A stretch of DNA of 32,974 nt from Acidimicrobiia bacterium (lineage in GTDB: Bacteria; Actinomycetota; Acidimicrobiia; Acidimicrobiales; SZUA-35): assembly GCA_029863385.1 (NCBI GenBank), contig JAOTVU010000043.1, positions 1-32,974 of the forward strand, given 5' to 3'. Each line of letters opens with the position of its first letter. The first letter of the stretch is position 1. The translations under genes were made by a program, and so were the position numbers. A model generated the notes under the pieces. It saw only the letters and a list, made by a program, of their open reading frames with translations. It was not told the origin of the DNA and searched no databases. Positions 1-32,974 of the stretch are shown piece after piece.

Positions 1-2542
1 TGTCGCCGTCGAGGGACAGGACGTTGTTGATCAGGCCGACGTGAGCGCTGGCCTGAGGTATGTTGCCCGTCGCCCGGTCGTGCTCCGGGTCGTGCTGCTC
101 GCTCATCAAGCCGGTGTCGCCGACGCGTTCGCAGACGTCGGTGAACAAGCCCGCCGCTCGATCGTGGCGGCCGGTCAGACAGAGCGCGTCGATCAGCCAT
201 GACGTCATCTGGTTGAAGCCGCCCTCCGTGCCGGGGAGGCCGTCGTCGATCGAGTAGCGGGTGACGGTCGAGCCCACCATGAGTTCACGCTCCACCGCGT
301 CGATCGTGGCCAGGAAGCGTGGGTCATCACGATCGAGCAACCCGGTCAGCCCGACGGCCAACGCCGAGGCGTCGAGATCCGACGAACCGTAGGCGGCGGT
401 GAAGGCGCCGACCGACTCGTTCCATCCCTTGATCGTGACGTCGTCGGCTATGCGCTCCCTCAGTTCGACCCAGGCCGACGGGGAACGGTCCAGGAACTGG
501 TCGGCGATCGAGATGGCACGATCGACCGACACCCAGCACATCACTTTGGAGTAGAGGTGCTGACGCGGAGGCTTGCGGATCCCCCAGATGCTGTGGTCGG
601 CCTCATGCCACCGCCGGGAAACTGCCAGGACCATGGCTTCGACGAGGCGCCAGTGCTCGGCCGACAGGGCTTCGCCGTGCTCCAGGAGTTCGTGTACGAG
701 ATCGACGATCGAGCCGAACACGTCGAGCTGCACCTGGCCGTCGGCCGCGTTGCCCACCCGTACCGGACGGCTGCCGCCATAGCCCGGTAGTTGGGCGATC
801 TCGGCCTCGGGTCCGAGGTGGCGGCCGGTCACGTTGTAGACCGGCGCGAGGCGCTCCGGATCGCTGCGGGTCTCGAGAAGCTGGAGCACCCAGTCCAGGA
901 ACGCCATGGCCTCGGCACGGGAGCCGAGTTGCACGAGGCACTTGGCAACCAGGGCGGCATCACGCAGCCAGCAGTAGCGATAGTCCCAGTTGCGCACACC
1001 GCCGATCTGGACCGGCAGGCTGGTGGTAGCTGCGGCCAGGATCGCGCCGGTCGGCCCATGACACAGAGACTTCAGCACCAGCGCACTGCGGACGACCAGC
1101 TCCTGTTCCGACGATGGAAGCTTCAGCTTCGACACCCAGTTCGACCAGAAGTGGGCGGTGTCGCTCAAGCGCTCCCGTTCGCTGCGGGCGTCCGGACGTA
1201 CCGTGCCGGTGCCGCAACGCAGCTCCAGAGCCACCGGGTCGTCGGGGCTCAGAACAACCCGACCGACCGCACTCTGGTGGCGACCGTCGTCGACGATCTC
1301 CCATTCCACGTCGGGCGCCCGCAGGACCATCAGATCGGCGGTTCCGAGAACCACGACACCCTCTGGTTTGATCTCGAGCTGGGTCGGCACCCGGCCGAAG
1401 TTGAGCCGGGGGGAGAACTCGATGTGAACCTCGCCCGAGCCCTCCAGGATGCGGAGCAGATCGGTACGCCCCGCCAACCGTCGCGTCCGACCGCTCGACG
1501 AGTCGAGAAAGTCGGTGACCGTGAAGGTACGGAACCGTGACTCGACGACCATCGTGTTGGTGAGGTACTGCTGGGATGTGGGTGGAAGCTTCTGCGGCCC
1601 GTCGGCCACCAGGAATCGTCCGGCCGACGGTCCGCCGAGCAGTTCGGCGAACACGGCGGCGGAGTCGATCCGGGGGGCGCACATCCAGCTGATCGACGCT
1701 TCGGGGCTGAGGATCGCCGCGGTTCGCAGGTCCGACAGAAGGGAATGGTTCTGGATCGGTATCAGGCCTTCACCGCCCAGCCACTTGGACCGGAGTTCGG
1801 CCAGCAGAGCGAGGATCTGGGACACCGTCTCGGTCCCCGGCACCCGGAACTCGGCCAGGGTGGCGCCGTCGCCGACCTTCACCCCGACGTCGGGTCCACG
1901 GAGTGAACGAAAGCCGTCCTCGTCGGTGACATCGTCGCCGAAGAAGACGACGGCCGAAGCCCCGACCTGGTGGCGAATGGTGTCGATCGCAGTGCCCTTG
2001 TTGGTGTCGATGACCGAGAACTCGAGGATGTCGTGGCCGTTTCGGGTGTGAATCCAGTCGTGCCCGGCGGGACCGGTGACCAGGTCCTGTCTGGCCGCCT
2101 CCTTCACCTCGTCGGTCATGCCTCGGAGGTGGAAGGTGACACCGGTCGGTTTTTCCTCGATCAGCGCGTTGTAGCGCTCGCCCAGCGCCCGAACCTCGGC
2201 GGTGATCCGATCTCGACGCTCGACCAGGTCGGGGTCGAGCTGTGAGGCGAAGCCGAGGTCGAACTCGCTGCCGTGGCTGCCGACGAGCCGGATTTCCTCG
2301 GGCAGCCGCGACAGCGTGGCCAAATCGCGCAGGCTCCGGCCCGACACGACGGTGACGTAGGTGTTCGGTTGTTCGGCCAGCGAGCGCATGGCCGCCACCG
2401 AGTCCCGGACCGGGGCCGCCTTCGACGGATCCTCGACAAGCGGGGCCACGGTGCCGTCGTAATCGCAGGCCACGAGGAGATTGGGTACTCGCGCCAGCCG
2501 GCGAATGCGTTCCGCCAGCTCACTCAGATTGTCGGTGGCCAT
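1..2542 (-). CDS. Trehalose-phosphatase (OtsB) fused to GH15 glucosidase/trehalase domain, partial at left edge
   Basis: A single open frame from ATG at 2542 runs off the left edge after 847 codons, so only the extreme C-terminus is missing. Residues about 1-260 are an OtsB-type HAD phosphatase that would dephosphorylate trehalose 6-phosphate: DYDGT nucleophile motif, VVSGRS, a Lys in DTNKGTA, and GDDVTDED. The remaining ~590 residues are GH15: RNWDYRYCWLRD near residue 514, GYGGSRPVRVGNAA, SKVMCWV, and GLMSEQHD near residue 813, which carries the usual general-base Glu. At the place where the family normally has W-E-x-R (general acid Glu), this protein has W653-G654-I-R. The two activities together would make trehalose and then split it, so the GH15 part may be altered, inactive or act on another glucoside. 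No OtsA is visible; it could lie past the edge. A 153-bp gap separates it from the divergent LLM gene. The fusion is certain; the GH15 substrate is not. Confidence 0.9.
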   Translation of the reverse strand, partial: MATDNLSELAERIRRLARVPNLLVACDYDGTVAPLVEDPSKAAPVRDSVAAMRSLAEQPNTYVTVVSGRSLRDLATLSRLPEEIRLVGSHGSEFDLGFASQLDPDLVERRDRITAEVRALGERYNALIEEKPTGVTFHLRGMTDEVKEAARQDLVTGPAGHDWIHTRNGHDILEFSVIDTNKGTAIDTIRHQVGASAVVFFGDDVTDEDGFRSLRGPDVGVKVGDGATLAEFRVPGTETVSQILALLAELRSKWLGGEGLIPIQNHSLLSDLRTAAILSPEASISWMCAPRIDSAAVFAELLGGPSAGRFLVADGPQKLPPTSQQYLTNTMVVESRFRTFTVTDFLDSSSGRTRRLAGRTDLLRILEGSGEVHIEFSPRLNFGRVPTQLEIKPEGVVVLGTADLMVLRAPDVEWEIVDDGRHQSAVGRVVLSPDDPVALELRCGTGTVRPDARSERERLSDTAHFWSNWVSKLKLPSSEQELVVRSALVLKSLCHGPTGAILAAATTSLPVQIGGVRNWDYRYCWLRDAALVAKCLVQLGSRAEAMAFLDWVLQLLETRSDPERLAPVYNVTGRHLGPEAEIAQLPGYGGSRPVRVGNAADGQVQLDVFGSIVDLVHELLEHGEALSAEHWRLVEAMVLAVSRRWHEADHSIWGIRKPPRQHLYSKVMCWVSVDRAISIADQFLDRSPSAWVELRERIADDVTIKGWNESVGAFTAAYGSSDLDASALAVGLTGLLDRDDPRFLATIDAVERELMVGSTVTRYSIDDGLPGTEGGFNQMTSWLIDALCLTGRHDRAAGLFTDVCERVGDTGLMSEQHDPEHDRATGNIPQASAHVGLINNVLSLDGD

Positions 2543-2695
2543 GAGCGTTCTCTTTCGATCCTGTGGGAACCGGCCGGAGGTCGGACAAGCTCTGATGCTA
2601 GCCAGACATCGAGGGATTGCTTGGAGGGTGCGAAAGAACCGAGACCCCGGTGGATCGGTGTGACACGTTCGACCGCCGCATGGCACCCTGAACGG

Positions 2696-3604
2696 ATGAC
2701 ACAGCTCAAGGTCCGCATCGGCTACGGCCTCGGAACCCGAACCGAGTCCAACGATCATCACCGGTTCACGGCGCTGGTCGACGGACTGGAGGAGCGGGGC
2801 TTCGATTCACTGTGGCTCTCGGAGCGACTGGGGACCGACTGCCCCGATCCGCTGGTGGCCATGAGCTTTGCCGCGGCCCGCACCACACGGCTGAAAGTCG
2901 GCACCGCGGTGATGGTGCTGCCGGGTCGCAACCCGGTGATCCTGGCCAAGTCGTTGGCCAGCCTCGACCGGTTGTCACAGGGCCGGGTCCTACCGGCCTT
3001 CGGCCTTGGGATCGCCGATTCGGCTGAACACCAGGCCTTCGGGGTCGAGCGCCGCGACCGGGCCGGCTGGTTCAACGAGGCGCTGCCGCTGATGCGGCGG
3101 CTGTGGACCGAGGATCACGTCAGCCACTCCGGCCCTCGTTTCCACGTCGAGGATGTGTCGCTGGCCGTCAAACCCCACCAGGAGGAGTTCGAGGTCTGGC
3201 TCGGCGGCGCGGCTCCGTCCGAGCTGAAACGGGTCGGACGGTTGGGCGACGGCTGGCTGCCCTCGTTCTGCACCCCCGAACAGGTCGCCCACGACCGCGA
3301 GACCGTCGAGGCGGTTGCCACCAATCACGGCCGCAGGATGGATCCCGAGCACTACGGGGCTCTGATCCCGTACCGGCGACCCGGTGTGGAGATCTCGGAC
3401 TTCTACCGGGCGCTCCTCGCCCGCCGCAGCCCGGACGCCGACCCGGACGAGGTCGTGCCCCACCTCGATCGGTTGCCCGACACGATTTCGGCCTTCGTCG
3501 ACGTGGGGTTCTCGAAGTTCGTGCTGGTTCCGGTGCAGGAACCGGAGAAGTGGGGCGACGAACTGGATCAGGTGGCCGAGGTCGCGCTTCCGCTGGAGAC
3601 GTGA
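2696..3604 (+). CDS. LLM-class F420-dependent oxidoreductase
   Basis: This 302-residue protein is a luciferase-like TIM-barrel oxidoreductase. Such enzymes in actinobacteria usually take hydride from reduced coenzyme F420. Visible family signatures are the N-terminal RIGYGLG strand, GFDSLWLSERL, the LKVGTAVMVLPGRNPVILAK strand-loop, LDRLSQGRVLPAFGLG, and the late motif WLGGAAPSELKRVGRLGDGW. It resembles the small subfamily typified by MSMEG_3544 (TIGR03854-like), a recollection rather than a search. The ATG at 2696 is chosen because the barrel begins directly after it; the frame stays open upstream but that stretch has no family likeness. The 3' end overlaps the convergent thioredoxin/NHL gene by 37 bp. 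The substrate cannot be told from sequence. Confidence 0.9.
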   Translation: MTQLKVRIGYGLGTRTESNDHHRFTALVDGLEERGFDSLWLSERLGTDCPDPLVAMSFAAARTTRLKVGTAVMVLPGRNPVILAKSLASLDRLSQGRVLPAFGLGIADSAEHQAFGVERRDRAGWFNEALPLMRRLWTEDHVSHSGPRFHVEDVSLAVKPHQEEFEVWLGGAAPSELKRVGRLGDGWLPSFCTPEQVAHDRETVEAVATNHGRRMDPEHYGALIPYRRPGVEISDFYRALLARRSPDADPDEVVPHLDRLPDTISAFVDVGFSKFVLVPVQEPEKWGDELDQVAEVALPLET

Positions 3605-5079
3605 TCGAGCTGATCGACCGAGGTCCCGGTTTCGGCGTCCCAGACGGTGATCGGCCGGGTTTCATCGAGTCCGTCGATGATGACGGGCCAGGCGTCCTGC
3701 CGGATTGGATCGACGGCGATCAGTCGGTGATTGTCGGTGTCGGCCACCAGGATCCTGTTCTCGTCGATGACGGCGACGGCGGTCGGGGCGCTGAGTCCGT
3801 CCAAGCCGACGGTTTCGATACGGCGATGGTGGAGCAGTCGCAGCCGGTTGTTGCCACTGTCGACCACGACGATCGAACCGTCGGCAAATGCTCCCAGGGC
3901 CGTCGGTCGCTGGAGTCGGGCCCGGTGGGCCGGTCCGTCGAGCAGTCCCCAGTCGAACAGATCCGAGTCGGTGATGTTGATGACCTCGCCGACGTCGGTC
4001 AGAAGGCGCAGATTGCTCGACGCCGCATCGGCGAAGACCAATCCGGCGCCGGTTCGCACGGCGGCCACCGGTTGAGCCAGTTCCGCGTCGTCGGCCCGTC
4101 CGGATCTCACACCCGTTCGTCCCGATCCGGCGATGGGAAGGACCAGATGGCCGGACCGGTCGCTGTTGGCGGTGGCCCGGTACAGGCGATCATCCGCGGC
4201 GTCCGTTATGACCAGCGAACCGTCCATGTCGACCGTGATTCCCACGGGTCGAACGAGATCCGCAGTGATGATCGACCGCTCGCCGGTGGACACGTCGATC
4301 GAGGAGACGGTGTTGGTCCCGCGCTCGACGACGACCACGGTCACCGGGTCGGTGAAGGCCACGGTGCCCGGTTGATCGACACCCTCGAGCACGAGGTCGA
4401 CACGAAGGTTGCGCAGGTCGGGCCCGGCCCGGCCGACGATCAGACGATCCCGATCGGTCACGGCGAGACGGGTCGACGCGCGCCGGGCGATGGCGGCCAA
4501 TCCTGCGGGATATCGGAGTCTGGCCCCATCGAGATCGATCGATCGCTCGCCCTCGGGCCATCGCTCCGCTGGTTCGGCTCGGGTTGGAAGCACCGGCGGT
4601 TCGGGGTCGTCGCTGCGTCGCCCGACCGGTTGGCTGATGGCGTCGCCCACTGCGGTCTCGATGACATCGAAGTCGCGGCAACCGGCCGCGATGCCGGTGA
4701 TACGGCCGCGCCGGTCGATGACGGCGGTCGACGGCCAGCCCGGTGGTTCGAATCGGGACCATGTCCGGTAGTGGGGATCGTGGACGACCGGCATGGCGAT
4801 CCGGTGGCGGCGCACGGCGTGGCGCAGGCGTTCGACATCATCCTCGCAGGCCATACGCGGCGTGTGGACGGCCACCGCGACCAGGTCGGAGCAGCCGAGA
4901 CCGCTGCGGTCGAGTCCCTTGTCCAGGAGGGAGCCGACCTGCTGGAGGCGGTGCAACGACGCCTCACATCCGGCGGACCAGAACACGAGAACGACGACCC
5001 GCCCTCGGAGGTGTTCCGAGGTGATTGGATCGGTGTTGAACCACAGATCCCCCTCGATCGGGGGCGCGATAGGAGCCAT
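3568..5079 (-). CDS. Thioredoxin-like / NHL beta-propeller protein (NHLRC2-like) with CxxS active site
   Basis: With the start at 5079 this is 503 residues. Residues about 8-165 are a thioredoxin/TlpA-like domain: GDLWFNTDPI, LRGRVVVLVFWSAGC, and a cis-Pro region WPSTAVIDRRG. The rest holds about six NHL-type blades, for example RPVGITVDMDGSLVITDAAD and APTAVAVIDENRILVADTDN. The order Trx then NHL is that of NHLRC2-like proteins. The active-site pair reads C38-E-A-S41 instead of CxxC, so it cannot do ordinary dithiol exchange. The start is uncertain: ATG 5079 follows AAGGAG at a short 2-nt spacing and sits right before the conserved domain; ATGs at 5214, 5262 and 5307 extend the frame, the last two running into the divergent ligase gene. 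No signal peptide or TM segment is obvious from the 5079 start. The 3' end overlaps the convergent LLM gene. Confidence 0.8.
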   Translation of the reverse strand: MAPIAPPIEGDLWFNTDPITSEHLRGRVVVLVFWSAGCEASLHRLQQVGSLLDKGLDRSGLGCSDLVAVAVHTPRMACEDDVERLRHAVRRHRIAMPVVHDPHYRTWSRFEPPGWPSTAVIDRRGRITGIAAGCRDFDVIETAVGDAISQPVGRRSDDPEPPVLPTRAEPAERWPEGERSIDLDGARLRYPAGLAAIARRASTRLAVTDRDRLIVGRAGPDLRNLRVDLVLEGVDQPGTVAFTDPVTVVVVERGTNTVSSIDVSTGERSIITADLVRPVGITVDMDGSLVITDAADDRLYRATANSDRSGHLVLPIAGSGRTGVRSGRADDAELAQPVAAVRTGAGLVFADAASSNLRLLTDVGEVINITDSDLFDWGLLDGPAHRARLQRPTALGAFADGSIVVVDSGNNRLRLLHHRRIETVGLDGLSAPTAVAVIDENRILVADTDNHRLIAVDPIRQDAWPVIIDGLDETRPITVWDAETGTSVDQLDHVSSGSATSAT

Positions 5080-5260
5080 GGCTCCTTGGATCGGCCCGAC
5101 GCCGCTGGAATTGACACCGATGGCCGCCGGATCTGGAATGGCGGGCCACACGGCGACTACATTGAGAACGACTTGTGCCGCCTCGCGCACAACCGACTTC
5201 GATCTTTCGAACATCGATCGACGGATGAGAATCCCCTCGATCGGTCCGGAAAGGGGAGCC
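5080..5260. promoter_or_regulatory. Divergent region between thioredoxin/NHL and ligase genes
   Basis: About 180 bp separate the two divergent starts if the thioredoxin/NHL start at 5079 is right. GGGGAG at 5253-5258 is the ligase ribosome binding site. No firm -10/-35 pair was recognised. An earlier start for the minus-strand gene would shrink or remove this gap. Confidence 0.35.
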
Positions 5261-6796
5261 ATGCAAGTTCCACTGACGATCAACGACTTCCTGGACCGGG
5301 CGGTCAAGGTCTATCCCGATCGGGTTGCCATCGTCGACGAGCCCGATCAGCCGGCACCGCCCCTCGCCGACATCACGTTCCGCCAGCTCGGTGACATCCG
5401 CCGGCAGATGGGCGTGGTGATGGACGAGCTCGGCATTCCCATGGGGGGTCGGGTGGCGATGGTGTCGCACAACTCGGCGCGTCTGCTCACCTCGTTCTGG
5501 GGCGTCGGCGGCAACGGACGGATCTTCGTGCCCATCAACTTCAGGCTGAGTGAGGACGAGGTCCGGTACATCGTCGAGCATTCGGGCGCCGAGGTGCTCC
5601 TGATCGACCCCGAACTCGAGGAAACGCTGAAGGGTGTCGAGTGCAAGCACAAGTGGATCATGGGCGAGGACTCCGACGCCGTCTGGTACGGCAAGGAGGG
5701 CGATCCGCAGCCGTGGGAGGCCGACGAGCTGGAGACCTCGTCGATCAACTACACGTCAGGGACCACCGCTCGACCGAAGGGTGTGGAACAGAGCCACCGG
5801 GCCCGCTGGACCAACGCGGTGACCTTCGGTTGGCAGGCCGGGGTCTCCGACCGTGACGTGTACCTGCACACCCTCCCCATGTTCCATTGCGACGGGTGGG
5901 GCATGCTCTACTCGGTCACTGCCATGGGGGTCAAGCACGTGGTGCTGCGCAAGGTCGACGGGGCCGAGATCCTTCGTCGGGTGCGCGACCACGGCGTGAC
6001 GCTGATGTGCGGCGCGCCCGCCGTCTGCGCGGCCATTCTCGACGCGGCCAAGACATGGGACGGCGAGATCCCCGGCCGCGACAAGGTCCGGATCATCGTG
6101 GCCGGAGCACCGCCCCCGACCGCCACGATCGAGGCCATCGAGACCGAGCTGGGTTGGGAGTTCATCCAGATCTACGGGCTGACCGAAACGTCACCGCTGC
6201 TCACGATGAGCCGCACCCGCTCCGAGTGGGACCACCTGGCTCCCGGTGAGCGGGCCAAACTGCTGGGTCGAGCCGGGGCTCCGGCGATCGGAATCGAGAT
6301 GAAGGTCGACCCCTCCGGAGAGCTGCTGGCCCGTGGCAACCACATCCTGAAGGGCTACTGGGACAATCCGGAGGCAACCGCCGACGCTCTGGAGGGTGGT
6401 TGGTTCCACACCGGTGACGGTGGCTACGAGGACGACGCCGGCTACTTCTCGATCACCGACCGGAAGAAGGACGTCATCATCTCCGGTGGCGAGAACGTCT
6501 CGTCGATCGAGGTCGAAGACGTGCTGTTCTCCCACCCCGACGTCAACGAGGTTGCGGTCATCGGCGTGCCCCACGAGAAGTGGGGGGAGACGGTGAAGGC
6601 ACTGGTAGTGGTGTCCGACGGCTCCGATGTCACCGAGAAGGATCTGATCGACTTCTGCCGCGACCAGATGGCCCACTACAAGTGCCCAACGTCGGTAGAG
6701 TTCCGCGATGAGCTTGCCCGCACGGCAACCGGAAAACTCCAGAAGTACAAGCTGCGCGCCCCCTACTGGGAGGGCCGGGAGAAGATGGTCAATTAG
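5261..6796 (+). CDS. Acyl-CoA synthetase (AMP-dependent, ANL family)
   Basis: This 511-residue adenylating enzyme activates a carboxylic acid to an acyl-AMP and then to an acyl-CoA thioester. The ANL core motifs are all in place: phosphate loop YTSGTTARPKGV (about residue 163), LPMFHCDGWG, YGLTETSP (about 304), the TGDGGYEDDAGY and ITDRKKDVIISGGENVSS hinge (about 385-410), and a C-terminal catalytic Lys in ARTATGKLQK (about 491). The length is slightly short for the family (about 520-550), mainly in the N-terminal half. ATG 5261 follows GGGGAG with good spacing. It is divergent from the thioredoxin/NHL gene across about 180 bp. It resembles medium/long-chain fatty acyl-CoA ligases, but the substrate is not readable. 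It overlaps the lipoprotein ORF downstream if that ORF starts at 6708. Confidence 0.95.
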   Translation: MQVPLTINDFLDRAVKVYPDRVAIVDEPDQPAPPLADITFRQLGDIRRQMGVVMDELGIPMGGRVAMVSHNSARLLTSFWGVGGNGRIFVPINFRLSEDEVRYIVEHSGAEVLLIDPELEETLKGVECKHKWIMGEDSDAVWYGKEGDPQPWEADELETSSINYTSGTTARPKGVEQSHRARWTNAVTFGWQAGVSDRDVYLHTLPMFHCDGWGMLYSVTAMGVKHVVLRKVDGAEILRRVRDHGVTLMCGAPAVCAAILDAAKTWDGEIPGRDKVRIIVAGAPPPTATIEAIETELGWEFIQIYGLTETSPLLTMSRTRSEWDHLAPGERAKLLGRAGAPAIGIEMKVDPSGELLARGNHILKGYWDNPEATADALEGGWFHTGDGGYEDDAGYFSITDRKKDVIISGGENVSSIEVEDVLFSHPDVNEVAVIGVPHEKWGETVKALVVVSDGSDVTEKDLIDFCRDQMAHYKCPTSVEFRDELARTATGKLQKYKLRAPYWEGREKMVN

Positions 6797-7241
6797 GGTT
6801 GTTGCGCTCGCCGCCGCGGCCACGTTCCTGGCTGCCGGGTGTGGTCAAGGGATCACCAGGGAATCGCTCGTGGCCGACTTCACCGCGGCCAATCCCGACG
6901 TCACCACGGCCCAGGCCGAATGTGTGGTCGACCGCCTGCTGTCGGACCGCGAGCTCGAAGCGATCGAGGTGGAGCTGACCGCGGAGGAGATCACCCCTGC
7001 GTTCGAGGAGGACCAGTTTCGGGCCATGTTCCTCTGCGGGATCGAGGGCGACGTCGGCGAGCAGATCACCGAGCAGTTGGTGGCCAACGGGGTTTCCCCC
7101 GGCGACGCCCCCTGCGTGTCCGACCAGTTGATCGGGCAGCTCACCGACGGCGATGTCGACGTGTTGCTGTCGGGCGAAATCACCGACGAGTTCTACGCCA
7201 AGTTCTTCGACGCCATGGAGAGATGCGGGGCGGTCGGGTAG
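6708..7241 (+). CDS. Small lipoprotein with two tandem Cys-bounded modules, unknown function
   Basis: Reading from ATG 6708 gives 177 residues with a basic stretch (GRAGRRWSIR), a hydrophobic segment and a lipobox LAAGC with Cys45, so it should be exported and lipid-anchored. The mature part contains two similar ~45-50 residue modules. Each starts with a Cys followed by an acidic helix (ECVVDRLL; PCVSDQLI), runs through a short T/S-rich E-I-T element (AEEITPAFEEDQF; SGEITDEFYAKFF) and ends with a second Cys (FLCGIEG; ERCGAVG). One disulfide per module is likely. No enzyme motif is seen. The start is awkward: the only ATG overlaps the ligase gene by 89 bp, and no ATG, GTG or TTG lies in frame between it and the signal segment, so a rare start such as ATT 6792 cannot be excluded. 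I do not recognise a named family. Confidence 0.75.
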   Translation: MSLPARQPENSRSTSCAPPTGRAGRRWSIRVVALAAAATFLAAGCGQGITRESLVADFTAANPDVTTAQAECVVDRLLSDRELEAIEVELTAEEITPAFEEDQFRAMFLCGIEGDVGEQITEQLVANGVSPGDAPCVSDQLIGQLTDGDVDVLLSGEITDEFYAKFFDAMERCGAVG

Positions 7242-7275
7242 CGGCGACGCGATCCCGGGCAAAAGGACCAATGGA

Positions 7276-7304
7276 CCGATCGGCGCACTCGGGAATCCGA
7301 TCGG
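7276..7304. terminator. Possible bidirectional hairpin between convergent genes
   Basis: The self-complementary octamer CCGATCGG occurs at 7276-7283 and 7297-7304, so the two copies can pair as an 8-bp stem around a 13-nt loop. It lies between the convergent lipoprotein and flavin reductase genes. There is no clear T tract, so this is only a candidate. Confidence 0.3.
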
Positions 7305-7305
7305 C

Positions 7306-7818
7306 TCACGACGAGCCGTGACCCCCTCGCTTCACGCCGCCATACTTCATCCTGGTATCGCTCATCGCCGCGGCTCTGGCGTCGTCGTCGCGGATCTCGG
7401 CCCCAACGATCTCGCCGGCAAAGAGGGTGTGGGTACCGAAATCGACGGCTTGCCGGACCTCACAGTCGATCCACGCGATCGCCTCGTCGAAGACCGGGGC
7501 GCCGCTGGGGCCGTCGCGGACGTCTCGTCCGTTCAATTGGCCGTCCTGGTACGTTGCCGGTTTCGAGAACTTCACGAAGACTCGGGTGTCGTCGGCACTC
7601 CAGAGGTTGACCGAAAACGATCCGCCCTCGGAAATCAGGCGGTGGGTGACGGCGGTGTTGTCGACGCCGATGCCGATCAGCACCGGCTCCATCGAGAGCT
7701 GGGTGATCCAGCTGGTGGTCATCGCGTTCCGTTCGTCCCCGGAACGGGAGCCGACAAGAGCCAGCGCGTTGGGAATCTTCCAGGTGACGCGGTTGATCAG
7801 CTCGTCATCGATCGTCAT
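7306..7818 (-). CDS. Flavin reductase-like (FMN-binding split barrel) protein
   Basis: This 170-residue protein matches the flavin_reduct split-barrel family, which binds FMN and often supplies reduced flavin to a partner monooxygenase or acts as an NAD(P)H oxidoreductase. Supporting motifs are the N-terminal ALALVGSRSGDERNAMTTSW strand-turn with the typical N-x-M-T, the EPVLIGIGVDNTAVTHRLI segment, GGSFSVNLWS, a Cys-containing AWIDCEVRQ strand and HTLFAGEIVGAEIR. The length is normal. The ATG at 7818 lacks a strong ribosome binding site. It is convergent with the lipoprotein gene and divergent from the peptidase gene. No partner monooxygenase is adjacent, so its electron acceptor is unknown. 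Confidence 0.85.
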   Translation of the reverse strand: MTIDDELINRVTWKIPNALALVGSRSGDERNAMTTSWITQLSMEPVLIGIGVDNTAVTHRLISEGGSFSVNLWSADDTRVFVKFSKPATYQDGQLNGRDVRDGPSGAPVFDEAIAWIDCEVRQAVDFGTHTLFAGEIVGAEIRDDDARAAAMSDTRMKYGGVKRGGHGSS

Positions 7819-7994
7819 GGGGCGAGCCTACCCGCGCCTTCAACCGCCGAAACAGCGGTGGCTCGCGCCGGAACCGGTATGCGGCCGGAGCACGAGTGGC
7901 CGAAAACCGCCGATCCGGGACCGGTGGTCCCTAGTATCGGTTGTGCAGTGACGGTTCGCGGGCGCGGCCCGGGCTCCGAACCGCACCCGAGAAC

Positions 7995-8000
7995 GAGGAG
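7995..8000 (+). promoter_or_regulatory. Ribosome binding site that fixes a TTG start
   Basis: GAGGAG lies 7 nt before TTG 8008. It decides the start of the M20 peptidase, for which the open frame extends far upstream through the antisense flavin reductase gene without family similarity. Confidence 0.7.
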
Positions 8001-8007
8001 ACGTGAG

Positions 8008-9432
8008 TTGGACCTGTCGTTGAGTAACAAGCGCATCGAACGGTTGTGGGCCGATGAGATCGTGCCCCAGCTCCACCGCTACATCGAGATTCCGGCACTG
8101 TCGCCGTCGTTCGATGCGGCTTGGGATCAGTCGGGTCACATCGCCGATGCGGTCACGTTGATCAGGACCTGGATCGAGTCGCAGCCCGTCGAGGGTATGA
8201 CCGTCACCGTCGAGCACCTCCCCGGTCGCACACCGCTGGTGGTGACGGAGATCGAGCCGTTCGGCCCGGCCGGTCCGGCCGTTGGATCGACGACGGTGCT
8301 CTATGGTCATCTCGACAAGCAACCCGAGATGGAGGGCTGGCGTCCCGATCTCGGGCCGTGGAAGCCGGTGATGGAGGGAACACGCCTGTACGGCCGAGGT
8401 GGGGCCGATGACGGCTATGCCGCCTTCGCCAGCCTCGCCGCGGTCGCCGCTTTGCACGCCGCCGGGGGCAGTCACGGTCGGCTGCTCGTGCTGATCGAGG
8501 CCTCGGAGGAGTCGGGGAGTCCCGACCTTCCGGCGCACATCGACGCTCTCGGCGACCGCCTCGGTGACGTCGACCTCGTCATCTGCCTCGACTCCGGTTG
8601 TGCCACCTACGACACCATGTGGCTCACCACGTCGCTGCGGGGCATGGTCGGTGGCCGCCTTTCGGTCGACATCGTCACCGAGGGCCTCCACAGCGGCGGC
8701 TACGGCGGTGTGGTGCCGTCGTCGTTCCGGATCATGCGGCAGCTGCTCGACCGGATCGAGGACGCCTCCGACGGACGCATCCTGTTGGAATCCGCGAACG
8801 TGGACACCCCTGGTCATCGCATCGACGAGGCCCGCTCCACGGCCGACCTTCTGGGGGAGGCCATGCTCGAGAACCCGCCCCTCGTCGAAGGTGCCCGTCT
8901 GGCAGTCGATGATGTGACCGAGGCGCTCCTGGCCAAGACCTGGCGGCCCAGTCTGTCCTACGTCGGCGCCGACGGCATACCGCCCTCGGCGGTCGCCGGC
9001 AACGTGCTCCGACCATCCACCACGCTCAAACTGTCGCTTCGCATACCGCCGACGGCCGACCCGGCTGCGGTCGAGGCCGAGCTGGTCGAGACTCTGACCG
9101 CTGATCCGCCCTACGGAGCCCGGGTGGCGGTGAGCGGCGCCGGGGGAGCGCCCGGATGGAACGCACCCGACCTGGCCCCCTGGCTGCGCTCTGCGCTCGA
9201 CGAGGCCTGTCGAACCCACTTCGGACAGGATCTGCAGCTCTACGGCGAGGGCGGCACCATCCCGTTCATGGGGATGCTGGGCGACAAGTTCCCGGCGGCC
9301 CAGTTCGTGATCACCGGCGTGCTCGGTCCGGGCTCCAACGACCACGGACCCAACGAGTTCATCGATGTCGCCTACGCCGAGAAACTGACCCGGGCCCTGA
9401 CCCAGGTCCTCGACGCGTCCACTCGCCGCTAG
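8008..9432 (+). CDS. M20-family metallopeptidase (dipeptidase type), TTG start
   Basis: This 474-residue protein is a zinc-dependent M20 dipeptidase/carboxypeptidase-like hydrolase. Key elements: YGHLDKQP with metal ligand H101 and adjacent D103, the bridging Asp in RGGADDGYA (about 134), general-base pair E167-E168 in IEASEESGSP, a further Asp in VICLDSGC, a dimerisation-domain motif GLHSGGYGGVVP, and the C-terminal metal His in GSNDHGPNEF. All metal and catalytic positions appear present, so it should be active. The start at TTG 8008 is set by GAGGAG seven bases upstream; SNKRIERLW then matches the usual family N-terminus. There is no signal peptide, so it is probably cytosolic. The substrate is likely small peptides or N-acylated amino acids. 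Confidence 0.92.
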   Translation: MDLSLSNKRIERLWADEIVPQLHRYIEIPALSPSFDAAWDQSGHIADAVTLIRTWIESQPVEGMTVTVEHLPGRTPLVVTEIEPFGPAGPAVGSTTVLYGHLDKQPEMEGWRPDLGPWKPVMEGTRLYGRGGADDGYAAFASLAAVAALHAAGGSHGRLLVLIEASEESGSPDLPAHIDALGDRLGDVDLVICLDSGCATYDTMWLTTSLRGMVGGRLSVDIVTEGLHSGGYGGVVPSSFRIMRQLLDRIEDASDGRILLESANVDTPGHRIDEARSTADLLGEAMLENPPLVEGARLAVDDVTEALLAKTWRPSLSYVGADGIPPSAVAGNVLRPSTTLKLSLRIPPTADPAAVEAELVETLTADPPYGARVAVSGAGGAPGWNAPDLAPWLRSALDEACRTHFGQDLQLYGEGGTIPFMGMLGDKFPAAQFVITGVLGPGSNDHGPNEFIDVAYAEKLTRALTQVLDASTRR

Positions 9433-9461
9433 ACCGGGCTCCTCACCCGTTCTGCGTGGTG

Positions 9462-9477
9462 CAAACCTCGTGGTTTG
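9462..9477. terminator. Candidate bidirectional hairpin between convergent genes
   Basis: CAAACC and GGTTTG form a perfect 6-bp stem around the tetraloop TCGT in the 54-bp gap between the convergent peptidase and fumarase genes. No long T tract follows, so the terminator role is inferred from location. Confidence 0.35.
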
Positions 9478-9486
9478 GTGTCGGGG

Positions 9487-11121
9487 TCAGAGCTTGAGGT
9501 CGACGGGGCGGGCGGTGGAGGCGTAGAAGTCGTTGCCCTTGTCGTCGATGACGATGAAGGCCGGGAACTCGGAGACCTCGATCCTCCACACCGCCTCCAT
9601 ACCGAGTTCCGGGTACTCCAGCACCTCGACGTGGCGGATCGAGTCCTTAGCCAGCCGGGCGGCCGGCCCACCGATCGAGCCGAGATAGAAGCCGCCGTGG
9701 CGCTTGCAGGCGTCGGTCACCTGCTGGCTGCGATTGCCCTTGGCCAGCATCACCAGCGACCCGCCGGCGGCCTGGAACTGCTCGACGTAGGAGTCCATGC
9801 GGCCGGCGGTAGTGGGGCCGAACGACCCGGAGGCGTAACCTTCGGGTGTCTTGGCCGGTCCGGCGTAGTAGATCGGATTGTCGCGTAGGTACTCGGGCAT
9901 CGGTTCGCCCGCGTCGAGCCGTTCCTTGATCTTGGCATGCGCTATGTCGCGGCCGACGACGAGGGTGCCGGTCAGCGACAGCCGGGTCTTCACCGGGTAC
10001 CGGGTGAGCTGAGCCCGGATCTGATCCATGGGCTGGTTCAGATCGATCTGCACCACATCGGACGACAGATGCTCGTCGGTGACCTCCGGCAGATACTTCG
10101 CCGGATCCCGTTCGAGTTCTTCGAGAAACACGCCTTCGGCGGTTATCTTGGCCAGCGCCTGACGATCGGCCGAGCAACTCACGGCGATCCCGACCGGCAG
10201 CGACGCCCCGTGGCGAGGCAGGCGGATGACCCGAACGTCGTGGCAGAAGTACTTGCCGCCGAACTGGGCGCCGATGCCGAACTCCTGGGTCAACTTCAAG
10301 ATCTCGGCCTCCATCTCGAGGTCGCGGTAGCCGTGCCCGATCGGGGAGCCGGAGGTGGGCAGCGAGTCGAGGTAGCGGGTTGAGGCCAGCTTGGCCGTCT
10401 CCACTGCCAACTCGGCCGATGTGCCACCGATGACCACCCCCAGGTGATACGGGGGGCAGGCCGATGTGCCGAGGAGCCGCAACTTCTCGTTGAGGAAGGC
10501 CCGCAGGCTGGTTGGGTTCAGCAGCGCCTTGGTCTCCTGGAACAGGTAGCTCTTGTTGGCCGATCCGCCGCCCTTGGTCATGAACATGAACTTGTAGGCG
10601 TCGCCCGGAACGGCTTCGATCTTGATCTCGCCGGGAAGGTTGGTACCCGTGTTCTTCTCCTCCCACATCGACAGCGGGGCCATCTGGGAGTAGCGCAGGT
10701 TGGAGTTCTGATAGGTGTCAAAGGCCCCGTGGGCCAGCGGCTCTTTGTCGTTGCCCTCGGTGAGCACGTACTGGCCCTTCTTGCCTTTGATGATCACGGT
10801 GCCCGTGTCCTGGCAACCGGGCAGCACGAAGCCGGCGGCGATGCTGGCGTTCTGTAGCAACTCGGTGGCCACGAACCGGTCGTTGGCCGAGGCCTCCGGA
10901 TCGTCGATGATGTTGCGCAGTTGCTGAAGGTGCCCGGGTCGGAGGAGGTGTGAGATGTCGCGAATCGCCTCGGCCGACAGCAAACGGAGGGCTTCGTTGC
11001 TCACCCGCAGGAATGAGGTGCCGCCGAGGTCGACCGATTCGACACCGTCGTGCGTGAGCAACCGGTACGGCGTGGTGTCGTCGCCGAGCGGGAGGAGGTC
11101 GGTGAACTGGAAGTCAGCCAT
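9487..11121 (-). CDS. fumA: Class I fumarate hydratase (iron-sulfur, single-chain)
   Basis: This 544-residue protein is a homodimeric-type class I fumarase that interconverts fumarate and (S)-malate in the TCA cycle using a [4Fe-4S] cluster. Three Cys fit the cluster ligands by position and context: C103 in [10 protein letters not shown]222 in [10 protein letters not shown] and C316 in VSCSADRQ. The N-terminal alpha part ([26 protein letters not shown]) and the C-terminal beta part ([36 protein letters not shown]) are fused in one chain as in E. coli FumA. It is oxygen-sensitive by family knowledge. ATG 11121 has no obvious Shine-Dalgarno. Many actinobacteria use class II FumC instead, so the choice of class I is notable but not unique. 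Confidence 0.95.
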
Positions 11122-11155
11122 GGGCCCACACTATCCGGTGGGGCCCGACCGCTGT

Positions 11156-11335
11156 TTACTCGGCGATCCAAACCCGGCCGATGCGGCCCACGAGTGCGTT
11201 GAACTCCGCCTCCAGCTCGTCCCACAGCTGGGCCTCCTGCCCGGACTCGAACGGGAAATCAGTTTTGTCGACGTCGAGTTCCACCGCTGTTTGCATGGCG
11301 GCGACTCGACGGGGGCAAACGTCATCGACCATCAT
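11156..11335 (-). CDS. Small hypothetical protein (59 aa)
   Basis: An ATG at 11335 opens a 59-codon frame with an acidic, amphipathic C-terminal half (SGQEAQLWDELEAEFNAL) ending GRIGRVWIAE. A second ATG at 11296 would give 46 residues. The region is otherwise empty between the CBS gene and the fumarase gene, on the same strand as both. No convincing ribosome binding site precedes either start and no family is recognised. The longer open frame that continues upstream is only an antiparallel shadow of the CBS gene region. Treat as a possible gene. Confidence 0.4.
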   Translation of the reverse strand: MMVDDVCPRRVAAMQTAVELDVDKTDFPFESGQEAQLWDELEAEFNALVGRIGRVWIAE

Positions 11336-11391
11336 GGGTGTCACTCTGACGTCGGCTTGTGACAGTCTGTGACCGTTTGCCCGGCACCCGG

Positions 11392-12255
11392 TCAGGTCGT
11401 GGCCGTCAGCGCCTCGATACTCGACTCCAGGTAGGCCGTGATGTCGCGGAAGGAGGCCACGCCGGCCGGTCGCTTGGTTTCGGCGAGCAGGGCCACGTTG
11501 GAGTCGACATTGTCGACGAGGGCGGCGATGGCCCGTGACACCGGGGAACGCACCGCAATGGCCTTTGGGGGTGCGGTCATGACGTCGGCCAGGGTCAGCG
11601 AGTTCAGGTCGGCCACCTCGCAGCCGACCTTCATCTGCAGATCGAACTCCGAGAGGGTGCCCACCAGATGCTCCCGGTGATCGACCACCAGCAGTTGGGA
11701 GATGCCCCGATTCCGTAGATGGTGCACGGCGACATCGAGCGATTCGTGCTGGTCGATCATCACCGGAGGATGGAGGTTCAGCCCGGTGAAGTCCACGAAA
11801 TCCAGGCCGTCCCGAACCGCGGGGACCTGATGGGGCTCGTCGATCCGCGACGCCAGCAGATTGGTGATCGTCTGCATCACGGTCCAGTACGACAGGTTGC
11901 CCACGAACCCGTCGTTGGCGCCGATGACGGCCAGATCGCGGATCCACCACCGGTTCATGACCTCGATGGCGTCGGCCACGCTGCGGTCGTTGCTGATCGT
12001 CTTCGGCGGGCCACCCAGCTGGCTCACGATCGGTGTCGACCAGTTGTCCGGTTGCCCGATCGCCCGCTGGAGCACGTCGCGCTGGGTGAATACGCCGGTC
12101 AGCGTCTCACCGTCGAGTATGCAGGCGCACGACCGTTCACCGTTGCGCATGGCCGCAACCGTCTCGGCGACGGTTGCGGATGTCGGCACGGTCACATATC
12201 GGCTCAGATCGAGACTCGATATCGGTGTCATCGTGAGAGCGACGGCAAGGTTCAT
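11392..12255 (-). CDS. Four-CBS-domain protein (two Bateman modules)
   Basis: This 287-residue protein consists almost entirely of four CBS repeats: about residues 9-68 (YVTVPTSATVAETVAAM, ending GVFTQRDVL), 75-135 (KTISNDRSVADAIEVM, ending GNLSYWTVMQ), 155-215 (PVMIDQHESLDVAVHHL, ending GTLSEFDLQMK) and 225-283 (AIAVRSPVSRAIAALV, ending GVASFRDITAYL). CBS pairs bind adenine nucleotides and act as energy or ligand sensors. No catalytic or transport domain is attached, so it presumably acts on a partner. ATG 12255 is preferred because GAGGTG lies 6 nt upstream; a GTG three codons earlier is also open. It lies downstream of the helicase gene on the same strand with a 74-bp gap. Confidence 0.88.
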   Translation of the reverse strand: MNLAVALTMTPISSLDLSRYVTVPTSATVAETVAAMRNGERSCACILDGETLTGVFTQRDVLQRAIGQPDNWSTPIVSQLGGPPKTISNDRSVADAIEVMNRWWIRDLAVIGANDGFVGNLSYWTVMQTITNLLASRIDEPHQVPAVRDGLDFVDFTGLNLHPPVMIDQHESLDVAVHHLRNRGISQLLVVDHREHLVGTLSEFDLQMKVGCEVADLNSLTLADVMTAPPKAIAVRSPVSRAIAALVDNVDSNVALLAETKRPAGVASFRDITAYLESSIEALTATT

Positions 12256-12329
12256 GGCGATCACCTCGGTGGGTGGACGAACAGTTGCTGGACACGGCGA
12301 TCATCGTCGTGTTGTCGACCCCTCTCACC

Positions 12330-15302
12330 TCATCGTCCACCATCGGAGGCCTCGGCGTCAATCTCGGCGGCCACGATTCCGAGAATCTCATCGCCGTACT
12401 GTTCCAACCGCGACGGCCCGATTCCCGGTACGGAGGCGAGTTCCCCCAGCGTCCGAGGCTCGGCGCTTGCTATGGCGTCCAGCGTGCGATTGTTCAGCAC
12501 CACGTAGGCCGGGACGGCATCATCTCTGGCCCGCTCACGCCGCCACCGGGTGAGCGACTCCCGGAGGTCCGCCTCAATGGCCGACTCCGGTTCGGCCCGC
12601 CCGGCGTTGGCGGAACCAGAGCCGGATCCGGATCGGTCTCGGCCTCCCGAGCCGGTCCGGCCGGGAACGCCATCAGGTGATGGCGGCGAGGCGTCGGCCG
12701 CCGGCCACGGCTCGGTGCGAGCCTCGGTCAGCTCATCGACAAAGGGGGACCGTGGTCCCGAGCAGGTGACGGCCACCGAACGGCGACCACGGGTGACGGC
12801 TACGTGGAAGATACGCCGCTCCTCCTCGGTGTCGTCGGCCAGGCGGTGGGGGTAGAGCCCGTCGCGCACGTCGTGGACGACAACATGGGGCCACTCGAGT
12901 CCCTTGGTGGCATGGATCGTGGCGAGTGCGACGGCCGAAACGTCGCCGTGGCCGCCATCGCGGTCGGTTACGCCGCTGTCATCGACGAGTGCCGAAGAGA
13001 GCCGCTCCCGCAGCCAGTCCTCGAACGTGGCCGGGTTCGGGTGCAGCCGGGCCACCGCAAGCAGGGCCAACAGCTCGTCGCCGTGGGCGGCCCGGCGGGC
13101 GGTGCGCTGCGAGCCGTCGAGGGCGGTGGCCGCCCCCATCAGCCCGATGTCGTTGAGGATGTGGTCGAGCAGAGATTCGGTGGTTCCCTCCGCCGACCCC
13201 GATTCGGCGGCCCGCGACCGCAGTTCGGCGATGTCATCAGCCAGACCCCGGACCGACGTGGCGTCACGCTCGGTGTTCAGCCGTTCCGCCAACCGGTGCA
13301 GCTGGGTCACCGACGACTGCTCGCACACCCAGTCGACGATGCGGGGATGCAGCGATCGTGGTGGTCGGCGCAGGGCGAGACGGAGGTCGTCGTCGGCCAG
13401 CCCGTTCTCCGGCCCGGTCGCCAACCGGAGCCAGGCCAGTGCGGCCCCGGAACCGGACCGTTCGAGCATCGAGGGGTCGATACCGCGGGTTCGACGGACA
13501 GGAACACCGATGTGATCGAGATGGATGAAAGCCGGGAGGAGGGCGGCGTGGACCCGGGCCAGAACCGCGATGTCCGACGGCTCGGCGCCGTCATCGAGGA
13601 GACCGGCCACGTGGTCGGCCAGGTTCTGCTGGGGATCGCCGGTGCGGTGAATGACGAGCGACGTGTCGTCGTCGGATCGATCGGGGCCGGCGGTGATGGT
13701 CTTGGCAACCCGGTGACGGTTGTAGGAGAGCAGGTTCACGGCGGCGTCCACCACCGGGGCCGGGCAGCGGTAGTTCGTGGTCAGGAAGTAGTCGGTCGTC
13801 GAACGGTCGCCGCCGTGGCCGAAATAGCGGTCGAAGTCGACCAGCCATCGGGGTGACGCTCCCGAGTAGCCGTAGATCGTCTGATCGTCGTCGCCGACGG
13901 CGAACACCTCGGACGCCGGGCCGGCCAGGAGACGGATCAACAACAGGTGGGCGGGAGTGAGGTCCTGGAACTCGTCGATCAGGATGATCGGCATGAGACG
14001 GCGGGCCGATTCCCGGGCGACAGGGTCGGCGGCCAGGATTTCGACGGCACGCAGCACCTGTTCGTCGAAGTCGACCAGGCCACGATCCCGCAGGTGCTCG
14101 CGGTAGCGGGGCAGGACCTCGTCGAACCCGTCGATGTCGCCGCCGAACCGGTCCGCCACCTCCTTCGGCGGCAGGAGGCCGAGCCGGCAGACGGCCAGGG
14201 CGTCGACCCAGGACTCCAACGGATCGTTCAGTTGACGACGGCGGCGGGACGGAACGAGCCGCCCGAGGATTCGACGAACGTCCCGCTCATCGATCGTGGT
14301 GGCCGGCTCGCCGCCGACGAATCCGGAGCGACCGGTGGTAATGGCGAGGGCCAGGCTGTTGAGGGTGCGAATCGACTCAGGCCGGGCTCGATTCAGGTTG
14401 CCGAGCCGCTCCCACATCTCCGTACGGGCCCGACGGTTGTAGGCCACGAGCGCCAGAGCGTCCGGGGCGATGCCTCGCCCGTCGACGAGATGGCGCACCC
14501 GCTCGGTGAGGACCCGCGTCTTGCCGGACCCGGCCGGAGCGAGAATGCGGGCCGGTCCTCCGGGGTGTGTCACCGCTGCCCGTTGGTCAGGGGCGAGACC
14601 GATGGCCACCTTCACGTCGGGGCCCGGTGGACCGAGCGGCTGGATGGAGCCGACGAGGAGGTGACAGCGGGGTATGTAGCCTCCGTTGCCCAGCCCGGCG
14701 TGGGCGGCGAGGTCGAGGTCGAGCGGGCCGCCGTCGGCGAGGAGGGCCTCGTCGACCGACGCGCCGGCGGCCACCGCAGCGCCGAACGGATCGAACCTCG
14801 GCCCGGGGCCGATGAGGTTGACGGCGTTGGCCGTCACGGCGAAATGCAGTCGATCGCCGGGCGGGTCGCTGTCGGGGCCGAGTTCGTGGAAGGGTCGATC
14901 GAGTGCGCCCGGTTGTGGTGGGCCGTCACCGCCCCAACGGACGACGACCGGCTCCCGGTTGCGCCACGCCGCCAGCAACGTGTCGACGGTGTCCTCGTCG
15001 CTGGTGGCGTCGGCGGGGATCTCCCGACACGACACCCACGGTTCCGGGACGGCCTGGCCCGGCGCGACGACGACGCTTCGACCGAGGCATCGGGGCCCCG
15101 CGAGCCGGGCGACGTCGATGCCGTCCGGTAGCGCGGTGGGGATCGGGGTTGCGGCCGACCTGGCCGGCGACCCGGGCGCCACCACCGGTTCCGAACCGGT
15201 TGACCGTGTCGGTGCCGGCTCCGCCCCGTCAGTGGAGCAGTTCCGGACCTCGGCCACCGACCGGTGGATCCCTCCGCAGTGACCGCAGGCGATACGAGGC
15301 AC
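12330..15302 (-). CDS. UvrD/Rep-type superfamily 1 helicase with N-terminal Cys motif and C-terminal HRDC domain
   Basis: A 990-residue ATP-dependent 3'-5' DNA helicase. Motif I is APAGSGKTRVL (AGSGKT at about residues 257-262), motif II ILIDEFQDL, motif III VFAVGDDDQTIYGYSGASP, motif IV TTNYRCPAPVVDAA, and motif VI is around VAVTRGRRSVAV. The last ~75 residues form an HRDC domain (NNRTLDAIA, TLGELASVPGIGPSRLEQYG), as in actinobacterial UvrD2. Unusually there are ~240 residues before the helicase core, opening with C6-G-H-C9 and C22, a possible small zinc site, followed by a region I do not recognise. The start is GTG 15302, two bases after the stop of the thioesterase gene, which implies translational coupling. 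It probably acts in DNA repair or replication restart. Confidence 0.93.
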   Translation of the reverse strand: MPRIACGHCGGIHRSVAEVRNCSTDGAEPAPTRSTGSEPVVAPGSPARSAATPIPTALPDGIDVARLAGPRCLGRSVVVAPGQAVPEPWVSCREIPADATSDEDTVDTLLAAWRNREPVVVRWGGDGPPQPGALDRPFHELGPDSDPPGDRLHFAVTANAVNLIGPGPRFDPFGAAVAAGASVDEALLADGGPLDLDLAAHAGLGNGGYIPRCHLLVGSIQPLGPPGPDVKVAIGLAPDQRAAVTHPGGPARILAPAGSGKTRVLTERVRHLVDGRGIAPDALALVAYNRRARTEMWERLGNLNRARPESIRTLNSLALAITTGRSGFVGGEPATTIDERDVRRILGRLVPSRRRRQLNDPLESWVDALAVCRLGLLPPKEVADRFGGDIDGFDEVLPRYREHLRDRGLVDFDEQVLRAVEILAADPVARESARRLMPIILIDEFQDLTPAHLLLIRLLAGPASEVFAVGDDDQTIYGYSGASPRWLVDFDRYFGHGGDRSTTDYFLTTNYRCPAPVVDAAVNLLSYNRHRVAKTITAGPDRSDDDTSLVIHRTGDPQQNLADHVAGLLDDGAEPSDIAVLARVHAALLPAFIHLDHIGVPVRRTRGIDPSMLERSGSGAALAWLRLATGPENGLADDDLRLALRRPPRSLHPRIVDWVCEQSSVTQLHRLAERLNTERDATSVRGLADDIAELRSRAAESGSAEGTTESLLDHILNDIGLMGAATALDGSQRTARRAAHGDELLALLAVARLHPNPATFEDWLRERLSSALVDDSGVTDRDGGHGDVSAVALATIHATKGLEWPHVVVHDVRDGLYPHRLADDTEEERRIFHVAVTRGRRSVAVTCSGPRSPFVDELTEARTEPWPAADASPPSPDGVPGRTGSGGRDRSGSGSGSANAGRAEPESAIEADLRESLTRWRRERARDDAVPAYVVLNNRTLDAIASAEPRTLGELASVPGIGPSRLEQYGDEILGIVAAEIDAEASDGGR

Positions 15303-15304
15303 AG

Positions 15305-16123
15305 TCAGACCTGCTTCCGCAGCAGGATCGTCTGGACGGCCCGGCCGACGGGGCCGAGATGATCGAACAGCAGGGCGTCGGCCAGGCCGATGCCGTTGGG
15401 CTGCCAGTGTGAGATGACCTCGGAGCCGAACCACTCCCCGTCGGGTTCCCGGTGGAGGGTGATCGTGAGGTCAGGGTTGACGAACGCGATCTCGTCGGGC
15501 TCGGCGTTGCGTCCGATGGCGTTTCCCGAATCGGCCAGGGCGCAGATGCGCTGGAAGCCGCTCGGCTCCTCGTCGGGCAGCACCGGAATGGTCCGCATCC
15601 ACGCCGTCGTCGGACCGGGTTTCCGGTCCTGGCCCGGCGGGTAGCGCATCTCGACCCCGGAGGAGAAACCCGGGAGGCCGTGGCCCATCCGCTGGATTGG
15701 AAAACCCCCTGGTTCCGAATCGGCCAGGTCGGGCGTCGCCTGGCCGGGCGACGGATAGGGATGGTCGTCCGAAGGCTGAAGGTGGAGGCCGAACGCCTGC
15801 ACTCGAACCCCACCTTCCAGATCGGCCAGAACGGCGCTGCTGGCGGCCGTCGTTCGACCGGCCCGGTCGACCGTGGCCGAGATGGTGAACCCGTCGATGG
15901 GAATCGGCCGGGCCAGATCCACGGTGAGCCGGACCAGCAGGCGCCCGCCTCCGTTTCGGTCGGCGTCGACGCCGGCGACAACCTGCTCGCAGGCCCGGGC
16001 CACCAACGCCGTCGGCGGCCCGGCGTGGCACGAAGTCGGATCCCACGGGCCACGGGCCGCGTCGTTGCCGACGAACACTTCCGTGCCGTCGCGGATCTCG
16101 ACCCGGAAGAACGTGGCGCTCAT
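15305..16123 (-). CDS. Acyl-CoA thioesterase family protein (double hotdog)
   Basis: This 272-residue protein fits the TesB-like/thioesterase-superfamily double-hotdog proteins that hydrolyse acyl-CoA to free acid and CoA. Evidence is the N-terminal HAGPPTALVARACEQ (the usual Gly-Gly/Pro-rich substrate loop), RLTVDLARPIPIDGFTI strand pair, then in the second half the EWFGSEVISHWQPNGIGLAD segment with ALLFDHLGPVGRAVQTIL at the end. ATG 16123 begins the first hotdog strand; the open frame upstream belongs to another gene's region. It lies between the methyltransferase and helicase genes on the same strand, with only 2 bp before the helicase start. A second thioesterase of the same type lies at 31185-32009. 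Substrate unknown. Confidence 0.85.
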   Translation of the reverse strand: MSATFFRVEIRDGTEVFVGNDAARGPWDPTSCHAGPPTALVARACEQVVAGVDADRNGGGRLLVRLTVDLARPIPIDGFTISATVDRAGRTTAASSAVLADLEGGVRVQAFGLHLQPSDDHPYPSPGQATPDLADSEPGGFPIQRMGHGLPGFSSGVEMRYPPGQDRKPGPTTAWMRTIPVLPDEEPSGFQRICALADSGNAIGRNAEPDEIAFVNPDLTITLHREPDGEWFGSEVISHWQPNGIGLADALLFDHLGPVGRAVQTILLRKQV

Positions 16124-16160
16124 CCGATGCCTACGATTGTCGGAAAAGGGCTGTGGGATC

Positions 16161-17294
16161 TCACGGTCTGACGTCGTAGTAGAGGTTGTTGGGTTCGCCG
16201 AGATCGTGCTGGGTGACCGAACCGAATCCGGCGGCCGTTGCCATGTCGGTGAGCCGGTCGCCGTGCAGGCCCACCGTACCGAGTCCCAGCCCGTCGGCCT
16301 CCGACAGGGCCGACTGGAGGCAGGACGTGACCGAGAACCCGTAGAGGAGGGCGAGGAGCGGGTTTCGGCGATCCCGGTCGAAGTCGCCGGTGCAGCGGAT
16401 CTCCTTGACCAGGAGGATCCCGTCGTCGGCCAGAACGTCACGGACGGCCGCGAGGGCCCGGTCCGGCCGCGGCATGTCATGGAGGCAGTCGAAGGCCAGG
16501 ACCAGACCGGCCGGGCCGTCGTCGGTGGCGCGGTCGATGTCGGTGGCGAAGCCCTCGATGAACGACACGTTTGTCAAGCTGTCAACTCGGGCCTGTTGGC
16601 GGGCGAGTTCGACGGCGGTGGGGGAGGGGTCGATGCCGATGAACGTCGAGTTGGGGAAGGCGGCGGCGATCGTGGCGAGCGCCACCCCTCCTCCGCAGCC
16701 GATCTCGACCACCCTCGTGCCGGCGGTCAGGCGCTCCGTCAGCCCGTCGACGGCCGGGAGGACCTCGGTGACCAGCGTCTGACGGGTTCGGGGCGCATTC
16801 ATCCGGGCGAGACCGGCGGTGGCGACGGCACCCTGTTCCTCATAGGTGATCCCCACACCCGTGTCGAAGGAGCGAGCAAGGGCGTCGACGACCTCGGGCG
16901 GCGTGCCCCCCTGGAAGGCCCCGGCGGCGAAGTCCACGGATCCGCTCTCGTCGGCCAGGAGCGCCGCGCTCACGGCGTCGAGCTCGAATCGCCCGTCGTC
17001 GTGGCGGGTCATGAGATCGGCGGCGGCTTGACCGAGTAGCCACTCTTCGACCAGACGGGCGTCGAGGCCGGTTCGGTCGGCCAGGTCGGCTCCGGTCAGC
17101 GGCCCGGATCCGGCCATGGCCCGGTAGAGGCCAAGGCGGTCACCGAGGTGAATCATGAGCGACACGACTTCGCCCATCTTGTAGCTCCACACCTTGAGGG
17201 CGAACAGCTTCAGGGCCTCGGGGTCGAGTTCGGTGGCCGGTGGGCCGGCGTCGCCCGTCTGCGGGCTACCGTCGGGGCTCGTCTCTGCACTCAT
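16161..17294 (-). CDS. SAM-dependent methyltransferase with N-terminal winged-helix dimerisation domain
   Basis: This 377-residue protein has a class I methyltransferase core: glycine-rich SAM motif VVEIGCGGG at residues 195-203, acidic motif FIGIDPSP, VLAFDCLHDMPRPDRAL, and a late KEIRC strand. Residues about 30-120 look like a winged-helix region (GLYRAMAGSGPLTGADLADRTGLD) as in O-methyltransferase or plant-type C-methyltransferase relatives. The layout matches Rv-type class I methyltransferases of about 350-370 residues found in actinobacteria. ATG 17294 is set by GAGGAGG about 8 nt upstream. It heads a minus-strand run with the thioesterase and helicase, 37 bp from the thioesterase. Its acceptor cannot be inferred. 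Confidence 0.88.
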   Translation of the reverse strand: MSAETSPDGSPQTGDAGPPATELDPEALKLFALKVWSYKMGEVVSLMIHLGDRLGLYRAMAGSGPLTGADLADRTGLDARLVEEWLLGQAAADLMTRHDDGRFELDAVSAALLADESGSVDFAAGAFQGGTPPEVVDALARSFDTGVGITYEEQGAVATAGLARMNAPRTRQTLVTEVLPAVDGLTERLTAGTRVVEIGCGGGVALATIAAAFPNSTFIGIDPSPTAVELARQQARVDSLTNVSFIEGFATDIDRATDDGPAGLVLAFDCLHDMPRPDRALAAVRDVLADDGILLVKEIRCTGDFDRDRRNPLLALLYGFSVTSCLQSALSEADGLGLGTVGLHGDRLTDMATAAGFGSVTQHDLGEPNNLYYDVRP

Positions 17295-17499
17295 CGCCGG
17301 CTCCTCCTCGTGATTCGAAGGAACCATTATGGGCCGGACGAGCGGTCGATCGTGTGCTCCCGCGGCGGCTCGCGGTGGCACCCCCCCGTTTACGGCAAGG
17401 TCCCGGACAGCGCCTAGAGTTGATTCGAGGTGGCCGGCGTACCTCCGGCCATCGACGACTCGATCTCGACGGAGAAGCACGACCTCCCGACCGGGAAGA
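17295..17499. promoter_or_regulatory. Divergent intergenic region, presumed promoters
   Basis: This 205-bp gap separates the divergent methyltransferase and oxidoreductase genes, so promoters for both should be here. A good Shine-Dalgarno for the minus-strand gene is at about 17303-17310. No confident -10/-35 pair or operator was identified. Confidence 0.4.
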
Positions 17500-20400
17500 A
17501 TGACAAGGCAGAACGATTTGACTTCGCTCGACAACTATTCACTCGACGATCGCTACGCCAACGACGAGGGTCGCGTGTTTCTGACGGGCATCCAGGCTCT
17601 GGCCCGGGTCCCCATGGAGCAGCTCCGCATCGACGCCGCCCGTGGTCTGAACACCGCCGTCTTCGTCTCCGGGTACCAGGGTTCGCCCCTGGGAGGCTTC
17701 GACCAGGAGATGGCCCGGGCGGTCAAGCGGGTCCCGGATCTGAACATCATCTGCAAGCCCGGCGTCAACGAGGAACTGGCGGCGACCGCGGTGATGGGCA
17801 GCCAGATGGCACCGACGCTGGAGGGCAGCCGCTACGACGGCGTCATCGGCTACTGGTACGGAAAGGCGCCCGGTGTCGATCGGGCCAGCGACGCCATCCG
17901 TCACGCCGTCTACGCCGGATCCCACCCGCTGGGCGGTGCGGTCGCCCTCGTCGGCGACGACCCGGCCTGCAAAAGCTCGACCCTCCCGTCGTCGTCGGAT
18001 CTGACGATGATGAACCTGAAGATGCCGGTGTTGTACCCCGGCGACGTCCAGGATGTCCTCGATCTTGGACGCCATGCCGTGGCGTTGGCCCGCTTCACCG
18101 GTCTGTGGACGGGGTTCAAGATCGTCACCGCGGTGGCCGACGGTTCCGGAACCGTCGACCTGTCACTCGACCGGATCACGCCCGTCATCCCCGACGACAC
18201 GATCGACGGCAACCCGCGCTCGTTCCGACCGAGCGCCAACCTGATCGCCCCGTTCACCAACGAGCGGGAGCGCGACATCAACGAGGCCGGACTGGTTCTG
18301 GCCCGCCGTTACAGCCAGGCCAACAACTTGAACCGCATCGTGAACGAACCGCTGTCGCCGTGGCTGGGCCTGATGGCCACCGGGTACACCTACCGTGAAC
18401 TGCTGCACGCCCTGCGTCGGCTCGGTTTCGACGGTCTCGATGCGCTGGCCGACGCCGGTATCCGGGTGATGCGTCTCGACATGCCGTTCCCGCTGGCTTC
18501 GGAGCCGATCCGGCAGTTCGCTCGTGGCTTGCAGACGGTGATGGTGATCGAGGAGAAGGGCCCGTCCCTCGAGTGGATGATCAAGGACGTTCTCTACGAC
18601 ATGGTCGACCGTCCGGCGATGGTGACGAGCGACGATGACGGCCGGCCGCTGTTTCCCCGCCACGGTTTCCTGACCGCCGATCAGATGGTCGGTGGCCTGC
18701 GGTCGGTGATGGCGACTCGGCTCGGCGATCGCCTCGCCCCGGAGCCGCTCAAGCCGAGGGAGAAGGTGCTCATCCCGCTGTCGACCCAGCGCTCGCCCTA
18801 CTTCTGTTCCGGCTGCCCGCACAACTGGGGTACCAAGGTGCCGGAGGACACCCTGGTCGGCGCCGGCATCGGCTGTAGCGGCATGGCGTTGCTGATGGAC
18901 GGCGACACGGTAGGCGACATCACCGGGATCACCTGCATGGGTGCCGAGGGCGCTCAGTGGATCGGCATGGAGCCCTTCCTCGACGATGATCACTACATCC
19001 AGAACCTGGGTGACGGGACCTTCTTCCACTCCGGCCAGCTGGCCATTCAGGCCGCCATTGCCGCCGGAACGCACATGACCTACAAGCTCCTCTACAACGG
19101 CACCGTGGCCATGACCGGCGGCCAGGATCCCGAGGGCCATGTTGGTGTGCCGGAGATCGTTCGCATCGCTTTGGCCCACGGCGTCACCGACGCCATCATC
19201 ACCACCGACGATGTCAGCGCCTACGACCGCGTCGACCTGCCGAGCGGCCGCGACGGCAAACCCGTGCGGGTGTGGGATCGCACGAGGATCGTCGAGGCCC
19301 AGCGGTACCTGGCCACGATCCCCGGTGTCACGCTGCTGGTCCACGACCAGGCCTGTGCCGCTCAGACCCGCCGGCTGCGCAAGCGAGGGCTGGTGGCCAC
19401 ACCCGGGTTCCGGGTGGCGGTGAATCACCGGCTCTGTGAGGCGTGCGGTGACTGCGGCGAGGTCAGCAACTGTCTGTCGGTCCACACCATCGACACCGAT
19501 CTCGGTCCCAAGACGCTGATCGACCAGACGACCTGCAATTTCGACCTCTCCTGCATGGAGGGCGACTGCCCGAGTTTCATGACGGTGGCCGTCGACGACT
19601 CGAAGGGCCCGTCGAAGTCCGCGAGAGCACTGGGCCGACTCGGCCTGAAGCGATCGGCCGACGAAGGCTGGGACGTTCCCGAGCCGAGCGCGGCGCTCGC
19701 CGCCGGCGACACCTGCAACGTGCGACTGGCGGGCATCGGCGGCACCGGCGTGGTCACGGTGGCCCAGGTTCTGGCCACTGCCGCCATGCTCGACGGTTGG
19801 AACGTGCGGGGTCTGGACCAGACCGGACTGTCACAGAAAGCCGGTCCGGTGGTCAGCGACATCCGCCTCGATCGCCGTCAGGCCTCCGACTCGAACCTCC
19901 TCGGTCAGGGGGAAGCCGATCTGGTGATCGGATTCGATCTGATCGTGGCCGCATCCGACCGCACCCTTGCCGCCGCCGATCAGGATCGGACCGTCTTCGT
20001 GGCGTCGGCCAGCCCGACTCCGACCGGTGAGATGATCGGCCGCTCGGATGTCGAGTACCCGCAGCAGTCCGACCTCGAAAAGAGGGTGGCCGAATTCAGC
20101 CGCGTCGACTTGAACCGTTATGTCGACGCCGGTGGGCTGACCCGCTCACTCCTGGGCGACGGCGCGGCAGCGAACGTGTTCCTCCTCGGTGTCGCCGTGC
20201 AGGCGGGTCTGCTCCCGGTCGGACGATCATCGATCGAGCGGGCCATCGACCTCAACGGTGTCGCCGTCGACGCGAACCTGGCCGCCTTCGAATGGGGACG
20301 ACGCTGGGTCCAGGACCGATCCCGGGTCGAGGCGTTCGCCGGTCAGGGTGTCGGCCCGACGGTCGACCTGGGACGGGTCGAAGTGCCCGCGCTGTCCTCG

Positions 20401-21051
20401 GGCCTGGCCGCGGAGATCCCCCGTCTCGGCGTGGACGCCGAGGTCGCCGAACGAATCGGATTCCTGGCCGCCGATCTTGTCGCCTATCAGGACGAAACCT
20501 ACGCCCGCACGTTCCTCCATTTCGTCTCGAGGATGGCCGATGCCGAGCACCGGGTCAGGGGAGCAGCCGGCGAATTCACCCGGGCCACGGCCGACGGCCT
20601 GCACAAACTGATGGCCTACAAGGACGAGTATGAGGTGGCCCGGGTGCTGATCGCCCCCGAGTCGAGAGCCATCGCCGAATCGATCGGGGGACCGAACGCA
20701 AAGGTGACCTGGAAGCTGCACCCGCCCCTGTTGCGGGCGCTGGGGATGGATTCGAAGATCGCCATCGACCAACGAGTCGGTCGACCGATGATGGCAGCCC
20801 TGGCCCGTGGAAAGCGCCTACGGGGAACGGCCCTCGATCCGTTCGGCCGCACGAAGCTGCGGAGGATGGAGCGGGCGCTCGTCGAGGAGTACCGCTCGAC
20901 ATTGGAGCGGTTGGCCACCGAACCGTCGGCCGAATCGATCGGTCAGGCGACCGAGGTGGCGCGGGCGGCGATGGACGTCAGAGGCTACGAGGACCTGAAA
21001 CTCGAGCGGGCCGAGGTGCTCCGCTCCATCCTCCGCCACGCCGCCGGCTGA
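17500..21051 (+). CDS. Fused indolepyruvate:ferredoxin oxidoreductase (IorAB type)
   Basis: This 1183-residue enzyme oxidatively decarboxylates aryl or branched 2-oxo acids to acyl-CoA, passing electrons to ferredoxin, and feeds amino-acid degradation. Order: N-terminal pyrimidine/transketolase-like region (SGYQGSPLGGFDQEM, the substrate-facing start), a TPP-binding domain with GDGTFFHSGQL near residue 505 and NGTVAMTGGQDPEG, a Cys cluster at about 645-697 (CEACGDCG, then CNFD..CMEGDCPS) for Fe-S, and a gamma domain with LAGIGGTGVVTVAQVL near 745 and GLDQTGLSQKAGPVVSDIRL. The last ~180 residues resemble the DUF6537 tail of this fused family. All cofactor motifs are intact. ATG 17500 starts just before the conserved region (YANDEGRVFLTGIQAL); GGGAAG precedes it at short spacing. 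Confidence 0.95.
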   Translation: MTRQNDLTSLDNYSLDDRYANDEGRVFLTGIQALARVPMEQLRIDAARGLNTAVFVSGYQGSPLGGFDQEMARAVKRVPDLNIICKPGVNEELAATAVMGSQMAPTLEGSRYDGVIGYWYGKAPGVDRASDAIRHAVYAGSHPLGGAVALVGDDPACKSSTLPSSSDLTMMNLKMPVLYPGDVQDVLDLGRHAVALARFTGLWTGFKIVTAVADGSGTVDLSLDRITPVIPDDTIDGNPRSFRPSANLIAPFTNERERDINEAGLVLARRYSQANNLNRIVNEPLSPWLGLMATGYTYRELLHALRRLGFDGLDALADAGIRVMRLDMPFPLASEPIRQFARGLQTVMVIEEKGPSLEWMIKDVLYDMVDRPAMVTSDDDGRPLFPRHGFLTADQMVGGLRSVMATRLGDRLAPEPLKPREKVLIPLSTQRSPYFCSGCPHNWGTKVPEDTLVGAGIGCSGMALLMDGDTVGDITGITCMGAEGAQWIGMEPFLDDDHYIQNLGDGTFFHSGQLAIQAAIAAGTHMTYKLLYNGTVAMTGGQDPEGHVGVPEIVRIALAHGVTDAIITTDDVSAYDRVDLPSGRDGKPVRVWDRTRIVEAQRYLATIPGVTLLVHDQACAAQTRRLRKRGLVATPGFRVAVNHRLCEACGDCGEVSNCLSVHTIDTDLGPKTLIDQTTCNFDLSCMEGDCPSFMTVAVDDSKGPSKSARALGRLGLKRSADEGWDVPEPSAALAAGDTCNVRLAGIGGTGVVTVAQVLATAAMLDGWNVRGLDQTGLSQKAGPVVSDIRLDRRQASDSNLLGQGEADLVIGFDLIVAASDRTLAAADQDRTVFVASASPTPTGEMIGRSDVEYPQQSDLEKRVAEFSRVDLNRYVDAGGLTRSLLGDGAAANVFLLGVAVQAGLLPVGRSSIERAIDLNGVAVDANLAAFEWGRRWVQDRSRVEAFAGQGVGPTVDLGRVEVPALSSGLAAEIPRLGVDAEVAERIGFLAADLVAYQDETYARTFLHFVSRMADAEHRVRGAAGEFTRATADGLHKLMAYKDEYEVARVLIAPESRAIAESIGGPNAKVTWKLHPPLLRALGMDSKIAIDQRVGRPMMAALARGKRLRGTALDPFGRTKLRRMERALVEEYRSTLERLATEPSAESIGQATEVARAAMDVRGYEDLKLERAEVLRSILRHAAG

Positions 21052-21385
21052 CAGCGGCTGAAAGCGGCTGGCGATCCGGGTCGTGCCGGGCAACAGAGGG
21101 GCGTGGCCGTGCCGCCGCGCATCGACCACGCCCCGATCTTGACCGGGTAAGCCGTCGACCTCCCGGAAAGGGAGGTTCGACCGGGCTTGACCGGGCCGTC
21201 GAGTAAGTATTCCGCCTGTCATGAAACCCATCCCAGCAACCGCCGTGTTATGCGCCGGGTTTCGACTTCTGAGCGGCAGGTTACCGTCTTCCCGCGCCGA
21301 CGAACGAACCGGGCGGGATTCTTCACGGAGCCTTAAATCAGGCTTTCGGAAGGCGATTCTACGGGAGGTGGGAATTCGCCGTCGG
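21052..21385. other. 334-bp convergent gap with repeats and hairpins, no gene seen
   Basis: No coding frame with family likeness was found. CTTGACCGGG occurs at 21138-21147 and 21186-21195, each followed (directly or after TAA) by GCCGTCGA, and a third GACCGGG lies at 21179-21185. Between the copies is a strong hairpin (21158-21176). Further on, GAAACCC (21223-21229) can pair with GGGTTTC (21257-21263), and AGCCT/AGGCT (21329-21344) form a short stem. The base composition is less GC-rich than the genes around it. It could hold terminators for both convergent genes or an unrecognised RNA. Confidence 0.5.
21158..21176 (+). terminator. Hairpin downstream of the oxidoreductase gene
   Basis: ACCTCCC and GGGAGGT form a perfect 7-bp stem with loop GGAAA, extendable outward to TCGA/TCGA with one bulged T. 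It lies about 107 bp after the gene's stop. No T tract follows, so a Rho-independent role is uncertain. Confidence 0.4.
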
Positions 21386-21586
21386 TCAGCGGGTGCCGTC
21401 GTCCCCCGTGGATGCGTCGGCCGGGGTTGTGATCTCGAGATCGAGGACGGTGACCCGGGCCAGCGTGGGATCCTCGCTGCCGTCGGACGGTGGTCTGTAC
21501 GGACTACCCAGCAACATGCCGACGGCAAGGACGATGGCCCCGCCGACGGTTGCGGCGGCGATCAGAAGCTGGGAGTGCGGCGACAC
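21386..21586 (-). CDS. Small single-pass membrane protein, unknown
   Basis: A frame starting at GTG 21586 gives 66 residues: a short polar start (SPHSQ), one hydrophobic segment (LLIAAATVGGAIVLAVGMLL) and a polar, acidic tail with VTVLDLEITTPADAS. It would be a bitopic membrane protein. An upstream TTG or a distant ATG at 21727 could extend it, but the added N-terminal residues look non-coding. It lies 151 bp downstream of the pseudokinase gene on the same strand. No family is recognised; coding potential rests on the well-formed TM segment. Confidence 0.5.
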   Translation of the reverse strand: MSPHSQLLIAAATVGGAIVLAVGMLLGSPYRPPSDGSEDPTLARVTVLDLEITTPADASTGDDGTR

Positions 21587-21737
21587 GGCTCTCAAGTTAA
21601 GCAGATGTGCGATCCTCGTTGTCGGAGAGCCGCAGATTTGCCCATCGAGGCCGGCGTGCCTATCTTCCGGTGGTCCGCCGAACCGGCCCGGTGGTGGGGA
21701 CCTGCTCGTCGGACAACGGTCGGGCATTCTCGAGAGG

Positions 21738-23384
21738 TTACGGGTCGCTCAGCGGCGAGGGCTGCTCGACGGTCACCTGCTCGCTGACGATCGACGATGA
21801 AACCGGTGTTCGGCCGGTGCCGGTCACGTCGTCTCGGAACCAGTTGCCGGCACCGATCAGTACGGCCGCGCCGATGACGCTGATGATGGCAACCGTTGTA
21901 ATGATCCTGCGGCGACGGACGGCGACGAACCGACCGACCTTGCCGGCGATGGCGAAGGCCAGCGACGGTTGCTTCATCGGCCAGGTCTCGGTCATCGAAC
22001 CCGGCTCGCGGCTCAAGGCCAGATCCGTCTGGCCATGTTGGTGATCGGGGATCTCGATGATCGAACCCATGGGAGGACGTGGTACGACGGTGGCCGGCGG
22101 GTGCGGTGGGCGCCGATTGGCGTCGTTCCGGCTCCGGTCGTTGCCGCCCGATGGACCCTTCGAGCCACGATCGAGGGCGGTCAAGAAGTCGGCGAGAGGC
22201 TCCGAGGATGGCTGATTCCCGTTTGTCGGCAGGTTGACGAGGTGGGCCAACGTACCAAAATGCTCCGTCTCGTCGTCGAGTTCGCGATGGGCGGCGATAC
22301 CGGGGTCGGTTGGATCGTCGATCCCGATCATCGGAACGTCGAAGGGAACGGCCGTCGGTGTCTCATCCGGATGACGGGCGTCGCGCCGGTCGGGTATCGA
22401 CAAGCCGTTGGCGCCGACGGCCGTGCCCCCGGCGGTGCCGTCGTCGTCAACCGTGACCAGCGGTTCGGCCATGATTGCGCTCAACGGGTCGATGGCCTCG
22501 TCGGACGGAGCGTTCCGGCGGCGCCGGCCGGAACTGCTCCGCCTCCGCAGTGTCGCGTCGAGCGCTCCGGCCAGCTTTCCCGCGTCGGCGAAGCGATTCA
22601 GGATGTTGGCGGAGAGACCGTAGTCGATGATCTCCAGTATCCGTTGCGGCGCGGTGCCGGTCAGTTCGTCGATCACATCGCGTGGGGGTTCCCGATGGTC
22701 GATGGGTCGCCCGCCCAGGAGCGACGCCAGGATCAGCACCAATGAAAAGACGTCCGATGGCGGTATCGGATTCGTATCGTCGGCCAACTCGGGCGCCATG
22801 AACTGGGCCGTTCCATCGTCGAAGCGACGGGTCGACGTTCCGAACGCGACGATACGGGCATCGGCCGGCCTGTCGATCAGAATGCCCGACGGTCGCAGGT
22901 AGCCGAACGAGTAGCCCCTTGCATGAGCCTCGGCGACCGTCTCAGCGGCATTGGCGATCAGCCTGGCCGCCAGGTACCACGGTGTCGGGCCGTGATCGAG
23001 CTGGTCGGCCAGGCTGCTGCGGTGGAGTGGAGAAACGACATACCGTCGGCCGTCGGTCGTGTACCCGTGATCGAGGACCGGCACCCAGTTGGTGCCGCGC
23101 TCGACGATCCTGGTCAAGGCTCGGGCCCGACGGCCGAAACGTCGTGGAATAACCGGCTCGTAGGCCGGGTGGAGCAGCTTGACGGCGACGCCGCCGTCGG
23201 CTGGCTTCGCTCCGTCGCCGGTTGCCACTGCGCGCCAGACCTCGTTACGACGGGTGTCGAGCGCCTCGACGAGAGTGAGGCCCCGAACGATCGTTGTGCC
23301 GTGGTCGTACACCGTTTTCGCCTTTTCCGCCCGGACCAGTCGATCCGAAGGGCTGTCAGCCCGCGCCGACGATTCGACTTGCAA
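21738..23384 (-). CDS. Membrane-anchored Ser/Thr pseudokinase
   Basis: From TTG 23384 this is 548 residues; GTG 23312 is an alternative with a weak AAGG upstream. Residues about 30-285 follow the Hanks kinase fold: the ATP-site Lys is kept (VAVKLL, K69), and so is the activation-segment end (FMAPEL). The catalytic loop, normally H-R-D-x-K-P-x-N, reads F-G-Y-L-R-P-S-G (160-167), so the base Asp and metal Asn are gone. DFG is AFG at 180-182. It should therefore not transfer phosphate, though it may still bind nucleotide or partners. A ~200-residue polar, Pro/Asp-rich linker follows, then a basic RRRR and one TM segment (IITTVAIISVIGAAVLIGAG, about 496-515) and a short external tail. It lies downstream of the unrecognised 286-aa gene (72-bp gap), probably in one transcript, and near an intact receptor kinase. 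Confidence 0.88.
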   Translation of the reverse strand: MQVESSARADSPSDRLVRAEKAKTVYDHGTTIVRGLTLVEALDTRRNEVWRAVATGDGAKPADGGVAVKLLHPAYEPVIPRRFGRRARALTRIVERGTNWVPVLDHGYTTDGRRYVVSPLHRSSLADQLDHGPTPWYLAARLIANAAETVAEAHARGYSFGYLRPSGILIDRPADARIVAFGTSTRRFDDGTAQFMAPELADDTNPIPPSDVFSLVLILASLLGGRPIDHREPPRDVIDELTGTAPQRILEIIDYGLSANILNRFADAGKLAGALDATLRRRSSSGRRRRNAPSDEAIDPLSAIMAEPLVTVDDDGTAGGTAVGANGLSIPDRRDARHPDETPTAVPFDVPMIGIDDPTDPGIAAHRELDDETEHFGTLAHLVNLPTNGNQPSSEPLADFLTALDRGSKGPSGGNDRSRNDANRRPPHPPATVVPRPPMGSIIEIPDHQHGQTDLALSREPGSMTETWPMKQPSLAFAIAGKVGRFVAVRRRRIITTVAIISVIGAAVLIGAGNWFRDDVTGTGRTPVSSSIVSEQVTVEQPSPLSDP

Positions 23385-23456
23385 CGACCAAGGCTAGTCA
23401 ACACCGTCGGCTGTTACCGGGATGCTGGGACGTTGTCGACACCGGTGGATCCGAGC

Positions 23457-24317
23457 TCAGGTCGCACGATCGGGGAGTCCGACGGTGAAGGGCTCGAAGT
23501 GACGTCGGCTCCCGGAGGTGAACCGTCGAAGCGACTCCACCACGAGATCGAGCGTCGGGCGGCCCAAGCGGTCGCCCACCGTGACGAGGAGGAGGGAATT
23601 GGTGAAGACGGTCGCCTGTAGTGGTTCCTGGTCCACCACGTCGTCGACATGGTCTCGCAGCCGGAGGGGATCGAACAGCAGGGCGCTCAGGTGTGGGCCA
23701 CTCAGGATGATCCCCGAGGAGCCGTCGAGAATAAGACGACCCCAGCGGCGCTCGTGCCGTGCTACGGTCTCGGCTGCGATCCCACCCCACACCTGTTCGG
23801 CCAGGCCATCTCCCGGTCCTTCGGGAGCGGTCAGGGATGCCAGGCCCCCGGCGCCCAGGTCGCGCACCAGTTCCCAGGCGGTCTGGCCGAAGGCGGGCCG
23901 AAGCGTTCGCCCCGGTACTCCCTCGACCGAGGTGAGACGGAGCACGATCGGAGCGTCCACCGCCTGCGTGTGACCGCTCCGGTCGGTGCCTGTGATCCGC
24001 TCGACGGCCACCCGCGCTCGGCGCCACCGCTCGGTCTCCCGATCGACCAGCAACGACCGTCCGTCGGTCGGAACGTGAGCCAGACCGGATCGCAGGGGGG
24101 CGAGAGCCGCCGACCAGCGCCGATCGGGCGAGCCGAGCACGTCACCTTCGGCGTCGACCGTGAGGCCCGGCCCGGCGACGGTGTTCAGCCGCTCGGCCAC
24201 GAGATCGGCCGGCAGCCGCGCCGATTCGGTCGGGCTCGGCGGTTGGCATGAGCCCGACGGTGGTTCGTCCCCGTGGCGGTGCCGGCTCCGGTCGCCGTCG
24301 GCTTCACGACCATGCAT
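23457..24317 (-). CDS. Hypothetical protein (286 aa)
   Basis: ATG 24317 with AAGGGG six bases upstream opens a 286-residue frame. The first ~30 residues are polar and probably disordered. The rest looks like a soluble alpha/beta protein with motifs such as DLVAERLNTVAGPGLTVD, RWRRARVAVERI, VWGGIAAETVARHERRWGRL and LQATVFTNSLLLVTVGD. No TM segment, signal peptide, zinc site or catalytic signature is visible. It is transcribed toward the pseudokinase gene (72-bp gap) and divergent from the selenoprotein gene (127 bp). The final third faintly resembles DUF1444-like sequences, too weak to call. A role with the kinase/FHA genes is inferred only from position. Confidence 0.75.
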   Translation of the reverse strand: MHGREADGDRSRHRHGDEPPSGSCQPPSPTESARLPADLVAERLNTVAGPGLTVDAEGDVLGSPDRRWSAALAPLRSGLAHVPTDGRSLLVDRETERWRRARVAVERITGTDRSGHTQAVDAPIVLRLTSVEGVPGRTLRPAFGQTAWELVRDLGAGGLASLTAPEGPGDGLAEQVWGGIAAETVARHERRWGRLILDGSSGIILSGPHLSALLFDPLRLRDHVDDVVDQEPLQATVFTNSLLLVTVGDRLGRPTLDLVVESLRRFTSGSRRHFEPFTVGLPDRAT

Positions 24318-24444
24318 TTGTTTCCCCTTCGCCGTCGGCCCGGTGCCGGCGGGCCGGTCATTCGATTGGGGGAAGGGGCCTCAGCCTAGTCGTCAATGGT
24401 CGACGGAGCGCCTCATCGAGCGGGCCGCTTGGCAGACTGAGACG

Positions 24445-25113
24445 ATGGAGATCGAATTCTGGGTTGATCCGATATGACCATGGTGCTGGGTGACGGCCCG
24501 TTGGGTCGTCGACGAGGTGATGCCCCGGAGGGATCTGTCGGTCGTCTGGCAGCCGATTTCGCTGTTCGAGAAGAACAAGCCGGATCCCGACAGCGACTAC
24601 TACGCGCCAACCAAACAAACCCATGACTATCTTCGCGTGATGGAGGCGGTCCGCCAGGCCGACGAAACCGAAACCGGCGGCCGGGCCGTTTCAACGCTCG
24701 GCGATGACGGCTCCATCGACGATCCGGTCTTCCGGTACTACTGGCAGCTCGGAAGCCGTATCCATCATGATGGTGAGCTTCATTTCGACGTGGCGGAGGC
24801 ACTCTCGGACGCCGGACTCGATCCGGCGCTGGCCTCGGCCGCCGACGATTCGGCCTGGGATGCCGAGATCAAACAGCGGATGGGCGTGGGTCTCGCCCTC
24901 GCCGGAGACGACGTCGGCACGCCACTGATCGCCTTGGACAACGAAGACGGGGAGCGGGTCGCACTGTTCGGGCCGGTGATCACCCGCGTGCCGACCGGAG
25001 ACACCGCCCTGCGGCTCTGGGACGGGTTTGTGGCCATGGCCACCGTCCCCGGGTTCTGGGAGGCCAAGCGGACCCGTACCGAGCGCCCCGATTTCGGTCA
25101 GCGCCCTCGTTGA
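24445..25113 (+). CDS. Probable selenoprotein: Rv2466c-like DsbA-family mycothiol-dependent nitroreductase (UPWC)
   Basis: Reading through one in-frame TGA (24475-24477, codon 11) gives 222 residues. The N-terminus reads VDPI-Sec-PWCWVTARW, matching the DPLCPWCW active site of the actinobacterial Rv2466c family, with the TGA exactly at the first, nucleophilic Cys. The rest aligns well: GSRIHHDGE, DDVGTPLIALDN, ALFGPVI, and FWEAKRTRTERPDF at the end. The family is a DsbA-type thioredoxin fold with a helical insert that uses mycothiol for reduction of disulfides or nitro compounds. A hairpin inside the following codons fits a bacterial SECIS. The frame before TGA is clean and in phase with the family start at ATG 24445. 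Automated calling would begin at GTG 24490 and miss the active site. A nonsense mutation (TGC to TGA) is the alternative. No sel genes lie in the window. Confidence 0.88.
24475..24477 (+). other. In-frame TGA, probable selenocysteine codon
   Basis: This TGA replaces the first Cys codon of the CPWC motif in the nitroreductase homologue; the second Cys is TGC at 24484-24486. Homology on both sides of the TGA is continuous in the same frame. Confidence 0.8.
24496..24518 (+). promoter_or_regulatory. Candidate bacterial SECIS hairpin
   Basis: CGTTG (24499-24503) pairs with CGACG (24510-24514) around the loop GGTCGT. Past a bulged A24515 the stem extends by C24498-G24516, C24497-G24517 and G24496-T24518. 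The apical loop begins 26 nt after the TGA and has G in its first two positions, within the usual bacterial SECIS limits; GGUC also occurs in the E. coli fdhF loop. Confidence 0.6.
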
Positions 25114-25122
25114 TCGTCGCTC

Positions 25123-25680
25123 CTAGTCGCGCAGGTCGATCTCGTCGTAGTCGGTGATGGGACGGCCGCCGAGGTAGTGGACGACGGAGTCGTCGTCATT
25201 GGTCTTCAGGTAGCGGAAGCCGTCGCGCTGCCGCTCGGCCAGACAGCCCAGGTCGATCTGCACGCTGTCGTCCCAGGTGGTGGGGTCGACCTTGATGGCG
25301 ATGCCACCACCGAGTGCCCGGTCGGGGTCGGCCAGATCGATGCGGTCATCCTCCCAGATCACCCTGATGGCCTTGACCCTGGCCTGCAGCCACCCATCGC
25401 AGCGGAGGTAGATCCAGCCGCCGCGGCGGAGATAGTGGGGGAATACACGAGCGGCGAGTGTCGCCGAACCGAGGTGCTTCTCGACCGATGCGACCGGCAT
25501 CGACATGTCGAGATCGCCGGCCAACGGCGAGATCTTGTCGGCCGCCGAGGTCGGGTTCTTCGTGGCCCTCGGTGTGGTGGTCTTCTTGGGAGCAACTTTT
25601 TTCGGCTTTGCCAGGCATTCGAGGCACGCAACCTCGACCTCGTCGTGTTCGCAGTACACGATTGCCGTTGTTGATCCCAT
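25123..25680 (-). CDS. Hypothetical protein with N-terminal CxxH/CxxC motif
   Basis: ATG 25680 gives 185 residues; TTG 25686 adds two and is better spaced from AAGGTG, so the start is open by 6 nt. The N-terminus carries YCEHD and ACLECLA, i.e. C-x2-H and C-x2-C about ten residues apart, a likely small zinc site. A Lys/Thr/Pro-rich linker follows (KPKKVAPKKTTTP), then a folded ~120-residue part with RRGGWIYLRCDGWLQARVKA, VIWEDDRIDLADPDRALGGG and HYLGGRPITDYDEIDL. No family is recognised. Its end is 9 bp from the end of the convergent selenoprotein gene. It lies downstream of the receptor kinase gene on the same strand. Confidence 0.75.
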   Translation of the reverse strand: MGSTTAIVYCEHDEVEVACLECLAKPKKVAPKKTTTPRATKNPTSAADKISPLAGDLDMSMPVASVEKHLGSATLAARVFPHYLRRGGWIYLRCDGWLQARVKAIRVIWEDDRIDLADPDRALGGGIAIKVDPTTWDDSVQIDLGCLAERQRDGFRYLKTNDDDSVVHYLGGRPITDYDEIDLRD

Positions 25681-25822
25681 GCTCAATGACTCACCTTCTG
25701 ACGACCTACTCTGCCATCCAGGACTGTAGTTGCTCGCCGCGAGGAGAAGTGAGAACCTAAACGCAACCGCAAACTAACGGCGCGCCATTGTTCATGTTGC
25801 CGTGGCCCCGATCGGAGTGTCC

Positions 25823-27928
25823 TCAGCCGCTGTTGCCGGTCGAGAAGCTCGCCGTGGCCGAACCGACGCCGCCGTCGGCGCCCGTCGCCGTGACATTGAT
25901 CCGGTAGGCGGTGTTGGGCCGAAGATTCGGAATCGTGTGGTTGAAGGAGGTGACGCAGCCCGTCGGGTCGAGCGACTGAGCCGTCGGCGTGTCGGAGCTG
26001 TCCTCCTCCCGCCAGCTGACCCGAGCGGTGTCGAAACAGGGATTGGAGGTGATGGCGATGGTTATCGACCGTTGACTGAGCGGCAGGACGAGCGACACTG
26101 CGAGATTGTCGAGATCAACCGGTACCGGTACGTCGACCGACGCCGGCAGGCTGAGATCCGATTCGGTCGCGTTCGGGCCCACAGAGGCAACCCGATAGCG
26201 GTAGGAGCCGGGCGAAACCGTCGTGTCGAGGTACGACGGCGACGCCACCTCGTCAAGAATCGCTCCGTCGCGGTACACGATGTAGGACGTCGGGGTCGGA
26301 CCGGACGACGGGACCGACCACGACAGTTCCACGTCGCCTCTGACAGCGCGAGCGGACACGTTGTCCGGCGGCTGAATGGGCCCCGGCACCGATGATGAGG
26401 TCGACGAGGTCGATGACGAACCGGTCGAGGTCGTTTCGGTGGTGGAAGACGCCGTGCTGGCGGTGGTGGACGCCGTCGAGGCCGTCGTGTCGGCGGTGCT
26501 GGCCGTGGTCTGACCGGCGGTCGCCAGGGTGTTGGGCACCGTGACGGCGGTTGTCGAGCTGGTCAGGCCGAACGTCGTCGCCGTGGTGGATGACAGGTCG
26601 ATCGTCGAGGCGGTCGTGGCGTCATCGATCTCGGGTCCGGCCGGTGAGCTCTCGTTCAGCGCCGAGACGCCGCTGTCGGGTTGGGTGCTGTCGCCTCTGG
26701 TCAAGGCCCAGGCGGTGAGGAGACCCACACCCAGCAGCGACACCAAACCGATCAGGAGCGGCCCGAACCGGAACTGGTCGAAGTCGAAGAGCGGTGTGCG
26801 TTCCACGATGGGGGGCGGACCGCCCGAGTAGCGCGAAGGATCGGCGGTCGGCTGCAGGAGCGACCGTTCGTAGCCGCCCACGCCGTCACCCACCAATTCA
26901 GGCCCTCGCTCGATCGTTCGGGCCGAGCTGACCGTCGGGGGTGGCGTGGGACCCTGGTGGGCGAAGACCTGGGTCTGATCTCCGACGGCGGACCCCGGCC
27001 GGTTTCCGTAGGGGACCGGCGGGGGGAACTGATGGAAAGCCGTCGCTTCGTTCTGAGCGGTCACGGCCGACGCCGCGCTGTAGGCACCGGCGCCGTTCAG
27101 CCCGGATTGGGCCATGGCCCCTTTCAGCGCCACCGAGAAGTCTCGGGCGTTGTGGAAGCGGTCGTCCGGGTTCTTGGCCATCGCCTTCGAGATGACCCGA
27201 CAGACGGGTTCCGGCGCCAGGTGCCGCACGTCGCCGAGCGGATTGTTGACGACCCGGCCGATCACGGCCATCAAGTTGCTGTCGTCGCCGGGTCCTAGGA
27301 ACGGCGGATGGCCGACGAGTAGCGCCCACAGGCTGGCGCCGAGGCCGTAGACGTCGGCCGCCGGGCTCGCCTTGCCGTCCAGGAAGGTTTCGGGTGCGCT
27401 GTAGGCGGGCGTGAAGGCGGTGCCGGTCGTGCGGGCCGAGGCGACGGCCGACGACGACACCTTGGCGATACCGAAATCAGCGATACGGGGCGCACCCGTG
27501 TTGGTCAGCAGGATGTTGGCAGGCTTGATGTCGAGGTGGACGACACCGGCCTCGTGTGCCGCGGCCATGGTCTCGGCCGCCACATCGATGTAGCTGATCG
27601 CCGACTGCCAGTCGAGCGGTCCCAGGTCGATCTGGTCCTGGAGCGAACCGTTGGGGTAGTAGGGCATCACCAGGAACGGCTCGCCGTAGCCGGTGACGCC
27701 GGAGCTGTAGACCGGCACGATGCCCTCGTGATTCGACAGCCGCCCCATGGCTTTGCGTTCCCGGTCGAAGCGGCGGACGACGTCGGGATCATGGCCCGAG
27801 TTGATGACCTTAACGGCGATCACCCGATCGAGATCGGCTTGCAGGGCGCGATAAACGCGGGACGATCCCCCCGTCCCGATCTGCTCTACCTCTTCCAGCC
27901 CGTCAATGCCAAGATTGGTAACGCTCAG
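25823..27928 (-). CDS. Receptor-type Ser/Thr protein kinase with extracellular stalk and FN3-like domains
   Basis: With a CTG start at 27928 the protein has 701 residues. The kinase domain (about 10-275) is intact: glycine loop IGTGGSSRVY (17-26), Lys40 in VIAVKV, HLDIKPANILL with catalytic Asp133, ADFGIA with Asp151, and SAPETF. A Pro/Gln-rich juxtamembrane linker leads to one TM segment (about 389-410). Outside lies a Ser/Thr-rich stalk (about 415-515) and then two Fn3-like beta-sandwich regions (DNVSARAVRGDVELSWSV; NLRPNTAYRINVTATGADG) with one Cys pair. The glycine loop lies upstream of the first GTG/ATG (27823), so that start would delete it. No ATG, GTG or TTG was found in frame just upstream; AAGGAG eight bases before CTG 27928 supports CTG. 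It follows the FHA/protease gene by 102 bp. Confidence 0.9.
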   Translation of the reverse strand: MSVTNLGIDGLEEVEQIGTGGSSRVYRALQADLDRVIAVKVINSGHDPDVVRRFDRERKAMGRLSNHEGIVPVYSSGVTGYGEPFLVMPYYPNGSLQDQIDLGPLDWQSAISYIDVAAETMAAAHEAGVVHLDIKPANILLTNTGAPRIADFGIAKVSSSAVASARTTGTAFTPAYSAPETFLDGKASPAADVYGLGASLWALLVGHPPFLGPGDDSNLMAVIGRVVNNPLGDVRHLAPEPVCRVISKAMAKNPDDRFHNARDFSVALKGAMAQSGLNGAGAYSAASAVTAQNEATAFHQFPPPVPYGNRPGSAVGDQTQVFAHQGPTPPPTVSSARTIERGPELVGDGVGGYERSLLQPTADPSRYSGGPPPIVERTPLFDFDQFRFGPLLIGLVSLLGVGLLTAWALTRGDSTQPDSGVSALNESSPAGPEIDDATTASTIDLSSTTATTFGLTSSTTAVTVPNTLATAGQTTASTADTTASTASTTASTASSTTETTSTGSSSTSSTSSSVPGPIQPPDNVSARAVRGDVELSWSVPSSGPTPTSYIVYRDGAILDEVASPSYLDTTVSPGSYRYRVASVGPNATESDLSLPASVDVPVPVDLDNLAVSLVLPLSQRSITIAITSNPCFDTARVSWREEDSSDTPTAQSLDPTGCVTSFNHTIPNLRPNTAYRINVTATGADGGVGSATASFSTGNSG
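26395..26520 (-). repeat. Low-complexity Ser/Thr-rich stalk-coding repeat
   Basis: Within the kinase gene this stretch encodes degenerate repeats of T-A-S-T-A/T units (TTASTADTTASTASTTAS) followed by Ser/Thr/Gly runs. It is the likely extracellular stalk, and short repeats like this can vary in copy number. Confidence 0.6.
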
Positions 27929-28030
27929 GTCCCTCGCTCCTTTGATGCAGAGACGACCTACATGGTAGTCGGTCCCGCGCTCAACGAGCAGTCGGTGGGC
28001 GTATCGACCGCGGTTGCTGAAGCGCCGGGA

Positions 28031-30127
28031 CTATTCGGCCAGGGCGAGCACGGAGCTCAACCAGCCGGAGAAGGCGTTGGTGGTGATGCTCCGGCTGGCG
28101 GTGGAGTCGTCGGAATCACCGGCAAACAGCACGGCCACGACCTTGTCGTCGTGCAGCACGGCGCTCCCGGAGGCACCCTGGCCGCTCGGGAACGACGCCA
28201 GCAACACACCCTTGTCGATGTTCCCCTCGGCCGAACAGGTCACCGTCGGGGGCGAGTCCGGTGGGATGAAGCTGTCGAGGTTCGGGCTCGTGCAGCCGGG
28301 CCACGACGTGAAGTTCGCCGCCTGGCCCGAGGTCGAGGTCACGGCGGACAGCCGGGGGTTGCCCGCGTCGTCGGTATTAGAGACTGAGAACCGGCCCGGA
28401 AAGCCGATGCTGCTCACCGGATCCCCGATCGTGACCGCGCTCGAGTCACCCAACTGCAGCAGCGGTACATCGGCCGAGTCGGCGGGATCGCCTATGGTGA
28501 CGCTGCCGGCGTCGTTGACGGCGGCCTCGTTGGTGATCCTCACCACCGCGATGTCGAGGAACGGATGATTCTCGACGAGGCTGGCGACGTAGCGGATCTC
28601 CGCCGGTTCATCGACTTCGGGCGACACGGCGACAACGAGCTGATCGGCCATGGCGGCGACATGCTGGTTGGTGACGATCATCGATTTCGACACGAAGAAG
28701 CCCGAACCGTGGCCCGACTCGCTCAAGAGCATCACGGTCGACTGCTTGGCCGTGGCCAGCGCCTCGGCCCGGCCCTCGTCACCACCCAGCACGAGCCAGG
28801 CGACGACCGCGGCGATGACCAGCGCGGTGGCGGCCACCACGGCGATCGCCAGGCCGGCGCGGTTCGTCGGTTGCCGGTGCTGGCCTGCCGTGACGACCCG
28901 GAGCTGGGTTCCGGCCGATGGGTCGCCCAGTTGGGCGATGAAGGCACCCTCGACCTTGTAGGGCCGGTTGAGGCGACGGCCGTCGATGTAGGTCCCCTTC
29001 GACGAGGCATCCTCGAGCCACCACGTTCCCTGGGAGTGGACGAAACGCAGGTGCCGGCGGGAGACCAGCGAATGTCGCTCGTCCACCGTCACCAGGCACG
29101 ACGGATCCCGCCCGATCGTGACCTCATGACCTGGTAGGAAGACGTAGTCCTCACCGTCGATCTGCAGGCGCAGCGTGTCGGTTTCGACGAACGTGGCCGC
29201 CGGACTGTAGCTCTGATCCGGGGTGGGCTCGCCGAACGGCGGTGGCTCGTTGACGTCACCGAAACCGCCGGTGCCGTAATTCGGGCGCGCTGCGCTCAGA
29301 TCGAGCGGCTGATTGGGCGGGTTCGACCAATCCGTCGGGTTCGAGTCGTAGCGGTCGGCCCCGATAACTGCCGAATTCCGGCCCTTGCCGTCGGCGGTCC
29401 AATCGTGGCGGACGCCGTCGAGCTCGACGACCGGAGCCCCGTTCCTCAGATCAACGACCGAACCGTCGGCGACCCGCTCGTCCACCCCGACGCCGTGTTC
29501 GTCGAGCGCCACCGGTTGCCCCGACGACGCCTCCATCGACTCGCCGTGTTCGAACCGGCTGATCTCTCCCATCTCCACCAGTTGCTCCGAAGCGGGGGAG
29601 TAGGCCCGGTTCTGGTAGTGGGAGTCGCTGTCGAATCGTGACATCGAACCGGCCGGCTCGGCGACGGGTCCACGGTTGAGATCGTTTTGATCGCCACCGC
29701 CGCCCACTCCGAGCATGCCGGCGGAACCGGCCGACGGATCCGGTGGAGGTGGCGGACCGAAGTCGACGACGGTCGGCGGTGAGTCTGGATCGGCGTAGGG
29801 GTCGCGGAGAGCCTCTTCGCCGAGCGCGCGGGTGATCAGCCGCATGGAGAGCTCGACCCCACGGGGACTGCCGAGGCGGATTACCACGTCCGTGCCAAGC
29901 GTCCACGATGGTGACAGCCGTACCCCGATCGGATCGTAGGATCCGTGTGTCGACGTATCCTCGGCCTGCCAGTTCCGCCCGTTCCAGTTCATCGTCAGGT
30001 GACGGCGCGAAACCGTTCCCTGTGGAACCACGACGGCGGCGCTGGACGAACGGCCGATCAGCACCGGAGAGTCGTCCGGACTGAACCGTAACCGGCCGCC
30101 CGGCCAGGTGATTTCGAGGTCATGCAT
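28031..30127 (-). CDS. Two-FHA, single-TM, HtrA-like serine protease
   Basis: From ATG 30127 this is 698 residues. FHA domain 1 is at about 22-95 (LIGRSSSA, VSRRHLTM, STHGSYD) and FHA domain 2 at about 335-405 (TIGRDPSCLVTV, LVSRRHLRFV, SSKGTYIDGRRL); FHA domains bind phosphothreonine. A 230-residue Asp/Pro/Gly-rich linker joins them. A TM segment at about 424-447 is followed by a trypsin/HtrA-like domain with the triad H489 (TNQHV), D525 (LDIAVVRI) and S653 (GASGS). The Ser motif is GASGS rather than GNSGG. Two Cys (611, 631) could form a disulfide outside. Topology should place FHA domains inside and the protease outside. GTG 30142 is an alternative start. It is immediately upstream of an active kinase gene, the natural source of a phosphothreonine signal. 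Confidence 0.92.
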   Translation of the reverse strand: MHDLEITWPGGRLRFSPDDSPVLIGRSSSAAVVVPQGTVSRRHLTMNWNGRNWQAEDTSTHGSYDPIGVRLSPSWTLGTDVVIRLGSPRGVELSMRLITRALGEEALRDPYADPDSPPTVVDFGPPPPPDPSAGSAGMLGVGGGGDQNDLNRGPVAEPAGSMSRFDSDSHYQNRAYSPASEQLVEMGEISRFEHGESMEASSGQPVALDEHGVGVDERVADGSVVDLRNGAPVVELDGVRHDWTADGKGRNSAVIGADRYDSNPTDWSNPPNQPLDLSAARPNYGTGGFGDVNEPPPFGEPTPDQSYSPAATFVETDTLRLQIDGEDYVFLPGHEVTIGRDPSCLVTVDERHSLVSRRHLRFVHSQGTWWLEDASSKGTYIDGRRLNRPYKVEGAFIAQLGDPSAGTQLRVVTAGQHRQPTNRAGLAIAVVAATALVIAAVVAWLVLGGDEGRAEALATAKQSTVMLLSESGHGSGFFVSKSMIVTNQHVAAMADQLVVAVSPEVDEPAEIRYVASLVENHPFLDIAVVRITNEAAVNDAGSVTIGDPADSADVPLLQLGDSSAVTIGDPVSSIGFPGRFSVSNTDDAGNPRLSAVTSTSGQAANFTSWPGCTSPNLDSFIPPDSPPTVTCSAEGNIDKGVLLASFPSGQGASGSAVLHDDKVVAVLFAGDSDDSTASRSITTNAFSGWLSSVLALAE

Positions 30128-30306
30128 GCTTCTGGACTCCACCGATGGTCGTCATCGGGACGACCGATCGGTCACGACACCAAGGTAACGGGAGTTGCGT
30201 CGGAAGCGACAGTCGAGGCGAGTGTCGAGGCCAACATGACCGGGTGCCGGCCCGAGGTCGTGGCAGCCAGGAGATCATCACCCGTTCGACGGGGACGGGA
30301 TTGATG

Positions 30307-30483
30307 TCAGACGCAGCTGATGGCGCGGATGTCGCCGGGGAGTACCCGAACCACCCGGCGGTCGACCGCAATGGAGATTCCCTTTGCGCCAACGGCGAGA
30401 ATGGTGCCGCTGATCGTGCCCTCGGCTGTCTGAACCCGTGAATGACGTCCCAACAAGGTTGTCGGGTTGGTCGTACTACGCAT
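30307..30483 (-). CDS. Small beta-rich hypothetical protein (58 aa)
   Basis: ATG 30483 preceded by AGGAGA opens a 58-residue frame. After a short polar start, residues about 10-58 alternate in beta-strand fashion (LLGRHSRVQTAEGTISGTIL, GISIAVDRRVVRVLPGDIRA), resembling a small SH3-like or Sm-like barrel. It lies upstream of the FHA/protease gene on the same strand, about 180 bp away. The open frame extends further upstream but the ribosome binding site favours 30483. No family is assigned. Confidence 0.6.
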   Translation of the reverse strand: MRSTTNPTTLLGRHSRVQTAEGTISGTILAVGAKGISIAVDRRVVRVLPGDIRAISCV

Positions 30484-30673
30484 GTCTGTTGCTTCTCCTG
30501 TGCCGCGCCTCGTTGAGCGGCATCGGGAGTGAAGAGTACATCGTCTGCGGCGTCCATGGGGTGGATTCGAGAGATTCGCCCAACCGATATCGCCACCTTT
30601 GATCGACCGGAATTCGGTCATCGGTAACAGTGTTAACCGGGTGGTCGAATCGAACCAGGCGAATGGGCCGTCG

Positions 30674-30702
30674 GACCCGGTCCCGTCTGACCCGGTCCCG
30701 TC
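30674..30702. repeat. Two-copy 15-bp tandem repeat
   Basis: GACCCGGTCCCGTC occurs at 30674-30687 and 30689-30702, period 15. Each copy carries GACC-C-GGTC, so it can fold locally. It lies just beyond the 3' end of the PPOX-type gene and may serve as its terminator or be a simple repeat. Confidence 0.6.
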
Positions 30703-30714
30703 GGGGCCGGTCGA

Positions 30715-31110
30715 TCAGGCCCGGCCGACCATCGAATCGACGGAGATCTCGATCACCACCCGGTCGTCGCGCTCTTTCGGCTGCCGGTACCGCTCGGCGT
30801 AACGGCGAACGCCCTCGGCCACCCGCTCCGGCTCGTCGGTGACGACCGCGTTCCCGTAGAGGGTCAGCCAGCGGCCCCCGTCGACCTGGCAGACCGCAAC
30901 CCGCTGGCCGGGATCCCGGGCGACGTTGCGGGCCTTGACCGACGTGGCCCAGGTGATGACCCGAGCCGTCTTCGTCTCCGGCTCGAAGGTCACGCCGACC
31001 GGCGTGACCTGCGCGGTGCCGTCGGACCGGATCGTGGTCAGCGTGGCCAGATGGTACTCGCGCAGGAAGGCGAGCACGTCGTCGTCGAGGCGGTCGAGGT
31101 CGAAGGTCAT
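30715..31110 (-). CDS. PPOX-class F420-dependent oxidoreductase
   Basis: This 131-residue protein is a small split-barrel flavin/F420-binding enzyme of the PPOX family (TIGR03618-like, from memory). Signatures are LREYHLATLTTIRSDGTAQV, TPVGVTFEPETKTARVITW, the Lys/Arg-rich VKARNVARDPGQRVAV loop that would bind the cofactor phosphate, GRWLTLYGNAVV, and a C-terminal VVIEISVD strand. The length is normal for the family. ATG 31110 is close to the divergent thioesterase gene (74 bp to its start). It transfers hydride from reduced F420 to an unknown acceptor. Confidence 0.9.
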   Translation of the reverse strand: MTFDLDRLDDDVLAFLREYHLATLTTIRSDGTAQVTPVGVTFEPETKTARVITWATSVKARNVARDPGQRVAVCQVDGGRWLTLYGNAVVTDEPERVAEGVRRYAERYRQPKERDDRVVIEISVDSMVGRA

Positions 31111-31171
31111 AGGGCTCGTCAGCCTACTGGCCGAGCTGTCGACGTCGCACGGTAGCGTTGAGCACGACGTT

Positions 31172-31176
31172 GGAGG
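31172..31176 (+). promoter_or_regulatory. Ribosome binding site deciding a TTG start
   Basis: GGAGG lies 8 nt before TTG 31185, favouring that start over TTG codons at 31158 and 31170, which it would overlap or follow. Confidence 0.65.
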
Positions 31177-31184
31177 TTTCCGGG

Positions 31185-32009
31185 TTGAGCCATTTCGAGG
31201 ACGAGACCGCCGTTCGGCCGATGTCGGAGTCGGCGGGGTCGATGGCCCGGTTCGCCACCGATCTGACCGACGCCTGGAACATCAACGGCAACCCGAACGG
31301 CGGCTACCTGCTGGCATCGTCGCTCCGGGCCGTGGCGGCCATCGACGACCGTCATCCCGACCCGATCTCGGTGACCACCCACTACCTACGGCCGGGCTCC
31401 TCCGGTGAGCAGGCGGAGATCTCGGTCGAGACGATCCGCTCGGGCCGGCGCACCTCAACGCTGCGGACCGTCATGACTCAGGGCGGGAAACCCCGGATCA
31501 CGTCGCTCGTCACCATGAGCGACCTGGAGCTGTGGTCCGGGCCCGGTGTCGCCTCCATCGAACCGCCGCCGGTGGCCCCGCTGTCGGCCTGCATCGACCG
31601 GTCGATGCTGCCCCAGGGCGTCGACCTGCCGATCCTCTCCCGGGTCGATGTTCGTCTCGATCCGGCCACCGTGGAACCGTCCGTGGACGAGGCTCGGGCC
31701 TTCATCGCCGGTTGGATCCGGTTTGCCGATGCGACGCCGCCATCGGCGCTGGCCCTGCCGCTCTTTGCCGACGCCTTTCCTCCGTCGCTGATCGGGTTGC
31801 TGGGACAGGTGGGCTGGATCCCGACCGTCGAACTCACGGTTCAGGTGCGGGCCCGACCGGTCGACGGCTGGGTTCGAGCCTGCTTCGAGAGCCGCGACAT
31901 CGGCGGTGGGATGCTGGTGGAGGATGGCCTGCTGTGGGACGCGGAGTCGAACCTGGTGGCCCAGTCGCGTCAGCTCGCCCTGATCCTTTCTCGAGACTTT
32001 GGGGGGTGA
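31185..32009 (+). CDS. Acyl-CoA thioesterase family protein, TTG start
   Basis: With TTG 31185 this is 274 residues. It is a double-hotdog thioesterase-like protein: the first half has [20 protein letters not shown] (the Asn/Gly-rich substrate loop) and [20 protein letters not shown], with [19 protein letters not shown]; the second half has [20 protein letters not shown] and the concluding [20 protein letters not shown] segment, which matches the usual C-terminal strand of the family. It would hydrolyse acyl-CoA thioesters; chain preference is unknown. It is divergent from the PPOX gene and lies 70 bp upstream of the cold-shock gene. It is related in type to the thioesterase at 15305-16123, but the two sequences differ widely. 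Confidence 0.88.
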
Positions 32010-32079
32010 GATTCGGGGATACAGTGTGGTGGTGTGGTCTGGGCCACAAGGGCTCCGGCCGTTGAGCGAAAGTAATGCC

Positions 32080-32280
32080 ATGCCTACAGGTACAGTGAAG
32101 TTCTTCAACGCAGAGAAGGGCTTCGGATTCATCTCTCGTGAGGGTGCGTCGGACGTGTTCGTGCACTTTTCGAACATCGTCGGTGAGGGTTACAAGACCC
32201 TCGACGAGGGACAGCAGGTCGAGTTCGACATTGCTCCCGGTCGCAAAGGCGACGAAGCCAAGAACGTTCGGGCCCTGTAG
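32080..32280 (+). CDS. Cold-shock domain protein (CspA family)
   Basis: This 66-residue protein is a single cold-shock domain that binds single-stranded RNA/DNA and acts as an RNA chaperone. RNP1 is KGFGFISRE and RNP2 is [21 protein letters not shown] opens the fold and [18 protein letters not shown] ends it. The length is typical. The start is the second ATG of ATGCCATGCC; the first is out of frame. A strong intrinsic terminator follows 34 bp after the stop. The ~70-bp leader contains a possible small hairpin near GTGGTC/GGCCAC, which could affect its temperature response, though this is inference. Confidence 0.97.
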
Positions 32281-32314
32281 CCCGAGCGAAGCGACTCGCC
32301 AAAATGAAACGCAC

Positions 32315-32350
32315 GAGGGCCGCTCCCATGGGAGCGGCCCTCGGCTTTTT
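32315..32350 (+). terminator. Intrinsic terminator of the cold-shock gene
   Basis: GAGGGCCGCTCCC (32315-32327) pairs with its complement at 32330-32342, a 13-bp GC-rich stem, followed by GGC and a run of five T (32346-32350). It is the clearest Rho-independent terminator in the window. On the other strand it sits just past the end of the malonyl-CoA decarboxylase gene. Confidence 0.92.
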
Positions 32351-32358
32351 CCCATCGG

Positions 32359-32974
32359 TCAACCGTCGCCGCCGGCCAGCAGCTTCATGATGTCGTCCGA
32401 AGCGTTCACCACACCCTCGGACACGTAGCGATCATGGTTCGACTCGATGTTGCGGAGCTCGTACCGGTAGTTGATCATCATGGCCATGCCCCGATCCCAG
32501 CCGACTTCGGTCGGGTTGGCCAGCCAGTTGAGCCGCTCGGCTCTTGCGCCGTTGGAGAGGTGGAAGTGGGTCACCGGGTCGAGCGCCCGCCCCGACGGCC
32601 GACGCTGGTTGACGACATAGTCGGCGGCGAGTCGCAGGAACACCGGCTTGGTCGCAGCCAGACGCTCGTCGTCGACCGACGGCATCGGGCCGCTGACGAG
32701 CTCGGCCAGTTGCTCCCGAACCGGTGACATCCCGAACTCGGACAGTGAGTCGGATTCGCGTTCGGTGAGCAGTCGACGATCCGAGTCGAGTTCGGTCAGC
32801 AGCCACCGCCGGAATCCGGGGAGCGGGGACAGCGTGGCGAAGCGCCGTAGCCCCGGGAGCTCCCGGGCCAATTCCTCGACCACCGATTTGATCAGGAAGT
32901 CGCTGAGCGACACGCCGGCCAGACCCTCATGGCAGTTGGAGATCGAGTAGAAGATCGCCGTGTCGGAATCAGCC
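32359..32974 (-). CDS. Malonyl-CoA decarboxylase, C-terminal part (partial at right edge)
   Basis: The frame is open through the right edge, so the N-terminus is outside the window; 204 codons are visible. The sequence matches the catalytic C-terminal domain of malonyl-CoA decarboxylase, which converts malonyl-CoA to acetyl-CoA and CO2: TAIFYSISNCHEGLAGVSL, FLIKSVVEELARELPGLRRF with FATLSPLPGFRRWL, THFHLSNGARAERLNWLAN with the conserved active-site His, and MINYRYELRNIESN near the end. It belongs to the MatA/MLYCD family. The stop at 32359 lies close to the cold-shock terminator. Its internal GTG 32913 is not the start, because the homology continues upstream. Confidence 0.93.
   Translation of the reverse strand, partial: ADSDTAIFYSISNCHEGLAGVSLSDFLIKSVVEELARELPGLRRFATLSPLPGFRRWLLTELDSDRRLLTERESDSLSEFGMSPVREQLAELVSGPMPSVDDERLAATKPVFLRLAADYVVNQRRPSGRALDPVTHFHLSNGARAERLNWLANPTEVGWDRGMAMMINYRYELRNIESNHDRYVSEGVVNASDDIMKLLAGGDG

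Follow-up and report, generated by a model that had tools for sequence, protein, structure and literature searches.

A predicted selenocysteine form of the Rv2466c-like oxidoreductase family in Acidimicrobiales

We analysed a stretch of 32,974 nucleotides (hereafter the window). It corresponds to contig C258 in a draft assembly of 5.04 Mb (293 contigs, 91.9% complete, 5.6% contaminated). Sequence comparisons indicate that the in-frame TGA at codon 11 of the gene at 24445-25113 is very probably decoded as selenocysteine (Sec) in an Rv2466c-type oxidoreductase, and they strongly support a Sec form of the Rv2466c/DsbA-Mrx1 family that is common among close relatives in one order. The mycothiol system of actinobacteria is commonly described as their counterpart to glutathione, and the present reading, if true, would place selenium in that system. 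Since the standard gene call cuts off the protein just past its active site, the Sec form is likely to be overlooked or to be labelled as a truncated nitroreductase. The features of the gene are as follows.

24445..25113, + strand: predicted selenoprotein gene, Rv2466c-like; the product has 222 residues including Sec, followed by a TGA stop
24475..24477, + strand: codon 11, an in-frame TGA interpreted as Sec; pairs with the nucleophilic Cys19 of Rv2466c
24484..24486, + strand: codon 14, TGC, putative resolving Cys of UPWC; invariant in a 29-row alignment, role by homology to Cys22 of Rv2466c
24492..24510, + strand: SECIS-like hairpin, arms 24492-24499 and 24503-24510, loop GUU at 24500-24502
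24916..24924, + strand: Gly-Thr-Pro, residues 158-160, invariant in the 29-row alignment and aligned in Rv2466c; by its position we take it to be the cis-Pro loop of the thioredoxin fold
25111..25113, + strand: terminal TGA, the ordinary stop of the selenoprotein gene; homology stops just upstream

Reading frame, family and fold

When TGA was translated as U, the gene read MEIEFWVDPI-U-PWCWVTARW... in a single frame through to the TGA at 25111-25113; the gene text around codon 11 is MEIEFWVDPI-TGA-PWCWVTARWVVDEV..., in one frame. With Cys substituted at codon 11, residues 10-209 matched PF22234 'Mycothiol-dependent nitroreductase Rv2466c' (E 1.3e-36) at 126.9 bits against a gathering cut-off of 27, and a weak match to PF01323 (DSBA; E 3e-9) was obtained with the same substitution. 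The first Cys of the CPWC/CPFC motif of PF22234 is replaced by UGA (Sec) and the remaining motif is retained. The window protein is, by its predicted sequence, a Sec form of the Rv2466c-like family and not a standard member. A search of NCBIfam at E up to 1 gave a single weak match, TIGR00411, at E 0.059 and far under its cut-off. Therefore, no NCBIfam selenoprotein model covers the window protein.

A sequence search of the PDB returned four matches, namely Rv2466c (4zil, 4nxi, 5xur) and an M. leprae protein (4wkw). The alignment begins at residue 4, ahead of the TGA, and places residue 11 opposite position 19 of the Rv2466c chain. An AlphaFold2 model of the window protein (pLDDT 94.4, pTM 0.91) had Rv2466c 4zil as its best PDB fold match (E 2e-14, TM 0.75-0.81, 34% identity), and the next matches were Deinococcus DsbA-like and FrnE structures at 15-17% identity; the fold matches Rv2466c far better than FrnE. 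The assignment to the Rv2466c-like family made in the earlier note is thus borne out by sequence (PF22234, PDB alignment) and by fold (model against 4zil). The translation, the PF22234 match and the PDB alignment likewise agree with its description of a TGA lying in frame where CPWC has its first Cys, with homology on both sides in one frame. About 17 extra residues are present in the window protein (near residues 75-95; window 24660-24730), and all or most of them are absent from the other 28 rows of the alignment.

As the earlier note had anticipated, a standard (table-11) gene call shortened the gene to GTG 24490..25113, 207 aa. The same start is given by the standard list of open reading frames, and it would fit a nonsense mutation, an assembly error or a pseudogene with a restart at GTG 24490, which would leave a truncated protein without the active site. 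However, conservation at the protein level extends 5' of the TGA. Every row of the 29-row alignment has W6, D8 and P9, and the codons of D8 and P9 vary silently while the residues stay fixed. The remainder of the gene is open, and the TGA recurs in most relatives, as described below. The upstream conservation, the open frame and the recurrence led us to reject the truncated gene, and we regard any reading as a broken gene as very unlikely. The arrangement is retained in most of the close relatives, which indicates a genuine family of selenoproteins.

Codon 11 in relatives and the selenocysteine machinery

A match was found in 108 of the 148 genomes of the window's order. Codon 11 is TGA in 26 of the 30 order loci fetched, the window among the 26, and TGC in the other four (L024, L042, L044, L045); two further copies, L160 and L161, also have TGA. 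A wider contig scan yielded 286 relatives, of which the best 80 were kept. Among these best 80 of 286, codon 11 is TGA in 79 and TGC in one (L120), and the titles of the 80 records are all of MAGs, mostly of Acidimicrobiia, Acidimicrobiales or Acidimicrobiaceae. The order set and the named-record set share organisms, and 93 Sec genes remained once identical sequences were removed. Neither TAA nor TAG occurs at codon 11 in the 30 order loci or in the 80 named-record loci. Because TGA predominates to this extent in both sets and the other two stop codons appear in neither, the TGA at codon 11 is not a matter of chance. The alternation of TGA and TGC, for which the earlier note proposed aligning close homologues, is therefore present at this codon.

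The genome of the window contains a tRNA-Sec (66.3 bits, over the cut-off; called SeC(tca) by ARAGORN), selB (267 bits) and selA (396 bits) adjoining on contig C265, and selD (342 bits) on contig C127, which are the four genes that the earlier note had named for a search. That note would have given up its reading if the machinery were missing and no other genome had TGA at this site; the machinery is present and TGA occurs here in many genomes. The selD gene (G000:C127:7135-8115, L047) itself has an in-frame TGA at GAG-U-ACKI, the usual Sec site, and served as an internal control. Contamination is an unlikely source of the machinery because selA was found in each of the five genomes that represent the window's family in the order sample.

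Across the order, selA was matched in 89 of the 148 genomes (86 above the cut-off), compared with every one of the 26 UPWC genomes and of the 35 genomes where any Sec form was found, the window's own included. The probability of these co-occurrences by chance would be 3e-7 for the 26 and 6e-10 for the 35 if the genomes were independent, which they are not. The genomes of all four order loci with TGC are also selA-positive. Since TGC is found in these four of 30 loci and in one of the 80 others, Sec is not indispensable at this position. Sec and Cys forms thus occur naturally within one enzyme family, some of the Cys forms in genomes with selA, and they would provide a series in which to ask why Sec is kept or dropped.

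That TGA is open in frame would also be expected if UGA had been reassigned to Trp or Gly throughout the lineage. We consider this extremely improbable. The selenoprotein gene itself ends in TGA; TGA is found only at the Cys codon in the relatives examined; selA, selB and eight genes of the window are open under table 11; and the presence of the Sec machinery and the constraint on the downstream hairpin speak further against the reassignment.

The hairpin downstream of codon 11

The arms GACGGCCC (24492-24499) and GGGUCGUC (24503-24510) form a stem of 8 bp, with 14 nt from the TGA to the stem and 22 nt from the TGA to the loop. In 75 distinct rows, 583 of 600 cells of this stem are paired, and 0 of 2000 shuffles were as good. 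The earlier note had proposed a SECIS-type hairpin after the TGA, and this part of its claim holds for the stem at 24492-24510. Comparison of the rows lends little support to the hairpin that it described, CGUUG / GGUCGU (loop) / CGACG: 329 of 375 cells pair, and 19 of 2000 shuffles did equally well. This hairpin was dropped in favour of the GACGGCCC/GGGUCGUC stem. The latter lies just 3' of the UGA and has a small apical loop with a guanosine, in agreement with the SECIS loop rule (PMC1088965, excerpt).

Over 105 Sec rows (63 distinct 40-mers), 489 of 504 cells are standard pairs, whereas the shuffles averaged 475.5 (sd 1.5) and 0 of 5000 reached the observed count; the pairing shuffles ignore the kinship of the sequences. 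When the partner arm was slid by up to four bases, only 87-301 of the 504 cells paired. In the fourth pair, the silent third positions of the Thr17 and Val21 codons meet, and the counts are G-C 47, A-U 6, G-U 4, U-A 3, C-G 1, U-G 1 and A-C 1. By the shuffle comparison, which takes no account of kinship, the Thr and Val codons appear to change in concert, as expected of a bacterial SECIS. In a tree-aware analysis, with three supported pairs only, a change at the Thr site was accompanied by one at the Val site in one pair, and the Val site was the same within the other two. Under parsimony, the Thr site takes 9 changes on the tree and the Val site likewise 9, and the two taken together need 12, suggesting that about six coincide.

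The silent sites of the hairpin are unusually conserved. Codon diversity at Val16, Thr17, Ala18, Val21 and Val22 is 0.04-0.30, compared with 0.37-0.73 (mean 0.59) at 25 other four-fold codons. Arg19 is encoded only by CGT, AGG and CGG, although elsewhere in the gene several Arg codons are often CGC; the apex is consequently always GUU or GGU. In AGG rows (12 of the 75 distinct rows) the closing pair is a non-standard A-G. Folded by itself, the window stretch does not stand out from its shuffles (z -0.43; 60 of 200 did equally well); the evidence for the hairpin is comparative. When 12 rows were folded singly, 10 formed the stem, and the lowest-energy fold differed in two (L116, L033). One locus cut by a contig end, L046, is in the 30-locus codon count and the 105-row hairpin set and is absent from the codon-diversity and tree sets.

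Among the Cys rows, 18 of 19 retain 1-6 of the 8 pairs. L024, a TGC form in a selA-positive genome, has all 8 stem pairs intact, and is likely a recent Sec-to-Cys change.

Redox chemistry, clades and published relatives

In the proposed mechanism, UGA at codon 11 would be decoded as Sec by tRNA-Sec and SelB, directed by the hairpin within the coding sequence after the 14-nt spacer. The product would be an Rv2466c-type (DsbA-Mrx1) thioredoxin-fold oxidoreductase in which U-P-W-C replaces C-P-W-C. Cys19 is the nucleophile and Cys22 the resolver in Rv2466c (PMC8280269, excerpt), and Sec is placed at the attacking position because residue 11 aligns with Cys19. By homology, the selenolate would attack disulfides or mycothiolated (mixed-disulfide) substrates, Cys14 would resolve the intermediate, and mycothiol, mycothione reductase and NADPH would restore the reduced state. 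Actual insertion of Sec into the protein is what this mechanism predicts, and Sec, with its lower pKa, would be expected to speed the reaction. By analogy with characterised members, the partner and substrate of the window enzyme would be mycothiol and mycothiolated disulfides.

The best matches in the window's own genome were 538 bits for mycothione reductase (cut-off 636; next match 270), 376 bits for MshA (cut-off 463; next 109) and 413 bits for MshC (cut-off 485; next 301), all three falling below the curated NCBIfam cut-offs; the MshC-like gene also passes cysS (346 against a cut-off of 340). These matches suggest that the genome probably has mshA, mshC and mtr, and mycothiol dependence of the window protein is plausible. 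We judge it somewhat more likely than not that mycothiol is the electron donor. Alternatively, the TGA may encode Sec in an enzyme served by another thiol or thioredoxin system, or in an isomerase or thiol peroxidase, with mycothiol not the partner. The identity to Rv2466c of just ~34%, the mycothiol genes under the curated cut-offs and the lack of a conserved gene neighbour indicating a substrate speak for such an enzyme, to which we assign a real chance, well short of even. However, by far the strongest match is to Pfam's mycothiol-dependent family, and the characterised members, Rv2466c and those of C. glutamicum, reduce mycothiolated disulfides via MSH/Mtr/NADPH and show no oxidase activity (PMC8280269, excerpt).

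In a tree of 94 proteins, the window clade (clade A) comprises 47 Sec and 6 Cys rows (support 97/97) and includes UPWCW and UPFCW forms. The minimum number of Sec/Cys changes on this tree is 8, of which 5 are forced by supported branches. A second, distant PF22234 clade (clade B, support 100/100) has UPWC in eight order genomes (G004, G052, G056, G085, G094, G098, G119, G130; Sec loci L165-L170, L186, L193) and CPWC in five (G012, G030, G038, G057, G067). The other members of clade B share 46-80% identity with L169, and clade B loci missed by the active-site regular expression were read by tblastn. All 19 clade B relatives read from the phylum search (L214-L232) have Cys. The eight clade B Sec genomes and G093 all have selA (9/9). 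In G093, one PF22234 gene, L164 (G093:C15:7219-7860), reads DPI-U-PFAW, with Sec at the nucleophile and Ala at the resolving position; in the tree it lies nearest to L158, a CPFA paralogue from the window's own genome. The stretches after the TGA in clade B and L164 were folded and inspected, and any hairpins there are candidates only. Two more relatives are arranged divergently next to each other in the window's genome (G000:C4:11445-12077, - strand, and 12255-12812, + strand), and the first is CPFA, without the second Cys.

Among the matches listed for the clade B query in a partial sample of 396 genomes across the phylum, no TGA was found outside the order. With the window query in the same sample, the loci read outside the order all have Cys. 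The TGAs flagged in other listed rows are probably terminal stops, because their alignments run to residues 220-221. Identical sequences were removed, as were near-identical Sec rows before the trees were built (94 Sec rows to 72 in one tree; 54 Sec rows in the 94-protein tree). Among the phylum loci L132-L157, 12 escaped the regular expression; coordinates were used to place five of the 12, together with three other loci, in the trees, and seven were omitted. A further 20 order loci were picked from stop-flagged rows, not all of those flagged, and gave 7 with TGA at the active site and 13 with a stop near the end. Owing to this choice and the omissions, the Cys side of the 94-protein tree is an uneven sample. 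We see an even balance for the view that Sec was recruited to the mycothiol redox chemistry of one actinobacterial order, the nucleophile having changed to Sec apparently more than once (clade A UPWC/UPFC, clade B, perhaps UPFA) with repeated returns to Cys, and that selenol-based demycothiolation is a working branch of the DsbA-Mrx1 family.

The window protein shares with the Rv2466c / DsbA-Mrx1 cluster (PF22234; CPWC or CPFC) the sequence family, the fold and the positions of the nucleophile and resolving Cys, and differs in its predicted Sec nucleophile in place of Cys and in the SECIS-like hairpin in its coding sequence. The DsbA-like selenoproteins (COG2761; PF01323 form 1) also belong to the DsbA superfamily and have Sec at the first CxxC position, but the window protein fits PF22234 far better; the two are set apart by published descriptions and may be the same family. 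In 2005, a Sargasso Sea study predicted nine DsbA-like UXXC selenoproteins under COG2761 (PMC1088965, excerpt), and such proteins recur in PMC1794560, PMC9312934 and PMC9402790 (excerpts). A 2026 review lists, in the part available, 119 families or subfamilies, including 'DsbA-like form 1, PF01323, UxxC' (PMC13188914). Published examples include NIP15863.1 (PMC13188914, excerpt) and AACY01178397 (PMC1088965, excerpt). Sec-containing thioredoxin and Prx-like proteins share the UxxC redox motif and belong to other families, PF00085 and PF00578 (PMC13188914, excerpt).

The words 'nitroreductase', 'mycothiol' and 'UPWC' are absent from the available part of the 2026 review (PMC13188914), and DsbA, Acidimicrob* and mycothiol are not mentioned in the available main text of the deep-Sep paper (PMC12013277). 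The open-access literature gave nothing linking selenoprotein or selenocysteine with Rv2466c and nothing on selenoprotein, Actinomycetota and SECIS together; judging by the titles listed, it holds no selenoenzyme of the mycothiol system and no Sec form of bacterial FrnE. A search with Acidimicrob* and selenocysteine led to a sponge metagenome with SelA and SelB in most symbiont bins (PMC5649159, excerpt). The earlier note knew of no described Sec form of this family; this has to be qualified, since DsbA-like UxxC Sec proteins, some of which may be of the Rv2466c type, were already predicted (PMC1088965, excerpt). Because these have been in print since 2005, the window gene adds to a kind already published. 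A selenol-based demycothiolation branch, the chances for and against which seem to us equal, is in no NCBIfam model and no selenoprotein paper among the open-access ones examined.

No conserved partner gene was found across the 79 TGA loci and the window. The largest neighbour families are the gene itself (80 loci) and an overlapping frame on the opposite strand (72 loci), which was taken as an artefact. A same-strand neighbour lies just downstream at 22 loci, and at 20 loci there is an opposite-strand neighbour some 1.7 kb upstream; neither was named by the search. Within 21738-30142 of the window, the minus strand encodes a protein kinase-domain protein (25826-27823) and an FHA/trypsin-like protein (28034-30142). 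A weak kinase-domain match, under the Pfam cut-off, is found at 21741-23384 on the same strand.
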